Assembly: GCF_005771535.1 (NCBI RefSeq)
Contig: NZ_VANU01000004.1
Span: 124,001-188,000, forward strand
DNA from: Arcobacter arenosus
GTDB taxonomy: Bacteria > Campylobacterota > Campylobacteria > Campylobacterales > Arcobacteraceae
Length of the DNA stretch: 64,000 nucleotides
Direction: 5' to 3'
Part shown: one piece after another, positions 1 through 64,000 of the stretch
Position numbering within the stretch: the first letter of the stretch is position 1
How the letters are laid out: every line of letters begins with the position of its first letter
Translations under genes and position numbers: made by a program
Notes under the pieces: generated by a model
Database searches by the model: none
Told to the model about the DNA's origin: nothing
Seen by the model: the letters and a program-made list of their open reading frames with translations, nothing else

Positions 1-62
1 ATTTAATGATACAAATGTAAATATTAATAAATTTATGGTTATTTTAAGATATTTCAATTATC

Positions 63-95
63 AAATCCTTATTTCTTTTTTTTATAAGGATTTTT
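63..95. terminator. Hairpin with T-tract at the 3' end of the methyltransferase gene
   Basis: AAATCCTTAT (63-72) pairs with ATAAGGATTT (83-92) and is followed by further T residues on the plus strand. It overlaps the stop of the minus-strand methyltransferase. The T-tract favours termination of plus-strand transcripts entering the window; on the minus strand the stem follows an A-rich loop and has only a weak T run. Confidence 0.4.
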
Positions 96-857
96 TAGTG
101 CCTTTATTGAATACAATAATGGGACTTGTTGACCTTTAAAAATCATCTGATAGCCCATATTTGGTACTAACTCTAAACCATCAAAGCAGTTGTATGGACT
201 ATAGGGATACTCATAAAATGACTCTATAGTTAAACCTGCGCCAATTAAAGCATTTATCACCTCACTTATTGGATGGGACCAAGTAACTACCGTTGATGTA
301 GAGCCATCACAATTTTCTGTATAAGTACCTTCATCTTCCACATCAGGTTGTGCATTTGTAAAATAAGAGTAACCAGATAATAAATCAGTAAAACTATGGA
401 ATTCTACTAAATGAAACTCTCCACCAACTTTTAATGAGTTAGCAATAGTTTTTGCCCAATCAACTAAATTAGGTAACCAGTTTAATACTCCATATGAAGT
501 AAATACTATATCAAATTTTTTCATATTTTTTTGTCCAAATTCAATAACATCACTTTCAATAAAGTCAGCTTTTAATCCTAAGGTACACTTTAATTGATTA
601 GCTTCTTTAATTGCATCAGAAGACAAATCAACACCTGTAACCTCTGCCCCTAAACGAGCCCAAGACAAAGTGTCTTGACCAAAATGACACTGAAGATGTA
701 ATAAAGATTTTCCTTTTACATTTCCAACTTGTTTCAGTTCCACTACATTTAATGAACACTTACCATTTTTAAAAGATTCTACATTATAAAAGTCTGATTC
801 AAGATGTATTTTAGTTCTTTTATTCCATGCTTCTTTATTTATACTTAAATAATCCAA
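69..857 (-). CDS. Class I SAM-dependent methyltransferase
   Basis: 262 residues, cytosolic. Residues 51-65 hold a variant of the SAM-binding motif I (LLHLQCHFGQDTL in place of the usual D-x-G-x-G-x-G), and the acidic motif II residue is D77 in VTGVDLS. This LQCHFGQDT variant is typical of a small-molecule methyltransferase group often annotated only as 'class I SAM methyltransferase'. The substrate cannot be told from the sequence. The gene stands alone, about 95 bases from its upstream neighbour on the same strand. Confidence 0.8.
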   Translation of the reverse strand: MDYLSINKEAWNKRTKIHLESDFYNVESFKNGKCSLNVVELKQVGNVKGKSLLHLQCHFGQDTLSWARLGAEVTGVDLSSDAIKEANQLKCTLGLKADFIESDVIEFGQKNMKKFDIVFTSYGVLNWLPNLVDWAKTIANSLKVGGEFHLVEFHSFTDLLSGYSYFTNAQPDVEDEGTYTENCDGSTSTVVTWSHPISEVINALIGAGLTIESFYEYPYSPYNCFDGLELVPNMGYQMIFKGQQVPLLYSIKALKNPYKKKK

Positions 858-951
858 TCTCTCTCCTATATTAATTAAACATTATCATTTTGTCCTAAAA
901 ATTTTAAGCGCAAGTAATTTAATTGTTTCAATAAATTTACATTTATAAATC

Positions 952-1299
952 TTATTCACCATTTAAAACAGACATAACAGTAGCCCTACTAGTTTTTAAT
1001 TCAGATGTGATTTTATTTATATTTATATCACCATTATCATTGTAATATTCTTCATCATCTAACATTCTTAAGATTTCATCTTTTTTATCAAGTATCTCCT
1101 GAGAACTATCTCTTTTAGCAAATTTAAAATCCTCATGACTCATAGTTTTCATAGCTTCTAAATCTCTTTTTATAGTTTGAACTGTAACCTTTAGCTCTTT
1201 TGCTAAATCTTTTGGGTCTTCAATTCCTTGTAAAATTAAATCTCTTATGGCAATTCTTCTTGTTTTCATTTTTCTTCTACGATGATATGAGATTTTCAT
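952..1299 (-). CDS. Small helix-turn-helix protein, possible regulator of the transporter/kinase operon
   Basis: 115 residues, very basic at the N-terminus (KISYHRRRKMKTRR). Residues about 17-50 read as a DeoR/MarR-like winged helix (DLILQGIEDPKDLAKELKV followed by TVQTIKRDLEAM), and the C-terminal end (ITSELKTSRATVMSVLNGE) looks like a second HTH. The start codon overlaps the stop of the upstream kinase gene (ATGA), so the two are translationally coupled. I infer a DNA-binding role, perhaps on this operon; no exact family is recognised. Confidence 0.5.
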   Translation of the reverse strand: MKISYHRRRKMKTRRIAIRDLILQGIEDPKDLAKELKVTVQTIKRDLEAMKTMSHEDFKFAKRDSSQEILDKKDEILRMLDDEEYYNDNGDININKITSELKTSRATVMSVLNGE

Positions 1300-2069
1300 T
1301 TACTATCCTCATTTTTACTTGATAAACTTATAAACCATAACTTACAAATATGTTTATAAATATTTATATACGATTCAAGTTTTAAGATATCATTTTTTGT
1401 AAAAGTTTTTAGATATTTTTTCAATAAATATCTTTTTTCTCTTTTTTCTAAGTTAAATTCTACACTAATAGTTGCAAGATCAAAAAAAGCATCATTTAAG
1501 CCAGCATATTCCCAATCAATAAATTTAATATCTTTTTTAATAAAAAGGATATTTTTAGGATTTAAATCGTGATGGCATATAACTAATCTCTTTTTATATT
1601 TTTCTAAATTCTTCAACTCTTTTTTACATATTTTTAGACTATTTTTTGCCTCTTTTGTTTTTAGATGTTGATATTTTTTTAGCTCATTTTTTAAATTTAA
1701 TTGTTTTGACTTAATCTTAATATTATGAAGTTTTTTTATTGTTTTGATTAAAACTTTTAAATTCTCTTTTTTTAAATTCCTCTTATGATTACCTTTTAAA
1801 AAGTTATAAATCATAAAAGTTTTATTTTTGTCAAGATAAATAGGCTTTGAAGCAATACCTTTTTTATAAGCTTTATTTTGAATTTTATACTCAAAACCTC
1901 TACTTATATTTACACTTTTATCACTACTAAACTCCCTTAAAACATAAGTGTTTTTTGAAGTTTTCAATTCATAACTTATATTGCAAAAACCCTGATTTCT
2001 TAATGGTTCAAGAGTTAAAATCTCTTCATTTTTAAATATCTTATAATCTTGAAGTTTTTGTATTGTCAT
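1296..2069 (-). CDS. Choline/thiamine kinase-like (APH fold) small-molecule kinase
   Basis: The C-terminal half carries the aminoglycoside-phosphotransferase/choline-kinase catalytic loop CHHDLNPKNILF (H-x-D-x-x-x-x-N) and the metal-binding IDWEYAG. The family phosphorylates choline, ethanolamine, thiamine or related alcohols. I chose the ATG at 2069 because a purine-rich GGAAAAAAGAG lies directly upstream; another in-frame start exists at 2096. The gene overlaps the end of the PnuC-type transporter gene and the start of the HTH gene. Transport followed by phosphorylation is a trapping strategy, so the substrate is probably the vitamin or nucleoside that PnuC imports. Lysine content is unusually high. 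Confidence 0.7.
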   Translation of the reverse strand: MTIQKLQDYKIFKNEEILTLEPLRNQGFCNISYELKTSKNTYVLREFSSDKSVNISRGFEYKIQNKAYKKGIASKPIYLDKNKTFMIYNFLKGNHKRNLKKENLKVLIKTIKKLHNIKIKSKQLNLKNELKKYQHLKTKEAKNSLKICKKELKNLEKYKKRLVICHHDLNPKNILFIKKDIKFIDWEYAGLNDAFFDLATISVEFNLEKREKRYLLKKYLKTFTKNDILKLESYINIYKHICKLWFISLSSKNEDSK

Positions 2070-2658
2070 ACTCTTTTTTCCAGTTTTGATATGCAATAAA
2101 TGCTAATATAGTATAAATCATAAATAAAACTGCCGTTAGATTTAAACCTTTTTGAATATAAATATAAATAGAGATAATATCAATAACTATCCAATATATC
2201 CAGTTTTCTATAATCTTTTTTGCTAACATATATGTTGAGAAGACTGCAAACACTGTTGTAAAAGAGTCAACATAAGCAAAATCTGCACTAGTATAATTTG
2301 CCATAACATATCCAAACCCTAAAGATATAATAGTTAAAACTATAATGATTTGAATATTTTTATTTAAACCATATGTTGTAACTTCTAACTCTTGCTGTTC
2401 TAACTTACCTCCATATTTCCATGAATACCAACCATAAACTGCCATTATAAGATAATAAGCATTTAAAGCTGAATCCATAAGTAATGACACATCATAAAAA
2501 AGAATAGTATAAATAAGTGTTGAGACAAATGCAGCAGGCCAGCACCAAAGGCTTTGTTTTATTGCTAAAACTATATAAGCTATTGCTAAAATCATAGCAA
2601 TAGCTTCATAGGTAGTCATTACGTTTAATGACTCAATTATTGTTTGTATAAATTCCAA
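2041..2658 (-). CDS. pnuC: PnuC/PnuT family vitamin transporter
   Basis: 205 residues, about seven hydrophobic segments, with the family hallmarks KQSLWCWPAAFVS near residue 35 and NAYYLIMAVYGWYSW near residue 66, and a conserved C-terminal YxxxKGLxLTA block. PnuC homologues carry nicotinamide riboside, riboflavin or thiamine by facilitated diffusion and rely on a cytosolic kinase to trap the substrate; the next gene is a kinase of a suitable fold. First gene of a three-gene operon with overlapping ends. No TPP or other riboswitch was found upstream, so the substrate is undecided. Confidence 0.85.
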   Translation of the reverse strand: MEFIQTIIESLNVMTTYEAIAMILAIAYIVLAIKQSLWCWPAAFVSTLIYTILFYDVSLLMDSALNAYYLIMAVYGWYSWKYGGKLEQQELEVTTYGLNKNIQIIIVLTIISLGFGYVMANYTSADFAYVDSFTTVFAVFSTYMLAKKIIENWIYWIVIDIISIYIYIQKGLNLTAVLFMIYTILAFIAYQNWKKEYDNTKTSRL

Positions 2659-2733
2659 ATTATATAATCCTCTATATTTTATAAGGGATTTTAATTAAAT
2701 ATGCTGAGAATCATATAAAATTAGGAAAATTTA

Positions 2734-3693
2734 TTACAAAATATGAGTTCTATCTTTATTTGATTTTACTCTTCCAGTTTTTATTGTATTAAAAATATGT
2801 TCAAAAACTTTTCCTGCTTTACCTTTTTTATTTGTTAAAAAATAAGAATGACCTTTGGGAAAATCGTATTTATTGCTTAACTCTTCACAATCTATTGAAT
2901 AAACATTATTTTGAACTTTTAACATATTTTCTGGGCCTGTATGACCTAACCTTCTAGATGCTATTCTATTCTTAAGATTTGATACTTTACTAGCTCTTAA
3001 TGCCAAATCACCCGATGAAAAATAAACAGATACATTGCTGCTTGATTGACTTATCAATCTTCCTTTTTTATCCTCTTCTAGTGATTCATTAACAATATCA
3101 GCAGCAACTAAAAAACTATGTCTAAATAATAGAGGAACACCATTTGCTAAATCGTATCTATTCCACTGGTGTAAAGTTTCTCTATAGACTCTATTTCCCA
3201 TAGAATGACTTAATACACTTATTCTTTTTAAGCATATATCTTCATCTTTTGTAAATTCATCTCTCCATTTCATAAATTTTTGAAGTACCCTTGCAAAAGA
3301 AAAAGAGCTAACATCTGCTGATTTTTGATCATCCCAATAATCTTTTATAATCCCTTTGTCATTATCACATGGCCAAATTATAGGTATCACTAAAACTAAG
3401 TCTTTTTCTTTTTCATCAAATAGTTCTTGAAGACTTTTAACCCTAGGAAATATATCGTTTTCTGGAAGATTTGAAAAACCATGAATAAAAAGAAGAATAT
3501 TCTTAGCTTTTGATATTTTTAATTGTTTCATTAATCTTGTTGACCCAATTTCCATATAATCATTTTCACTATTTCTTTCACAATAGTACACAGAATTCGA
3601 AGGTGCATTTTTATCTAAATCGAAATGATACCTTACCCCAGCAGTTTGTTCTGCAAAACTACCCTTTGGTTCCCTATTTGTTATAAAATACAT
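2734..3693 (-). CDS. Alpha/beta hydrolase (DUF900-like)
   Basis: 319 residues. The oxyanion-hole region is ILLFIHGFSN (H71-G72) and the nucleophile elbow is LSHSMGNR with Ser164, as in the DUF900 group of alpha/beta hydrolases. A C-terminal GHTGPEN and a GHSYFLTN near residue 287 could supply the catalytic His. No signal peptide, so probably cytosolic. The substrate is unknown. The gene is monocistronic, with an A-rich Shine-Dalgarno region before the ATG at 3693. Confidence 0.7.
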   Translation of the reverse strand: MYFITNREPKGSFAEQTAGVRYHFDLDKNAPSNSVYYCERNSENDYMEIGSTRLMKQLKISKAKNILLFIHGFSNLPENDIFPRVKSLQELFDEKEKDLVLVIPIIWPCDNDKGIIKDYWDDQKSADVSSFSFARVLQKFMKWRDEFTKDEDICLKRISVLSHSMGNRVYRETLHQWNRYDLANGVPLLFRHSFLVAADIVNESLEEDKKGRLISQSSSNVSVYFSSGDLALRASKVSNLKNRIASRRLGHTGPENMLKVQNNVYSIDCEELSNKYDFPKGHSYFLTNKKGKAGKVFEHIFNTIKTGRVKSNKDRTHIL

Positions 3694-3807
3694 AATCCTC
3701 TCCTTTGTTATAATTTAAAACATTATAAATAATAACATATATTATGAAAAATTACTCTTTTTTGTTTTTAAAATAAACGAACAAATAAAAAAATGATTGA
3801 TTAAAAT

Positions 3808-3847
3808 GAGTAGTATTGAGGTAAAGAACTTTTTCTTTACCCCTTTT
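3808..3847. terminator. Hairpin between the hydrolase and an unknown gene
   Basis: GGTAAAGAA and TTCTTTACC form a stem with a short loop, followed on the plus strand by CCCCTTTTT. It sits just past the stop of the minus-strand gene at 3851, so it may end that transcript, although the better T-run is on the plus strand. Confidence 0.4.
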
Positions 3848-3850
3848 TAT

Positions 3851-4321
3851 TTAAGAATATTTTGAATTTGATTTTTTTGAAATAAAATCTTCAATTCCTG
3901 AAGTCTTCATAGGAAATTGTTTTGAGTATTTAACTATCTCTTCATCTAAAGTACTAACTCCAGCTTTTGTTTGAACTAAATATATATTAAAACTATTATC
4001 TTCTATTGTAAATTTTACATGATTAAAATAAACCTTTGCATCTTTAAATATCAAATCTAAGGTCATTGTATCTTTTCTAAAAAAAGGAAAGGCTTGTTGT
4101 GCTTCTCCTAAAACTTCTGCAATTAGATAATAGGCTAAAGTATCAGGAGTCAAGTTATCAGTACTAATTCTTTTTTCCTGTTTATTAAAGTATTCATCAA
4201 CTAATCTAATAAAAAAACTAGATGACATAACGCCAATATCTTTTAATATTACGCAATTTATATATTCATTAAGTAAAGATGTATTCTCTTTTATAAAGAC
4301 TTTAAGTTCTTTTTCTTCCAT
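3851..4321 (-). CDS. Protein of unknown function
   Basis: 156 residues, no signal peptide or membrane segment, moderately acidic at the N-terminus (MEEKELKVFIKE). No motif is recognised. It is transcribed divergently from another 156-residue unknown gene across a 124-base spacer. The two proteins are not obviously similar, so equal length is probably chance. Codon use matches the surroundings. Confidence 0.5.
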   Translation of the reverse strand: MEEKELKVFIKENTSLLNEYINCVILKDIGVMSSSFFIRLVDEYFNKQEKRISTDNLTPDTLAYYLIAEVLGEAQQAFPFFRKDTMTLDLIFKDAKVYFNHVKFTIEDNSFNIYLVQTKAGVSTLDEEIVKYSKQFPMKTSGIEDFISKKSNSKYS

Positions 4322-4445
4322 TTTGTTTCCTGTAAAAATCTATTTAAATAAAAACAGATTTTATCTAATTAGTTGTTAATAGTAAAATAGACTCCTTGTG
4401 GTACTAAACTTGCATATATAAAAGGATTAAGAAAAGGAATTTATT

Positions 4446-4916
4446 ATGCAAGATTTTATAGATATGTACAAAGAGTCTTATCAAATTAAACAACAAATTA
4501 AACTTGATACAGCATTGATAGATGGTGATATAGAGATTATAGAAAATGGATATAAACTAAACGCTTGTAAAGATGCTGATGTTTTAGAGATATTAGGGAA
4601 AATAAAACTTTACACAATAGTTGAAGATGACAGAATATTTAAACCAACAACTGATTTTATGGAAACAATTGTAACGGCTTGGGTGTATAAAACTATGTCA
4701 ACTGCTTTAGAGGTTTTAGAAATGGATTTATTACTTGAAAAATTTTTAATAAAAAAAGAATATGACCCTATTACATCATATGCAGTACTTAAAGTACTTG
4801 AAGCAAATCCAACACTAACTGGAGCTGATTCAAGTATGGTAGATCATTATCTAACAATAGAGCTTACAAGTGAACTATTAAATCAAATGGAAGACAAAAA
4901 AGAAGAAGTTAATTAA
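4446..4916 (+). CDS. Protein of unknown function
   Basis: 156 residues, acidic, mainly predicted helical, no export signal. GAAAAGGAA lies just before the ATG. It ends in an acidic/lysine tail (MEDKKEEVN). The gene stands between a divergent unknown gene and the HipBA operon, and its 3' flank carries the upstream HipB-type operator. No family is recognised. Confidence 0.5.
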   Translation: MQDFIDMYKESYQIKQQIKLDTALIDGDIEIIENGYKLNACKDADVLEILGKIKLYTIVEDDRIFKPTTDFMETIVTAWVYKTMSTALEVLEMDLLLEKFLIKKEYDPITSYAVLKVLEANPTLTGADSSMVDHYLTIELTSELLNQMEDKKEEVN

Positions 4917-4933
4917 TAAAAAAGTAAGCATAT

Positions 4934-4996
4934 ATACAAAGTATTACTACTTTTTGATTTATTATTTTGTATAAATACAAAGTATTATGATATAAT
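4934..4996 (+). promoter_or_regulatory. hipBA promoter with two identical palindromic operators
   Basis: A sigma70-type promoter reads TTGTAT (4967-4972), 18-base spacer, TATAAT (4991-4996). The palindrome ATACAAAGTAT occurs twice, at 4934-4944 and 4975-4985, exactly 41 bases apart; the second copy fills the spacer between -35 and -10. A further inverted repeat GTATAAATAC (4969-4978) overlaps the -35. This geometry is what a self-repressing HipB-type antitoxin would use (inference). Confidence 0.75.
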
Positions 4997-5014
4997 ATTT
5001 CAAAAGGAGTTCTT

Positions 5015-5353
5015 ATGGATTTTAATTTATTAACAAATGAAGATATTATAAAAGAACTTGGTAAAAACTATGAAAAGTTGAGACTTCAAAAAAGACTTTC
5101 TGATGATGATGTTCACAAAAAAGGTGGAGTTAGTATTGATGCTATCCAAAGACTGAAAAATGGTTCTAATATAAACTTACTAAACTTTATAAAGATTTTA
5201 AAAGGTCTTGGAGAGTTGGATAAACTTCAAAAACTACTTGAAGTAAAAGAAGAATTTAGTATCCAAGAAAAAACAAAAAGCTCTAAACCAAAAAGAATAT
5301 TTAAATCTAAAAAAGATATAAATAGTGAGTTTATTTGGGGAGAAGATAAATGA
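5015..5353 (+). CDS. hipB: HipB-like XRE-family antitoxin/repressor
   Basis: 112 residues. A Cro/CI-type helix-turn-helix spans about residues 17-58 (YEKLRLQKRLSDDDVHKKGG, then VSIDAIQRLKNGSNI). The C-terminal tail is basic and probably disordered, as in antitoxins that wrap the toxin. AAAAGGAG precedes the ATG. The stop overlaps the start of the HipA-type gene by four bases (ATGA). The protein probably neutralises HipA and represses its own promoter through the two upstream palindromes. Confidence 0.75.
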   Translation: MDFNLLTNEDIIKELGKNYEKLRLQKRLSDDDVHKKGGVSIDAIQRLKNGSNINLLNFIKILKGLGELDKLQKLLEVKEEFSIQEKTKSSKPKRIFKSKKDINSEFIWGEDK

Positions 5354-6669
5354 GCAAAATAGTAGAAGTAAAACTATGGGGTACTACTATTGGCTATCTT
5401 GGTTACCCCAAAGATTCAAATATAGCACAATTTGAATATGATAAAAACTTTATGAAATCAAATATCTTTCCCTCACCTTTACAAATGAAATATCCACCAG
5501 ATAAGTTTTATTTTGAAGATATAAGTTTTAGAACTTTTAAAGGAGTTGCTGGTGTTTTTGCAGACTCTTTACCAGATAAATATGGAAATCAATTAATTGA
5601 TCAATTTATGGCAGAGAAGAAAATCCCCCAAGAAGAGATTACAACACTAGATAGATTATTATATGTAGGGAGAAGAAGTATTGGTGCTTTGGAGTATCAC
5701 CCTAGTGAATTTGAAGATGATTTAAAAAACAGGGTACAAGCTTTAGATATATCTTTATTATCTCAATTAGCTGAGTTAGTAATTTCAAAAAAAGATAAAC
5801 TAAATGATAAATTAAAAGACTCAAAAACAAAAAAGGAAGTATTTGATTTAATAAGAATTGGTTCAAGTGCAGGAGGAGCAAGGGCAAAAGCACTTATTGC
5901 AAAAGATGAAGATAAGAAGAACAGATATATAGATGGAACAAATATATATGAAGGAAATTACTCTTATTGGCTTTTAAAGTTTGATTCATCAGCAAATCAA
6001 GATAGAGATTCAAAAGACCCAAAAGGGATGACAAGAATTGAATATATCTATTCATTACTTGCAGAAAAATGTGAAATAAATATTCCCGAAACTTCATATT
6101 TAGAAATAGATGATGACTTTCATTTTATGATTAAAAGATTTGATAGAGTTGTAGAAAATAAAAAAACCTCAAAGCTACACTACATATCTTGGGCTGGCTT
6201 ATCTCACTATGATAGAGACACAACAGGGACATACTCATACGAACAACTTATTTTAAACTTACGGCAACTAAACTTTGGACAAGAAGAGATTAGTGAAGTT
6301 TTTAAAAGAGCTGTTTTTAATATAGTAGGAAGAAATCAAGATGACCACACAAAAAACTTTGGTTTTTTGATGAATAAAAAAGGTGAATGGAGTTTATCCC
6401 CTGCTTTTGATATGACCTATTCTTATGACCCAAGTGGGACTTGGACAAAGGTACATCAAATAAGATTAAATAAAAAGCAAGATAATTTTACAAAAGAAGA
6501 TATTATCTCCTTTGGAAAATATTGTAACTTAACAAAAATACAATCAATAAAAATACTTGAAAAAACGATTAAAGTATTTAAAGAGTTTGAAGAACTTGCA
6601 GATAAATATAAAGTACCAAAAAAGTTAAAAGAGACAGTCTCTAAAAATTTAAGAAGGGACTTGATTTAA
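5350..6669 (+). CDS. hipA: HipA-family serine/threonine kinase toxin
   Basis: 439 residues, the usual HipA length. The Gly-rich P-loop is GSSAGGARAKALI (171-183). The catalytic loop is GRNQDDHTKNFGF (D332, N336), and the metal-binding motif is SPAFDMTYS (D354), so the kinase appears intact. The N-terminal domain has the expected FxGVxGxFADSLPDKYG block near residues 63-79. Known HipA proteins phosphorylate aminoacyl-tRNA synthetases and stop growth. Convergent with the next gene, with one base between the stops. Confidence 0.9.
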   Translation: MSKIVEVKLWGTTIGYLGYPKDSNIAQFEYDKNFMKSNIFPSPLQMKYPPDKFYFEDISFRTFKGVAGVFADSLPDKYGNQLIDQFMAEKKIPQEEITTLDRLLYVGRRSIGALEYHPSEFEDDLKNRVQALDISLLSQLAELVISKKDKLNDKLKDSKTKKEVFDLIRIGSSAGGARAKALIAKDEDKKNRYIDGTNIYEGNYSYWLLKFDSSANQDRDSKDPKGMTRIEYIYSLLAEKCEINIPETSYLEIDDDFHFMIKRFDRVVENKKTSKLHYISWAGLSHYDRDTTGTYSYEQLILNLRQLNFGQEEISEVFKRAVFNIVGRNQDDHTKNFGFLMNKKGEWSLSPAFDMTYSYDPSGTWTKVHQIRLNKKQDNFTKEDIISFGKYCNLTKIQSIKILEKTIKVFKEFEELADKYKVPKKLKETVSKNLRRDLI

Positions 6670-6670
6670 A

Positions 6671-7273
6671 CTAGCAATTTAGGACATCTTCAATGTTGGG
6701 TAAAGACTCAACATCACCAGGCATAAGATTATTTATATAAATCTCGCCAATTCTAACTCTTACAAGTCTTAATGTAGGGAAACCAACTGCAGCTGTCATT
6801 TTTCTTATCTGACGTTTTTTCCCTTCACAAATTGTAATTGATATCCAACTAGTAGGACCATGCTTAGGATGACGAATATTTTTTCCTCTAGGTGGCAAAT
6901 CTGGCTCAGAACTAAGGGCAAATGCCTTGCAAGGAAGAGTTAAATATTTACTACCATTTACAGTAATCTCAACACCCTCTTGCAACTTTAAGATTGCTTC
7001 TTGGGTAATCACACCATCAACTTGTACATAATACTCTTTTTCTATACTTTTATTTCTAACTTTGTGGCTTGTCATACCATCAGTTGTAAGTAATAATAAA
7101 CCCTCTGAATCATGGTCTAATCTTCCAATAGCCATAGTATTTTCAGGAAAATCATAAAAATCACCTAATAAACTTTTGTTTTTCATCTTTTCTTGAACAA
7201 ATTGACTTAAACATCCGTATGGTTTGAATATTTTGAAATGGTGGTGAGTTTGTTGATTAGAGTTTGATATCAA
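6671..7273 (-). CDS. rluE: RluE-like 23S rRNA pseudouridine synthase
   Basis: 200 residues with no S4 domain, which is the RluE-type layout within the RsuA family. The catalytic motif is GRLDHDSEGLLLLT with Asp53. The family motif KKRQIRKMTAAVGFPTLRLVR follows near residue 150. E. coli RluE modifies U2457 of 23S rRNA; the same target here is inferred. Starts at ATG 7273. Confidence 0.85.
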   Translation of the reverse strand: MISNSNQQTHHHFKIFKPYGCLSQFVQEKMKNKSLLGDFYDFPENTMAIGRLDHDSEGLLLLTTDGMTSHKVRNKSIEKEYYVQVDGVITQEAILKLQEGVEITVNGSKYLTLPCKAFALSSEPDLPPRGKNIRHPKHGPTSWISITICEGKKRQIRKMTAAVGFPTLRLVRVRIGEIYINNLMPGDVESLPNIEDVLNC

Positions 7274-7372
7274 ATTTGTCCTTTATATTATGTGGAATTG
7301 TAACTTTTATTTTATAAAGTAAAGGTTTTGAATTAAAATATAGCTTCAAATTAAATAATATTTTTATTTATA

Positions 7373-7401
7373 TTGACAAATAATATATTTTAAGTTAAAA
7401 T
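7373..7401 (+). promoter_or_regulatory. Strong sigma70-type promoter of a candidate small RNA
   Basis: TTGACA (7373-7378), a 17-base spacer and TAAAAT (7396-7401) form a near-consensus promoter. No plus-strand coding region follows before a terminator about 90 bases downstream, so this promoter serves a short non-coding transcript. Confidence 0.7.
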
Positions 7402-7407
7402 TCACAC

Positions 7408-7496
7408 AACTTAAAAGAGCATGTCGTACTAGTTGGGAGTGATTACCTAACTTTGGCATAGAAAGGGTGAGGACTTTTGTCCTTGCCCTTTTTTTT
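7408..7496 (+). ncRNA. Candidate stand-alone small RNA, about 85-90 nt
   Basis: The transcript predicted from the near-consensus promoter contains a hairpin (AGTTGGG 7431-7437 with CCTAACT 7446-7452, 8-base loop) and ends in an intrinsic terminator: a 12-pair stem 7463-7474 / 7479-7490 with TTTT loop, followed by a run of T to 7496. It contains no plausible coding frame. It does not resemble SRP RNA, tmRNA, 6S RNA or a known riboswitch. The terminator hairpin also lies just past the stop of the minus-strand PIN-like gene and may end it too. Confidence 0.65.
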
Positions 7497-7500
7497 AATA

Positions 7501-8241
7501 TTATTGAATAAACTTATTTTTTTGAAATTCCATTAATATACATTCTTTAACTTTTAATTTCTCTAGTAATTTTTCTGGAGATATAGGTAAACAATTAAGA
7601 TTTATTTTTTTAGTAATATTCATAGTATTTATAAACCTTTTATCTATAGTTAAAAAATAATCTAATCCATTCACTTCTGCACTCCATAAATGAAAAGCAT
7701 CAGGTAGCTGTTTATCTGATAAACCTGAACATATCTCTTTAAATCTTTCTATATTGTTAATAGATTTTTTTGTTAAGTTGGGATAATTACTAGTATTTCT
7801 TACTAAATTCTTTATATCAGCATTATTTAAAGAAAGCAAAAATTTACAAAAGTCAATAACATTTTTGTTATCTATAAATTCAAAAAAATCCATACTTTGA
7901 AAGTAGCTTCTATCAATCGCTGGTTCAATAAACTCAATAGTAACATTCTTTAAAAAATATCCTTTCTCTTCCAAAAGAATTTTTTTCCAACCTTCAAATT
8001 TAACTTCATTATAAGAAAAGAATTGTAATTTATTCTCATACACTAGATTTACAATTGTTGGAATACACATAATTTGATTCCTTTTCCATTGACTATTATC
8101 ATCTGGTAATGGTTTTCTAGCATAGCCTAAAATATCATTAGTAAGTACTTGATTACCCCATTTAAGTGTTTTTTGAGAGATTTGATACTGCAATGTTTCA
8201 CTTACACTAAAAATACAATTATCTAAAAAAACTTTTATCAA
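7501..8241 (-). CDS. PIN-like domain protein of unknown role
   Basis: 246 residues. An N-terminal VFLDNCIFS with an acidic residue at position 7 and a C-terminal DAFHLWSAEVNGLDYFLTID (D-A-x-H, then L-T-x-D) give the spaced acidic residues of a PIN-type nuclease. It is longer than a VapC toxin (about 130 residues) and no antitoxin gene adjoins, so it is more likely a stand-alone PIN-like protein. The target is unknown. Confidence 0.55.
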   Translation of the reverse strand: MIKVFLDNCIFSVSETLQYQISQKTLKWGNQVLTNDILGYARKPLPDDNSQWKRNQIMCIPTIVNLVYENKLQFFSYNEVKFEGWKKILLEEKGYFLKNVTIEFIEPAIDRSYFQSMDFFEFIDNKNVIDFCKFLLSLNNADIKNLVRNTSNYPNLTKKSINNIERFKEICSGLSDKQLPDAFHLWSAEVNGLDYFLTIDKRFINTMNITKKINLNCLPISPEKLLEKLKVKECILMEFQKNKFIQ

Positions 8242-8280
8242 TTATTGACCTCTTAAAATAGTAGTTTGATTAAAATATAT

Positions 8281-8380
8281 TTTGTCGTAAGTTTGGTGTA
8301 GATTTTACCGAAGTCTAGCAAAGGTGTACTAAAGTACATCGAAGCTAGAATTCGGTGAAAGATGCGTCGAAATTACGGCA
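8281..8380. repeat. Large nested inverted repeat downstream of guaA
   Basis: Outer arms TTTGTCGTAA (8281-8290) and TTACGGCAAA (8373-8382), then TTTTACCGAA with TTCGGTGAAA, then TCTAGC with GCTAGA, enclose an inner hairpin TGTACT-AA-AGTACA. The whole can fold as one long, slightly mismatched stem of about 100 bases. It starts a few bases after the guaA stop and probably caps its transcript. A similar layout follows rny at 35311-35455. Confidence 0.75.
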
Positions 8381-8386
8381 AAAAAA

Positions 8387-9922
8387 TTATTCCCACTCGA
8401 TAGTTGCTGGCGGTTTTGACGAAATATCATATACCACTCTATTAATCCCATCAACTTCATTGATAATTCTTCTAGAAATCGTCTCTAATACATCATGAGG
8501 AATATGAGCAAATGTTGCTGTCATACCATCTGTTGCTTCAACTATTCTTACACATACAGTGTTATCATAAGTTCTATTATCACCCATAACACCTACAGAT
8601 TTTACGTTTAGTAATACTGTAAATGCTTGCCATGTTTTGTCATATAGTCCAGTTGCATGAAGAACATCTAACATGATAGTATCTGCTTTTCTAAGTAATT
8701 CTAAATCAGGTTTATTTACATCTCCCATAACTCTAATAGCAAGTCCTGGTCCAGGGAAAGGATGTCTTCCAATCATATCTTTTGGAAGTCCTAATTCAAG
8801 TCCTAAAAGTCTTACTTCATCTTTGAAGATTTCTCTTAATGGCTCGATTAATTCAAATGTCATCCAATCAGGTAGTCCACCAACATTGTGATGAGATTTA
8901 ATAGTTTTTGAAGGTCCTTTTACAGATACTGATTCAATAACGTCTGTATAAAGTGTCCCTTGTGCTAAAAACTCAATTCCATCATGTTTTTTTGCTTCTT
9001 CATCAAATACTTTGATGAAAGTTTCACCGATAATTTTTCTTTTTGTTTCTGGGTCTGTAACGCCTGCTAATTTTGAAAGGAATTCTTCAGATGCATCAAC
9101 TGTAATTAAGTCAACTCCTCTAGCTTTGAACATAGCTTCAACTTGTTCTCTCTCATTTGCTCTTAATAATCCATTATCTACAAATACAGGAATAAGTTGG
9201 TCACCAATTGCTTCAGCTAAAAGTGTAGCAACAACAGAAGAATCAACTCCTCCACTTACACCACATAATACTTTTTTATTTCCAACAGTATCTTGGATTT
9301 TTTTAATTTGTTCTTTTGCAAATGAACCCATATTCCATGTTGATTCACAACCACAAACATATTTTGCAAAGTTTTTAAGAATCTTAGCACCTTCAGCTGA
9401 GTGATAAACTTCTGGGTGAAATTGGAAAGCATAGATGTTTTCATCTTCTTTTGCAATAGCTGCATAAGGAGAGTTTTCACTTGTTCCAATAACTTCAAAA
9501 CCTTCTGCTAATTTATCAACTTTATCACCGTGAGACATCCAAACAGTTTGTCCATCAGCTGTGTCTTTAAAAATCGCACACTCTTTTTGAAAAGTAAGTT
9601 TTGCTTTTCCATATTCATGATGATCTGCTGGAATAACTGAACCACCATAAAATTGAGAGATAAGTTGCATACCATAGCAAATACCCAAAATTGGAAGTCC
9701 AAGATTAAAAATCTCTTCATCAGGGTGATATGCATCTTGTGCATATACTGAAGCAGGTCCACCACTTAAAATAATACCTTTTGGAGTTCTAGCTAAAATA
9801 TCTTCGATTCTTTCACTATATGGTACAATCTCAGAGTAAACACCAGCTTCTCTTAATTTTCTTGCGATAATTTGTGTATATTGACTACCAAAATCTAATA
9901 CAACTATTGGTACATGTTTCAT
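8387..9922 (-). CDS. guaA: GMP synthase (glutamine-hydrolysing)
   Basis: 511 residues, full length. It converts XMP, ATP and glutamine to GMP in the cytosol. The N-terminal class I amidotransferase domain has [10 protein letters not shown] with the nucleophile Cys and the [10 protein letters not shown] His/Glu pair. The ATP-pyrophosphatase P-loop is [10 protein letters not shown], and the C-terminal dimerisation domain ends KPPATIEWE, the typical GuaA terminus. Monocistronic, followed by a long inverted repeat. Confidence 0.97.
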
Positions 9923-10020
9923 TAAATAGATTCCTTATTTTCTAATTAGTATCCGCGATTATAGCTAAAGAGTAATTTAAAATTGATTAATAGAAAAATA
10001 AGAGAGTAAAAAAAGAAGAT

Positions 10021-10045
10021 GTAAAAGTGCAAAAAGCACTTTTAC
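10021..10045 (-). terminator. Terminator of the nadB-nhaD operon
   Basis: GTAAAAGTGC and GCACTTTTAC form a perfect 10-pair stem with a five-base loop, nine bases past the nhaD stop. On the minus strand it is followed by ATCTTC and seven T residues. Confidence 0.8.
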
Positions 10046-10053
10046 AAATAGGC

Positions 10054-11448
10054 CTATCCTACGTGATAAAAACCTAAGATTTCGTATTGAACATACCAAA
10101 TTGCAACAGAAGCAATATATCCAATAAGAATAGTCCACGCATATTTCATATGTGAACCAAATGTATAAATACCATGAAGTTTACCCATAACTCCAACACC
10201 TGCTGCTGAACCAAATGAGATTAATGAACCACCAACACCTGCTGTAAGTGTTACAAGCATCCATTGGTCAAGACCCATTTCAGGAGATGCTTTAAGTACT
10301 GCTGACATAACAGGAACGTTATCAACGATTGCAGATAAGAAACCAACACCAATATTTGACCAAGTTGGTCCTAATACTGCTGGATCATAAACTACAACTG
10401 CTAATGCTAACCATCCAATAAAGTATAATGCACCAACTGCAGCTAAAATACCGAAGAAGAACATTAATGTATTGTTTTCAATTTTTGCCATAGAATGGAA
10501 AATATTAAAGTGGTCTTTACCATGTTTTCTTTTTAAACCATAAGAATAAACTTTAAGTAAAGAAAGACCAAACATCATACCCCACATAGCTGGTAAATGT
10601 AATACTTGGTGAGACATTACAGCACAAAAAATTGTAAATACACCAAGTCCCATTACTACTTTTGCACCTTCTGCCATTTCTGGTTTAACCTCTTTTGATG
10701 CATCAAAATCAGGTTTTGTTTCTGGAACAAATTTAGAAAGAATAAATGCAGTAATTAAATATCCACCAATAGAAGCTGGGAATAAGAATAAGAAATCAGT
10801 AAATGTACCCTTACCTGCAGTCCAAGCCATAAGTGTAGTAATATCTCCAAATGGTGACCAAGCACCACCTGCGTTTGCTGCAACAACAATATTAATTGCA
10901 CCTGGTACTAAGAAGTCTTTTCTTGTTTTTTCAATTGTAATTAATACAGTTGATAAAATAAGAGCAGTTGTTAAGTTATCAGCGATTGGTGATAAGAAAA
11001 ACGCAATAAGACCTGTTACCCAATATAGTTTTCTATATGTATAACCTTTTGAAACTAGATTATATTTTAATCTGTCAAATACTCCCATATGAATTAATGA
11101 CTCAATATATGTCATTGCAACAAATAAGAAGAAGAAGATTCCAGCAATCTCTAAAATCAAGTGTTGAGCTTCAGTGTGAACTAACCCTAAATTTAGACCA
11201 TTTAAAGCATAATACAATGCAACTAGAATAAACATAAACGTACCAATAAAAAGTGCAGGCTTTGCCTTATCAATTTCGTACTTCTCCTCAGCAGCAACAA
11301 AATAATAACCTACAACAAAAATAAACAGACAAGCGAATCCTACCCACGTCATAGTTAAATCAGGTGCAACTTCTGCTGTACCAGAAGCTCCACTCGCTGC
11401 AAACAGCGATAAAGATGATAAAAATAACATCATCAACAGTTTTAACAT
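10054..11448 (-). CDS. nhaD: Sodium:proton antiporter NhaD
   Basis: 464 residues, about 12 membrane segments with a cleavable-looking N-terminal hydrophobic leader. Conserved NhaD/ArsB-fold blocks include FLSPIADNLTTALI and NAGGAWSPFGDITTLM in the first half and GFLSAIVDNVPVMSAV with GSLISFGSAAGVGVMG in the second. It exports Na+ (or Li+) in exchange for protons, which suits a marine or brackish lifestyle. The start overlaps the nadB stop by seven bases, so it is translationally coupled although the functions differ. Confidence 0.92.
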   Translation of the reverse strand: MLKLLMMLFLSSLSLFAASGASGTAEVAPDLTMTWVGFACLFIFVVGYYFVAAEEKYEIDKAKPALFIGTFMFILVALYYALNGLNLGLVHTEAQHLILEIAGIFFFLFVAMTYIESLIHMGVFDRLKYNLVSKGYTYRKLYWVTGLIAFFLSPIADNLTTALILSTVLITIEKTRKDFLVPGAINIVVAANAGGAWSPFGDITTLMAWTAGKGTFTDFLFLFPASIGGYLITAFILSKFVPETKPDFDASKEVKPEMAEGAKVVMGLGVFTIFCAVMSHQVLHLPAMWGMMFGLSLLKVYSYGLKRKHGKDHFNIFHSMAKIENNTLMFFFGILAAVGALYFIGWLALAVVVYDPAVLGPTWSNIGVGFLSAIVDNVPVMSAVLKASPEMGLDQWMLVTLTAGVGGSLISFGSAAGVGVMGKLHGIYTFGSHMKYAWTILIGYIASVAIWYVQYEILGFYHVG

Positions 11449-12902
11449 TTTTTCTCCTTAATAAAGTGTGCTCCAAGTGATTTTTTTCTTTCAATTGCAG
11501 CATTTAGAATAGATTTTGCCGTAAGCAACCTTAAAAATAGCAGTCTACCAATATTTTCATTGAAAAAATTATTAATTTCTTCTAAGGCTTTTTTTAGTGT
11601 TTCTTCATCTCTTACTATTCCAGCATTTTCCCACATAAGTTGTCTAACTCTCTCTTTTATGGGCTTATCAGCCTCTTTATTACGAACATATGACCGTATG
11701 GTTTTATCATAATTTTCAGCATATATTTTAAAGTTTTCTTTCATTGAAATATCAACTGCAATTTTTGAATAAACTACACCTTCAAGTAAAGAATTTGATG
11801 CTAATCTGTTTGCTCCATGTAAACCAGTGCATGCACATTCACCAATTGCATATAGATTTTTCATCCCTTTAACTTTTGCATCAACATTTGTTGCAATTCC
11901 ACCCATAGCGTAGTGAAAAGCAGGAGAAATAGGAACTCTCTCAAAGGGTAAGTCATAGCCAAATTGTTTTAAATTTTCATAAATATTAGGAAATCTTTTT
12001 CTAAATGAGTTTTTTTCAAAACTATCAAAAGAGAGATAAATTCTTAATCCTGTCTTACTATGATAATCATAAATAGACCTACTTACAACATCTCTTGGTG
12101 CTAATTCACCATCAGGATGATATTCAAACAAAAATCTGTTGTTGTTTTCATCTACAATATGAGCACCCTCACCTCTTAATGCTTCACTAAGTAATGATTT
12201 TCTAGCAAAAGAGGTTCCTTTAAATACTGTTGGATGAAATTGCATCATCTCCATATCTTTTAATTCAATACCTTTTTCAGCACAAATACCTTGTATTTCA
12301 CCTGCAATAGCTGTTGAATTTGTGTGGTATTTATAAATTGAACCAATACCACCACTTGCTAAGATTGTATTATGGGCATAGACAACTTTTTGTTCAGTTT
12401 CACTGACATAATATTGAACTCCATAACAAACATCATCTTTAATTAAAAGGTCATTTACAACACAATTTGTCTCAATCTCATGTTGGCAAGTACCCATTAA
12501 GAATAGATGAATCATTCTTCCTGTTGCATCACCATCTGCATGCAAGATTCTATTTCTACTGTGAGCTGCCTCTTTTGTAAAAGCTAATTCACCTTTAGTG
12601 TTTAAGTCAAATTGCATACCTGCATTAATCATATCATCAACACAAGCCCTTGAATTTTCACTTAAAACTTCAACTGCATTTGTATTGTTATGATTAACAC
12701 CTGCAACTAAAGTATCTTTTATATGAGATGGAATATCTTCTTTATCAACTGCAGTTGCAATACCACCTTGGGCATAAAAAGTATTACATTCCCAAGGAAC
12801 TTTTTTACAAAGTACTAATACTTTTTTATCTTTTGGTATTAATCGTGCGGCATTTAATCCAGCAACACCTGAACCAACTATAACGTAATCATATATATTC
12901 AT
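11442..12902 (-). CDS. nadB: L-aspartate oxidase
   Basis: 486 residues, FAD enzyme of NAD synthesis making iminoaspartate. The N-terminal FAD-binding motif is YVIVGSGVAGLNAARL. The succinate dehydrogenase/fumarate reductase-type core includes NTFYAQGGIA, ALRGEGAHIVDE, HYAMGGIATNVDA and GLHGANRLASNSLLEG. The C-terminal helical region is somewhat short for NadB. The ATG overlaps the stop of the small upstream lipoprotein gene (TAATG). Confidence 0.93.
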   Translation of the reverse strand: MNIYDYVIVGSGVAGLNAARLIPKDKKVLVLCKKVPWECNTFYAQGGIATAVDKEDIPSHIKDTLVAGVNHNNTNAVEVLSENSRACVDDMINAGMQFDLNTKGELAFTKEAAHSRNRILHADGDATGRMIHLFLMGTCQHEIETNCVVNDLLIKDDVCYGVQYYVSETEQKVVYAHNTILASGGIGSIYKYHTNSTAIAGEIQGICAEKGIELKDMEMMQFHPTVFKGTSFARKSLLSEALRGEGAHIVDENNNRFLFEYHPDGELAPRDVVSRSIYDYHSKTGLRIYLSFDSFEKNSFRKRFPNIYENLKQFGYDLPFERVPISPAFHYAMGGIATNVDAKVKGMKNLYAIGECACTGLHGANRLASNSLLEGVVYSKIAVDISMKENFKIYAENYDKTIRSYVRNKEADKPIKERVRQLMWENAGIVRDEETLKKALEEINNFFNENIGRLLFLRLLTAKSILNAAIERKKSLGAHFIKEKKC

Positions 12903-13027
12903 TATTTTGAAATTTCCTTATTGTCCTCAACATATACGGGCGGTGCTTTATAACCACACCCACTAAAAGATAATATAAAACCTGCTATAATAATTGCATG
13001 AAAAAAGTTAATGAAATTCTTAGTCAT
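12902..13027 (-). CDS. 41-residue LptM-like small lipoprotein
   Basis: A short hydrophobic leader (HAIIIAGFILSF) is followed by a lipobox-like FSGC and then CGYKAPPVYVEDN. The Cys-Gly-x-Lys-x-Pro pattern after the lipidated Cys is typical of LptM/YifL, the small lipoprotein that assists LptD assembly. The frame ends in TAA overlapping the nadB start (TAATG), which supports translation. The ATG at 13027 lies inside the divergent DUF721 gene, and its ribosome-binding site is weak (TTTTTAAG). A real gene is likely; function is by analogy only. Confidence 0.6.
   Translation of the reverse strand: MTKNFINFFHAIIIAGFILSFSGCGYKAPPVYVEDNKEISK
12983..12991 (+). promoter_or_regulatory. Extended -10 promoter of the DUF721 gene
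   Basis: TGCTATAAT is a perfect extended -10 (TGnTATAAT). Transcription would begin about seven bases later, at the A of the ATG at 12998. No Shine-Dalgarno sequence exists between them, so a leaderless message is predicted. Confidence 0.5.
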
Positions 13028-13414
13028 CTTAAAAATAATCCTGAATTCAGGAAGATTAATACACAAGCTACAATAATAAAATTTATTGAGCTTTTACCAG
13101 ACAAATTAAAAAAAGGTGTTAAATTCGCCTATGTAAAAAGAGAAATACTCTTTTTTGTACTTTCTCATCCTGTTTATAAAATGGAGTTTGAGTATAACAA
13201 GAGTTTAATAAATGACTTATTAAAACAAGCAAACATAGCAAATGTCCAAGAATTAAGGTTTTTCGTAACAAATAAAATTGAAAAAAAGAAAAAAGAAGAA
13301 GTTATACCAATGACATTCAAAGAAAGGTCATTTGGTATATTTGAAAATAAAATCACAAATGAAAAACTTCATGCAAAGGTTGAAGAAATAAGAAAACTTA
13401 TAAAAAACTCTTAA
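12998..13414 (+). CDS. DUF721 (DciA-like) protein
   Basis: 138 residues. The central part (LFFVLSHPVYKMEFEYNK, then LLKQANIANVQELRFFVTNK) matches the DUF721 pattern, in which a hydrophobic strand is followed by a helix and an ELRF strand. DUF721 includes DciA, the helicase loader of many bacteria. Here a replication role is only inferred from the family. A possible leaderless transcript and a 17-base convergent overlap with the next gene are notable. Confidence 0.6.
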   Translation: MKKVNEILSHLKNNPEFRKINTQATIIKFIELLPDKLKKGVKFAYVKREILFFVLSHPVYKMEFEYNKSLINDLLKQANIANVQELRFFVTNKIEKKKKEEVIPMTFKERSFGIFENKITNEKLHAKVEEIRKLIKNS

Positions 13415-13985
13415 GTAGTTTTTCCCTTTGCTTATAATCAGGACAATACTCTTCAACTAAATTCCAAAATTTTTTAGAATGATTTTTATGCTCTATATGG
13501 GCTAATTCGTGGATTACGACATACTCAATAACCTCAATTGGAAACTTCACAAGTAAGGTGTTAAAATTTAATCCATTTTTATAATTGCAACTTCCCCACG
13601 TTCTTTTATTTTTTCTGTATTTTAAATCAGTTGGGTAAAGATTCATTATAGTTGAAAATTTTTCTACAAGTGGTGGAACTATTTTTTGTACCTCTTTTTT
13701 ATAAAACTTGTCTAAATCTCTTAAATCTAAATTTTTATGTTTAACTCCTAAAAAATAAAACTCATTATCTTCCAAACTATTTATTTCAAATTTAGAGATA
13801 GAATTTTCTATCCATTTTTGTTTTCTTTGCAAAAGATTTATAGCATCCTCTTTTGTAAAATAATAATTTGTGTTAATTTGTATCATTTTTGCGGATTTAA
13901 CCCTTAAATAAGTATTTTTCATACCTTTTTTTTTCACTACTTTAATCAATAGTGTTTTATTGTTGAATATAAGTTCAAATTTCAA
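13398..13985 (-). CDS. YgjP-like zinc metallopeptidase (DUF45/M48)
   Basis: 195 residues. The zinc motif is VIHELAHIEHKNHSKKFW (H-E-x-x-H with a third His downstream), and RTWGSCNYKNGLNFN precedes it, both typical of the DUF45/WLM/YgjP group. No signal peptide, so it is cytosolic. The substrate is unknown; some relatives associate with restriction or repair systems. Its last 17 bases overlap the convergent DUF721 gene. Confidence 0.8.
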   Translation of the reverse strand: MKFELIFNNKTLLIKVVKKKGMKNTYLRVKSAKMIQINTNYYFTKEDAINLLQRKQKWIENSISKFEINSLEDNEFYFLGVKHKNLDLRDLDKFYKKEVQKIVPPLVEKFSTIMNLYPTDLKYRKNKRTWGSCNYKNGLNFNTLLVKFPIEVIEYVVIHELAHIEHKNHSKKFWNLVEEYCPDYKQREKLLKSFL

Positions 13986-14076
13986 TTAATTCCTTAAGTA
14001 TAATATAGTTATAATCCGTGCCAATATTAGTTGCAAACTATATTAACATATTGAAAATTATTCAGAGGATAAGTGA

Positions 14077-15243
14077 ATGAAAATTGCAAAAAGAATGGAG
14101 AATTTATCTCCGTCGGTTACAATGGCTATTACTGCTTTAGGGAGAGAGCTAAAAGCGCAAGGTAGAGACATTTTAAGTTTTAGTGCTGGTGAGCCAGACT
14201 TTGATACTCCACAAGTTATAAAAGATGCTGCAAAAAAAGCAATCGATGATGGACACACTAAATACACAGCAGTAGAGGGAACTATTGCAACCAAACAAGC
14301 AATTATCAATAAGTTAAAAAAGGACCATGGTTTAGATTATGAATTAGGTGATATTGTTGTTAGTAATGGTGCAAAACACTCGCTGTTTAACCTTTGCCAA
14401 TTATTAATTGAAGAGGGAGACGAAGTAATTATTCCTGCTCCATATTGGGTTACATATCCAGAGCAAGTTAAATTTTCTGATGGTACACCAGTAATTATTG
14501 AAACTGATGATTCTACAGAATTTAAAATTACAGCTGAACAATTAAAAGCGGCTATTACACCAAATACAAGAGCCTTAATTTTAAATACACCTTCAAACCC
14601 TACTGGTAGTGTTTATACAAAAGAGGAATTAATCGCTATTGGAAAAGTATTAGAAGGTACTGATATTCTAGTATGGTCTGATGAGATGTATGAAAAAATT
14701 ATGTATGAAGGAAAAGAATTCACTTCAGCAGCAAGCGTAAGTGAAGATATGTACCAAAGAACAATTACAATTAATGGTATTTCAAAAGCAGTTGCAATGA
14801 CTGGATGGAGATATGGATATATTGCATCTCCTAAAAAAGATTTAGTTAAAGCTATGATTAAACTTCAAGGGCAAGTTACATCAAACGTAAACTCTATAAC
14901 TCTTCAAGCGGCTGTTACAGCTTTAGATGGAAGTGCAGATGCTGATATTGAGATGATGAGAGTTGAATTTGAAAAAAGAAGAGATGTTGCAATTGAGCAA
15001 TTTAATGCAATCAAAGGTTTATCTTGTGTTAAACCAGATGGAGCATTTTATCTTTTTGTAAATATTAAAGAAGCTTATGATGATTCATTAAAATTTGCAT
15101 CAGACCTTTTAGAAGAAAAAGGTGTTGCAATAGTTCCTGGTGATGCTTTTGGTCTTCCAGGATATTTTAGATTCTCTTTTGCTACAGACTTAGCAAGTAT
15201 TGAAGAGGGAATTAGAAGAATCAAAGAATTTGTGGAAAAATAA
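14077..15243 (+). CDS. aspC: Aspartate aminotransferase (PLP, class I)
   Basis: 388 residues, fold-type I aminotransferase. Landmarks are SFSAGEPDFDTP near residue 34, NTPSNPTGSVY near 170, the PLP Lys237 in GISKAVAMTGWRYGY, and the C-terminal FRFSFATDL carboxylate-binding Arg. It interconverts aspartate/2-oxoglutarate and oxaloacetate/glutamate and may also act on other amino acids. The cation efflux gene begins five bases after the stop. Confidence 0.92.
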   Translation: MKIAKRMENLSPSVTMAITALGRELKAQGRDILSFSAGEPDFDTPQVIKDAAKKAIDDGHTKYTAVEGTIATKQAIINKLKKDHGLDYELGDIVVSNGAKHSLFNLCQLLIEEGDEVIIPAPYWVTYPEQVKFSDGTPVIIETDDSTEFKITAEQLKAAITPNTRALILNTPSNPTGSVYTKEELIAIGKVLEGTDILVWSDEMYEKIMYEGKEFTSAASVSEDMYQRTITINGISKAVAMTGWRYGYIASPKKDLVKAMIKLQGQVTSNVNSITLQAAVTALDGSADADIEMMRVEFEKRRDVAIEQFNAIKGLSCVKPDGAFYLFVNIKEAYDDSLKFASDLLEEKGVAIVPGDAFGLPGYFRFSFATDLASIEEGIRRIKEFVEK

Positions 15244-15248
15244 GAGTT

Positions 15249-16154
15249 ATGACTCCACAAAAGAAAGCTACCGTAGTTTCAAGTAGTGTTGCTGCTATAT
15301 TAACACTAATGAAACTAGTTATTGGTATAGCTAGTGGGTCTGTTGCAGTTTTAGCATCTGCAATAGACTCAGTTCTTGATATGTTTGTATCACTATTCAA
15401 CTACTTTGCTGTAAACAATTCTGAAAAACCTGCCGATGAAACTTTTAATTATGGACGAGGAAAAATTGAAGCCTTAGCTTCTGTAATTGAGGGTACAATT
15501 ATTACTATCTCCGGTTTATTTTTACTTTATCAAGCTATTGAAAAAGCGATTAATGGTGAAGTATCTCAATATCTTGGTATCTCTTTAGGTGTTATGGTTG
15601 CCTCTTTAATAATTACGGTTAGTTTAGTAATCTATTTAAATAAAATTGCAAAACAAACTAATAGTATGGTTATTAAAGCTGATGCTTTACACTATAAAAC
15701 CGATGTTTATACAAATGCAGCTGTTTTAGTATCATTATTACTTGTTAACTTCACAGGTATTGAATTAATTGATGTTATTGTTGGTGGTGGTATCTCAATA
15801 TTTATTATCTATTCTGCTTATGAATTAATTCAAGAGGGTGTTCTTGTACTTTTAGATAGAGCTGTGGATGAAGAGATAGTAAAAGATATCAAAAAAGCTT
15901 TAATGTCAGAAGAAAGAGTTAATACTTACCATATGTTAAAAACAAGGGAAGCTGGAAATCAAATCTTTGTTGATGTACATTTGGTTTATGATTGCTTAAT
16001 TACCTTAATGGAAGCCCACAAAATAACTGACAAAATAGAAAATAAAATCAGAAAATTAGATAGATCAAAAGATTGGGTTATCAATATTCATATGGACCCT
16101 TATGATGACCTTGATAGTAATGAAGATAATCATTTACTAGAAGGCGCACATTGA
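15249..16154 (+). CDS. Cation diffusion facilitator (FieF-like metal efflux)
   Basis: 301 residues: an N-terminal six-helix membrane domain with the zinc/iron-site acidic residues (SAIDSVLDMF in helix 2 and KADALHYKTDVYTNAAV in helix 5, H/D pairs), then a cytoplasmic regulatory domain with the VDVHL strand. Family members export Zn, Fe or Mn in exchange for protons; the HxxxD in helix 5 is preserved. Its stop overlaps the start of the next gene. Confidence 0.9.
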   Translation: MTPQKKATVVSSSVAAILTLMKLVIGIASGSVAVLASAIDSVLDMFVSLFNYFAVNNSEKPADETFNYGRGKIEALASVIEGTIITISGLFLLYQAIEKAINGEVSQYLGISLGVMVASLIITVSLVIYLNKIAKQTNSMVIKADALHYKTDVYTNAAVLVSLLLVNFTGIELIDVIVGGGISIFIIYSAYELIQEGVLVLLDRAVDEEIVKDIKKALMSEERVNTYHMLKTREAGNQIFVDVHLVYDCLITLMEAHKITDKIENKIRKLDRSKDWVINIHMDPYDDLDSNEDNHLLEGAH

Positions 16155-18484
16155 ATTATATAAATATACTTGGTGCAAGTGGAACAAAAACACAATCCTC
16201 AGGAACAACTTCATTTCAAATTTATAAAAATATTATAATTGATGCAGGAAATGTAATAAAACCTTTAGGGGAAGAGGTTTTAAATATAAACCATATATTT
16301 ATAACACATACCCACTCGGACCATATTATTGATTTACCTTTTATTATTGAAAGTTTTTTTGAAGAAAGAAAAGAACCATTGACAATATATGGTTCAAGTC
16401 AAACAATAGAAGCTTTAAAAAAACACACATTTAATGATCAGATATGGCCCGATTTTTCAAAAATAAAACTTATAAATTCTGAAGAATTTTCTTTAAAATA
16501 TCAAGTTATAACAGAAAATGAAACTATAAAAATTGATTCCTATAATATAACTTCTGTAAAGGCAAATCATATAGATGGAGCTTTTGGATATATTGTATTA
16601 AAAGATGATTCAGATTCATATTTTATTAGTGGTGACACATATACAAACCCTTTAATATGGGAAACAATAAATACAAATAAAAAAATAAAATCATTAATAA
16701 TAGAATGTTCTTTCCCAAATAAATTTGAAAGTTTAGCGCAAGATAGTAAACATTTAACCCCAAAACTTTTAAAAGATATAATTTCAAAAATTAATAGAAA
16801 TGATATTCAAATATTTATATATCATTTAAAACAATCCTATAAAAAACAATTAGTTGAAGAGATTGAAGATTTAAATATTTTATCAAATGGCGGGAAAATA
16901 TTAGAAGATGGTGATGTTATTCATCTAGAAACAGGAAAAACACAATCTAAAAATATAAGCCATGATAAGTTTGATAGAATAATGGAAATCAACAATCAGC
17001 TGTCATCACAAGTTGATAAAGACAAGCTATTTGAAATGATATTGTCATTAACAAGAGATTTGACCAATTGTGAAGCTGGTACTTTATATATTGTTACAAA
17101 AGATAGAAAAAGCCTAGAGTTTAAAGTTATTCAAAATGACCCTTTAAATATAAAAATAGGAGAAAAAGAAAAACCTGTTTCATGGAACTCTTTACCAATT
17201 TATTTAGATGATGGAAAAGAAAATAGACAAATGGTTTCTGTTGTATCTGCATTAGAAAAAAGAATTATTAATATTCCTGATGTATACAACTGTAAAGATT
17301 ATGATTTTGAAGGAACAAAAAAGTTTGATAATTCTTCAGGATATAGATCAAAATCAATGTTAGTAATCCCTTTAGTTAATCATGAAGAAGATGTTATTGG
17401 AGTATTACAACTAATAAATAAAACTAACTTTTCACATGATGATATTATCCCTTTTAATAAAGAAGATGAAGATATATTAAAAGCATTAGCTTCTCAAGCT
17501 GCTATGGCTTTAACAAATTCATTTTTAATAAATAGTTTAGAAGAGTTTTTAAATTCATTTGTAACAACAATTGCTCACGCAATTGACGCAAAATCAAAAC
17601 ATACAAGTAAACATATTGATAAAGTTGCAAAAATTGCTAATTTGATTGCTAAATCAATAGATAAAGATAAAACTATTTATAAAGACATTACCTATAATGA
17701 AAATGATTTAAAAGAGATAGAACTTGCAGCTTATATGCATGATGTTGGTAAAATATCTATGCCTGAATATATAATTGACAAAGCAACTAAATTAGAAGCA
17801 TTTATAGATAGAATTGATGTTATTCAACAAAGATTTGAAATAGTAAAAAGAGATTTAGAAATATCATTATTAAAAAAAGAGATTTCACAAGAATCATATA
17901 ATAATTCATTAATTCAAATCAAAGATGATATGGATTTTTTAAAAGAAGTCAATATAGGTTCTGAGTTTATGGATGAAGAAAAGATTGATAGAATTTTAGC
18001 AATCTCAAAATACTCATATATCCTTGATGGAGAAAAAATAGATTTTCTAAGTAAAAATGAGATTGAGAATTTATCAATAAGAAAAGGAACATTAACAAAC
18101 CAAGAAAAAGAGATAATGAATTCCCATGCTAATTTGTCATTTCAGATGTTATCATCATTACCTTTCCCTAAAAAATACAGTAATGTTCTTAATATTGCTG
18201 CAAACCATCATGAAAAACTAAATGGAAAAGGTTATCCAAGAGGATTAGGAGAAAAAGACTTAAGCCTTGAAGATAGAATTATGATACTTGCAGATATATT
18301 TGAAGCATTAACAGCAAGTGATAGACCATACAAAGAAGGTAAAAAACTATCAGAAGTATATAAAATCCTCTCATTTATGGTTAAAGACAATGAAATAGAT
18401 GGAAATCTTTTAGAGTTTTTCTTTCAAAGTGACGCCTTTAAAAAATATATACATGAAGAATTAAAACCATCTCAAATTGACTAG
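16151..18484 (+). CDS. Fusion of class II cAMP-phosphodiesterase-like MBL domain, GAF and HD-GYP
   Basis: 777 residues with three domains. Residues 1-260 are a metallo-beta-lactamase fold with THTHSDH (H53, H55, D57, H58), H140, D162 and late His residues H201 and H225, resembling class II cyclic-nucleotide phosphodiesterases. Residues about 280-460 form a GAF domain. Residues about 465-770 form an HD-GYP domain with MHDVGK (H530, D531) and HHEKLNGKGYPRG (686-698), separated by an insert of about 100 residues. All catalytic motifs look intact, so one chain may degrade both a 3',5'-cyclic mononucleotide and cyclic di-GMP. It overlaps the efflux gene and lies 17 bases before an adenylate cyclase. 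The start overlaps the previous stop; it begins at TTG. Confidence 0.85.
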   Translation: MNYINILGASGTKTQSSGTTSFQIYKNIIIDAGNVIKPLGEEVLNINHIFITHTHSDHIIDLPFIIESFFEERKEPLTIYGSSQTIEALKKHTFNDQIWPDFSKIKLINSEEFSLKYQVITENETIKIDSYNITSVKANHIDGAFGYIVLKDDSDSYFISGDTYTNPLIWETINTNKKIKSLIIECSFPNKFESLAQDSKHLTPKLLKDIISKINRNDIQIFIYHLKQSYKKQLVEEIEDLNILSNGGKILEDGDVIHLETGKTQSKNISHDKFDRIMEINNQLSSQVDKDKLFEMILSLTRDLTNCEAGTLYIVTKDRKSLEFKVIQNDPLNIKIGEKEKPVSWNSLPIYLDDGKENRQMVSVVSALEKRIINIPDVYNCKDYDFEGTKKFDNSSGYRSKSMLVIPLVNHEEDVIGVLQLINKTNFSHDDIIPFNKEDEDILKALASQAAMALTNSFLINSLEEFLNSFVTTIAHAIDAKSKHTSKHIDKVAKIANLIAKSIDKDKTIYKDITYNENDLKEIELAAYMHDVGKISMPEYIIDKATKLEAFIDRIDVIQQRFEIVKRDLEISLLKKEISQESYNNSLIQIKDDMDFLKEVNIGSEFMDEEKIDRILAISKYSYILDGEKIDFLSKNEIENLSIRKGTLTNQEKEIMNSHANLSFQMLSSLPFPKKYSNVLNIAANHHEKLNGKGYPRGLGEKDLSLEDRIMILADIFEALTASDRPYKEGKKLSEVYKILSFMVKDNEIDGNLLEFFFQSDAFKKYIHEELKPSQID

Positions 18485-18501
18485 GTTATGATAGTTTTAT
18501 T

Positions 18502-20676
18502 ATGAATAAAAAAAATCTATTAAAAAAATTTATGATTTTTCTAGGTTTAGGAATTATCCTAAGCTTTATAATTTCTACAATATATATTAATTTTACTAAA
18601 CTTCCAAATTCTATAGATAATAGACTAAGAGATTATTTTTTTACCCTAAGAGGAGAAATACCCCATGAAGATAATATTGTAATCATTAATATTGATGAAG
18701 CATCTTTAAAAGAGGTAGGACAATGGCCTTGGTCTAGACCTAAAGTATCCCAATTATTAAAAAACCTTACAAATATGGATATAGGATTAATTGCTTTTGA
18801 TATGGTTTTTGCTGAACCTGATAAAAGTTCACCCCATAAAGTATTTAAAAAATATGGCATATCTAGAGAAAACACCCCTAACTATGATTTAATTTTAGGA
18901 AATACTGTTGCAAATACACCTACAATATTAGGTTATGTATTTGAATTTACAGAAAATAAATATATAGATAAAAAGGCTCCCCAAATTCCTGCAATTTTTA
19001 TTGAAAAGAATAAAAAACTAGGCGATGACTTTTTATTAAAAGCAAAAGGGGCAATATTAAATGTGCCAGAGATTCAAAACAAAGCATATACAAGTGGGTT
19101 TTTTAATAACATACCTGATGAATCAGGAGTAATAAGAAGTGTTCCACTTATAATATCTTATGAAGATATGATATACCCATCTTTATCTTTAGAAGTTATT
19201 CGTTTAATTTCAAAAACTAAAAAAGTAATTGTCAATTATGATGAAAATGGGATAGTTAATATAAAATTAAATAATTTAACAATTCCTACAGACAGATATG
19301 GAAGACTTTTAATAAATTTTAGAGGAAAATCAAAAAGCTTTAAATATTATTCCGCAAAAGATATTTTAAATGGTTCAATTCAGAAGAAAGAACTAGAAGG
19401 AAAAATTGCATTAATTGGAACTACGGCAGTTGGATTACTAGACCTTAGAGCAACACCTTTTGAATCAGTTTATCCAGGGGTAGAAGTTCATGCTAATGCT
19501 ATTGATAATATTTTGGTTGGTGATTTCTTAGCAAAAGAGTCATGGGTTGATGGTGCTAATATCTGGATTATATTTTTATTAACAATTTTAACTGTTTTAT
19601 TAATAACATATTTACCATTTTGGTTAAATCCGATTATAACTCTTTTTTTATTAGGAGGAACTGTTTTTGTTCTTTATAATCTATTATTTACTTATGGTTT
19701 AGTTTTAAATATATTTTTCCCTCTTTTTTCAATTGTTATAGCAGCCATAGTTGTTACACTGTTTGATTACTTTTATGAAATAAAAAAAGAAGAAGCCATA
19801 AAGAAAAAATTTGCTTCAAAAGTTTCAAAGTCAGTTATGGAAAACCTTTTAAAAGATATTGATAATAATGAGTTTCAAGCAGAAGAAAAAGAAGTAACAG
19901 TTTTTTTTAGTGATATTAGAAATTTTACAAATATCTCAGAACAAATGGATAATGCAAATGAACTTATTACATATCTGAATGAATATATGGAGCCAATGAG
20001 TAATATCATTACAGAATATGAAGGAACAATAGATAAATATATTGGTGATTCAATAATGGCCTATTGGAATGCTCCTGCAGAAGTATCAAATCATGCAGAT
20101 AAAGCTGTAACTGCTTCCCTTAAACAAATAAAACAACTTATCCCACTAAATAGAAAACTTAAAAGAGAAAATAAGCCTCCTATTGATATGGGTATAGGTA
20201 TTAATACAGGAAAAGCAATTGTAGGGGAAATGGGTAGTAAAGGTAGAAGTGATTATACAGTAATTGGAGATGCTATTAATCTTGGAGCAAGATTAGAATC
20301 ACTATGTATATTTTATGATTCTAAACTTAATATTTCAAATTTTACAAAAGAGCAACTAAAAAACGATTATACTTTTAGATTTCTTGACTTAGTAAAAGTT
20401 AAAGGGAAGAAAAAGCCTGTAGAGATATGGCAAGTAATTGATTTGGGAGAACCAGAAGAAGAACTAAAAAAAGAGTTAGAACTTTATCATGAAGCAATTA
20501 ATCTTTACAGAAACTCAAACTTTAAAGAAGCATTAGAGATTTTTGAAAATTTAGAAAACTATGATAAAAAAACGAATAAAAAAATATATCAAATTTATAT
20601 TAATAGATGCAAAGAATTTATACTTTCACCACCAACTAACTTTAATGGTATATACGAACATCATTCGAAAATCTAA
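18502..20676 (+). CDS. CHASE2-domain adenylate cyclase
   Basis: 724 residues. One N-terminal helix (10-30) anchors an extracytoplasmic CHASE2 sensor (about 35-345), followed by three membrane helices (about 350-425) and a class III cyclase domain (about 460-650). Metal ligands are D471 (FFSDIRNFT) and D516 (YIGD). K512 and T586 (SDYTVIGDAINLGARLE) specify adenine. The product is therefore cAMP. It probably balances the phosphodiesterase encoded just upstream. A short TPR-like tail follows the catalytic domain. Confidence 0.93.
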   Translation: MNKKNLLKKFMIFLGLGIILSFIISTIYINFTKLPNSIDNRLRDYFFTLRGEIPHEDNIVIINIDEASLKEVGQWPWSRPKVSQLLKNLTNMDIGLIAFDMVFAEPDKSSPHKVFKKYGISRENTPNYDLILGNTVANTPTILGYVFEFTENKYIDKKAPQIPAIFIEKNKKLGDDFLLKAKGAILNVPEIQNKAYTSGFFNNIPDESGVIRSVPLIISYEDMIYPSLSLEVIRLISKTKKVIVNYDENGIVNIKLNNLTIPTDRYGRLLINFRGKSKSFKYYSAKDILNGSIQKKELEGKIALIGTTAVGLLDLRATPFESVYPGVEVHANAIDNILVGDFLAKESWVDGANIWIIFLLTILTVLLITYLPFWLNPIITLFLLGGTVFVLYNLLFTYGLVLNIFFPLFSIVIAAIVVTLFDYFYEIKKEEAIKKKFASKVSKSVMENLLKDIDNNEFQAEEKEVTVFFSDIRNFTNISEQMDNANELITYLNEYMEPMSNIITEYEGTIDKYIGDSIMAYWNAPAEVSNHADKAVTASLKQIKQLIPLNRKLKRENKPPIDMGIGINTGKAIVGEMGSKGRSDYTVIGDAINLGARLESLCIFYDSKLNISNFTKEQLKNDYTFRFLDLVKVKGKKKPVEIWQVIDLGEPEEELKKELELYHEAINLYRNSNFKEALEIFENLENYDKKTNKKIYQIYINRCKEFILSPPTNFNGIYEHHSKI

Positions 20677-20703
20677 TATACTGGTTTATTTATTTTTTTT
20701 TGA

Positions 20704-20709
20704 TATAAT
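20704..20709 (+). promoter_or_regulatory. Possible -10 element before the TPR/barrel gene
   Basis: TATAAT in TTTGATATAATAAT, 32 bases before the ATG at 20741, preceded by a T-rich stretch as in many Campylobacterota promoters. No clear -35. It would give the export genes an additional promoter within the cluster. Confidence 0.35.
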
Positions 20710-20740
20710 AATTTTTAATTAATCAAAACGAGATCGATGC

Positions 20741-22315
20741 ATGAAAGAAAAACTTTTATTATTTTTTTTATTAACAACTTTAGTTTATGCAGAAAATTAT
20801 ACCCTGTATCTTACTTCAACAAATTCTTTACAATCAGCAAAAGAACATTATGAGAATATTAAATTTCATATTCCTGATTCTTTTGAAACAATAATTCATC
20901 AAAGAGACGATAAAAGTTATACCCTATTAATAAGAGATATAGAAACTTTAGAAAAAGCAAAAAGAATTCAAAAACTTCTTTATTTAACAAATAATTATCA
21001 AAACAGCTATATAAAAGTTTTTGATAAAAAACCTAACTATAATGTAATTCAAGTAAAAAATGAAAAAATAAAAAATGAAGAACCATATAAGCAAAATCTT
21101 GAACAATCTAATAAATATATTACAGCAGTAACTATGTACAATACAGAGCAATTTGTAAAATCTTATGAACTTTTTAATAAGCTTTTTTTGGAAAATAATT
21201 ACAATCTAAATGTAAACTATTTTTTAGCAAAAAGTGCTTTCAAAATAAAAAAGTATAATGAAGCTATGGCTGCATACGAAAGGGTTTTAATAATAAACCC
21301 TGATTTCAATCAAGCAAGATATGACTATGCTAGAATATTATATAAATTAAAACAAAAAAAAGAAGCTAAAATTGAATTTAATAAACTTCTTTCTTCTAAT
21401 ATAAACCCCGAGATTAAAACCCAAATAACAGAGTACTTAAAAATTTTAAATAATAAAATGAGAGGTAGTGCAAATATTATAGTAGGTTTAAGTAGAAGTA
21501 CAAATATAAATAATGGTCTTTTATCTCCTGAATATAGACTACCTGGACTAAATGATATATTAGTTAAAGGTGAGGATCCAATTTCAGATAGTGCACATAG
21601 TGAAATGTTAGATTTAAACTTTTATAATTATTTTAAAGATGATACCTTTAGATTAAAAAACTCATTTTTAGTTTATAACAAAAACTACTTTAATGAAACA
21701 GATGAAAATATAACTTTACTATCTTATAAACCCACTTTATCTTATTTAGACAAAGATTATCTATATGCATTAGGTTTTGGTATAGAAAGGATAATTAAAT
21801 CAGGGGAAGATTTTAATTCTTATTTTATTAGCCCTCAAATTACAAATAAAGACTTCTTTATAAATTTAAAATACCAAAAAGTGCAATATATTAGTGATGT
21901 AAACAAAGAAAAAGACTTTCATAAAATTCAATTATTTGGAAAAATTAATTTATTTAAAAATATGAATTATTATACAAATCTATATAAAAATATAAGAGAT
22001 AAAAATATAAGAACTGATATAGATAAATATACAATTGGAAATGGTTTAAATCTTTTTTATAATATTAATAAAAATAATAAAATTAATCTAAAATATCAAC
22101 TCAATTATAGTAAGTATAAATATGAAAATAATTTCTTTGAATCTAAAAGAGAAGATAAACAACACTTAGTTGAGTTATCTTTAAGTCATGCATTAAATAA
22201 AGATAATTTTATAAATATAAGTACTTCATATTTAAAAAATAACTCAAACCAAGATGCCTATGTTTATGATGAAAAGGCAATTAAGTTAAATTATCTTAAA
22301 GCTATACAGTGGTAA
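20741..22315 (+). CDS. Exported TPR protein with C-terminal beta-barrel-like region
   Basis: 524 residues. A signal peptide (MKEKLLLFFLLTTLVYA) precedes a SPOR-like segment (about 20-85), TPR repeats (about 125-235, including NYFLAKSAFKIKKYNEAMAA), and a C-terminal half rich in alternating hydrophobic/aromatic strands, like the DUF560/Slam-type outer-membrane barrels. It sits 24 bases before a FecR gene and 64 after the cyclase. I infer an outer-membrane or periplasmic assembly role in the same pathway. Confidence 0.6.
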   Translation: MKEKLLLFFLLTTLVYAENYTLYLTSTNSLQSAKEHYENIKFHIPDSFETIIHQRDDKSYTLLIRDIETLEKAKRIQKLLYLTNNYQNSYIKVFDKKPNYNVIQVKNEKIKNEEPYKQNLEQSNKYITAVTMYNTEQFVKSYELFNKLFLENNYNLNVNYFLAKSAFKIKKYNEAMAAYERVLIINPDFNQARYDYARILYKLKQKKEAKIEFNKLLSSNINPEIKTQITEYLKILNNKMRGSANIIVGLSRSTNINNGLLSPEYRLPGLNDILVKGEDPISDSAHSEMLDLNFYNYFKDDTFRLKNSFLVYNKNYFNETDENITLLSYKPTLSYLDKDYLYALGFGIERIIKSGEDFNSYFISPQITNKDFFINLKYQKVQYISDVNKEKDFHKIQLFGKINLFKNMNYYTNLYKNIRDKNIRTDIDKYTIGNGLNLFYNINKNNKINLKYQLNYSKYKYENNFFESKREDKQHLVELSLSHALNKDNFINISTSYLKNNSNQDAYVYDEKAIKLNYLKAIQW

Positions 22316-22339
22316 AATAATTTATTTGAGGAGTTCAAA

Positions 22340-23572
22340 ATGAATACTTTTTCTATTAAAATAATTTTTTTAACCCTATTGCTCTTTTCAACATCTGTAT
22401 TTGCAAATGTTGCAAAAGTTGTTGCTCTTGTAGGTGATGCTACAATAACTCGAGAGGGAAAAACAATTGATCTTACAAAAGAATCTATACTTTTAAAACA
22501 TGATGAAATAAAGACATCAAACAATACAAAAGTACAATTATTATTTAAAGATAATACAATTATCTCTATTGGGAACAACTCAACATTTCAAATATATAAT
22601 TATCTATATGATGAAGAAAACAATAAATTTGAAGCAAAATTTAATATGTTTAAAGGGACATTTAAAACAATCACTGGAAAGATTGGGAAAAAAGCTCCTG
22701 AAAATTTTCTTCTGAAAACAAAAACTGCTTCTATTGGAATTAGAGGTACACAAATAGTAATAAGTATAGAGGATAATCAAGAAAAGATTTTTTGTACAGA
22801 AGGTAGAATATTTGTTCAAAAAAACAATTCAAACTTAAGTACATCTATAAATGCTGGAGAATTTATTTCAGTTAACCAAAATACAAATAAACTTGAAGTA
22901 AAAACTATAAAACCAAGTGATATTAAAAATATAAATAAAAGTATATCAATTAAAAGTAATCTGGCTGTAGATAATATTACAATAAAAGAAGATAGGCCTG
23001 AAAAAGCAGAAAAAGCAGAAAAAGCAGAAAAAGCAGAAAAAGCAGAATCAACAAAATCAACAAAATCAACAAAATCAACAAAATCAACAGAATCAGCAGA
23101 ATCAGCAGAATCAGCCATTGAGAATACTATAGATGATGACTTATCTGAACTAACTCCCGAATCATATTTTGAAAACAATAATTCAACTGCAACATACAAA
23201 GGGGATTTTAATAATTATGGTTTTAATAACGGACAGCAATATCTAAAAAATGTTAATAATAAAAAAGTTGAAATTCCTGATGATACAACTATTCAGATGG
23301 ATATTGATTTTGGAAAAACTAATAATCAAATATCAAATGGTGAAATTAAAATTAATGATGTAGGAGACAGTACTTCTAGAACATTAACCTTTGATGGTGA
23401 CATTAATACTTCAAAATCAACTTTTGATTTATCACCAACAGGAACTACAAAAGGAAGTGGAGGCTCTGGTAAAATCTATGGAAGTGAAGCAGACTTAATT
23501 AAAGGTGAAGTTAATATGAGTTCATCTGATAATATCCAAATCAAAGGTAACTTCGACGCCGAAAAACAGTAA
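22340..23572 (+). CDS. Exported FecR-domain protein with tandem repeats
   Basis: 410 residues. Signal peptide (MNTFSIKIIFLTLLLFSTSVFA), then a FecR domain to about residue 140 with the family hallmark TASIGIRGT. A low-complexity stretch (about 221-259) is built of KAE, then STK, then ESA triplets. The C-terminal domain (about 275-410) is Asn/Gly/Ser-rich with predicted beta strands. FecR domains elsewhere sense or scaffold in the periplasm; here the partner is probably the CHASE2 cyclase. A paralogue lies at 27446. Confidence 0.75.
   Translation: MNTFSIKIIFLTLLLFSTSVFANVAKVVALVGDATITREGKTIDLTKESILLKHDEIKTSNNTKVQLLFKDNTIISIGNNSTFQIYNYLYDEENNKFEAKFNMFKGTFKTITGKIGKKAPENFLLKTKTASIGIRGTQIVISIEDNQEKIFCTEGRIFVQKNNSNLSTSINAGEFISVNQNTNKLEVKTIKPSDIKNINKSISIKSNLAVDNITIKEDRPEKAEKAEKAEKAEKAESTKSTKSTKSTKSTESAESAESAIENTIDDDLSELTPESYFENNNSTATYKGDFNNYGFNNGQQYLKNVNNKKVEIPDDTTIQMDIDFGKTNNQISNGEIKINDVGDSTSRTLTFDGDINTSKSTFDLSPTGTTKGSGGSGKIYGSEADLIKGEVNMSSSDNIQIKGNFDAEKQ
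23000..23116 (+). repeat. 9-base tandem repeat inside the FecR gene
   Basis: Thirteen in-frame units: five of GAAAAAGCA, then GAATCAACA/AAATCAACA forms, then GAATCAGCA forms, ending GAATCAGCC. Gain or loss of units keeps the frame and changes linker length by three residues each. Not a CRISPR because there are no spacers. Confidence 0.9.
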
Positions 23573-23736
23573 ATAAAATTTATTATCTTATTCAATTAAT
23601 TTATAACATAAATTAGATACAATTTGTACTTAAATAAAAGTACTTTATTATTGTATAGACAAATTTTTCTTATACTTATTTAATAGTCTAATACAAACTA
23701 CTCAAAAAATATTATCTAAGGGATTAATTAAATAAA

Positions 23737-25689
23737 ATGGCACTAATAGACTTACAAAACATTTCAAAACAATATGATATAAAAGTCATTTTAAAAGATG
23801 CAAATTTTACTCTAACGCAAGGTCAAAGAATTGCAGTTATAGGACAAAATGGTCAAGGTAAATCTACACTCTTTAAGATAATTATGGGACAAACAGAACC
23901 AGACTACGGTGAAATCTCAATTGATAAATCTTTGAAAATTGAAATGCTTGACCAACAACCAAAATTCGAAGCAAACCTAAAAGTTAGAGATGCAATTGAA
24001 GCACAACTTACAGAATTAAAAGCAGCAAAAAAAGAGTATGAAGAGATTACAGTAAAAGTTGCTACAGATTATGAAAATCAAGAATTATTAAGAAGACAAA
24101 GTGAACTTGCAACATTTATTGATTTTCACAATGCCTGGGATTTAGATAACACTATTGAACGAGTTTTAAAAGAGTTTAAACTAAAAGAGTATGAAGATAA
24201 AGATGTAAATCTTTTAAGTGGGGGAGAACAAAGAAGAGTTAGTCTTGCTGGATTATTATTAAAAAAACCTGATGTTTTACTTCTTGATGAGCCTACAAAC
24301 CACCTTGATGTTTATATGGTTGAGTTTTTAGAAAGTTTACTTCTAAAAAACAACTTTACTTTACTTTTTATCTCTCACGATAGATATTTCATTGATAATA
24401 TTGCTACTTCAATTGTAGAAGTTGAAGGGGGAAATCTTAAAAAGTTTAATGGTGGTTATTCTTCTTATTTAGAGCAAAAAGCACAAATGCTTGAAAATAT
24501 GCAAAAAGACCATGAAAATCTTTTAAGACTTGTGAAAAGAGAAGCTCACTGGATGCAACGTGGTGTTACAGCTAGAAGAAAAAGAAACGAAAGAAGAAAA
24601 GCAGAATATTTTGATTTAAAGAAAAAGGCCAAATCAAATCCAGCAGCTATTAGAAAAATGTCTTTAGAACTTCAAAGGGAACAAAAAGCATTTAATAGTG
24701 AAGAGAAACAACAAAATAAAAGAAAAATGCTTTATGAATTAGACAATATCAAAAAGTCTTTAGGTGATAAAGAATTAATAAACGACTTCACAACAAGAAT
24801 CTTACAAAAAGACACAATAGCAATAGTAGGTCCAAATGGAAGTGGAAAATCAACTCTACTTAAAATCTTTATGGAAAAACTAAAAGTTGATTCCGGAAGA
24901 TTTAAAAAAGGTGATTTTAACATTGGTTACTTTGACCAACAAAGAGAAATGTTAAATGATGACAAAAATCTAATGGAAACTTTCTGTCCAAATGGTGGAG
25001 ATAGAGTTATTTTAGATGATGGCCGAAATATGCATGTTTACGGATACTTGAAAAACTTTTTATTCCCTAGAGAATACCTTGACAAAAAAATTGGTGTATT
25101 AAGTGGTGGAGAGAAAAATAGAGTTGCCCTTGCCCTACTTTTTACTAAAAAAGTTGATTGCTTAATTCTAGATGAGCCTACAAATGATTTGGATATTCCG
25201 ACAATTAATATCTTGGAAGAATACTTGCAAAACTTCCAAGGGGCTTTAATATTTGTATCTCACGATAGATATTTTGTAGATAAAATTGCAAAAAAACTTT
25301 TTGTTTTCAAAGGGAATGGTATTGTTGAAGAGAGTTTCCAAGCTTATACAGAATACTTAGAGATTGAAAAAGAGTTAAGAGATTTAGATGATTTAGAAAA
25401 AGAATCATTAAAAAGTGAAAATAATACTAAGCAAATAAATACTCCTAAAAAACAAAACAAACTTTCATATAAAGACCAAAGGGAATATGATAGTTTACCT
25501 AAAGAGATTGAAGAACTTGAAGAAAAAATTGAAGAGATAAATCAATGTCTTTCGAATCCTGAATGTTATGAACAAAGAGGAATAGTAGCAGTTTCTAAAG
25601 AACTTGAAGAGACTGAAGCTATTTATGAAATAAAGGTTGAAAGATTTTTAGAATTAGAAGAACTAGTTGAAAGCTTTAATTCCAAATAA
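23737..25689 (+). CDS. uup: ABC-F ATPase, Uup-like
   Basis: 650 residues, two ABC domains with Walker A GQNGQGKST and GPNGSGKST, signature motifs LSGGEQRRVS and LSGGEKNRVA, and a long charged linker between them. No membrane segment. The C-terminal extension (about 560-650) is a coiled coil, as in Uup, which binds DNA or ribosomes. ABC-F proteins act on ribosomes rather than as transporters. Preceded by a 164-base spacer. Confidence 0.9.
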   Translation: MALIDLQNISKQYDIKVILKDANFTLTQGQRIAVIGQNGQGKSTLFKIIMGQTEPDYGEISIDKSLKIEMLDQQPKFEANLKVRDAIEAQLTELKAAKKEYEEITVKVATDYENQELLRRQSELATFIDFHNAWDLDNTIERVLKEFKLKEYEDKDVNLLSGGEQRRVSLAGLLLKKPDVLLLDEPTNHLDVYMVEFLESLLLKNNFTLLFISHDRYFIDNIATSIVEVEGGNLKKFNGGYSSYLEQKAQMLENMQKDHENLLRLVKREAHWMQRGVTARRKRNERRKAEYFDLKKKAKSNPAAIRKMSLELQREQKAFNSEEKQQNKRKMLYELDNIKKSLGDKELINDFTTRILQKDTIAIVGPNGSGKSTLLKIFMEKLKVDSGRFKKGDFNIGYFDQQREMLNDDKNLMETFCPNGGDRVILDDGRNMHVYGYLKNFLFPREYLDKKIGVLSGGEKNRVALALLFTKKVDCLILDEPTNDLDIPTINILEEYLQNFQGALIFVSHDRYFVDKIAKKLFVFKGNGIVEESFQAYTEYLEIEKELRDLDDLEKESLKSENNTKQINTPKKQNKLSYKDQREYDSLPKEIEELEEKIEEINQCLSNPECYEQRGIVAVSKELEETEAIYEIKVERFLELEELVESFNSK

Positions 25690-25722
25690 GATATAATTTA
25701 AAATAATTTAAAAAGGTTATAA

Positions 25723-26166
25723 ATGAGTTTAAAACAAATATTAAAAGATGATTTAAAAACAGCAATGAGAGAGAAAAACATTGTAAAAAGAGACTCAATT
25801 AGAGCGATTAATACAATGATAAAACAAATTGAAGTTGATGAAAGAAGAGAACTAGATGATTCAGAAGTTTTAAAACTTATACAAAAGGGAATAAAACAAA
25901 GAGAAGAAGCTGTAGTTCAATATAAAGATGCATCTAGAGATGATTTAGTTCAAAAAGAACAAGAACAAATTGATGTTTTCAAAGAATATATGCCAAAACA
26001 GTTAACTGATGAAGAACTTGAAACAGGGATGAAAGAACTTATTGCAGAACTTGGTGCAACATCAATGAAAGATATGGGTAAAATCATGGGACAAGCAAGC
26101 AAAAAATTTGCAGGTGTTGCCGATGGTAAAAGAATAAATGAGATGACAAAAAAACTTTTAGGTTAA
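25723..26166 (+). CDS. yqeY: GatB/YqeY domain protein
   Basis: 147 residues. The YqeY hallmarks are LKDDLKTAMREKN at the start, RDSIRAINTMIKQIEVD, KEYMPKQLTDEEL and the C-terminal MGQASKKFAGVADGKRINEM. The domain resembles the tRNA-binding tail of GatB; its role in bacteria is not settled. It lies 33 bases after uup and ten before the diguanylate cyclase gene. Confidence 0.93.
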   Translation: MSLKQILKDDLKTAMREKNIVKRDSIRAINTMIKQIEVDERRELDDSEVLKLIQKGIKQREEAVVQYKDASRDDLVQKEQEQIDVFKEYMPKQLTDEELETGMKELIAELGATSMKDMGKIMGQASKKFAGVADGKRINEMTKKLLG

Positions 26167-26176
26167 TAATTCAAAC

Positions 26177-27436
26177 ATGGATACTAATAAAGTAAATGAG
26201 ATTGTAAAAGAGACTATAATAAGTCTTCATAAAAAGAATATTCCAGCAACACCAAATGAATATCATAAAGAGTTTTGTAAAATCTCTCATGTATATAATT
26301 TTACGGTTGAAGAGTGTGAACAATTTAAAAAACTTGTTAAAAAATTAAGCAAAAATGAACAATTAGAGATAGAATCAAAAAATATTACTACTATTGAAGA
26401 TATGATTCCAATATTATTAAATAGAGTCTCTAAAGAAAATATTAACAACCTTGCACTTCTTTTTAACAACTCTTTAAAGCCCTCAATTAGTATTGATGTA
26501 GACAAAGATTTAGAAAGATTCACTATAAAAATTGGTGATTCACCTGCACTTATATTTGAAGATGATATTCAAAAAGAGATGCAAGACTTTATTACAAAGA
26601 GATTTGAAGCTGATAAAAATATTGTTAAACAAAAAACCTCAGAAATTGCAAAACTTTTAACTTTGATGGGACAATATTTTAGTGATGCTATTCATAGTAG
26701 TGATAAAGGCTCAAATGAAGTATCAAATATCAAATCAAAAATTGAATCAATTGATATGAAAGATGGGATGAAAAGTCTTAGTGATTTACAAAATCAATTA
26801 ATTGATGCAGCTAAATCTATTGAAAATGAGATGTCAAATGTTGGAGAAAAATTAAACTCAGGTAAATCAAAAGTTGAAACTTTAGAACAAAAAGTAAAAA
26901 AACTAGAACAAGAATTAGAAAAAACAAAAAAAGAGAGTTTAATAGACCATTTGACAGGAGTTTTAAGTAGAGGTGCCTACGAAAATTCTGTTAAAAAGAT
27001 AGAAAATACATTTATGAGAAACAATACCCAATATGCTATTGTTTTCTTTGATTTAGATCACTTTAAAAAAGTTAATGACACATATGGACATGATGCTGGA
27101 GATATAATTTTATCTACCTTTGCAAAAGTTTTGAGTAAAAACACTAGAGAACTTGATATTGTAGGAAGATATGGTGGAGAAGAGTTTGTTGCTATTATCC
27201 ATTTTAATCTAAAAAGAGAACTTTTAAAGTATCTAAAAAGAATCAAATCAATCATAAAAGACAATGATTTTATATATAAAAATCAAAAAATACATTTAAC
27301 TTTTTCTGCTGGTGTTGCAATTAGAAATAATCATAATAGCTATGACAGTACTATTCAAAAAGCTGATATGTTATTGTATGAAGCAAAAGAAACAGGTAGA
27401 GATAAGATTATACTGGAGGATGGTACTATAATTTAA
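26177..27436 (+). CDS. Diguanylate cyclase (GGDEF protein) with coiled-coil sensor region
   Basis: 419 residues, no membrane segment. An N-terminal helical domain of the kind seen in other Campylobacterota GGDEF proteins runs to about 170, then a coiled coil (about 215-255), then the GGDEF domain. The active site is GGEEF (333-337) and the inhibitory I-site RELD (324-327) lies five residues before it, so it is probably an active, product-inhibited cyclase making c-di-GMP. The FecR paralogue starts nine bases after its stop. Confidence 0.92.
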   Translation: MDTNKVNEIVKETIISLHKKNIPATPNEYHKEFCKISHVYNFTVEECEQFKKLVKKLSKNEQLEIESKNITTIEDMIPILLNRVSKENINNLALLFNNSLKPSISIDVDKDLERFTIKIGDSPALIFEDDIQKEMQDFITKRFEADKNIVKQKTSEIAKLLTLMGQYFSDAIHSSDKGSNEVSNIKSKIESIDMKDGMKSLSDLQNQLIDAAKSIENEMSNVGEKLNSGKSKVETLEQKVKKLEQELEKTKKESLIDHLTGVLSRGAYENSVKKIENTFMRNNTQYAIVFFDLDHFKKVNDTYGHDAGDIILSTFAKVLSKNTRELDIVGRYGGEEFVAIIHFNLKRELLKYLKRIKSIIKDNDFIYKNQKIHLTFSAGVAIRNNHNSYDSTIQKADMLLYEAKETGRDKIILEDGTII

Positions 27437-27445
27437 GGAGTCCAT

Positions 27446-27874
27446 ATGAAAGCCTTATTAATGTTATTGGTTGTTGGTTTTTTTTCTATCTCATTAGCTA
27501 TTGAAAATTCAGGTTTTATAAAAAAACTGACAGGTGAGGCGATTATAAAAAGAGATAACAAAATTATTATAGTAAAAACTGGCGTTAAAATATATCCAAA
27601 AGATATAATTATTACAAAAAACAACAGCTCTGTTGGGATTATATTTAAAGATAATACTCTAATCTCTCTTGGGAAAAATACTGAATTTATTATTGAAGAA
27701 TATACATTTAATCCAGAAGAAAAACAGGAAGCTTTTATATCAAGAATTACAAAAGGAACACTATCCTGTTTAACAGGATTAATGCCAAAATTAAATCCTG
27801 ATGCTATGAAAATAAAAGCAAAAACAGCTTCTATAGGTATTAGAGGTACACATTTTTTAATTAGCGTAGACTAA
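27446..27874 (+). CDS. Minimal exported FecR-domain protein
   Basis: 142 residues: signal peptide (about 1-18) and a single FecR domain ending soon after TASIGIRGTHFLISVD. It is a paralogue of the protein at 22340 (shared FKDNT, GT..TG and TASIGIRGT blocks) but lacks the repeats and the C-terminal domain. It lies between a diguanylate cyclase and an OmpA-type lipoprotein with spacers of about ten bases, so it is a member of one operon. Confidence 0.8.
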   Translation: MKALLMLLVVGFFSISLAIENSGFIKKLTGEAIIKRDNKIIIVKTGVKIYPKDIIITKNNSSVGIIFKDNTLISLGKNTEFIIEEYTFNPEEKQEAFISRITKGTLSCLTGLMPKLNPDAMKIKAKTASIGIRGTHFLISVD

Positions 27875-27884
27875 AAGGGTATTT

Positions 27885-28460
27885 ATGAAAATTTTTATTA
27901 CTATTGTTTTATCATTATTCTTTTTTACAGCCTGTTCAAAAGTAAACGTTGTACTACTTCCAGAAGATGGAGATAAAGTAGGGAAAATAGAGATTCAAAA
28001 TGAAGATAAAAAATTTGTTATAGATAAACCATTTGAGCAAGTAAATGCTATTGATGGAGACTCATCAATTCTAACACATGAAGAGGTTCAAGAAAAGTTT
28101 AAAGACTCAATTGCAGCACTTCCTAAAAAACCAAAAAGTTATCTAATATATTTTGAATGGGATTCAACAAAAGTTGTTCCAAAATCAAAAAAAGAAATTA
28201 AGAAAATAATTGAAAATATAAAAAAAGAAAATATAAACTATATACATATTATTGGTCATACTGATAGAGCAGGAGATAACCAATACAATAAAAGATTATC
28301 CCTAAAAAGAGCAAACTATATTAAAAAGATTCTTATCAAAAATAAAATACCTAATGAGTTAATTGAAGTGGACTATTATGGAGAATCTGCACCTTTAGTC
28401 AAAACACGAGATGAAGTACCAAAAAAAATAAATAGAAGAGTAGAGGTAACTATAAAATAA
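27885..28460 (+). CDS. OmpA-family lipoprotein
   Basis: 191 residues. The lipobox is FFFTAC (Cys17), then a short N-terminal region, then a C-terminal OmpA domain from about residue 85 with YFEWDSTKV, IIGHTDRAGDNQYNKRLS and NRRVEVTI. OmpA domains bind peptidoglycan non-covalently, so it is probably an outer-membrane anchor. Last gene of the yqeY/GGDEF/FecR run; convergent with the next gene, two bases away. Confidence 0.88.
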   Translation: MKIFITIVLSLFFFTACSKVNVVLLPEDGDKVGKIEIQNEDKKFVIDKPFEQVNAIDGDSSILTHEEVQEKFKDSIAALPKKPKSYLIYFEWDSTKVVPKSKKEIKKIIENIKKENINYIHIIGHTDRAGDNQYNKRLSLKRANYIKKILIKNKIPNELIEVDYYGESAPLVKTRDEVPKKINRRVEVTIK

Positions 28461-28462
28461 AA

Positions 28463-29242
28463 TTAAACAAGTTTCTCTTGGCCAATTCTATACAATGCAA
28501 AATCATATTTTATTGGATCTTGATTATCAAAGAGTTTTAATTTCTGTGTAATCTCCATTGCACTTTTCAAATCATATGTTTTTCTGTTTAAAAGTCCAAT
28601 TCTTTTTGAAACATTAAAGGTATGAGTATCCAAAGGTAATATCAAATCTTTTTTATTGACTCCTTTCCATATACCTAAATCAAGATTATCTTCTCTAACC
28701 ATCCATCTAAGATACATAAACCATCTTTTATAAGGAGCATTTCCAATCTCTTTTATTTTTCCAGATTTATCTCTTTTAAAAGGACTTGAAACTAAAAACT
28801 TAAATCCTTGAGATTCATAACTTGCTATTTCATTAATTTTTCTAATTACTGAATCCAATGATTCAAGAATATCATTCTCTTTTTCATAAGTATTTTTAAA
28901 TATTTCATTTAAACTATATTCTTGTTTCATATTTCTAAAGGTTTGAAATATTTTAATTACATCATTACTGTTTTGAAATCTATAATAAAAATTAGATAAC
29001 TCTTTTTTGATAATATCTTCACTTTGTTCAAGTAAATCAAAATTTAAAGAATCTAAAAATTTTACTATTAAACTAGCTTTGCCATATCCAAAAAGAGCAC
29101 ATATAAGTATTTTGTATTCATCATCAAATCTACTTGCAACTAACAAAGGGTCAGGTCTATCATAAGATAACTCATTAGTCTTGTCTCTACATAGAACTTC
29201 TTTGTCTAATAGTTCTTTTATCTTTAAATCTTTTTTAGTCAT
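28463..29242 (-). CDS. TIGR02757/DUF2400 family protein
   Basis: 259 residues. YDRPDPLLVASRF near the N-terminus, RWFMYLRWMVR near 175 and LILPLDTHTFNVSKRIGL near 205 match the TIGR02757 (DUF2400) family, related to HhH-GPD DNA glycosylases. The activity is not established. It overlaps the upstream sirtuin gene by eight bases, and the same overlap suggests joint expression. Confidence 0.8.
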   Translation of the reverse strand: MTKKDLKIKELLDKEVLCRDKTNELSYDRPDPLLVASRFDDEYKILICALFGYGKASLIVKFLDSLNFDLLEQSEDIIKKELSNFYYRFQNSNDVIKIFQTFRNMKQEYSLNEIFKNTYEKENDILESLDSVIRKINEIASYESQGFKFLVSSPFKRDKSGKIKEIGNAPYKRWFMYLRWMVREDNLDLGIWKGVNKKDLILPLDTHTFNVSKRIGLLNRKTYDLKSAMEITQKLKLFDNQDPIKYDFALYRIGQEKLV

Positions 29243-29948
29243 TTTCTCTTTTCATAATATAATTTTCAATATCTTCTTCAATTTTTTTGTATGCGGTGTT
29301 TGCATCTTCATAATATATTTTTTCAAAATTCTCTTCATATATAATAGAACTTGGTTCAAGATTATTCAAAATTGAATAGTTTGCAAAATGTGAAAGATAA
29401 TTAACATCAATAACATTTCCACTAGTCCCAATAATAACTAATAAATCACATTTTTCTAAAAGTGAATATAGTTTTTCATACATAGGAGCCGCTTCACCAA
29501 AAAAGACTATATTTGGTCGAAGTTTAGAAGCACATTTATTACAAATTGAGTTTGAATTGTCTTGAATCTCATATCCTATATGAAAGATTTCATCACAAGC
29601 CATACATCTGAGCTCTTTTAGAAAACCATGTAAATGAATCACATCTTTACAGTTAGCCTTTTCTAGTAAATCATCAACATTTTGAGTGATAACTTCAATT
29701 TTATCAGGGTATTTATCTTTAAGTCTTGCAATCATTTTATGGGCATTATTTGGAAGTTTATCCTTTATATCAACTCTTCTTTGATTATAAAAGTTTATTG
29801 TTGCATTATAATTCCAATCTAAGCACCCTGCACTACATATTTCATCTATGTTATGATTTTCCCAAAGTCCATCACTATCTCTAAATGTTGAAATACCGCT
29901 ACTTGCACTTAAGCCTGCACCACTAAAAATTATGATTTTATCTCTCAT
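29235..29948 (-). CDS. cobB: NAD-dependent protein deacylase, sirtuin
   Basis: 237 residues, cytosolic. NAD-binding motif FSGAGLSASSGISTFRD, catalytic ITQNVDDL and HLHG His, then a zinc site CMACDE...CNKCAS and IGTSGNV. It removes acyl groups from lysines using NAD+. The class is CobB-like. It is the first gene of a two-gene operon with the DUF2400 gene. Confidence 0.92.
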   Translation of the reverse strand: MRDKIIIFSGAGLSASSGISTFRDSDGLWENHNIDEICSAGCLDWNYNATINFYNQRRVDIKDKLPNNAHKMIARLKDKYPDKIEVITQNVDDLLEKANCKDVIHLHGFLKELRCMACDEIFHIGYEIQDNSNSICNKCASKLRPNIVFFGEAAPMYEKLYSLLEKCDLLVIIGTSGNVIDVNYLSHFANYSILNNLEPSSIIYEENFEKIYYEDANTAYKKIEEDIENYIMKREND

Positions 29949-30017
29949 TATGCCTTCTAATTTTTTTGATATAATACCATTTTTAAAAATAATTAACTTT
30001 AAAATAGGAAACTTACA

Positions 30018-30839
30018 ATGAGAAATATACTTATAACTGGATGCTCAAGTGGGATAGGCTTAGAAACTGCAAAAATGCTAAAAAATGAAGGTATAAAAGT
30101 ATATGCAAGTGCAAGAAAAGAAGAAGATGTAAAAACCTTAGAATCTTTAGGGTTTAGAACTTTTTTATTAGATGTAACAAACAAAGAACAAATTTCATAT
30201 GCCCTAAAAACTATTTATGAAGAGGATGGAAAAATTGATGCAGTTTTTAATAACGCAGGTTTTGGACAACCAGGTGCCGTTGAAGATATTACAGTTGAAG
30301 TATTAAGGGGACAATTTGAAACAAATGTATTTGGTATGCATGAAGTTACTTGTCAAGTATTACCATATATGAGAAAACAAGGGTATGGTAAGATTATTCA
30401 ACATTCTTCAGTTTTAGGGATAATTTCATTAAAATTTAGAGGTGCCTACAATGCCTCAAAATATGCTATTGAAGGCTTAGCCGATACCTTAAGACTTGAA
30501 TTAGATAAGACAAAAATTTTCATTTCTACAATAAATACAGGTCCTGTTACAAGTAAATTTAGAGAAAATGCAGTTAAAAAATTCCAAGAAAATATTGACC
30601 AAAAAAATAGTGCTTTTAAAAAAGAGTATGAGACACAATTAAATGAAAGATTAAATAATGATAAAGATGATACTCCATTTAATCTTCCTGCATCCGCTGT
30701 GGCTGAGAAGATTCTAAAAATTATGAATACAGATAAACCAAAACCTAGATATTATGTTACGACTGCAACATATATCTTAGGTTTTGCAAAAAGAATTTTA
30801 TCAACATCCCTTTTAGATTCAATTTTAAAAAAAATATAA
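30018..30839 (+). CDS. Short-chain dehydrogenase/reductase
   Basis: 273 residues, classical SDR: cofactor motif ITGCSSGIGLETA at the N-terminus, NNAGFGQPG, catalytic Ser in HSSVLGI and YNASK. The R in ASARKE suggests NADP preference. The C-terminal region (FAKRILSTSLLDSI) is amphipathic, as in the YbbO/DHRS-type subgroup acting on lipophilic substrates. Substrate not known. Confidence 0.85.
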   Translation: MRNILITGCSSGIGLETAKMLKNEGIKVYASARKEEDVKTLESLGFRTFLLDVTNKEQISYALKTIYEEDGKIDAVFNNAGFGQPGAVEDITVEVLRGQFETNVFGMHEVTCQVLPYMRKQGYGKIIQHSSVLGIISLKFRGAYNASKYAIEGLADTLRLELDKTKIFISTINTGPVTSKFRENAVKKFQENIDQKNSAFKKEYETQLNERLNNDKDDTPFNLPASAVAEKILKIMNTDKPKPRYYVTTATYILGFAKRILSTSLLDSILKKI

Positions 30840-30859
30840 AAAGAGAAAAATCTCTTTTT
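30838..30859. terminator. Bidirectional terminator between SDR and nhaC
   Basis: AAAAAGAGA, AAAA loop, TCTCTTTTT: a nine-pair stem with A/T flanks that give a T run in both directions. It begins at the SDR stop codon and overlaps the nhaC stop. Confidence 0.75.
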
Positions 30860-32567
30860 ATTTATTTAGATATGGTTTCCCATAAAATCTAATTGTTAAG
30901 AATATCACCGCTAAACTAAGTGGTAAAAGGATATACACAGATACACCAAATGCAGCAGGTAGATATCCACAAACTACAGCAACAATCCCAACAAACAATG
31001 CATAATACAACTGTGTAGAGATATGATCCATATGATCGCAAGATGAAGCCATAGATGATAAAATTGAAGTATCTGAAATAGGAGAACAATGGTCACCAAA
31101 AATTGCCCCTGTTAAAACTGCCCCAACATTTAAAACAATATAATTATGTAAATCAACACCTTCAAGTCCTGTATTAATACCAATTGCATTTGCTAAAGGA
31201 ATTGTAAGGGGCATTAAAATACCCATAGTACCATATGATGTACCAGTTGAAAATGAAATTATTGAACCTAAAATAAAAATTATTGTAGGCAAAATAAATT
31301 GTGGTGTAGTTTCAGATAATAATTGAACTAAATAAGCTGCCGTTCCCAATTCTTTCATTACAGCACTTAAAGACCAAGCTAAAATTAAAATTACTGCAGT
31401 AATAACAAGTGCTTTTACACCATAAACCCATGTTTCAATCGCTTCATGTAAAGAAAATAGTTTTTGTTGAAGACCCATTGCAATAGCAACAATTGAAGCT
31501 AGTAATGCCGCTTCAAAAATTACAATAGAAGCATCAGCAGCACCAAAAGCATCCCTAATTGAAGCAAAAGAGTATGGATTAGCTTGAACAGCTTTTAATG
31601 CTTCACCTTCTAAAGAAGATACACCATTTATGTAAAATCCAACAAAAGCAACAACAATTAAAACTCCAATAGGAATAATTGCATTAAATACAGAATATTT
31701 AATACCCTCTTTTGGTAACATGTAAGAGTTTTCTTGATTCATTAATTCATTTAATGCTGAATTAGGGTCAGTAACTTCACCTTTATGATGAGCTCTACTT
31801 GCGGCTTTATGCATTGGTCCAAACTCTCTTAATGTAATAGCTGAAAAGAAAACAAAAGCAAGCATTAAAATGTTGTAAAATCTATAAGGTAATGTTTCAA
31901 CAAAAATTGCAAAGGCATTTATCTCTGGCTGTCCAATTACACTATAAGCATCTTTAATCAATGATAATTCATAACCAACCCAAGTTGAAATTAATGCAAG
32001 TCCAGCAATAGGAGCAGCAGTAGCATCAATAATAAATGCTAACTTTTCCCTAGCAATCTTTAATTTATCTGTAACAGGTCTCATAATTGGTCCAACTACA
32101 AGGGAATTTGCATAATCATCAAAAAATATAAAAAATCCCATAATCCAAGTATAGATTTGTGCACTTGCAGGAGTTTTTGCCTTTTTTGCTAATTTTTCTG
32201 CAATCGCCCTAGGACCACCCATTTTAGTGATAACCGCAATCATACCACCAATTGTAAGTACTTGTAAAACAATACCTGCATTCCAAGAATCTGCAAGGGA
32301 ACCTACCATTTTTGATGAAATATCTACAAATATATTAAATAATGAAGAAAAAATATTTTCTCCACTAATATTTACAATAAAAGTTCCTGTAAAAATCCCC
32401 ATAAATAGCGAAAACACTACATTTCTAGTAACAAAAGCTAATACAATTGCAACAAGAGGTGGAAGTAAAGTAAAAGCACCATAAACAGATGTACTATCTT
32501 TGGTTTCAGCTAACGATATAATAGGAACAATAGCTAATAATAAAAAGATTTTTAAAAATCTACTCAA
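30858..32567 (-). CDS. nhaC: NhaC-family Na+/H+ antiporter
   Basis: 569 residues with an N-terminal signal-like helix and about 12 further membrane segments. Diagnostic blocks are FFDDYANSLVVGP near 150, AIFGDHCSPISDTSILSSM near 470 and SFSTGTSYGTMGILMPL near 430. The family exchanges Na+ (or carries small organic acids) with protons; the substrate is inferred. Monocistronic. Confidence 0.88.
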   Translation of the reverse strand: MSRFLKIFLLLAIVPIISLAETKDSTSVYGAFTLLPPLVAIVLAFVTRNVVFSLFMGIFTGTFIVNISGENIFSSLFNIFVDISSKMVGSLADSWNAGIVLQVLTIGGMIAVITKMGGPRAIAEKLAKKAKTPASAQIYTWIMGFFIFFDDYANSLVVGPIMRPVTDKLKIAREKLAFIIDATAAPIAGLALISTWVGYELSLIKDAYSVIGQPEINAFAIFVETLPYRFYNILMLAFVFFSAITLREFGPMHKAASRAHHKGEVTDPNSALNELMNQENSYMLPKEGIKYSVFNAIIPIGVLIVVAFVGFYINGVSSLEGEALKAVQANPYSFASIRDAFGAADASIVIFEAALLASIVAIAMGLQQKLFSLHEAIETWVYGVKALVITAVILILAWSLSAVMKELGTAAYLVQLLSETTPQFILPTIIFILGSIISFSTGTSYGTMGILMPLTIPLANAIGINTGLEGVDLHNYIVLNVGAVLTGAIFGDHCSPISDTSILSSMASSCDHMDHISTQLYYALFVGIVAVVCGYLPAAFGVSVYILLPLSLAVIFLTIRFYGKPYLNK

Positions 32568-32659
32568 TTTAAATCCTTCAATAAAATTTTGAAGTTGAAA
32601 GTATATAAAAAAATTGCTTTAAAGTTTCACATAAATTACATTTTAGTTTAAAGTAGTTA

Positions 32660-33460
32660 TTAAGTTTGTTGAATCTCTTTTGTATTTGCTTTTTCTTGTA
32701 AAAAATCAGAAATCTGCATTAAACAAAAAGTTACTATAAATATCATTAGACCTGGAAAAAAACTAACCCACCAAGCAATATCAATGACAGCTTTACCATC
32801 ACTTAATAAACTTCCCCAAGACATTTGGGGCGGATTAATTCCAAGACCTAAAAAAGAAAGTCCCGATTCAGCTAAGATTGAACCTCCCACTCCAAAGGTA
32901 AAAGATATCAAAAATATTGGAGCTAAAAGTGGTGCAAAATATTTAAAGATTATTTTGGTTTTTGAAACATTTGCTAGTTTTAAAATTTTTATAAAAGGTT
33001 TGTTTCCTATTGCAAAACTCTCACTTCTAATAAGTCTTGCCATTCCCATCCAACCAGTTATTGAAATTACGATTATCAAAACTAAAGCTGATGCTTGTAT
33101 ATATGAAACAAGGGCAAGAAGTAAAAAGAAAGTAGGAAAAGTTAAAAAAAGGTCAATTAATATTGTAATTGTTTTATCAATATTTCCTTTGAAAAATCCA
33201 GCATTTATCCCTACAAAAAGTCCAATTAATGAAGCAATAGATGCACTTAAAAAACCTATTATAAGTGAAGTTTGACCACCATTTAAAACTCTTGCAAGAA
33301 CATCACGTCCTAATCTATCAGTGCCAAAAAAATGAGTTAAAGAAGGTGATTCAAGTATTCTTTGTGGGTTTAATTCATAGGGTGATACCGTATAAAAAAA
33401 CGGCATAAAAAATACCAATAAAATCAAAGATATTAAGATATATGATGCCGCTTTTACCAT
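32660..33460 (-). CDS. Peptide/nickel-type ABC transporter permease (DppC/OppC-like)
   Basis: 266 residues. HFFGTDRLGRDVLARVLNGG at residues 44-63 is the DppC/OppC/YejE signature; the EAA loop is at ILAESGLSFLGLGINPPQMSWG. About five or six membrane helices. The other subunits are not in the window, so it is an orphan permease by location. It starts right after the stop of rsmD (two bases). Confidence 0.88.
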   Translation of the reverse strand: MVKAASYILISLILLVFFMPFFYTVSPYELNPQRILESPSLTHFFGTDRLGRDVLARVLNGGQTSLIIGFLSASIASLIGLFVGINAGFFKGNIDKTITILIDLFLTFPTFFLLLALVSYIQASALVLIIVISITGWMGMARLIRSESFAIGNKPFIKILKLANVSKTKIIFKYFAPLLAPIFLISFTFGVGGSILAESGLSFLGLGINPPQMSWGSLLSDGKAVIDIAWWVSFFPGLMIFIVTFCLMQISDFLQEKANTKEIQQT

Positions 33461-33462
33461 TT

Positions 33463-34059
33463 TTATTCTTCTCTTAAACTAAAATATGAAAGTGAACTTT
33501 TTCCAAATTTCTTTGTTTTATTTAGTGTAAAAAGACCTAATTCTTCTGGAATATCTAAAGTACTTACATGTTCAATAATAATCATGTAAATATTTTCATT
33601 TTTAAATTTTTTAATCATCTCAAATGACTTAGTATAAATATCTTCCATACCATCTCGATAATCAAATGGTGGGTCTATATATACAATCAATTCCTCATCA
33701 CTGTTTTTAAGGGAATCTACTATTGAAGGTGTTTGAACAAAAGTATCTCCCATAGCTGTCTGACATGATTCAGGTTCAACTGCTTTACAGTTTTTTGTTA
33801 ATATTTTATATGAATTTTTATCAAGTTCTACAAAATATGCTTTTTTTGCACCTCGGCTAATTGCCTCTAGTCCAATACTTCCACTCCCTGCAAAACTTTC
33901 TATAAAAATCTTATCTATTATGTCAAATTGTAAAACATTAAAAAGTGACTCTTTTAACCTTGCTTTTGAACTTCTTGTAACATCTAATGACGGAAGTTCT
34001 AAAACCTTACCTTTATATTTTCCTGCAATTATTTTTGTTGTTGGTTTATTGTTTTTCAT
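33463..34059 (-). CDS. rsmD: 16S rRNA m2G966 methyltransferase RsmD
   Basis: 198 residues. IIAGKYKGKVLELP at the N-terminus, the SAM motif FIESFAGSGSIGLEAISRGA, and the catalytic motif VYIDPPFDYR ([D/N]PPF) define RsmD. It methylates G966 of 16S rRNA during 30S assembly. First gene of a two-gene operon with the ABC permease. Confidence 0.93.
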   Translation of the reverse strand: MKNNKPTTKIIAGKYKGKVLELPSLDVTRSSKARLKESLFNVLQFDIIDKIFIESFAGSGSIGLEAISRGAKKAYFVELDKNSYKILTKNCKAVEPESCQTAMGDTFVQTPSIVDSLKNSDEELIVYIDPPFDYRDGMEDIYTKSFEMIKKFKNENIYMIIIEHVSTLDIPEELGLFTLNKTKKFGKSSLSYFSLREE

Positions 34060-34137
34060 AATTCTCTTGTAATTTAAATTTGTGACATTATATTTAAAAT
34101 ATGTTGAGGATTTAATTTGAAGTAAGTCTTGTTAAAA

Positions 34138-34157
34138 TTGAGTTAATATTGAGTTAA
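34138..34157 (+). promoter_or_regulatory. Direct repeat TTGAGTTAA x2 upstream of DUF4405 gene
   Basis: TTGAGTTAA at 34138-34146 and 34149-34157, 11 bases apart, one helical turn. This spacing is typical of tandem sites for OmpR/PhoB-type response regulators. It lies about 55 bases before the start of the downstream gene. Confidence 0.4.
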
Positions 34158-34210
34158 ATTTTTGTAATTTTAATAATATACAATTTTATCATTAAAAAAG
34201 AAGGATTATT

Positions 34211-34699
34211 ATGAAAATTTTCAAAATTAGAGACTATGCAACATCTTTTACAACATTAATGTTTTTAGTAATTGGTATAAGTGGAGTGATGATGTTTTTT
34301 CACTTTTATGACAAATATGTAAAAGAGTTACATGAGATTTTAGGTTTAGTATTTGTTGCAGCAGCTTTATTTCACGTAATAGCTAATTGGAAAGCAATGA
34401 AAAACTATTTTTCAAAAAAAGTATTTTTATTTGCAATAACAACTACTATTGTAGTTAGTTCAGTATTTGTTATAAATAGTTTAGGAAAAGGTGAAAATCC
34501 TAAAGGTGTTATGATGGGTAGAGTTCTAAATGGACCTAGTGCTATTACTTTTCAATTATTAAATGGTGATTATAATAAGGCCGTTGAGAAATTAAAAGCT
34601 CAAAATATAATTGTTGGTGAAGGTAAATCTATTAGTGAGATTGCAAAAGAGAATAAAACAAATCCATTTAAAATAGTAAGTATTGTTTCTTCAAAATAA
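34211..34699 (+). CDS. DUF4405-type membrane protein, possible haem cytochrome
   Basis: 162 residues. Helices at about 15-30, 42-58 and 75-92; the first two carry His residues (FFHFYDKYVKELHEI, AALFHVIANW) spaced like the haem ligands of cytochrome b561-type proteins. The periplasmic C-terminal part includes a small helical domain ending SISEIAKENKTNPFKI. AAGAAGGA precedes the ATG. Electron donor or acceptor not known. Confidence 0.65.
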   Translation: MKIFKIRDYATSFTTLMFLVIGISGVMMFFHFYDKYVKELHEILGLVFVAAALFHVIANWKAMKNYFSKKVFLFAITTTIVVSSVFVINSLGKGENPKGVMMGRVLNGPSAITFQLLNGDYNKAVEKLKAQNIIVGEGKSISEIAKENKTNPFKIVSIVSSK

Positions 34700-34794
34700 A
34701 TTTTTACTTATTAATTTTATTTTTATAAATCATGTAATCAAAAAAAATACCAATTTTAGATAAAATTTCGCGATTTATATATAAAAGGGTATTT

Positions 34795-35292
34795 TTGCCA
34801 AAAAAAAGATTGAAAAAATTTTTACCAAGTCATGAAAAAATAAAAGAACAAAGATTTTTAAAAATATTTGGAAAACTATTAGATAATAAAGATTTATGGA
34901 GTTTATCAAGGAAAAAAGTTTTAGGTGGTGTTTTTATTGGTATTTTTGTAGCTTGTTTACCAATGCCTTTGCAAATGGTATTATCTACACTTTTAGCAAT
35001 TATATTTAGTGTTAATCTTCCCCTTAGTTTTGCACTAATATTTATTAGTAATCCAATAACAATGCCCCCACTATTTTATTTTGAATATCAAATTGGAAAA
35101 CTATTAATAAATCCACAAAACCCCGTAAAATTTGAGTTTGATTCTATGTATGATAATTTTGGTGATATTGCACTATGCCTTTGGAGTGGAGCTATAGTTG
35201 TAGGTATATTTTCAAGTGTTGTGTGTGTTGTAGTTGTAAATTTTCTTTGGATTTATACAGTTAAAAAGAATAGGAAAAATAGTTTTAAATAG
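34795..35292 (+). CDS. DUF2062 membrane protein
   Basis: 165 residues starting at TTG, with AAAAGGG upstream. The core PKKRLKKFLPSHEKIKE then VLGGVFIGIFVACLPMPLQMVLS and NPITMPPLFYFEYQIG defines DUF2062, about three membrane helices. The function is unknown; relatives are sometimes fused to glycosyltransferases. Confidence 0.8.
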   Translation: MPKKRLKKFLPSHEKIKEQRFLKIFGKLLDNKDLWSLSRKKVLGGVFIGIFVACLPMPLQMVLSTLLAIIFSVNLPLSFALIFISNPITMPPLFYFEYQIGKLLINPQNPVKFEFDSMYDNFGDIALCLWSGAIVVGIFSSVVCVVVVNFLWIYTVKKNRKNSFK

Positions 35293-35310
35293 TGTCAAAA
35301 AATAAGTTTT

Positions 35311-35455
35311 TCATAGGCAAGAGAAGCTTTAGATTTTTGTTTTAATTAAGGCGAATGAAAAAATTTAAGTGGGAGCTTACATCAAGTAAGTGAGTACTTA
35401 AATTTTTTCGTTCAACGCAAAGTAAAGTTAAAAGATGAAGCTTATCTTGCGTATG
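35311..35455. repeat. Large nested inverted repeat overlapping the end of rny
   Basis: Outer arms TCATAGGCAAGAGAAGCTT (35311-35329) and AAGCTTATCTTGCGTATGA (35437-35455); a middle stem GAATGAAAAAATTTAAGT with ACTTAAATTTTTTCGTTC (about 35353-35370 and 35396-35413); an inner hairpin CTTACATCAAGTAAG. The right arm includes the last rny codons and its stop (35442). It resembles the element after guaA in layout and in the GG-nG-TAC...GTA centre. Confidence 0.8.
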
Positions 35456-36989
35456 ATTGAGCTCGTAGCTCTCTGATTACATTAACTTTAATTTCCCCTG
35501 GATATTGAACTTTTTCTTCAATCTCTTTTGCAATCTCAGTTGCAAGTAATACAGCTTCATCATCATTTACTAATTCAGCTTTTACTATTACTCTAACTTC
35601 TCTTCCAGCGTTAATTGCATAAGCATTAATTACACCAGTTTTACTAGTTGAAATATTTTCAACCTCTTCTACTCTTTTTAAGAAGCTTTCTAAAACTTCT
35701 CTTCTAGCACCTGGTCTTGCGGCACTAAGTGCATCGGCAGCACAAACAGCAGCTGATTCTACATTGATTGGTTCTTCATGTCCATGGTGAGCATAAACTG
35801 CATTAATAACAGTTGGTGGCTCATCATATCTTTTACAAATTTCTGCACCTAAATCTACATGTGAACCTGGCATATCATGAGTTAAAGCTTTACCAATATC
35901 ATGTAAAATACCAGCACGTCTAGCTAGCACTGTATCACCACCCATTTGTGCGGCAATAAGTCCTGCAAGGTTTGCAACTTCAAGTGTATGTTTAAGAGCA
36001 TTTTGTCCATATGAAGCTCTATATCTTAATCTACCAATTAATTTAACTAGTTCTGGATGCATAGATTTAATTCCAAGTTCCATAATAACATCTTCACCCT
36101 CTTTTAAGATGTTTTTATCAAACTCATTTTTAACCTTATTATAAATCTCTTCAATTCTAGCAGGTTGAATTCTTCCATCTTCAAGTAGTTCTTGAATAGT
36201 TCTTGTTGCAATTGCTCTTCTATATAAATTAAAAGAAGAGATTGTTATTGTATTAGGAGTATCATCAATAATTATATCAACACCTAATAACATTTCAAGG
36301 GCTTTTATATTTCTTCCCTCTTTACCAATAATTTTACCTTTTGTTTCCTCATCAGATAAAGGAAGATTATTAATAAGTCTTTCAGCAGCAAACTCACCTG
36401 CATATCTTGTAACAGCTTGAGATAAAATATTATTAACTTCATCTTTAGACTTTTGTTCTGCAAGTTTGTATTTTTTCCTAAAAATTGATGCAATCTGTGC
36501 TCTTGAGTCCTCTTTTACTTTTTCAAGCATTAACTCTTTTGCCTCTTCTTGAGTAAGTCCAGAAGCATTTTCTAATACTTTAATTGCCTTAGCAATCTTT
36601 TCTTCAAATGTTTTTTGCTGTCTTTTTAAACCCTCTTTTAAAGTAGTGATTTTTTCATTTTTTTCAACAATTTCCGCTTTTTGTTCTTTGATTATTCTTA
36701 GCTCTGATTCTAAATGATGATTTAACTCTTTCTCTTTCTTCTCTATTTGAGAAAGCATCTCATCATATTCCCTTTTCGCAGCCTTAAATTCTCTATCGTA
36801 ATCTTTTTTAGCTTTAATTTGTGCATCTTTTAAAACAACTTCAGCCTCATGTTCAATCACTTTTGCCTTTGCTTTTGCTTGTTCAATATAGATGTCAAAT
36901 TTTGCTTTATTTATTTTCTTTAATACGTATATTGTTATTGCTATACTTAGTATTGCAACAACAAAAGCTACTATCACTGTTGTCATCAT
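35442..36989 (-). CDS. rny: Ribonuclease Y
   Basis: 515 residues. A single N-terminal membrane helix is followed by a long coiled coil (about 25-150), a KH domain with GKIIGKEGRNIKALEMLLGVDIIIDDTP (about 214-240) and an HD domain with ILHDIGKALTHDMPGSHVDLG (about 352-370). It is the endonuclease that begins mRNA decay at the membrane. The 5-FTHF ligase gene lies ten bases upstream on the same strand. Confidence 0.96.
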   Translation of the reverse strand: MMTTVIVAFVVAILSIAITIYVLKKINKAKFDIYIEQAKAKAKVIEHEAEVVLKDAQIKAKKDYDREFKAAKREYDEMLSQIEKKEKELNHHLESELRIIKEQKAEIVEKNEKITTLKEGLKRQQKTFEEKIAKAIKVLENASGLTQEEAKELMLEKVKEDSRAQIASIFRKKYKLAEQKSKDEVNNILSQAVTRYAGEFAAERLINNLPLSDEETKGKIIGKEGRNIKALEMLLGVDIIIDDTPNTITISSFNLYRRAIATRTIQELLEDGRIQPARIEEIYNKVKNEFDKNILKEGEDVIMELGIKSMHPELVKLIGRLRYRASYGQNALKHTLEVANLAGLIAAQMGGDTVLARRAGILHDIGKALTHDMPGSHVDLGAEICKRYDEPPTVINAVYAHHGHEEPINVESAAVCAADALSAARPGARREVLESFLKRVEEVENISTSKTGVINAYAINAGREVRVIVKAELVNDDEAVLLATEIAKEIEEKVQYPGEIKVNVIRELRAQSYAR

Positions 36990-36999
36990 GGCATTTACC

Positions 37000-37536
37000 T
37001 TAACTTGTAATTATATAGTCGGCTTGAATATCGTATTGATTAGATAGTTTTTTATCGGATTTACAAAGCGTTAATTGAGTAAAAATAATTATAGGTTTAT
37101 AGTTTAACCTATCAAAAAATCTGTCATACATCCCTTTTCCAAAACCAATTCTTTTACACTCTTTATCTACTCCAACAACAGGGACTATTGCTAGATCAAT
37201 TTTAGAACTTTTGCAAAATGAATTGTTTGGCTCTTTTATACCAAACTTTTTTTTATGTAATGGTAATCTATATCTTACTAATTTAAAACTGTCCTCAACC
37301 ATAAAAGGAACAAAAACATTAGTTTTTGTTTTCCTTAAATCATTTATTAATGGAAGAACGTCAACTTCCATACCCATTGGAATATATAACAAAATGTTTT
37401 TAGGTTTATAAATATTTATAAAACTTTTAATCTTTTTTACTGTTTTTTTATCTTTGTAGAATTTTAAAAAACGGCTTTGAAATTCTAATCTTTTAATACA
37501 CGATTTTCTAAAATCACTCTTGTGATCTCTCATCAT
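37000..37536 (-). CDS. 5-formyltetrahydrofolate cyclo-ligase
   Basis: 178 residues. The family motif is VVGVDKECKRIGFGKGMYDRFF (GxGKGxYDR near residue 130), plus the N-terminal FRKSCIKRLEF (basic ATP-site residues). It recycles 5-formyl-THF to 5,10-methenyl-THF with ATP. From memory, the same gene adjoins rny in Campylobacter. Confidence 0.9.
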   Translation of the reverse strand: MMRDHKSDFRKSCIKRLEFQSRFLKFYKDKKTVKKIKSFINIYKPKNILLYIPMGMEVDVLPLINDLRKTKTNVFVPFMVEDSFKLVRYRLPLHKKKFGIKEPNNSFCKSSKIDLAIVPVVGVDKECKRIGFGKGMYDRFFDRLNYKPIIIFTQLTLCKSDKKLSNQYDIQADYIITS

Positions 37537-37596
37537 ATTTAAGCCTTACTTGGGTAAAATTCTTACCTTAAAATATTTTACCCACAAGGAATTAAA

Positions 37597-38169
37597 ATGC
37601 AGTTTAAAAAATTACTTTTTTTAATAATTTCTGCCCTACTGCTACTAATTGGATGCGACTCTAAAGAAGAGAATAAACCTAAGGCTGAAACTGAAACATC
37701 AAAAGAAAAAGAGATACAAACAAAATATCAACTAGAAACGTTAGGTGAAACACCTATTAATTTGACTTATAAAAATGAAACACTTAATGTTGATGAAGTT
37801 CAAGGAAAAGTTATACTTGTTAATTTTTTTGCTACTTGGTGTCCACCTTGTAAAGCAGAAATTCCACATTTAATAAATTTAAAAAATAAATATAAAGATA
37901 ATTTTGAAATTATTGCTGTAAACCTTGGAGAGAAAAGCGGTCAATTAACTGATAAATCAGTTTTAGCTGATTTTGCAAATGAATATAAAATTAATTATAT
38001 TGTAACAAACTCTGAAAACAATTTTAAAATTGCAGATTTAATGGGTGGAGTTAGAATAATTCCAACAATGTATCTTTTTGATCCAAAGGGAACTATTGTA
38101 CAAAAATATGTAGGTATAGTTCCAGAAGAGATGATAGAAACAGATATTAAAAAAGCTTTAGGGAAATAA
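37597..38169 (+). CDS. TlpA/ResA-type thioredoxin lipoprotein
   Basis: 190 residues. Lipobox LLLLIGC (Cys20), a charged linker, then a thioredoxin fold with FFATWCPPCKAEIPHL (CPPC active site near residue 88) and the cis-Pro in RIIPTMYLF. It is membrane-anchored in the periplasm and probably reduces disulfides, for example in cytochrome c maturation. It overlaps nothing and precedes ftsY by two bases. Confidence 0.9.
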   Translation: MQFKKLLFLIISALLLLIGCDSKEENKPKAETETSKEKEIQTKYQLETLGETPINLTYKNETLNVDEVQGKVILVNFFATWCPPCKAEIPHLINLKNKYKDNFEIIAVNLGEKSGQLTDKSVLADFANEYKINYIVTNSENNFKIADLMGGVRIIPTMYLFDPKGTIVQKYVGIVPEEMIETDIKKALGK

Positions 38170-38171
38170 AA

Positions 38172-39215
38172 ATGTTTAGTTTTTTCAAGAAAAAAGATAA
38201 AAAAGATGAAGAGATAATTGAAAAAGAACTTCAAGAAGAAGTAGAAGAACAAGAGTTTAAACAAGAAGAGATTCAAACTGAAGAAAAGATTCAAGAAGAA
38301 GAGACTAAGCAAGAAGAAACTCAAGAAGAAGTTGCTTCAAAAAGCTTTTTTTCTAGAGCTTTATCAAAAACCTTTGAAAATATTAAATCTGTAGTACCAC
38401 AAAAAAAAGAAAAAATTGCCTTCGATGATATTGAAGAGCTTTTAATAGAATCAGATATGGAATATGAAATCATTGAAAAAGCGATGGATGGACTTCCTGA
38501 AATGATTACAAGAAAACAGTTAAGACACAGACTTGTAATGTTATTTGAACATGCTCCTGATATAGACCTTTCAAATTTACCTAAACCTTTTGTAAGATTA
38601 ATCATTGGTGTTAATGGTGCAGGGAAAACAACAACAATTGCAAAACTTGCAAATAAGAGTAAAAAAGAAGGTAAATCTGTACTTCTTGGAGCGGGTGACA
38701 CTTTTAGAGCTGCAGCTATTGAGCAATTGGATACTTGGGCAAGCAAATTAAATGTTCCAATTGTAAAAACAAAACAAGGACATGATGCAAGTGCAGTTGC
38801 ATACGATACTATCTCTTCAGCTATTGCAAAAAATATTGATAATGTAATTATTGATACAGCAGGAAGATTACAAACACAAACAAATTTAAGTAATGAGCTT
38901 AAAAAGATTGTTAAAGTTTGTGGTAAAGCTATGGAAAATGCACCACACCAAAAACTAATGATTTTAGATGGTACTCAAGGAAACTCAGCTATAGCACAGG
39001 CTCGTGCATTTAATGAGATGATAGGAATTGATGGAATAATAGTTACAAAACTTGATGGAACGGCAAAAGGTGGAGCACTTTTTTCTATATCAAATCAATT
39101 AGAACTTCCTATCTTTTTTGTAGGTACTGGTGAAACTGCTGATGACTTAATGCAATTTAGCCCTGATAACTTTGTTGACTCATTATTAGATGAGATATAT
39201 ACAGAAGAAAACTAA
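38172..39215 (+). CDS. ftsY: Signal recognition particle receptor FtsY
   Basis: 347 residues. A highly acidic Glu/Gln/Lys N-terminal region (about 8-55) is followed by the NG domain: P-loop GVNGAGKTTTIAKLA, GDTFRAAAIEQL, DTAGR and TKLDGTAKGG. It docks SRP-ribosome complexes at the membrane. The plus-strand gene after it starts six bases later. Confidence 0.97.
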   Translation: MFSFFKKKDKKDEEIIEKELQEEVEEQEFKQEEIQTEEKIQEEETKQEETQEEVASKSFFSRALSKTFENIKSVVPQKKEKIAFDDIEELLIESDMEYEIIEKAMDGLPEMITRKQLRHRLVMLFEHAPDIDLSNLPKPFVRLIIGVNGAGKTTTIAKLANKSKKEGKSVLLGAGDTFRAAAIEQLDTWASKLNVPIVKTKQGHDASAVAYDTISSAIAKNIDNVIIDTAGRLQTQTNLSNELKKIVKVCGKAMENAPHQKLMILDGTQGNSAIAQARAFNEMIGIDGIIVTKLDGTAKGGALFSISNQLELPIFFVGTGETADDLMQFSPDNFVDSLLDEIYTEEN

Positions 39216-39220
39216 AATAT

Positions 39221-40009
39221 ATGGATAAAAATATCAACTTTTTTGTTAGTAAAGAACTTGAAAAATCTGTTCTAAATGAAATAAAAATCAACAATAAAGA
39301 GATAATTAGACACACATACAATGATGAGATTGTTTGGATAAAAAGGCCAAGGGCAACTAAATCAAATATCTTTCATAAAATGGCATATTCTTTTACAAAT
39401 ATAAAAGGTCTTATGCCAGTTGAAAACAAAACAAAAGAACAAACTTTAATACATGAGGTTTCGAAACTTCAAAGACTAAAAGAAAAAAATATTAATGTTC
39501 CTAAAGTCTTAGGATGCAACGGTGAAGTTTTTGTTTTAGAAGACAATGGGGTAACTATAAAAAGTTTTTTAAGAAGTAAAGAACTTGAAAAAACTGTATT
39601 TGAAAATAGATTAAAAGATACATTAAATCTATTGATAAAAATACATAATAATAATGAATACCACGGTGGTCCACAAGTAAAAAATTATACCTTTAAAAAT
39701 GGTGTTGTAAGTGCCATTGATTTTGAAGATAGTTTTGATAAAAACTTTAAATTAGAAGATATTCAATTTAGAGATTTCTTTTTATTTTTATTCTCACTAA
39801 CAGAATTAAAAAAAGATATTGACTATAAAGAGATTATTGATATTTATATGAAAGAAACAAAAAAAGAAGGGATTGATAAAGAGTTAAAATCTATTGCTTT
39901 AAAATTAAAGTTTTTAACTAAAATTATTGAAAACAAACTTTTTTATAATCTATTTTTTGATGATGTAATAAACACCTATAAACTAGTAAAAACTCTACAA
40001 AAACTTTAA
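39221..40009 (+). CDS. Lipopolysaccharide kinase-like (APH-type) protein
   Basis: 262 residues. The N-terminal part lacks an obvious Gly-rich loop, but VLEDNGVTIKSFL reads as a hinge region, and HNNNEYHGGPQVKNYTF then VVSAIDFEDSF read as a catalytic loop and metal site of the Kdo/WaaP-like kinase group. In the usual loop the sequence is HGDxxxxN; here the Asp position reads Gly-Gly (HGGPQVKN), so activity is uncertain. Begins the region between ftsY and radA. Confidence 0.55.
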   Translation: MDKNINFFVSKELEKSVLNEIKINNKEIIRHTYNDEIVWIKRPRATKSNIFHKMAYSFTNIKGLMPVENKTKEQTLIHEVSKLQRLKEKNINVPKVLGCNGEVFVLEDNGVTIKSFLRSKELEKTVFENRLKDTLNLLIKIHNNNEYHGGPQVKNYTFKNGVVSAIDFEDSFDKNFKLEDIQFRDFFLFLFSLTELKKDIDYKEIIDIYMKETKKEGIDKELKSIALKLKFLTKIIENKLFYNLFFDDVINTYKLVKTLQKL

Positions 40010-40155
40010 AATAGATTCAAACTATTTTAATATTTATACCTATTCAATCAAACACTAAATAAACTTTTCAAAAAAATCTAAAATTTTTTAATTTTTAAGA
40101 AGCCCATTTTATAGGACTTTTAATAAATTAATTCTGTAAATTTATCATTTTTAAT

Positions 40156-40194
40156 ACAATTTACTTTGCATTACATAGTAAATTGTGATACAAT
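40156..40194 (+). promoter_or_regulatory. padR promoter and operator
   Basis: A perfect ten-base inverted repeat ACAATTTACT (40156-40165) / AGTAAATTGT (40177-40186) with an 11-base centre overlaps a promoter TTGCAT (40166-40171), 17-base spacer, TACAAT (40189-40194). The -35 lies in the loop. The start codon is 23 bases downstream. This is the arrangement expected for an autorepressed PadR-type regulator. Confidence 0.7.
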
Positions 40195-40216
40195 TAGATA
40201 TGTAAAAGGAGTAAGC

Positions 40217-40558
40217 ATGGAAGAAGATTATAAAAAATGGTTATCACAATTTAGAAAAGGCTATATAGAACTATGTACACTTATTACACTCAAAAATAGT
40301 GGAGCATTACATGGAGTAGCTCTTATAAAAGCTTTTGAAGAAGTTGAACTAAGTATAAATGAGGGAACATTATATCCTCTATTAAATAGAATGGAACAAA
40401 ACGGATGGTTAGAGTCTTCTTGGAATATGCCTAAAACAAGTGGGCATCCAAAAAGAGAATACAAAATAAGTGAAAAAGGTGGAAAAATTTTACCTAGATT
40501 AATTGAAACCTACGATTCACACAATAAAAGCTTAGAAAAATTAAAGGAGATAAGATGA
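40217..40558 (+). CDS. PadR-family transcriptional regulator
   Basis: 113 residues from the ATG at 40217, chosen because AAAGGAG lies seven bases upstream and because an earlier in-frame start (40166) would place the promoter inside the gene. Winged-helix signature LSINEGTLYPLLNRMEQNGWL and SGHPKREYKISEKG. The stop overlaps the start of the HAAS gene (ATGA). It probably represses its own operon through the inverted repeat just upstream. Confidence 0.88.
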   Translation: MEEDYKKWLSQFRKGYIELCTLITLKNSGALHGVALIKAFEEVELSINEGTLYPLLNRMEQNGWLESSWNMPKTSGHPKREYKISEKGGKILPRLIETYDSHNKSLEKLKEIR

Positions 40559-41319
40559 AAACTAATGATTATATAAAAGAGTTGAAAAATCATTTATCTG
40601 TTCTTGATAATAAAAAAAGAGAAGAGATAATAAAAGAGATAGAAAGTTATATTGAAGAAAGTGACGCTAGCTATTCTTTACTTGTTGAAAGATTTGGGAT
40701 ACCAGAAGAACTTGCTAATAGTTATTTAGAAGATATGCCCATTAAAGAATCTAAAGGTAAAAAAATATGGTCAAAAACTAAAAAGGCTATTTTTACAATT
40801 ATTATTTTCCTTATTGTAGTTTCTATTGCTGTTGGAATTTTTATTTATAATATAATTAAAGACCCATTTGATTATGCAAAATTTGATGCTAATACAATTG
40901 ATTCAAAAGTTGAAAACCAATGGAAAAAAATTGATAATATCGACTCTTTAGATATTGAACAAGCAAAAGTTGTACTTTATGGAAGTGACAAAGATGTATT
41001 TGAAGTAAGTTGTGAAGGGAATAAAAATACTCAAAACAAAACTACTTTTATAATAAAACAATCAAGATGCTTTTTAAAAGTTCCAAAACAAAAACTAAAC
41101 ATAAAATCTATTCAATCTGAAATTGTATTTATTGAACCTAAAGAGGAGACTCAATTTAATTCAAGACAAAGTAGAATAAAAATTGCTTCTAAAGAAAACC
41201 AATATAAATATGAATTAAATGGGGAAGAGAGTGATTTAAAAAAAATAAAATCAAATGAAGATGGTATACTAATTAAAGGTGAATTTTATCAAAGTGAAGT
41301 TGTACCATATAAATATTAG
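40555..41319 (+). CDS. HAAS/DUF1700-domain membrane protein
   Basis: 254 residues. The N-terminal HAAS domain (YIKELKNHLSVLDNKKREEI, IEESDASYSLLVERFGIPEEL) is the usual companion of PadR regulators. One membrane helix (about 78-103) and an exported C-terminal domain follow, of unknown fold. PadR/HAAS pairs are thought to couple envelope signals to transcription; the specific signal is unknown. Confidence 0.75.
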   Translation: MKTNDYIKELKNHLSVLDNKKREEIIKEIESYIEESDASYSLLVERFGIPEELANSYLEDMPIKESKGKKIWSKTKKAIFTIIIFLIVVSIAVGIFIYNIIKDPFDYAKFDANTIDSKVENQWKKIDNIDSLDIEQAKVVLYGSDKDVFEVSCEGNKNTQNKTTFIIKQSRCFLKVPKQKLNIKSIQSEIVFIEPKEETQFNSRQSRIKIASKENQYKYELNGEESDLKKIKSNEDGILIKGEFYQSEVVPYKY

Positions 41320-41328
41320 GGGAATAAT

Positions 41329-41883
41329 CTACTCCCCTAAAAAACTACCTATTTTTCTAAAATAGCTTTCTATATTTTCAAAAGAGTGGTTTCCACCCTC
41401 TTCTATTATAAGTTCACTTTCACTTAATTTTTCTTCAGCCTCAGTATAATCTAATACCTCATCTTCTGTTTGAAGCAGTGTTATAAAATTTTCTTGATTT
41501 TTTATCTCATTTACTTCTAAAGCTTTAAGTTGTTGAATATGCTCTGTTGTAACTTCAAAAGATGTACTATCATAATAATTCATTGCCATACCAACTTTGT
41601 CTAAAGTTTTATATGGGTAAATAGCAGGATTAATTAATACAGCTTTTAAATCATATTTGTTAGCTAAATAAAGAGCATAATATCCACCTAAAGATGAACC
41701 TACTAAACCTACATTTTCATCTTTTTCTAAAAGTAATTCAATTAGTTGTTCTAAAGTATCTATTGCCAAATTTGGTACATATGATAAAGATGGAGCAATA
41801 ACCTCATCTTCAAAATATTCCCTAAAAAGTGTTGCTTTACCGCCATGCCCACTACTTCCAAAACCATGTATATATATAATCAT
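41329..41883 (-). CDS. YqiA/YcfP-like alpha/beta-fold esterase
   Basis: 184 residues. MIIYIHGFGSSGHGGKA then VGLVGSSLGGYYALYLA gives the oxyanion region and nucleophile Ser (GSSLGG); a GGNHSF near the C-terminus supplies His. The family is UPF0227 (YqiA/YcfP); substrate unknown. It overlaps the RNase H gene by four bases. Confidence 0.8.
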   Translation of the reverse strand: MIIYIHGFGSSGHGGKATLFREYFEDEVIAPSLSYVPNLAIDTLEQLIELLLEKDENVGLVGSSLGGYYALYLANKYDLKAVLINPAIYPYKTLDKVGMAMNYYDSTSFEVTTEHIQQLKALEVNEIKNQENFITLLQTEDEVLDYTEAEEKLSESELIIEEGGNHSFENIESYFRKIGSFLGE

Positions 41884-42350
41884 ATTTTCTCTTTTTTATT
41901 AAATTCTCTAAGTGCTTTTCTTGATGCTTTATCAACTAAATTAAAAAGCTTATCAAGGTCATCTTTTAAAGCAGTTTTTTTGTGACCTTTTATTTTAACA
42001 AAGTTCAAACTTAGATTCTTTATTTTTGCATAAAATTTTTTGTAAAGCTCTTCATTTTTAACTTTTTTACCACTACTTGTTAAAAAATCATTCCCTACTA
42101 ATTTTTCTTTTCTTTTTTCTAATTGCAAAATATTTTGACAATCTGTATATACTGTAATTTCAGACTCTTTCAAATCTTCTAAAGCCCAAAGCAAAACCTC
42201 TAGTTCAAGTTTTGTTGAAGAGGTATTTTCAAATTTTTTCACAAATATACTTTGACTTTCTAAATTTTCATCATATACAAAAAAAGCTCCAAAACCAATT
42301 TTACTTTGTGGATTTACACTACCATCACAAAAAAGTTTTATCCCACTCAT
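41880..42350 (-). CDS. RNase HI-like protein
   Basis: 156 residues. RNase H strand FCDGSVNPQSKIGFGAFFVY with the first catalytic Asp, the Glu in TKLELEVLLWAL and the Asp in ITVYTDCQN are present; FVKIKGHKK is near the end. It probably cleaves RNA in RNA-DNA hybrids. It overlaps the neighbours on both sides by four bases, so the three genes 41329-42979 form a tight operon. Confidence 0.75.
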   Translation of the reverse strand: MSGIKLFCDGSVNPQSKIGFGAFFVYDENLESQSIFVKKFENTSSTKLELEVLLWALEDLKESEITVYTDCQNILQLEKRKEKLVGNDFLTSSGKKVKNEELYKKFYAKIKNLSLNFVKIKGHKKTALKDDLDKLFNLVDKASRKALREFNKKEKI

Positions 42351-42979
42351 TTGTATCTAATCTCTTTATTTAAAGAACAAGTTATTTGATACTCAACCAT
42401 CTTTGAAAATGGCTGTAAAAAATTATCAAACTCTTTATTTGAAATATCTTCTAAATTATGTTTATTCAACAATTTAAGAACACAAAGGGTTGATTCAATG
42501 GTAGATAAACAATATTGATTTGGCTGCGTTTTGATTTTAAAATCTGACTTTTCTGTGTATTGAAAACTAACTTTTGGTAAGGTCTCTAAATTTTTACTTA
42601 GTCTTAACATTTTTTTAGAACAAGGCCAAGTGGAATCTATAATAAATATCACATTTTCTTTTTTATTAGTTCCAATTGGCTTAGTATTTAAATCAATACT
42701 ATCAAGGCCTGGATAAAGTACATAGGAGTTTATATTTTTATTTTCAATTATTTCATTTACTCTTTTATGATTAGTAAAATCTATTCCTATATGTATCTCT
42801 GAATTAGGTAATGAAAGATTTGTAAAATGACCTGTTCCATTTTTTGTTTTTCTAAACTCTTTGGGATGCATTAAAATTACAAATTTAGTTTTAGTTTTAA
42901 TTCTTTTTATGTATGAACACATACAAGAACTTTTTGGTCTATAACATGTGAAGCAAACTTCCCTTGAATCTATTATCAT
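42347..42979 (-). CDS. DTW-domain tRNA-uridine aminocarboxypropyltransferase
   Basis: 210 residues. N-terminal Cys cluster CFTCYRPKSSCMCSYI and the signature IDSTWPCSKKM (the DTW position reads STW) belong to the TapT/DTWD family, which adds an acp group to U47 of tRNA from SAM. First gene of the operon with RNase H and the YqiA-like esterase. Confidence 0.8.
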   Translation of the reverse strand: MIIDSREVCFTCYRPKSSCMCSYIKRIKTKTKFVILMHPKEFRKTKNGTGHFTNLSLPNSEIHIGIDFTNHKRVNEIIENKNINSYVLYPGLDSIDLNTKPIGTNKKENVIFIIDSTWPCSKKMLRLSKNLETLPKVSFQYTEKSDFKIKTQPNQYCLSTIESTLCVLKLLNKHNLEDISNKEFDNFLQPFSKMVEYQITCSLNKEIRYK

Positions 42980-43030
42980 TAATCCTTTAATTAAAAAAGA
43001 ATTTTATTCACTTATTACTTAAATAATATC

Positions 43031-43327
43031 TTAATACTTACTTTCTCCACAATTCCAACATACTAAAAACTGTCCTTCATGTACTTCATTACAATTTTTA
43101 CATCTCCATGAAGGCAAATTATCATTTGTTTTTTCTAAAATTGATTTAGCAATATCGTAATCTTCTTTTTTCACCAATACTTTTACACCTTCAGTTGCTT
43201 GCAGATGAGGATGCATTCCCCCTGCATCATCTTTATCAATTATAGATTCAATATTTCTATCTTTTAACAAAGAAACTAAAATCTGTGCTTCAATTTCACT
43301 ATATAATGTTTTTAACTCAACAAACAT
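43031..43327 (-). CDS. DUF2007 protein with C-terminal zinc ribbon
   Basis: 98 residues from the ATG at 43327, chosen because AAAGGA precedes it; an in-frame start at 43348 is less likely. The N-terminal segment VELKTLYSEIEAQILVSLLKDRNIES is the DUF2007 'putative signal transducing' fold, followed by a zinc ribbon WRCKNCNEVHEGQFLVCWNCGE. Role unknown. Confidence 0.75.
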   Translation of the reverse strand: MFVELKTLYSEIEAQILVSLLKDRNIESIIDKDDAGGMHPHLQATEGVKVLVKKEDYDIAKSILEKTNDNLPSWRCKNCNEVHEGQFLVCWNCGESKY

Positions 43328-43417
43328 ATTAATCCTTTGCATTAACATTTTAACATATTATTTAATCTCTTAAATATATTTGATTATAATTGCACTTTAA
43401 ATTTAAAGGTAACACAA

Positions 43418-44260
43418 ATGACAAAAAATCTTATTTCAAGTTTTATTTTAACAGCTGTATTCATTTCTCTTTTATTTCTTGCTTTTAACTCATATAAAAA
43501 TGCAAAAATCTATGAAAATACCTACAAACAATATGCACAAGAACAAACAATAAAAAATAGTGTAGAAAAAAACACACAAGAGATGTTAAATGGTTTGATA
43601 GGAGCACTTTTAGGACAAAATCCTAAAGTAACTAAAGATGAAATACCATCAAAAAAATTACAACTAGAAAACCTAAAAGAAAAACCAATAGAATATGTAA
43701 TTATCTTTGCAACTATTATTACTCTATCACTTCTAAGTTTTTTTGTTGTTTCAAAAAAGATCTTTCTAACATACTTACATAGTGTCACAATTCTAAGTCT
43801 TGTATTTGGTCTTATAAGCCCTATTTTTATGATGTATATTTTACTTGATTATAATTTTCAAAATATTGTAAATATAAAAGATGCAATTTTACAGTTTGAA
43901 TCCCTTACTATAATAGAATCTATAAACAAACTTATATATGTACAAGAAAAATATTTTGTAGGAATAATTATCTTACTTTTCTCTGTAGTTTTTCCATTTA
44001 TTAAAACCCTACTTTCATTTGTAAATGTATTTATAAATCATGTTTCAATAGTAAATAAAACTACAAAACTACTTTCAGCTCTTAGTAAATGGTCTATGAC
44101 TGATGTATTTGTTTTATCAATATTTTTGGTGTATCTATCATCAGTAAATAGTGGAATGTCAAAAATAGTAACCCAAATTGAAGTTGGATTTTATTTCTTT
44201 TTTATATATGTAATTCTTTCTATAATTCTTAGCTTTTTTAATAAGATTAAAATTCAATAA
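43418..44260 (+). CDS. PqiA-like membrane protein
   Basis: 280 residues. Membrane helices near 7-25, 92-110, 120-145, 178-200 and 225-275. The conserved PqiA block LSKWSMTDVFVLSIFLVYLSS is at about 225. PqiA proteins work with MCE-domain PqiB in lipid traffic across the envelope; no PqiB is nearby. A Lys/Glu-rich periplasmic loop follows the first helix. Confidence 0.7.
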   Translation: MTKNLISSFILTAVFISLLFLAFNSYKNAKIYENTYKQYAQEQTIKNSVEKNTQEMLNGLIGALLGQNPKVTKDEIPSKKLQLENLKEKPIEYVIIFATIITLSLLSFFVVSKKIFLTYLHSVTILSLVFGLISPIFMMYILLDYNFQNIVNIKDAILQFESLTIIESINKLIYVQEKYFVGIIILLFSVVFPFIKTLLSFVNVFINHVSIVNKTTKLLSALSKWSMTDVFVLSIFLVYLSSVNSGMSKIVTQIEVGFYFFFIYVILSIILSFFNKIKIQ

Positions 44261-44292
44261 TCAAAGGTAAAGTTTTAAATAGTTGTTTTTTA

Positions 44293-44790
44293 TCATATCT
44301 TCTCAGCTATTACTTTAATCTCTAATTCTTCACTTTCTAAAGGTGATTCAAAGTACTTAGTTACATGATAAAACATCTCTTCTGTATCAAAAGCTGAACG
44401 TTCAGGTTGTTCAAGTCGTCTTTTTGCTATTTGTTTTAAACATTGTTCATCACTAATATCTAAATATATCAATTGGTGTTGAGCATTTATCTCTTTTGAA
44501 ATACTTTTAAGCCATGCTCTTTGTTTTATAGTATTAGCAGGAAAATCTAAAACAACATTTGTATTAGTTAAAAGAATTTTTTGAACATGGTATTTAATCA
44601 ACGGTCTTAATAGAGCAGAATATTTTATATAATCATCAAAAGATGAGATTTGTTGAGGATATAAAATTGACAACCACTCATCTTCTGATATTAAAACTGC
44701 ATTATTTTCTAAAGCAAACTCTTTTGATTTTGTTGATTTTCCAGCCCCCATTTTTCCACAAAAAAATATTAAAGTTCCTATTTTTGTCAT
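44293..44790 (-). CDS. P-loop ATPase/kinase of unknown substrate
   Basis: 165 residues. Walker A is FFCGKMGAGKSTKSKEF and the P-loop kinase-type DISDEQCLKQIAKRR and YLDIS strands follow. It resembles the small 'AAA/zeta-like' kinases that phosphorylate small molecules. No antitoxin-like gene adjoins. Monocistronic. Confidence 0.65.
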   Translation of the reverse strand: MTKIGTLIFFCGKMGAGKSTKSKEFALENNAVLISEDEWLSILYPQQISSFDDYIKYSALLRPLIKYHVQKILLTNTNVVLDFPANTIKQRAWLKSISKEINAQHQLIYLDISDEQCLKQIAKRRLEQPERSAFDTEEMFYHVTKYFESPLESEELEIKVIAEKI

Positions 44791-44823
44791 TTAATTTAAG
44801 CCTTTCTTTTAATGTAAAATAAA

Positions 44824-45324
44824 TTACAAGTATAAAAACTTAACTTTATAAAGGGTAATGTTTGAACTACCTTTGTATGAGTTTAATAACTTGTTTCCAG
44901 AATAGATATCTAAAGTACAACCAACAACTTTAACACTATCTTTTTCACGAATAAAATTAAATTTAGCCGTTAAATTAGAGTTTTCTTTAGTTGTAAGTTT
45001 TAACGCCGCACCACAAGCAGCGGAAAAACCACCACCACCTTGCATTAAATTTAGTGTAAAGTTAAGTTCTTCTTTTGCTGGTATTGTAAAAGAATACTTA
45101 GGCTGGTTACTTTTAATCAGTTGCTCTCCACCCCAACTTTCATCTGTATTTTTAAGAGTTAAATAAACATTTTCAGTATTTGTAATACTTCTTTCTTCTG
45201 CAAAATTAGTAACCTCTATATTCAATTTTGACGTGGCTTTAGTTGATGCATCTGTAATCTTAGAAGCACAACCAACTATAAAAAAAGATAAAAGTAGCAT
45301 AAATAAAATATTTAAATACTTCAT
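44824..45324 (-). CDS. Lipoprotein of unknown function
   Basis: 166 residues. The lipobox is FIVGC (Cys19). The rest is predicted beta-rich, with paired Cys residues (FSAACGAAL and VKVVGC) that could bond. No family is recognised. It lies just before the cassette array and may be accessory. Confidence 0.6.
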   Translation of the reverse strand: MKYLNILFMLLLSFFIVGCASKITDASTKATSKLNIEVTNFAEERSITNTENVYLTLKNTDESWGGEQLIKSNQPKYSFTIPAKEELNFTLNLMQGGGGFSAACGAALKLTTKENSNLTAKFNFIREKDSVKVVGCTLDIYSGNKLLNSYKGSSNITLYKVKFLYL

Positions 45325-45478
45325 GGTTTTTCCTTTGATTTGTTAGAATTTATTGTTTGGTTAAAATAAAATAATAAATTTTAAATTATTTAAGTTTGTA
45401 TGATACAAAAAAGAGTATAAATTTACATTTATTTTGTTATAATATTGATTATTTATTTAATAATAAGGGGAGTTTTTT

Positions 45479-45910
45479 ATGTCTTCGATTGATAATATTG
45501 TAAATAAATTTAATATCGGTTTTCTTAGTACAGTTATTGATTCAAATAATTCTATGATGGATCAATTTAGTCAATTTGATAAACCAACAGATTTTAGAGC
45601 TACCATTAAAGAAATAAGTAGTGAAGCTTATACTCCACCACCATCACAATTAGTACAGCTTGATGGATACACTTTAGATAAAAACAATAATAAAATACCA
45701 ACTAAAATAACTCTAGATGGAGTTTATGCGAAAGATTCATTTTTAGATGAAGATGGCAATTGGGATAAAGAAGCTGAAGCTGAAGCATATAAGCAAAGAG
45801 AACTAAAATACAAAAAAGAAGTAATTGAAGACTGGCTAAAAAATATAGATTTTGAATTACAATCAAAAGCTGAATTAATGAAAGCATTATTAGCAAAAAC
45901 AGAATCTTAA
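45479..45910 (+). CDS. Protein of unknown function at the edge of the cassette array
   Basis: 143 residues, no signal peptide. N-terminal region SIDNIVNKFNIGFLSTVIDSNNSMMDQF then a Pro-rich segment and a Lys/Glu-rich helical C-terminus (EVIEDWLKNIDFELQSK). GGGGAG precedes the ATG and a TATAAT lies in the A/T-rich upstream region. Its stop is 16 bases from the degenerate attC that closes the cassette array. Confidence 0.55.
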   Translation: MSSIDNIVNKFNIGFLSTVIDSNNSMMDQFSQFDKPTDFRATIKEISSEAYTPPPSQLVQLDGYTLDKNNNKIPTKITLDGVYAKDSFLDEDGNWDKEAEAEAYKQRELKYKKEVIEDWLKNIDFELQSKAELMKALLAKTES

Positions 45911-45925
45911 GCAACTCTTTTATTT

Positions 45926-45968
45926 CTATAACGTTTAACTTAATCGACAGATATCTGTACGGTGCTAG
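45926..45968 (-). other. Degenerate attC-like site after the toxin gene
   Basis: On the minus strand CTAGCAC ... GTTATAG flank a core containing the palindrome ACAGATATCTGT. The ends match the R-box pattern only partly (CTAGCAC against the expected CTATAAC), and the site is about 43 bases long, shorter than the two good attC sites. It probably marks the eroded end of the array. Confidence 0.45.
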
Positions 45969-45979
45969 ATTTTTTTATC

Positions 45980-46249
45980 TTATTCTCCATAATGAGACCA
46001 CATTCTAGAAATTCTTACTTTATTTTCATCTTCTTTTACTTCATAAACCAGTCTATGCTGTATATTTATTCTTCTTGAGTATGAGCCATTTAAATTGCCT
46101 ACCAATTTTTCATAAGGAGGTGGGTTTTGAAAGGGATCTTTTCTTATTATTTCAATAAGCTCTTTAGCTTTTTTATCTAAATTGGCACTTGTTAATTTTT
46201 TAGCATCTTTAAGTGCTAGTTTTGAGTAAAGTATTTTATACTCTACCAT
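45980..46249 (-). CDS. yoeB: YoeB-type mRNA interferase toxin
   Basis: 89 residues, the usual length. The N-terminus VEYKILYSKLALKDAKKL, NPPPYEKLVGNLNGSYSRRINIQHRLVYEV in the middle and SRMWSHYGE at the end match YoeB, with the catalytic Arg/His/Tyr cluster preserved. The start overlaps the antitoxin stop by seven bases. It is an integron-cassette toxin, which are common and may stabilise cassette arrays. Confidence 0.92.
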   Translation of the reverse strand: MVEYKILYSKLALKDAKKLTSANLDKKAKELIEIIRKDPFQNPPPYEKLVGNLNGSYSRRINIQHRLVYEVKEDENKVRISRMWSHYGE

Positions 46250-46488
46250 TCAATATCTTCACTAAACTCACTGTCATCTGCACTCATTGACTCTTGAATT
46301 GAAGATGCCATATTAGGTATAGAATTTAAATACAGTGTTTCTTCTATTGCATTCCAGTCTTCTTGTGATAACATAACTACATTATTTCTTTTCCCAGTAA
46401 TAAGTACCGGCTCATGAGTTTGTGCTGTTTCATCCATAACATTGTAAATATCTTTTCTAACTTGACTTACTGACATGATTCTTGTCAT
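46243..46488 (-). CDS. yefM: YefM-type antitoxin
   Basis: 81 residues from ATG 46488. I chose this start because AAAAAAGG lies seven bases upstream and the predicted promoter -10 (46516-46521) would place an earlier ATG at 46515 outside the transcript. MSVSQVRKDIYNVMDETAQ, VLITGKRNNVVMLSQEDW and an acidic C-terminal tail are typical of YefM/Phd. It neutralises YoeB and represses the operon. Confidence 0.9.
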   Translation of the reverse strand: MTRIMSVSQVRKDIYNVMDETAQTHEPVLITGKRNNVVMLSQEDWNAIEETLYLNSIPNMASSIQESMSADDSEFSEDIEW

Positions 46489-46515
46489 GGGTAACCTTTT
46501 TTGTAAATTTAACAT

Positions 46516-46544
46516 ATTGTACTAAATAACGTACGCTTTGTCAA
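46516..46544 (-). promoter_or_regulatory. Promoter and operator of the cassette toxin-antitoxin pair
   Basis: On the minus strand TTGACA (46539-46544) and TACAAT (46516-46521) with a 17-base spacer form a near-consensus promoter. The spacer carries CGTACG and AGTACA cores 12 bases apart centre to centre. E. coli YefM-YoeB binds TGTACA-type cores at the same spacing (from memory), so autoregulation is inferred. A cassette with its own promoter needs no integron Pc promoter. Confidence 0.7.
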
Positions 46545-46607
46545 GAGGTAATATTTTTTAAGATAACCTTGGAGTCGAAAACGAGGAAAGAAATGTTCAT
46601 TTATGTA

Positions 46608-46674
46608 GCTAACGTTTAAAATGAGCCAATGAATTGCCCGCAGGGTAATTTATTGGCTCAACTGCTTTGTTATG
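46608..46674 (-). other. attC recombination site of the zinc-ribbon cassette
   Basis: On the minus strand the site begins TAACAAAGCAG and ends AAACGTTAGC. The inner arms TGAGCCAAT and ATTGGCTCA pair perfectly around a CCCTGCGGG loop region. Recombination is expected between G and TT of GTTAGC, at about 46611-46613. The stop codon of the upstream cassette gene lies inside the site (46670-46672). Confidence 0.9.
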
Positions 46675-47118
46675 TAAAAATTGGTTCATTTAAAATCAAT
46701 GGTTTTATTAATAGTGTATAAACTGTAAAGCCAATAATTAATACAATAAGTATCAATGAAAAAAAGGCTTGAATTTTTGTCAATCCTTTTTCTTCACATT
46801 TTGTTTCAATTGAAAGTTCCAATGGAACAAAATATTGTTGCATTAAAAAAAATACAGTATACCCAATAAGAAAACTAAGAATCAATAATATACTATTAAT
46901 AAAACCATAAGCTATATATAATATAAATAAAAAAATTGGTGTCATAATTATGTCTGTAAATGGTGTGTAGATAACACTAAAATTAAATAAATGACCTGTC
47001 TTATATTTTTTTTGCAATTTGGACATTCATAAAAATTACAATTTTTTTTCAAAATTTGATGAAAGAGAATCCAATCCATAGGAATTGTTTTTTCATGACA
47101 ATTAGGACATTGCTTCAT
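46670..47118 (-). CDS. Cassette gene: zinc-ribbon membrane protein, interrupted by an A8 frameshift
   Basis: From ATG 47118 (AAAGG upstream) the frame encodes two CPNC zinc-ribbon motifs in MKQCPNCHEKTIPMDW and YECPNCKKN, then stops at 46948. A second frame, displaced by one base, continues KKYKTGHLFNFSVIYTPFTD and three membrane segments to 46670. The junction is a run of eight A residues (47006-47013). One extra A, or a minus-one slip on the A run, would give a single protein of about 149 residues. It could be a real pseudogene, a slippage-controlled gene or a sequencing error. Confidence 0.6.
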
Positions 47119-47130
47119 ATTTGACCTTTA

Positions 47131-47197
47131 CATAACGTTTGAGTTGAGAAATATTTGAGCCGCAGGGTCAAATATTTCTTTCCAAAGTTTTGTTATA
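47131..47197 (-). other. attC recombination site of the serine-hydrolase cassette
   Basis: On the minus strand TAACAAAACTTTGG starts the site and ACTCAAACGTTATG ends it. Inner arms GAAATATTTGA and TCAAATATTTC are perfectly complementary, around a CCCTGCGGC loop. The ends and loop match the other good attC site although the arms differ. The serine hydrolase stop lies inside (47168-47170). Confidence 0.9.
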
Positions 47198-48610
47198 TAT
47201 TTTCATTAATACTATGTTTTTCCCTATTAGTCCAAAGAATGATATAATAATTGAACTCAACATTAAATACCCTATATCTGGCACAAACATCAAAAATCCA
47301 CTAAATGTTAAATCATATAACCTAGGTACAATTAAAAACAATAAAATCATAATTAATACATCTAGTACAATCGATATTATCACTTTATATGTTGAAATAG
47401 TTTTAAACTTTTTAATTAAACGATATAGAAAATACAACTGAATAATTATCAAGGCAATAAAAAATATGTATGCTGATATTGAGATTATATCTATTTCGTT
47501 ACTTTTTACTTCTTTATTTTTAATTATATCTACAATTCCACCAGCAATTGAATTTAAATCTTTACTTCCAAGTGTGAATGAAGTGGCATTTGTAAGTACA
47601 ATAACGCCTAAGCTTTCTTTTGGGTATATTATCATTGCACTTGTATATCCAGGAGTAGAGCCTAAATGATTTAAATAAACTTCGTCACTTGTATCTATAA
47701 ACCATCCAAATCCATAATAGATTTTATCTTTGAATATCGTAGCACTTGGAGTTTGTATTTGTTTGAGAATGGAAGGTAAAATTTTTTGCTCTTTTTTATA
47801 GCTTCCCTCATTTAACTGTGCGATTAGATATTTACTCATATCTTCTACATTTGAGATTATATATCCAGCAGGAAGTAATACTCTACTAAAAGGGAAATTA
47901 CTTTCTACTGCTTGTCCAAACCAGAGTCTATGCCCTTGTGCTATATTTGCTTTATCTATATTGTTTATTGATGCAAGACTATCTTTCATATCAAGTTTGT
48001 CAAATATATTTTCTTTCATATATTGATTATAAGAAAGCTTTGTTACTTTTTCTATAACTAAACCTAAAATCTGATAGTTTATATTTGAATAATGAAAAGT
48101 AGTTGAAGGCTTAGTTTCAAGAGAGACATTTTCTAAAGCTCGAACAGTTTTTTCTAAAGCAAAATCACTACTATCCCAATCATCAAAATTTTTCAATCCC
48201 TCATAAGTAGAGAATCCACTTGTCTGGTTTAGTAGTGTTCGTATAGTTATATTATCTACGCTTTTCATATCTTTTATTTTAAACCAAGGAAGATACTTTT
48301 TAATTGAGTCGTCTAAGTTTATTTTTCCATCATCAACTAATTGCATAATGGCTAAGGCAGTAAATGATTTGGTTAAAGAACCAATATAAAACAATGTATC
48401 TGGTGTGATAGTTTTATCTTTCGAATAAATTTTTTTATAGATTAAACTATCCCCTTTGATTACTCCTATTGATATTGCTGGAATATTTGCTTTGTTTTGT
48501 ACATCTTCAATATATGTATTGATTTTATTAAAAGTTTTATTATCAATATCTTGAGCATTTATTTCAAAACAAAAGAAAATACTGATAATTAAGATGAGTT
48601 TTATTAACAT
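47168..48610 (-). CDS. Cassette-borne serine hydrolase (beta-lactamase/PBP-like) with membrane tail
   Basis: 480 residues. A signal-peptide-like N-terminus (FFCFEINA) is followed by a class C beta-lactamase/DD-peptidase fold: S78-x-x-K81 in YIGSLTKSF, and Y174-S175-N176 in FHYSNINY. About three membrane helices fill the C-terminus from about residue 380 (ISISAYIFFIALIIIQ onward). AAAGGTC precedes the ATG. The hydrolysed bond is unknown; it need not be a beta-lactam. The gene lies within one large cassette, larger than most. Confidence 0.75.
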   Translation of the reverse strand: MLIKLILIISIFFCFEINAQDIDNKTFNKINTYIEDVQNKANIPAISIGVIKGDSLIYKKIYSKDKTITPDTLFYIGSLTKSFTALAIMQLVDDGKINLDDSIKKYLPWFKIKDMKSVDNITIRTLLNQTSGFSTYEGLKNFDDWDSSDFALEKTVRALENVSLETKPSTTFHYSNINYQILGLVIEKVTKLSYNQYMKENIFDKLDMKDSLASINNIDKANIAQGHRLWFGQAVESNFPFSRVLLPAGYIISNVEDMSKYLIAQLNEGSYKKEQKILPSILKQIQTPSATIFKDKIYYGFGWFIDTSDEVYLNHLGSTPGYTSAMIIYPKESLGVIVLTNATSFTLGSKDLNSIAGGIVDIIKNKEVKSNEIDIISISAYIFFIALIIIQLYFLYRLIKKFKTISTYKVIISIVLDVLIMILLFLIVPRLYDLTFSGFLMFVPDIGYLMLSSIIISFFGLIGKNIVLMKIYNKTLERNI

Positions 48611-48725
48611 TTATGACCTTTGGTTCATTGGTATATAACGCCCAATTAAATAGCCCGAAAAGTACTGGCTCATTTTCCACATTAACAAAGGCATGCTCTG
48701 AAGATCTTCCAATTGTTACTTCCAT
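48564..48725 (-). pseudogene. Truncated cassette ORF beside the radA end of the array
   Basis: 53 residues from ATG 48725, with GAGGAAA upstream. The frame reads MEVTIGRSSEHAFVNVENEP then runs into the attC-like sequence and overlaps the serine hydrolase start, so its C-terminus is probably not original. No family is recognised. It looks like the remnant of an eroded first cassette. Confidence 0.4.
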
Positions 48726-48780
48726 ACAAATTTCCTCGTAAAATACATAACGGGCGCATGGTAAGCAAAGCGTCCCAGAC
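48630..48780 (-). other. Degenerate cassette boundaries at the radA end
   Basis: Two attC-like 3' ends occur on the minus strand: GCGCCCGTTATG at about 48747-48758 and TTGGGCGTTATA at about 48635-48646. The second sits just before the serine hydrolase start and has an imperfect stem (AAATGAGCC with GGCTATTT) upstream. Partner ends are weak, so these are eroded sites. Confidence 0.5.
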
Positions 48781-48930
48781 AACTATTTATTTTGAATATG
48801 CATTATATAAATAAAAGACTTAAATCCAATTATTTATTATATATTTATAAAAAATTGCAAAATGTCATATTTTTTATCCCTTTAAATTTTTTTTATTATA
48901 ATTCCATCATAAAATAAAAAGGTTGTAAAA

Positions 48931-50280
48931 ATGGCTAAAAAGAAAACATCACTTTTTGAGTGTCAACATTGTGGAGAGCAAAGTACAAAATGGCTTGGTA
49001 AATGCCCAAACTGCGGAAGTTGGGACAGCTTTATAGAATTAAACCAAGAGCAACAAGAAGTACTAAAACAAACAGCAAAAGTAGTGAACTCAACTTCAAA
49101 AGCAACTCCAATAACACAAATAAAACAAGATGATGTTACAAGATTCTCATCAAACAATGATGAGTTTGATTTAGTTTTAGGTGGTGGAATTGTTCCAGGA
49201 AGTTTAACACTTATTGGAGGAAGCCCGGGTGTTGGTAAATCTACACTTCTACTAAAAGTTGCAGGAAGTATTGCCGCATCTGGAAAAAAAGTTTTATATG
49301 TATCAGGGGAAGAGAGTTCAGGACAAATAAAACTTAGAGCAAATAGACTTGACGCAAATCATGAAGATCTTTTTTTACTTTCAGAAATAAAACTTGAAGA
49401 GATTCAAGACGAGTTATTACGAGCTGATTATGAAGTTTGTATTATTGACTCTATTCAAACTATCTATTCTAGTGCTTTAACTTCTGCTCCAGGAAGTGTA
49501 TCTCAAGTGAGAGAAATCACCTTTGAACTTATGAGAAAAGCAAAAGAGAGTGATATAGCTATGTTTATAATTGGTCATATCACAAAAGATGGTTCAATAG
49601 CAGGACCAAGGGTTTTAGAGCATATGGTTGATACAGTTTTATATTTTGAAGGGGAAGCAAGTAGAGAGCTTAGAATGCTTCGAGGGTTTAAAAATAGATT
49701 TGGTTCAACTTCTGAAATTGGAATTTTTGAGATGACGGGAGAGGGTTTGATAAGTGCAAAAGATATTGCCTCAAAATTCTTTGATAAAAGTAAAGCTCAA
49801 AGTGGTTCCGCTTTAAGTGTAGTTATGGAAGGAAGTCGTGCTTTGATTATAGAAGTTCAAGCACTTGTAACTGAATCAACTTACCCTAATCCAAAAAGAT
49901 CTGCCACAGGTTTTGATGCAAATAGATTAAATATGCTTTTAGCCCTACTTGAAAAAAAGATTGATTTACCACTAAACCATTATGACGTTTTTATAAATAT
50001 TTCAGGTGGTATAAAAATCAAAGAAAGCTCAGCAGACTTAGCTGTTATTGCTGCAATTATATCAAGCTTTAGGGATAGACCTATTTCAAAAGAGTCTGTA
50101 TTTATTGGTGAAGTTTCATTAACAGGTGAGATTAAAGATGTATATTCTGTAGATATGAGATTAAAAGAAGCCCAAGCACAAGGTATAAAAAAAGCTGTTA
50201 TTGCACAAAAACCAAATCTAAAACTTGACCTTAAAACTTTTAGTGTAGATGAAGTACCAAAAATGATTGAGCTATTCTAA
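48931..50280 (+). CDS. radA: DNA repair protein RadA
   Basis: 449 residues. Zinc finger CQHCGEQSTKWLGKCPNCGSW, Walker A GSPGVGKSTLL near 99, the RadA-specific FKNRFGSTSE near 252, and a C-terminal Lon-like domain. It acts in branch migration during recombination. From memory it neighbours ftsY in Campylobacter; here about 9.7 kb intervenes. A TATAAT lies about 35 bases before the ATG in an A/T-rich stretch. Confidence 0.96.
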   Translation: MAKKKTSLFECQHCGEQSTKWLGKCPNCGSWDSFIELNQEQQEVLKQTAKVVNSTSKATPITQIKQDDVTRFSSNNDEFDLVLGGGIVPGSLTLIGGSPGVGKSTLLLKVAGSIAASGKKVLYVSGEESSGQIKLRANRLDANHEDLFLLSEIKLEEIQDELLRADYEVCIIDSIQTIYSSALTSAPGSVSQVREITFELMRKAKESDIAMFIIGHITKDGSIAGPRVLEHMVDTVLYFEGEASRELRMLRGFKNRFGSTSEIGIFEMTGEGLISAKDIASKFFDKSKAQSGSALSVVMEGSRALIIEVQALVTESTYPNPKRSATGFDANRLNMLLALLEKKIDLPLNHYDVFINISGGIKIKESSADLAVIAAIISSFRDRPISKESVFIGEVSLTGEIKDVYSVDMRLKEAQAQGIKKAVIAQKPNLKLDLKTFSVDEVPKMIELF

Positions 50281-50295
50281 ATAGCTCAAATCAAT

Positions 50296-50700
50296 CTACT
50301 TTCCTATTCTTTTATTAGCCCCTGCCATTAATCTTTCTTCTGTAACAATAGCTCTTGTATGTACACAAGCTCCAATTACTCCACCTGAATCTTTTGCTTC
50401 AATTTCAAATTTATATAATTTCCCTTCCATACCAACAAAAGTTGCAGTTGAAATAACAATATCACCTTCAAGTGTAGGTGCTAAATGTTTTACATTTACT
50501 TCTACCCCAACAGATAATTTACCATCTCCTAAAAGTGGTTTCATTGCTTTTGCCGCAGAACATTCCATAAGTGCTACCATTCTAGCAGTCGCCATAACTG
50601 GTGGGAAATTGTCGTCAGCAGAGATTTCTAAATTTTTTGCTAAATCTTTTTCTAAAACCTTATATTCTATCGTTGCCGTTGTACCTACTTCTAATTCCAT
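50296..50700 (-). CDS. Hotdog-fold thioesterase (FlK-like)
   Basis: 134 residues from the ATG at 50700, chosen because GGGAG lies just upstream; a longer reading from 50790 begins with an unconvincing hydrophobic stretch. The hotdog fold shows FPPVMATARMVALMECSAAKAM and VGVEVNVKHLAP, as in the fluoroacetyl-CoA thioesterase-like family. The acyl-CoA substrate is unknown. Convergent with radA. Confidence 0.8.
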   Translation of the reverse strand: MELEVGTTATIEYKVLEKDLAKNLEISADDNFPPVMATARMVALMECSAAKAMKPLLGDGKLSVGVEVNVKHLAPTLEGDIVISTATFVGMEGKLYKFEIEAKDSGGVIGACVHTRAIVTEERLMAGANKRIGK

Positions 50701-50807
50701 GTATACTCCCAATATGTAATTTATTTGTAATATAATAATGAAATTTAACTTTTTATCTTCTAATATGAAAAGTTTAGATATAATCCGCAAAATTTTATTG
50801 GAAAATC

Positions 50808-51227
50808 ATGATTGAACTTGAAAACAACACTGATATAAATATAGATATAAAAAAACTTGAAGTTATAAAAAATAATTTAACTTCTAAAGACATTGAACTG
50901 ATATTTGTTGAGAATGAACAAATGAGAAAGATTAATAAAGAGCATAGAAATATAGATAAAGCAACTGACGTTTTATCTTTCCCTTTGGAGTTTGATTTAC
51001 CAAATATGCCATTAGGTTCAATTATTATCTCAACAGATTTTATCAGTGAAAAAGCTAGTGAATATAATCATAGTTTTGAAGATGAGATGAAACTATTGTT
51101 TATTCATGGAATTTTACATCTACTTGGATTTGACCATGAAGTTGATAATGGTGAACATAGACAAAAAGAGGAAGAACTTATAAAAAAGTATAATCTTCCT
51201 GACAGTTTAATAGTTAGAAACTCTTAA
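50808..51227 (+). CDS. ybeY: Endoribonuclease YbeY
   Basis: 139 residues. The zinc motif is FIHGILHLLGFDHEVDN (H-G-x-x-H-x-x-x-x-D-H), and KATDVLSFPLE precedes it. YbeY matures 16S rRNA ends and takes part in ribosome quality control. It precedes the antiporter gene by 12 bases. Confidence 0.95.
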   Translation: MIELENNTDINIDIKKLEVIKNNLTSKDIELIFVENEQMRKINKEHRNIDKATDVLSFPLEFDLPNMPLGSIIISTDFISEKASEYNHSFEDEMKLLFIHGILHLLGFDHEVDNGEHRQKEEELIKKYNLPDSLIVRNS

Positions 51228-51239
51228 GAAAGGTTTTAA

Positions 51240-52157
51240 ATGGATATTTTAATATTTGTAGTATCAATGACCGCACTAATTTATGGAGCTGATTATATAA
51301 TTGAAGAGAGTGAAAAAATCGCACTTCATTATAATATTTCACCTTTTGTTATTGGAGCAACATTAGTTGCACTTGGAACATCGTTACCTGAAATGGCTGT
51401 TTCAATGTCAGCCTCTTTAAAAGGGAGTGGTGATATTGCAGTTGCAAATGTAATTGGTAGTACAATTTTTAATATTGCTTTGGTTTTAGGTGCAGTATTT
51501 ATAATATCAAAGAAAATCAATCCAGATAGAGATCTTTTTGCCAAAGATTCTGCATGGGCTTTATTTCCTATTTTAGTATTTATTCTAATGGGAATTGATG
51601 GGAAACTAAATATAGTTGATGGAATTTTATTTTTAATTTTAATGGTTGCTTATTTAACCTTTCTTATTAGCTCAAATCAAGTTGAAGAGATTGAAAATGA
51701 TTTAGATAAAGAGAAGTTTGCCTGGTTTAAAACAATTGGCTTTTTATTAGTTGGTTTTGTTCTAACAATTGGTGGAGCAGACTTTGCAATTGATAGTGCA
51801 GGAAATATTGCAAGAGATTTTGGTATTAGTGAATGGATAATTGGTTTATTCCTTGTTGCATTTGGAACATCTTTACCAGAACTTACTATTTCTATAAAAG
51901 CAGCACTAAACAACAATGCAGATTTAGCAATTGGAAATATCATAGGTTCAAATGTTGCAAACTTTACTATGGTTTTAGGACTTTCATCTATTGTAAATAC
52001 ATTAAATGTAAATTTAGTTGCAAACTTTTTTGATATAACAGCAGCATTTATTCTTTCACTAATGTTAGTATTTATAACTGCAAATAAGTTATATAATAAA
52101 AGTGCGGGAATTGTATTGTTAGTTGTTTTAGGATTAGTTATTCAAAATAGCCTATAG
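51240..52157 (+). CDS. Calcium/sodium antiporter (CaCA family)
   Basis: 305 residues, two inverted halves each with the alpha repeat: ATLVALGTSLPEMAVSM and LVAFGTSLPELTISI, plus GSTIFNIALVLG and GSNVANFTMVLG. About ten membrane helices. It belongs to the YrbG-like group that exchanges Ca2+ for Na+ or H+. Acidic loop with EEIENDLDKEK between halves. Confidence 0.92.
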   Translation: MDILIFVVSMTALIYGADYIIEESEKIALHYNISPFVIGATLVALGTSLPEMAVSMSASLKGSGDIAVANVIGSTIFNIALVLGAVFIISKKINPDRDLFAKDSAWALFPILVFILMGIDGKLNIVDGILFLILMVAYLTFLISSNQVEEIENDLDKEKFAWFKTIGFLLVGFVLTIGGADFAIDSAGNIARDFGISEWIIGLFLVAFGTSLPELTISIKAALNNNADLAIGNIIGSNVANFTMVLGLSSIVNTLNVNLVANFFDITAAFILSLMLVFITANKLYNKSAGIVLLVVLGLVIQNSL

Positions 52158-52168
52158 GCTATCTTGAA

Positions 52169-52570
52169 TTATTGACATTTTTCACATGTTCCTTGGAACA
52201 CAACTTCTGTATTGTCAATTTTAAAATTTGATACAGAAGATAAAGTATTATTTAAAACAGATGTATCAATTATGATATCTTCAATTTTTCCACATGATGA
52301 ACAAACTAAATGAGAATGTTCCTCTTTTACTAACTCATAAACTGTTTTAGCATCTGGAACTTTAACTTCATTTAAAAATATTTTTTCAACCATTGCATTT
52401 ACATTTTTATATATAGTTGCCAAAGAGATTGAAGGAAATTTTTCTAAAAGATTCTTATAAAGATCATCAATATTCATATGTCCATTTTTATACAATTCTT
52501 CTACAATAGCTACCCTTTGAGGAGTAACTTTTAAATTGTACTCTTTTAATAGAATCGAACTATTAAACAT
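52169..52570 (-). CDS. perR: Fur-family regulator, PerR-like
   Basis: 133 residues from the ATG at 52570 (GGAAAGGAAAT upstream; an earlier start at 52591 is in frame). The Fur winged helix is KVTPQRVAIVEELYK and SLATIYKNVNAM; zinc site CSSCGK and CEKCQ near the end. Placement next to a divergent desulforubrerythrin suggests PerR over Fur. It would control peroxide defence. Confidence 0.75.
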   Translation of the reverse strand: MFNSSILLKEYNLKVTPQRVAIVEELYKNGHMNIDDLYKNLLEKFPSISLATIYKNVNAMVEKIFLNEVKVPDAKTVYELVKEEHSHLVCSSCGKIEDIIIDTSVLNNTLSSVSNFKIDNTEVVFQGTCEKCQ

Positions 52571-52591
52571 TTTATTTCCTTTCCTGCTCAT

Positions 52592-52801
52592 AAATATTTC
52601 AAAGATAGTATGTGCAGATTCTTTACGATTATGTAATATTATTAAAAAAACCTTTGAATTTTATTTATTAATGTAAATTAGTAATTGATAATTATTTTCC
52701 TTTAAGCTAAATTATATCTTTAAAATATATAATTGATATAAATTATTCTATTAATTTAATTTGATATTAATAATAGATATCTATCTTAATAAGGAGTTAA
52801 A
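52592..52801. promoter_or_regulatory. Divergent perR / desulforubrerythrin control region
   Basis: About 210 bases, very A/T rich, with imperfect dyads such as TAATTGATAATTA (52682-52694) and TATAATTGATATAAATTAT (about 52729-52747), which resemble PerR/Fur boxes loosely. No promoter elements can be fixed with confidence. Confidence 0.35.
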
Positions 52802-53455
52802 ATGAGACAATATGAATCATATAAGTGTAACAAGTGTGGAAATATAGTAGAGGTTCAAAATGTTGGTGGAGGGAAACTAACATGTTGTGGCGAAGAGATG
52901 GAGATGATTACTGAAGATTTAACTCAAGTTAATCTTATGAAAGCATTTGCTGGTGAATCAATGGCTAGAAACAAATATGAATATTTTGCAAAAATAGCTC
53001 AAAAAGAAGGTTATAGAGATATAGCTGAACACTTCCAAAGAGCTGCCAACAATGAAAAAATGCATGCTAAATTAGAATTAAAAGCATGTAATATGTTAAA
53101 AACGGGGAAAGAGTTTGGTGATACAGTAGAAAATCTTCAAATTGCAATTGATGGTGAATCTTATGAAAATGTAACTATGTATCCAGATTTTGCAAAAGTT
53201 GCAAAAGATGAAGGTCATTCACAAATTTCAAAAATGCTTGATATGATTGGAAAAATTGAAATTGAGCATGAAAATATGTACAAAGAGTTAAAAAGAAGAC
53301 TTGAAGCTGGAGAAGAATATGTTAGTGAAAATGAAGAGGAAGAATGGATTTGTGAAGTATGTGGTCATGTTCATAGAGGTAAAAAAGCTCTTAAAATGTG
53401 CCCTGTTTGTAAACATCCACAAGAATATCAATCAAGACTTAATAGTAAAAAATAA
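52802..53455 (+). CDS. Desulforubrerythrin (FeS4 + rubrerythrin + rubredoxin)
   Basis: 217 residues with three iron domains. An N-terminal desulforedoxin-type FeS4 ([10 protein letters not shown] then LTCCGEEM), a di-iron ferritin-like domain (about 35-170, with [18 protein letters not shown] and the paired E/H ligands) and a C-terminal rubredoxin-like [22 protein letters not shown]. The same architecture is known in Campylobacter jejuni. It reduces hydrogen peroxide in microaerobic cells. AAGGAG precedes the ATG. Confidence 0.93.
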
Positions 53456-53471
53456 AACTTCCTAAAGAGCA

Positions 53472-53497
53472 AGAGTAGAATTCATCTACTCTTGTAA
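53472..53497 (+). terminator. Hairpin after desulforubrerythrin
   Basis: CAAGAGTAGA and TCTACTCTTG pair around ATTCA. On the plus strand it is followed by A-rich rather than T-rich sequence, so it may protect the mRNA end rather than act as a classical terminator. Confidence 0.5.
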
Positions 53498-53548
53498 AAA
53501 AAACGATAAAATACGAAATTATTAGATATCTATAATTTTGGAGTACTT

Positions 53549-55090
53549 TTGCAAAAACTATTGCTAATCATATTTCTTGGAATATCTCTTTATGCAAAAC
53601 AATTTACAGTTGCCTCATACAATGTTGAAAACCTTTTTGATTTAACCCATGATAAAAGCGATTATAAAGAATATATTCCAAATACAAAATCAAATTGGAA
53701 TAAAAAAACCTTTGAAATAAAATTAAATAACTTAATAAAAGTCCTAAATGATTTAGATGCAGATATTATTGCTTTACAAGAGATAGAATCTAAAGAATTA
53801 ATGAAACTTCTTTTAAAAAAAACACCAAAATATAAATACTATTCTTTCGATAAATATGAAAATTCCTCAGTGGGAATTGGTTTTTTAAGTAAAATCAAAA
53901 TTGTTTCAAATAATAGTTTAAACATAAGATTTTCAAAAAAAACTTATCGACCAATATTAGAAACAACATTTGAAATTAAAAATATTCAATTTAAAATATT
54001 TAATAACCATTGGCCCTCAAAAAGAGTTGCTGAAAGTTATAGAATAAAATATGCAAAAAACCTATTTGATAGGGTTAATAATCTCCCAAGAGATTATGAT
54101 TATATTTTATTAGGGGATTTTAACTCAAATTATAATGAATTTGAAACTATTTATAAAGAGCCAAAACTAAATAATGCAAATGGAATTACAGGGATTAACC
54201 AAGTTCTAAATACAACTATAGAAAAAAGATTTGTAAGTTTAAATGATATGTTAGAAAGAGATGAGAGGGTTCATTATAATCTTTGGCTTGACTTAGATTT
54301 TAATGAAAGATTTTCAAATAAATATAAAGGAAAGAATACAACCCCTGATAATATAATTTTATCCCCTGCACTATTTGATAATAAAAAAATTTCCTACCTT
54401 TTAGATAGTTTTTATGTTTTCAAGCCTGAGTATTTATATAAAAATAAAAAAATCTTAAGATGGGAAATAAAAAACAAAACTCATAAAGGAGATGGTTTTT
54501 CAGACCATTTACCAATTATTGCAAAATTTTCCACAAAAAAAATAGAAAGAAACCCTTTAAAAGAGTACCAAAATTTAGAAATAAATAAAATCTCTCAACT
54601 TTATGAAAAAGTAAAACTACAAGAGAAAATTGAACTTAATGATGTAATTGTAATTTATAAAAAGGGAAATAATGCAATTATAAAACAAAAAGATGATAGA
54701 GCAATTTATCTTTATAACAATGCAAAAGATTTAAAAGAAGGTTTTTCTTATGATTTAGAAGTTTCAAAAATCAAAGATTATTTTGGATTAAAAGAGATAA
54801 TTGAATTTAAAATTAAAAAATACAATGGGAAATACCTTGACTATGAATCTTTCTATTTAAGTCAAGAAAAGATTGATATTTTTAATTTTAAAAACCAAAA
54901 TGAGATAATAAAAAACCTAAAAGGATATTATAAAAAAGGTTATTTATACCTGGATAAAGGTAAAATTAGAGTTTACGCATTAAAAAAAGAAAACTTACCA
55001 AAAGAGAATAAAAATATTGTTATACCAAAAGCACACCTATCATATTACAAAGACCAATTCCAAATATTGTTACATGAGAAAATAGACTAA
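53549..55090 (+). CDS. Exported endonuclease/exonuclease/phosphatase-family protein
   Basis: 513 residues, start codon TTG after GGAG. Signal peptide (MQKLLLIIFLGISLYA). EEP core: VASYNVENLFDL, IIALQEIES, NNHWPSK, ILLGDFNSN and DGFSDHLPIIA, all catalytic positions present. An extra C-terminal domain (about 335-513) of unknown fold. It probably acts in the periplasm on nucleic acid or phosphoesters. The last base overlaps the murJ start. Confidence 0.85.
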   Translation: MQKLLLIIFLGISLYAKQFTVASYNVENLFDLTHDKSDYKEYIPNTKSNWNKKTFEIKLNNLIKVLNDLDADIIALQEIESKELMKLLLKKTPKYKYYSFDKYENSSVGIGFLSKIKIVSNNSLNIRFSKKTYRPILETTFEIKNIQFKIFNNHWPSKRVAESYRIKYAKNLFDRVNNLPRDYDYILLGDFNSNYNEFETIYKEPKLNNANGITGINQVLNTTIEKRFVSLNDMLERDERVHYNLWLDLDFNERFSNKYKGKNTTPDNIILSPALFDNKKISYLLDSFYVFKPEYLYKNKKILRWEIKNKTHKGDGFSDHLPIIAKFSTKKIERNPLKEYQNLEINKISQLYEKVKLQEKIELNDVIVIYKKGNNAIIKQKDDRAIYLYNNAKDLKEGFSYDLEVSKIKDYFGLKEIIEFKIKKYNGKYLDYESFYLSQEKIDIFNFKNQNEIIKNLKGYYKKGYLYLDKGKIRVYALKKENLPKENKNIVIPKAHLSYYKDQFQILLHEKID

Positions 55091-56403
55091 TGTTAATCAA
55101 ATCAATTTTTACAAACAGTAGTGGAATTTTAGTTTCAAGAATTCTAGGTTTTCTAAGGGATTTACTAACAGCTTCAATCTTAGGAGCAAATATCTACTCT
55201 GATATTTTCTTTGTTGCCTTTAAGTTACCAAATCTATTTAGAAGAATTTTTGCAGAAGGTGCATTTACTCAAGCATTTATCCCTTCATATGCAAAGGCAA
55301 AACATAAGATTAGATTTTCATCAATGATATTTTTACAATTAATTGGATTTTTGATTGTTTTATCATTGTTTGTTACCCTATTTTCTTCACTTATAACTAA
55401 AGCTATTGCTTTAGGGTTTGATACAAAAACTGTTGAATTAGCAGCCCCTTTAGTTGCAATAAACTTTTATTATTTACCATTAATTTTTATTGTTACTTTT
55501 ATGGCGGCTTTACTTCAATATAAACACCATTTTGCTACAACTGCATTTTCAACAGCCCTTTTAAATCTTGCACTAATAGCTGCACTTTTAATATCAAAAG
55601 GGATGGATAAGTATGAAATAACTTATTACCTTTCTTATGGGGTTTTAGTTGGAGGTTTACTTCAAGTTTTAGTTCATATAATTGCCATAAAAAACAAAAA
55701 CCTATGTAAAATATTTACCTTCAAAAAACATAATAAAAAAGAGGAAAATAGATTTTACAAAAGCTTTTTAGGTGCAACACTAGGAAGTTCAACTGCTCAT
55801 ATTTCAGCTTTTTTAGATACTTGGTTGGCATCATTTTTAGTAACAGGTTCAATCTCATATTTATATTATGCAAATAGAGTTTTTCAACTTCCACTAGCAC
55901 TTTTTGCAATAGCAACCTCAGTTGCCCTATTTCCTATGATAGCAAGGGCTATAAAAAATAAAGATGAAAGCAAAGCCTTAAATCTTATGCGAAAATCATC
56001 ACTTATATTAATTGCTTTATTATCAATCGCAACTTTAATAGGAATTGTTTTTAATAATGAGATTATATGGCTTTTATTTGAAAGGGGTGCATTTAATGAA
56101 AATGACACTTCAAACACGGCATTAATTCTTACTATGTATCTAATAGGTTTAATCCCATATGGACTAGCTAAAATATTTTCTCTTTGGCTTTATGCAAAAG
56201 AAAAACAATTTCTAGCTGCAAAAATATCAATGAAAGCCTTAGGGACAAACATTGTATTTTCATTAATATTTATTATTCCATATGAAGCTGCTGGTCTTGC
56301 TTTTGCAAGTACTTTAAGTGGTTTTATTTTATTGATTTTAACTTTAAAAGAGTTTGGTATGAAAAACTTTAAAACTCTGTATTTTAGTAAAGATTCGATA
56401 TAA
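55090..56403 (+). CDS. murJ: Lipid II flippase MurJ
   Basis: 437 residues, about 12-14 membrane helices; the MviN/MurJ block RILGFLRDLLTASILGA at the start, FRRIFAEGAFTQAFIPSYA near 54, and a conserved STAHISAFLDTWLASFL. It flips lipid II across the inner membrane for peptidoglycan synthesis. It overlaps the preceding exported nuclease gene by one base. Confidence 0.95.
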   Translation: MLIKSIFTNSSGILVSRILGFLRDLLTASILGANIYSDIFFVAFKLPNLFRRIFAEGAFTQAFIPSYAKAKHKIRFSSMIFLQLIGFLIVLSLFVTLFSSLITKAIALGFDTKTVELAAPLVAINFYYLPLIFIVTFMAALLQYKHHFATTAFSTALLNLALIAALLISKGMDKYEITYYLSYGVLVGGLLQVLVHIIAIKNKNLCKIFTFKKHNKKEENRFYKSFLGATLGSSTAHISAFLDTWLASFLVTGSISYLYYANRVFQLPLALFAIATSVALFPMIARAIKNKDESKALNLMRKSSLILIALLSIATLIGIVFNNEIIWLLFERGAFNENDTSNTALILTMYLIGLIPYGLAKIFSLWLYAKEKQFLAAKISMKALGTNIVFSLIFIIPYEAAGLAFASTLSGFILLILTLKEFGMKNFKTLYFSKDSI

Positions 56404-56434
56404 TATTGCCTTTTTAAAACAAACTAGGACTAAT

Positions 56435-58141
56435 ATGAGAGATTTTTTTAAACAATATGTACCCTATTATAAAAACTATATAAATAGATTTATTTATGCC
56501 TTTATTGGTATGGCTCTTGCTGCAGTTGGAACATCAGGAACAGCTTACGCAGTTAAACCTTTACTAGATGATATCTTTGTAAATAAAGATTTAGAGATGT
56601 TAAAAATACTTCCAATTGCAATTGTTTTATTATATTTTGGAAAAGCTGCAGGAACTTATATCCAAGCAATTAACATGGCTTTTATTGGTCAAGATATTGT
56701 AAGACTTGTTAGAGATAAATTATTAGGTCATATTCTAAAATTAGATGTTGACTTTTTTTATAAGAAAAACAATGGTGAATTAATCTCTAGAATTACAAAC
56801 GATATAAATAGAATTCAATCAGCAGTTTCTCAAAAAATAGGTGAATTTATTAGGGAATTTTTAACTGTAATTGGTTTGGTCGTAGTTGTAATTTATCAAA
56901 GTCCAGAACTAGCATTTTATGGACTTATTGTGATGCCTCTTTCAATGTGGCCATTATCTATCTTAGCTAGAAAAATGAAAAAACTTTCGTTTAGATCGCA
57001 AGAATCAATTTCAGATATTACTACACACCTAAGTGAAATATTTAACAATATTGAAATTATCAAAGCTAATACATCTGAAAAGTTTGAACTAAAAAAATTC
57101 TCTGATTTTAATATGAACTTTTTTAAAATCAACCTAAAAACTGTAAAAACAAATGAGTTAGTAAATCCACTTATGGAAACAGTTGGAGCAATTGCTTTTT
57201 CCCTTGTAATTGTAATTGGAGGGAAACAAGTAATTGATGGAGAGTTAACGGTTGGTGCCTTTTTCTCATTTTTAACAGCCCTATTTTTACTTTATCCACC
57301 AATTAAAAGATTATCTTCAATTTTCAATTTTATGCAAGATGCAATTGCAGCAAATGAAAGAATAAATCAATTACTTGATTTAAGAGCAACTATTATTTCA
57401 GGACAAAACAATTTCCCTGAAAATATTCAAAAAATAGAGTTTAAAAATGTTACTTTAAGATATGATGAAAAAGTTGCATTAAAAAACATAAATCTTGAAG
57501 CTAAACTTGGACAAAAAGTTGCCTTAGTTGGAGATAGTGGTGGTGGAAAAAGTTCCCTAGTAAACCTAATTGCAAGATTTTATGATGTAAGCAGTGGAGA
57601 GATTAATATAGACTCATTAAACATCAAAGATTTAGATATTAAACAACTAAAAGAGAATATTGCAATTGTTACCCAACGGGTATATATTTTTAGTGATTCT
57701 ATTGCAAAAAATGTAGCATATGGAAAAGAAGTTGATGAACAAAGAGTTATAGAAAGCTTAAAACAAGCCCATGCGTATGATTTTGTATCTAAACTACCTG
57801 AAGGGATAAACACTGACCTAGATGAATTTGGTACAAATTTAAGTGGTGGTCAAAGACAAAGAATAGCAATTGCAAGGGCTTTATATAAAAACCCAAAAAT
57901 ACTTATTTTAGATGAAGCAACATCAGCATTAGATAATAAAAGTGAATCAGTTATCTCAGATATTATTGATGAGATTTCAAAAGATAAAATCATATTTATC
58001 ATTGCACATAGACTTTCAACAATAAAAACTGCTGATAAAATAGCTGTGTTTAAAGAGGGTGAAATCATTGCACAAGATACCGAAGAGAACCTTTTATTAA
58101 ATTGTGATGAATACAAAAGATTAAAAACTTTATCTAACTAA
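56435..58141 (+). CDS. msbA: Lipid A/phospholipid ABC exporter MsbA-like
   Basis: 568 residues, six-helix membrane domain fused to a nucleotide-binding domain: Walker A GDSGGGKSS, signature LSGGQRQRIAIARAL, Walker B ILILDEATSALD and switch AHRLST. The half-transporter acts as a homodimer, probably moving lipid A-core. It lies between murJ and a phosphatase gene. Confidence 0.9.
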   Translation: MRDFFKQYVPYYKNYINRFIYAFIGMALAAVGTSGTAYAVKPLLDDIFVNKDLEMLKILPIAIVLLYFGKAAGTYIQAINMAFIGQDIVRLVRDKLLGHILKLDVDFFYKKNNGELISRITNDINRIQSAVSQKIGEFIREFLTVIGLVVVVIYQSPELAFYGLIVMPLSMWPLSILARKMKKLSFRSQESISDITTHLSEIFNNIEIIKANTSEKFELKKFSDFNMNFFKINLKTVKTNELVNPLMETVGAIAFSLVIVIGGKQVIDGELTVGAFFSFLTALFLLYPPIKRLSSIFNFMQDAIAANERINQLLDLRATIISGQNNFPENIQKIEFKNVTLRYDEKVALKNINLEAKLGQKVALVGDSGGGKSSLVNLIARFYDVSSGEINIDSLNIKDLDIKQLKENIAIVTQRVYIFSDSIAKNVAYGKEVDEQRVIESLKQAHAYDFVSKLPEGINTDLDEFGTNLSGGQRQRIAIARALYKNPKILILDEATSALDNKSESVISDIIDEISKDKIIFIIAHRLSTIKTADKIAVFKEGEIIAQDTEENLLLNCDEYKRLKTLSN

Positions 58142-58149
58142 GGATTTTG

Positions 58150-58833
58150 ATGTCGCAAAAAAACAAATGGAATATCAATAATCCTAAAGAAAGACGTGAA
58201 GCATGGATGCATGCATTATTTTATAAAGATCACAATTTTATAAACTATTTTAGAGATAATTTATATGAAATAGCACCTGGAGTTTACAGAGGTGCCCAAC
58301 CAACAATGGGGCAACTAAAAAAATTAAGAGATAAACTTGGTATCAAAACAATTGTAAATTTAAAAAATGAAAATAGAGATAGTGCTTATTTTTTATTTGA
58401 AGAGGAACGTTGTAAAGAGCTTGGTTTAAAACTTGTAAATGTACGAATTAGTTCAAGAAGTGTACCAAATACTGATCAATTAATAGAATATAAAAGAGTT
58501 TTAGAAGAAGAAATGGATAAACCTGCATTAATCCACTGTAAAGCTGGAGCAGATAGAACTAGTCATTTTTGTACACTATATCAATATTTCATTGAAAAAA
58601 GAAAAATGAAAGATACAGATCAACTAAGATTTTTTCCCTATGGATATATGAAAAGTTCAGGTGCTGGAATTTTAAAATGTTACTATGACTTATTTAGTGA
58701 CTACGAAGAAAAAAATCCAGATGCTAATTTAATTGAATGGTCAAAAAGAATTGATCCCAAAAAATTTAGAGCAGAATTTAAAGCAAATAAGCTTACAAAC
58801 TTCCTATATGATAATGTCTTAAGAAGAGAATAA
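58150..58833 (+). CDS. Dual-specificity-type protein phosphatase
   Basis: 227 residues from ATG 58150; an earlier TTG at 58147 is not needed, and AAGGA lies ahead. The P-loop is ALIHCKAGADRTS (H-C-x5-R), and the N-terminal APGVYRGAQPTMGQL is typical of the DSP/PTP group near cell-envelope genes. The general acid D is uncertain. Placement after msbA suggests a lipid- or envelope-linked phosphatase (inference). Confidence 0.8.
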   Translation: MSQKNKWNINNPKERREAWMHALFYKDHNFINYFRDNLYEIAPGVYRGAQPTMGQLKKLRDKLGIKTIVNLKNENRDSAYFLFEEERCKELGLKLVNVRISSRSVPNTDQLIEYKRVLEEEMDKPALIHCKAGADRTSHFCTLYQYFIEKRKMKDTDQLRFFPYGYMKSSGAGILKCYYDLFSDYEEKNPDANLIEWSKRIDPKKFRAEFKANKLTNFLYDNVLRRE

Positions 58834-58888
58834 CCGCTTCTTTACAATTATTTAGATAAAATGTTGAAATTTTTAAAAAAGGATAAGT

Positions 58889-59947
58889 GTGTTTAACTAC
58901 CAAAACTTAAAAAAAGTACTTTTTTTATTTAATCCAGAAACTGCACACGGTATTGCTGAGCTAGGATTAAGAATCCTACCAAATTGTAGAATAATTAATA
59001 ATTACATGGTTAAAAGAAACTTTGTAATGGATCATAGACTAACTCAAGATATTTTGGGAATAAATTTTCCAAACCCTGTAGGACTTGCTGCTGGTTATGA
59101 TAAAAATGCTACTATGATTAAAGCGATGCCTGCTTTAGGGTTTGGATGTACAGAAATTGGAACAATGACTCCAAAAGCACAACCTGGAAATGCTAAACCA
59201 AGATTATTTAGATATCCTGAAATAAAGTCTGTACAAAATGCTATGGGTTTTAATAATGAGGGTTCTGCAAAGGTATTAAGCAATCTAAAAAAAGTTTATC
59301 CTTTTTCAATTCCAGTTGGTGCAAATATTGGTAAAAATAAAACAACACCAGAAGAGTTTGCTTTACAAGATTATAAAACTTTAATTAGAAAGTTTGAAGA
59401 TACAAGCGATTATTTGGTAATAAATATATCAAGTCCAAATACACCTAATTTAAGAGATTTACAAAATGAAAAGTTTATCACTGAACTTTTTACTATGGCT
59501 AAAGAGTTAACTTCAAAACCAATTTTCTTGAAAATTGCTCCTGATATGGAGATTGAAGCGGCTATAAATCTTTGTAATACAGCTATAAATTCAGGTGCAG
59601 CTGGAATTATTGCAACAAACACAACAATTGATTATTCTTTAGTTCCAAATGCACAAGATTTTGGTGGATTAAGTGGTGCATGCTTAACACAAAAATCAGC
59701 TGAATTTTTTAAAGAGATTGCTAAAGAACTTTTTGGTAAAACTGTTTTAGTTTCAGTGGGTGGTATATCTACTGCTGAAGAGACATACAAAAGATTAAAA
59801 GCTGGAGCATCTTTAGTTCAAGTTTATACTGGAATGATATTTGAAGGTCCTTCAATGGTTAAAAATATCAATGAGGGTCTTTTAGAACTTATGGAAAGAG
59901 ATGGTTTTAAAAATATCTCTGAAGTTATAGGTTCAGATTTAAAATAA
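58889..59947 (+). CDS. pyrD: Dihydroorotate dehydrogenase (quinone), class 2
   Basis: 352 residues, start codon GTG after GGATAA. The N-terminal membrane-associating helices are followed by the FMN barrel: PVGLAAGYDKNA, MGFNNEGS, NISSPNTPNLRDLQ (catalytic Ser), KIAPDM and GGISTAEETYKR. Pyrimidine biosynthesis, using the quinone pool. Confidence 0.95.
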   Translation: MFNYQNLKKVLFLFNPETAHGIAELGLRILPNCRIINNYMVKRNFVMDHRLTQDILGINFPNPVGLAAGYDKNATMIKAMPALGFGCTEIGTMTPKAQPGNAKPRLFRYPEIKSVQNAMGFNNEGSAKVLSNLKKVYPFSIPVGANIGKNKTTPEEFALQDYKTLIRKFEDTSDYLVINISSPNTPNLRDLQNEKFITELFTMAKELTSKPIFLKIAPDMEIEAAINLCNTAINSGAAGIIATNTTIDYSLVPNAQDFGGLSGACLTQKSAEFFKEIAKELFGKTVLVSVGGISTAEETYKRLKAGASLVQVYTGMIFEGPSMVKNINEGLLELMERDGFKNISEVIGSDLK

Positions 59948-59967
59948 ATTTTAAATAAGGAACATTC

Positions 59968-61281
59968 ATGAAAAAAAATTTACTTTTAATTATGTTCTTT
60001 TTATTTTTCGTAGGAGAATCGATGGGTCAAAATTTACCTAAATTTTATACTAAAACATTAAATAATGGTTTACAAATTGTTGCCATTCCAATGGACAACG
60101 GTTCAAATGTTGTTTCTACAAATATTTTTTATAATGTTGGTAGTAGAAATGAGATTATGGGTAAATCGGGTATTGCCCATATGCTTGAGCATTTAAATTT
60201 TAAATCAACAAAAAATTTAAATGCTGGAGAATTTGATGAAATTGTAAAAGGTTTTGGTGGAGTTAATAATGCTTCAACATCTTTTGATTACACAAAATAC
60301 TACATCAAATCTAGTTCAAAAAATATGGACAAATCTTTAGAGTTATTTGCTGAATTGATGCAAAACCTTACTTTAAAAGATGAAGAGTTTCAACCTGAAC
60401 GAGATGTTGTAACGGAAGAAAGAAGATGGAGAACAGATAACAACCCAATGGGATATTTACAATATAGATTATTTAATAATGCATATTTATACCATCCATA
60501 TCATTGGACTCCTATTGGATTTATGAATGATATTAGAAATTGGACAATTGAAGATATAAAAGATTTCCATTCAACTTATTATCAACCGAAAAATGCTGTC
60601 GTAGTAGTTGCTGGTGATATCACAAAAGAGGATGTTTTTTCTTCTACTGAAAAGTATTTTAAAGATATTAAAAATGAAAAAGAACTTCCTGAAAAAATCC
60701 ATACAATTGAGCCAAAACAAGATGGGGAAAAAGAGATTACAATCTATAAAGATTCTCAAGTTGAAATGTTAGCAATGGCTTTTCATATTCCAAATTATGA
60801 GCATGAAGATCAAGTTGCATTATCTGCATTAAGTGAATTACTAAGTTCAGGAAAGAGTTCATACTTACAAAAAATTCTTGTTGATGAAAAAAGAATGGTA
60901 AATTCAGTGTATGCTTATAATCTTGAGCTTACAGACCCAGGACTTTTTATGTTTATGGCTGTATGTAATGAAGGGGTGAAAGCAAAGGATGTAAAAAAAG
61001 AGATTAACAAAATTATAAAAAATATTAAAGATGGAAAGATTGATAAAAAAGAGATTAACAAAATCAAGATTAATACAAAAGCTGATTTTATTTTCTCATT
61101 AGAAAGTTCAAGTTCTGTAGCATCTTTATATGGAAGTTATTTTGTTAGGGGAAATACAAAACCTTTATTTGATTATGAAAAGAATATTGAAGAGTTAAAA
61201 AAAGGTGATATTGTTAAAGTTGCAAAGAAATATTTAACAAAAGAAAATTCAACAACATTAATTTTAAAAAACAATAAATAA
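59968..61281 (+). CDS. Exported M16 zinc protease
   Basis: 437 residues. Signal peptide (about 1-20), zinc motif HMLEHLNFKST (H-x-x-E-H) and a downstream Glu in ERDVVTEERRWR. It is a single-chain form of the insulinase/pitrilysin family with a C-terminal second domain. Substrate unknown. The gene keeps the pyrD-M16-dapA order seen in Campylobacter (from memory). Confidence 0.9.
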   Translation: MKKNLLLIMFFLFFVGESMGQNLPKFYTKTLNNGLQIVAIPMDNGSNVVSTNIFYNVGSRNEIMGKSGIAHMLEHLNFKSTKNLNAGEFDEIVKGFGGVNNASTSFDYTKYYIKSSSKNMDKSLELFAELMQNLTLKDEEFQPERDVVTEERRWRTDNNPMGYLQYRLFNNAYLYHPYHWTPIGFMNDIRNWTIEDIKDFHSTYYQPKNAVVVVAGDITKEDVFSSTEKYFKDIKNEKELPEKIHTIEPKQDGEKEITIYKDSQVEMLAMAFHIPNYEHEDQVALSALSELLSSGKSSYLQKILVDEKRMVNSVYAYNLELTDPGLFMFMAVCNEGVKAKDVKKEINKIIKNIKDGKIDKKEINKIKINTKADFIFSLESSSSVASLYGSYFVRGNTKPLFDYEKNIEELKKGDIVKVAKKYLTKENSTTLILKNNK

Positions 61282-61322
61282 TAAATTTAATAAGTAAAAG
61301 TTTGAAAGGGAGAAGATAGTAT

Positions 61323-62210
61323 ATGAATATTATTACCGGTGCAATGACTGCACTAATAACGCCATTTAAAGATGGCAAAGTAGATTTAGAAAAATATGAA
61401 TCATTAATTAAAAGACAAATAGACCAAGGTATCCATGCAGTTGTTCCAGTTGGGACTACTGGAGAGAGTGCAACTTTATCTCACACAGAACATAAACAAT
61501 GTATTGATGTTGCTGTTCAAACTTGTAAGGGAACAAATGTAAAAGTAATTGCAGGAGCTGGTTCAAACGCAACACATGAAGCTTGTGATATTGCAAAACA
61601 TGCACAAGATGTAGGGGCTGATGGTCTTTTATCAGTAACACCATATTATAACAAGCCAACACAAGAAGGTTTATACCAACACTATAAAGCTATTGCACAA
61701 TCTGTTGAGATTCCATTTATGCTTTATAATGTACCAGGAAGAACTGGGGTTGATTTAGAAGCAGAAACTGCAATTAGATTATTTGATGATGTAAAAAATA
61801 TCTATGCAATTAAAGAAGCAACAGGAAGTTTAGAAAGATCTATATCTTTACTTTCTCAAAGAGAAGATTTTGTAGTTGTATCAGGGGACGATGCAATTGA
61901 TTTTCCAATGCTTGCTAATGGTGCAAAAGGTATTATTTCTGTAACTGCAAATATTTTACCTAACTTAAAATCACAATTAGTAAATAATGTGTTTGAAGGT
62001 AATTATGATGTTGCTAGAAAAATCAATAATGATTTATATCCATTAAACTCTGTATTATTCTGTGAAAGTAATCCTATTCCAATTAAAGCAGCAATGTATA
62101 TTGCAGGTTTACTAGACACTTTAGAGTTTAGATTACCATTAACTGCTCCAAGTGCAGAAACTATGAAAAAACTTGAAGAAACTTTAAAAAATTATGAGGT
62201 AATAAAATAA
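61323..62210 (+). CDS. dapA: 4-hydroxy-tetrahydrodipicolinate synthase
   Basis: 295 residues. Aldolase-barrel motifs VPVGTTGESATL, YYNKPTQEGLYQHY, YNVPGRTGVDL and the Schiff-base Lys in YAIKEATG. It commits aspartate semialdehyde to lysine/diaminopimelate synthesis, feeding peptidoglycan. Its stop overlaps the next start (TAATG). Confidence 0.96.
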   Translation: MNIITGAMTALITPFKDGKVDLEKYESLIKRQIDQGIHAVVPVGTTGESATLSHTEHKQCIDVAVQTCKGTNVKVIAGAGSNATHEACDIAKHAQDVGADGLLSVTPYYNKPTQEGLYQHYKAIAQSVEIPFMLYNVPGRTGVDLEAETAIRLFDDVKNIYAIKEATGSLERSISLLSQREDFVVVSGDDAIDFPMLANGAKGIISVTANILPNLKSQLVNNVFEGNYDVARKINNDLYPLNSVLFCESNPIPIKAAMYIAGLLDTLEFRLPLTAPSAETMKKLEETLKNYEVIK

Positions 62211-62989
62211 TGAGTAACGAAATGAAGGGGAAGACACTAGTAGTAACTGGTGGAACAAAAGGTATTGGTAAAGAGTGTGTTTATAAATTTGCTTCAAATG
62301 GAGTAAATGTAGCGTTTACTTATAACTCAAATGCACAAATTGCAGAAGATATTTGTAAAGATGTTGAAGAGAAATTTGGTGTAAAATGTAAATGTTATCC
62401 ATACAATATCTTAGAGCCAGAAACTGCAAAAGATTTATTTTTAGAAATCGACAAAGATTTTGATAGAATAGATTTCTTTATTTCAAATGCTATGATTTAT
62501 GGAAGAGCTGTTGTTGGTGGATATGGTAAATTTATGAAATTAAAACCTAGAGGATTAAACAATATCTATACTGCAACAGTTAATGCTTTTGTTTGTGGTG
62601 CACAACAAGCTGCAAAAAGAATGGAAAAAGTTGGTGGTGGTTCAATTGTATCACTTTCATCTACTGGTAACTTAGTTTATATTGAAAACTATTCAGGACA
62701 TGGGACAAATAAAGCTGCTGTTGAAGCTATGGTAAGATACGCTGCTACTGAATTAGGTTCTATGGGAATTAGAGTAAATGCAGTTTCAGGTGGACCTATT
62801 GATACTGATGCATTAAAAGCATTTACAAACTATGAAGAAGTTAAACAAAAAACTGCTGAATATTCTCCATTAAATAGAATTGGTCAACCAGAAGATTTAG
62901 CGCAGTCATGTTACTTCTTATGTACATCTGATGCTTCATGGATTACTGGACATACTTTAATTGTTGATGGCGGGACAACATTTAAATAA
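62210..62989 (+). CDS. SDR enoyl-ACP reductase-like (FabL type)
   Basis: 259 residues. Cofactor motif VVTGGTKGIGKECV, NAM instead of NNAG in FFISNAMIYG, catalytic block SLSSTGNLVYIENYSGHGTNKAAVE and a C-terminal WITGHTLIVDGG. FabL of Campylobacter/Helicobacter relatives is of this type. It reduces enoyl-ACP in fatty-acid synthesis; an alternative would be another SDR role. It overlaps dapA and pgsA. Confidence 0.75.
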   Translation: MSNEMKGKTLVVTGGTKGIGKECVYKFASNGVNVAFTYNSNAQIAEDICKDVEEKFGVKCKCYPYNILEPETAKDLFLEIDKDFDRIDFFISNAMIYGRAVVGGYGKFMKLKPRGLNNIYTATVNAFVCGAQQAAKRMEKVGGGSIVSLSSTGNLVYIENYSGHGTNKAAVEAMVRYAATELGSMGIRVNAVSGGPIDTDALKAFTNYEEVKQKTAEYSPLNRIGQPEDLAQSCYFLCTSDASWITGHTLIVDGGTTFK

Positions 62990-63531
62990 TGACTAAATCA
63001 TTAAACCTTCCAAATACCCTAGCACTTTTTAGAATAGCATTAGCCCCGCTAATGCTATGGTTTTTAGTTGATAGAGATTCTACTATTTTTGCAAACTTTC
63101 ATTCCTCTTGGCTTGATTATTTTGCTGGACTTATTTTTGTAATAGCTTCTGTTACTGATTTTTTTGATGGATATATAGCAAGAGCTTGGAATCAAATGAC
63201 AAAATTAGGTGGAATATTAGACCCACTTGCTGATAAAATGTTAATGCTTGCAGGCTTTTTAGGTCTTATGGTAATTGATAGAGCAAGTGCTTGGGCTGTA
63301 TTTTTAATACTTTCAAGGGAATTTTTTATTACAGGACTTAGAGTTGTTGCAGTTGCAGAGGGGAAGAGTGTAGCTTCAACAATGGCAGGAAAAGTAAAAA
63401 CTGTAGTACAAATGATTGCAATTGGTTTTTTAATTATGAACTGGCCATTTGCTACTGAACTTCTATGGCTGGCTGTGGTTTTAACAATCTACTCTGGATA
63501 TGAATATACAAGAGACTATTTCAAAATATAA
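62989..63531 (+). CDS. pgsA: Phosphatidylglycerophosphate synthase
   Basis: 180 residues. The CDP-alcohol phosphotransferase motif VTDFFDGYIARAWNQMTKLGGILDPLADK (D-G-x2-A-R-x8-G-x3-D-x3-D) is complete. About four to five membrane helices. It makes PGP for phosphatidylglycerol and cardiolipin. It shares its first base with the fabL stop. Confidence 0.95.
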   Translation: MTKSLNLPNTLALFRIALAPLMLWFLVDRDSTIFANFHSSWLDYFAGLIFVIASVTDFFDGYIARAWNQMTKLGGILDPLADKMLMLAGFLGLMVIDRASAWAVFLILSREFFITGLRVVAVAEGKSVASTMAGKVKTVVQMIAIGFLIMNWPFATELLWLAVVLTIYSGYEYTRDYFKI

Positions 63532-63540
63532 AGGTATATT

Positions 63541-64000
63541 GTGGGAACTATAACATTTTTATTAGTACTTTCTTTTTTAGTATTTTTTCATGAATTGGGA
63601 CATTTTTTAGCTGCAAGATTTTTTGGAGTAAAAGTTCATGTTTTCTCTATTGGTTTTGGAAAAAGAATTTTTTCAAAAGAATGGAAAGGTACAACTTGGC
63701 AATTTGCATTAATACCACTTGGTGGATATGTAAAAATGAAAGGTCAAGATGACACTAAACCAGGTTTACAAGAAGAAGGAAACGATTCATATAACAACAA
63801 AACACCTTGGCAAAGAATAGTAATACTTTTTGCAGGTCCTTTTGCAAACTTTTTACTTGCAGCTATTCTTTACTTTGTAATAGCTTTAGGTGGAGCAAAC
63901 TCTTTAAGTCCAACTATTGGGAAGGTTCAAGAAAACTCACCTGCAATGAGAGCGGGAATTAAAGAGGGAGATATAATTGTTAGAATCAATAATATTGAGA
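63541..64000 (+). CDS. rseP: Site-2 protease RseP (partial, cut by the window end)
   Basis: GTG start at 63541 after AAAGG. FFHELGHFLAARFFG carries the H-E-x-x-H zinc motif, followed by the FALIPLGGYVKMKGQ signature and FAGPFANFLLA; a PDZ domain begins near the end (SPAMRAGIKEGDIIV). RseP cleaves anti-sigma factors and signal peptides in the membrane. The remaining half lies beyond 64000. Confidence 0.92.
   Translation, partial: MGTITFLLVLSFLVFFHELGHFLAARFFGVKVHVFSIGFGKRIFSKEWKGTTWQFALIPLGGYVKMKGQDDTKPGLQEEGNDSYNNKTPWQRIVILFAGPFANFLLAAILYFVIALGGANSLSPTIGKVQENSPAMRAGIKEGDIIVRINNIE

Follow-up and report, generated by a model that had tools for sequence, protein, structure and literature searches.

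A candidate dual cAMP and c-di-GMP phosphodiesterase combining MBL, GAF and HD-GYP domains in Arcobacter arenosus

Gene, domain layout and proposed role

A single gene of Arcobacter arenosus encodes a 777-residue protein in which an N-terminal MBL domain, a GAF domain and a C-terminal HD-GYP domain are joined in one chain, and which is probably a dual cAMP/c-di-GMP phosphodiesterase that couples both pools. The assignment was derived from sequence; the domains, the active-site residues, the type of the neighboring cyclase, the gene linkage and the co-occurrence pattern are the basis on which we infer what the two enzymes cleave, what GAF binds and that the two pools are coupled. In the proposed mechanism, the cAMP produced by the neighboring membrane-bound CHASE2 cyclase would be hydrolysed by the MBL domain; the FecR and TPR proteins encoded in the same cluster probably tune this cyclase. 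The HD-GYP domain would hydrolyse c-di-GMP, with pGpG the probable product of a single step, and the GAF domain with the long helix that follows it probably binds a small ligand, perhaps cAMP, and regulates one or both of the enzymes. Levels of cAMP and c-di-GMP would thereby be tied together by a single chain. In bacteria, cAMP and c-di-GMP affect each other mostly via transcription; a chain joining both breakdown enzymes beside a cyclase would connect the two messengers directly. In Campylobacterota, the protein is also a candidate for a dedicated cAMP phosphodiesterase.

The window is the whole stretch of DNA that was analysed, 64,000 nucleotides of contig NZ_VANU01000004.1 (positions 124,001 to 188,000). 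The features discussed below are as follows, in window coordinates.

15249..16154, + strand, CDF cation efflux gene, overlapping the next gene by 4 nt
16151..18484, + strand, MBL-GAF-HD-GYP protein, 777 residues
16151..16936, + strand, class-II-phosphodiesterase-like MBL domain, residues 1–262
16307..16324, + strand, HxHxDH metal motif (His53, His55, Asp57, His58)
16430..16456, + strand, FNDQIWPDF stretch, residues 94–102
17021..17512, + strand, GAF domain, residues 291–454
17417..17470, + strand, NKFDE-type motif of the GAF domain
17459..17593, + strand, long helix from GAF to HD, residues 437–481
17558..18481, + strand, HD-GYP domain, residues 470–777
17795..18058, + strand, helical insert after the HD motif, approximately residues 549–636
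18206..18238, + strand, HHEKLNGKGYP, residues 686–696
18502..20676, + strand, CHASE2 and class III adenylate cyclase
20741..22315, + strand, TPR protein with a β-rich, outer-membrane-like C-terminal half
22340..23572, + strand, FecR-domain protein

The exact borders of the MBL-GAF-HD-GYP gene were confirmed from the open reading frame, the Pfam matches and the homologue alignment. Its TTG start lies inside the sequence ATTGA, where the gene overlaps the stop of the upstream CDF gene by 4 nt. The start is preceded, 6 nt upstream, by the Shine–Dalgarno-like stretch AGAAGG, and the start residue is the same in orthologues. In a Pfam search, all reported domains of the protein scored above the curated cut-offs: PDEase_II (PF02112, residues 31–225, 1.5e-16), Lactamase_B_2 (residues 28–205, 1.3e-10), GAF (PF01590, residues 291–454, 3.4e-13) and HD_5 (PF13487, HD-GYP, 5.7e-34). 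A chance origin of these matches is excluded, given the domain-level E-values and the conservation across several Campylobacterota families. The initial annotation of this DNA had proposed intact MBL, GAF and HD-GYP domains on one chain, with HxHxDH and HHExxNGxGYP motifs, and this is borne out by the Pfam matches and by the presence of all metal ligands of both enzymes; the motifs are located at residues 52–58 (THTHSDH), 530–531 (HD) and 686–696 (HHEKLNGKGYP). That annotation lacked the insert of about 90 residues within the HD domain and the NKFDE-type motif of GAF. The full-length structure model has a pTM of 0.50 and was read for its secondary structure. In one genome (G229, locus L170), the gene is split within the GAF domain into two overlapping frames of 402 and 380 residues, by a frameshift or a fission.

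Relationship of the MBL domain to class-II phosphodiesterases and RNase Z

The MBL domain matches PF02112 with 60.9 bits over residues 31–225, compared with a cut-off of 23.7, and is modeled with a pLDDT of 94.6. The metal ligands, which comprise His140, Asp162 and His225 in addition to the four residues of the HxHxDH motif, are kept in 50 of 53 aligned MBL rows. A profile built from 22 MBL domains and run against the PDB returned yeast PDE1 first (4e-14) and RNase Z next (5e-10). The PDE1 alignment continues through TIDVLQKHVFNDLIWPD and HLSP, the counterparts of which in the 777-residue protein are TIEALKKHTFNDQIWPD and HLTP. The stretch FNDQIWPDF is common to yeast PDE1 (FNDLIWPD) and is missing from the RNase Z alignment, which is interrupted at the FNDxIWPD and HL[TS]P stretches. 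Foldseek also ranks yeast PDE1 first for the MBL model. The VIA-align fold comparison is a tie between PDE1 (Z of 27.5) and RNase Z (Z of 27.6–27.8), and fold similarity was therefore not used as proof of one over the other.

A placement nearer RNase Z had been raised at the outset as the alternative to a phosphodiesterase, and was checked against the profile ranking, the shared stretches and the RNase Z arm. It is very improbable that the domain is an RNase Z-type MBL with a role in tRNA 3' processing, even though RNase_Z is the top-scoring NCBIfam model for it (61 bits) and the A. arenosus genome contains no other RNase Z above the cut-off, its best match being this same domain. The NCBIfam match reaches 61.2 bits against an equivalog cut-off of 292.95 and covers residues 41–154 only. 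About 40 residues of Bacillus subtilis RNase Z, which lie between the two aligned blocks and in which we take the flexible tRNA-binding arm to be located, have no counterpart in the MBL domain. Furthermore, MBL is found in just 29 of 200 Campylobacterota genomes, where it tracks class III cyclase. The RNase Z identity was rejected on the score, the missing arm and the distribution. With PDE1 ranked first by profile and by Foldseek and RNase_Z below its cut-off, the domain is placed with the class-II cyclic-nucleotide phosphodiesterases, a position nearer to these than to RNase Z that is supported by the profile, the shared stretches, the missing arm, Foldseek and the NCBIfam score.

Yeast PDE1 and other class-II phosphodiesterases (PF02112, including Aliivibrio fischeri CpdP) have the same MBL fold, HxHxDH motif and FNDxIWPD and HL[TS]P stretches; the present domain differs from PDE1 in being about 100 residues shorter and in its fusion to GAF and HD-GYP. 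The strict class-II signature is HxHLDH, as quoted in PMC9293780. The 777-residue protein has HTHSDH, with Ser in place of Leu before Asp57, and we therefore term the domain class-II-like rather than a strict member. HxHLDH is present in most relatives of the domain, so that the HTHSDH copy is a variant within the family. The atypical class-II phosphodiesterases Rv1339 and YhfI, and Apyc1, have the superfamily, the fold and cyclic mononucleotide hydrolysis in common with this group, but are of the PF12706 type, which the present domain matches more weakly (41.6 bits) than PF02112. At L066, an intact MBL is accompanied by a tandem second copy (11940-12713) that has HxHxEH for HxHxDH and may be degenerate or play a regulatory part, and stand-alone MBL relatives in gammaproteobacterial MAGs (L079 and L085) adjoin ffh (SRP54).

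GAF domain, linking helix and HD-GYP domain

The GAF domain has phmmer matches to the GAF domains of PDE5, PDE2 and CyaB1; its best sequence relatives in the PDB outside PmGH are those of PDE5 and PDE2 and the cyclase GAF structure 1ykd. It contains the NKFDE-type motif of cyclic-nucleotide-binding GAF domains (Asn423, Lys424, Phe435, Asp439 and Glu440). Among the homologues, Asn423 and Asp439 are invariant, Lys424 and Phe435 are nearly so and Glu440 is variable. The helix that leads from GAF to HD (residues 437–481 in the secondary structure of the model) is signalling-helix-like.

The metal set H...HD...H...HH...D of the HD-GYP domain is complete (His488, His530, Asp531, His659, His686, His687 and Asp715), and these residues, together with Lys534, Arg725 and Lys728, are invariant in 15 full-length homologues; the GYP motif is likewise present. 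The insert of about 90 residues separates the HD motif from the remainder of the domain and is recognized from the split Pfam match, the alignment with PmGH and the helices at residues 555–602 of the model. The best match is PmGH of Persephonella marina (a c-di-GMP phosphodiesterase; PDB entry 4mcw), which has the GAF domain, linking helix and HD-GYP domain in the same order and the same metal ligands except one. PmGH has no MBL domain and no such insert, and its Glu185, which serves a third iron, is replaced here by His484, so that the site departs from the trinuclear PmGH type. In the view of the review PMC8177086, a dinuclear HD-GYP goes no further than one hydrolysis step; from His484 in place of Glu185, a dinuclear site that performs one-step hydrolysis is therefore predicted.

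Gene cluster, distribution and alternative roles

The initial annotation placed an adenylate cyclase next to the gene, and the adjacent frame at 18502–20676 indeed encodes CHASE2 (PF05226, 5.2e-60) and a class III cyclase (PF00211, 8.3e-24) with the metal residues Asp471 and Asp516, the adenine-type pair Lys512/Asp590, and Asn593 and Arg597. The same cAMP-type set (D-K-D-D-N-R) is found in 27 of 27 inspected cyclase sequences. The TPR protein (TPR families) and the FecR-domain protein (PF04773, 1.3e-14) that follow are also neighbors in homologous loci. According to the main text of a 2022 report (PMC9239204), every adenylate cyclase that it found in Campylobacterota carries CHASE2, and genes for a cAMP-hydrolysing phosphodiesterase, FecR and TPR proteins are clustered with most of them. 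These are the same four genes, with the phosphodiesterase called able to hydrolyse cAMP; the main-text passages considered do not describe an HD-GYP domain on it and do not treat fusion variants.

Among 200 Campylobacterota genomes, representing the phylum of the source genome, MBL was found in 29 and class III cyclase (E < 1e-6) in 26; 25 genomes have both, four have MBL alone and one has the cyclase alone (Fisher, 1e-26). Shared ancestry in these counts was addressed at the genus and family levels only: the cyclase is present in 17 of 19 genera with MBL and in none of 29 without it (4e-11), and in 101 genomes of the family Arcobacteraceae MBL occurs in 64, the cyclase in 57 and both in 54, the cyclase being present in three of the 37 genomes without MBL. 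By eye, MBL and a CHASE2 cyclase are at most about four genes apart in 17 of the 25 genomes with both, in both orders and orientations. The MBL-GAF-HD-GYP protein itself is common, with 56 of the 101 Arcobacteraceae genomes encoding it, and its four-gene cAMP cluster is already known, as the main text of PMC9239204 records; the arrangement is therefore not unusual in the sense of rare, as had been suggested.

MBL and HD-GYP are repeatedly paired. In the 200-genome sample, 28 MBLs are intact, and 22 of these share a chain with HD-GYP or lie next to it: 15 are N-terminal in a chain of the same type, one is N-terminal to another HD-GYP lineage, two are C-terminal on a GAF-HD-GYP chain and four lie beside a GAF-HD-GYP gene; the other six are alone. 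The tree of HD-GYP domains contains two lineages (100/99 support), both paired with the same MBL family, and the Glu185-equivalent glutamate is present in the second. One genome (G207) has MBL, cyclase and GAF-HD-GYP as separate consecutive genes. Outside the phylum, a CHASE2 cyclase adjoins MBL in a Troglogloeales (L080) and a Piscinibacter (L088) genome, and GAF-HD-GYP adjoins MBL in a Nitrospirae genome (L083). In Halanaerobium saccharolyticum, an MBL of another subfamily, a GAF-HD-GYP, a CHASE2 cyclase and a FecR protein are encoded by four consecutive genes, a set analogous to the Campylobacterota pairing. The GYP loop is degraded in G122 and G044, where MBL is intact and cyclases are present, and c-di-GMP activity is thus not general among the homologues; the homologues at L049 and L052 combine an intact MBL with a degraded loop (HHKMVKGGGYSAPE; HHK...GGYGAEG). 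Conversely, G169 has lost the middle part of MBL and retains an intact HD-GYP, with no class III cyclase found, which we count in favor of the dual-phosphodiesterase account. Stand-alone MBLs without class III cyclase, which count against it, occur in G208, G233, G243, G129, G133 and G176.

The main evidence against a simple role in removing the cAMP of the neighboring cyclase comes from four Arcobacteraceae genomes (G213, G282, G283 and G211) that encode the intact fused protein and in which a search for class III and class I cyclases found none. A class I or CYTH cyclase as a hidden source of cAMP in these genomes was considered and set aside, as only a CYTH protein was found, in G282 and G283. 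These cyclase-less genomes leave room for the strongest rival, namely a sequential degrader in which HD-GYP opens c-di-GMP to pGpG and MBL cuts pGpG to GMP, cAMP not being the main substrate. This would account for the repeated MBL/HD-GYP pairing and for retention without a recognized cyclase, and it accords with an insert-type HD-GYP that has His484 in place of the third-metal glutamate and would stop after one step. We nevertheless consider it unlikely, since MBL tracks class III cyclase far beyond chance, since an HD-GYP of the second lineage, which contains the glutamate, would be expected to manage without a pGpG helper, since the PDE1-specific stretches are conserved in MBL, and since MBL lies beside a CHASE2 cyclase with no HD-GYP gene adjacent in three cases (G060, L080 and L088). 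The co-occurrence and the cyclase-linked MBLs of this last kind favor the dual-phosphodiesterase account over pGpG cleavage. It is also doubtful that one domain is an enzyme and the other a sensor, with MBL cleaving cAMP while HD-GYP merely binds c-di-GMP, or the reverse, under allosteric control. Either site can be lost without the other, as G122, G044 and G169 illustrate, but every metal ligand of both is invariant in the 777-residue protein and most homologues.

Beyond the dual activity, we tentatively suggest that such single-chain hubs form a family that arose more than once in evolution, with differing domain orders. In these hubs, the cAMP and c-di-GMP phosphodiesterases might regulate one another via a GAF domain that binds cyclic nucleotides, and one protein might write an extracytoplasmic signal, read by CHASE2/FecR, into both pools. 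No description of the MBL and HD-GYP combination was found in the open-licence literature, and the repeated physical pairing (by N- and C-terminal fusion and as adjacent genes, with two HD-GYP lineages) seems to be undescribed. By eye, a pocket with R-S/T-A as in E. coli CRP was not obvious in the seven cNMP-binding-domain proteins of the A. arenosus genome, so that none of these was identified as a cAMP receptor. An anti-phage reading was rejected because PADLOC gave solely Cas3-HD and PycC superfamily cross-matches.

Several further observations concern the neighborhood. The CDF gene (PF01545, 1.1e-44) is kept beside the MBL-GAF-HD-GYP gene in several Arcobacteraceae even without the cyclase (L161–L163, L166 and L170), and the opposite flank at L161 carries a ZIP zinc transporter; a metal-supply link between these neighbors and the protein is possible. 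Inside the FecR-protein gene (23000–23115), nine-base tandem repeats code for runs of KAE, STK and SAE triplets and could vary in copy number. Close downstream (26177–28460), a second cluster encodes a GGDEF protein, a short FecR-only protein (27446–27874) and an OmpA-like lipoprotein.
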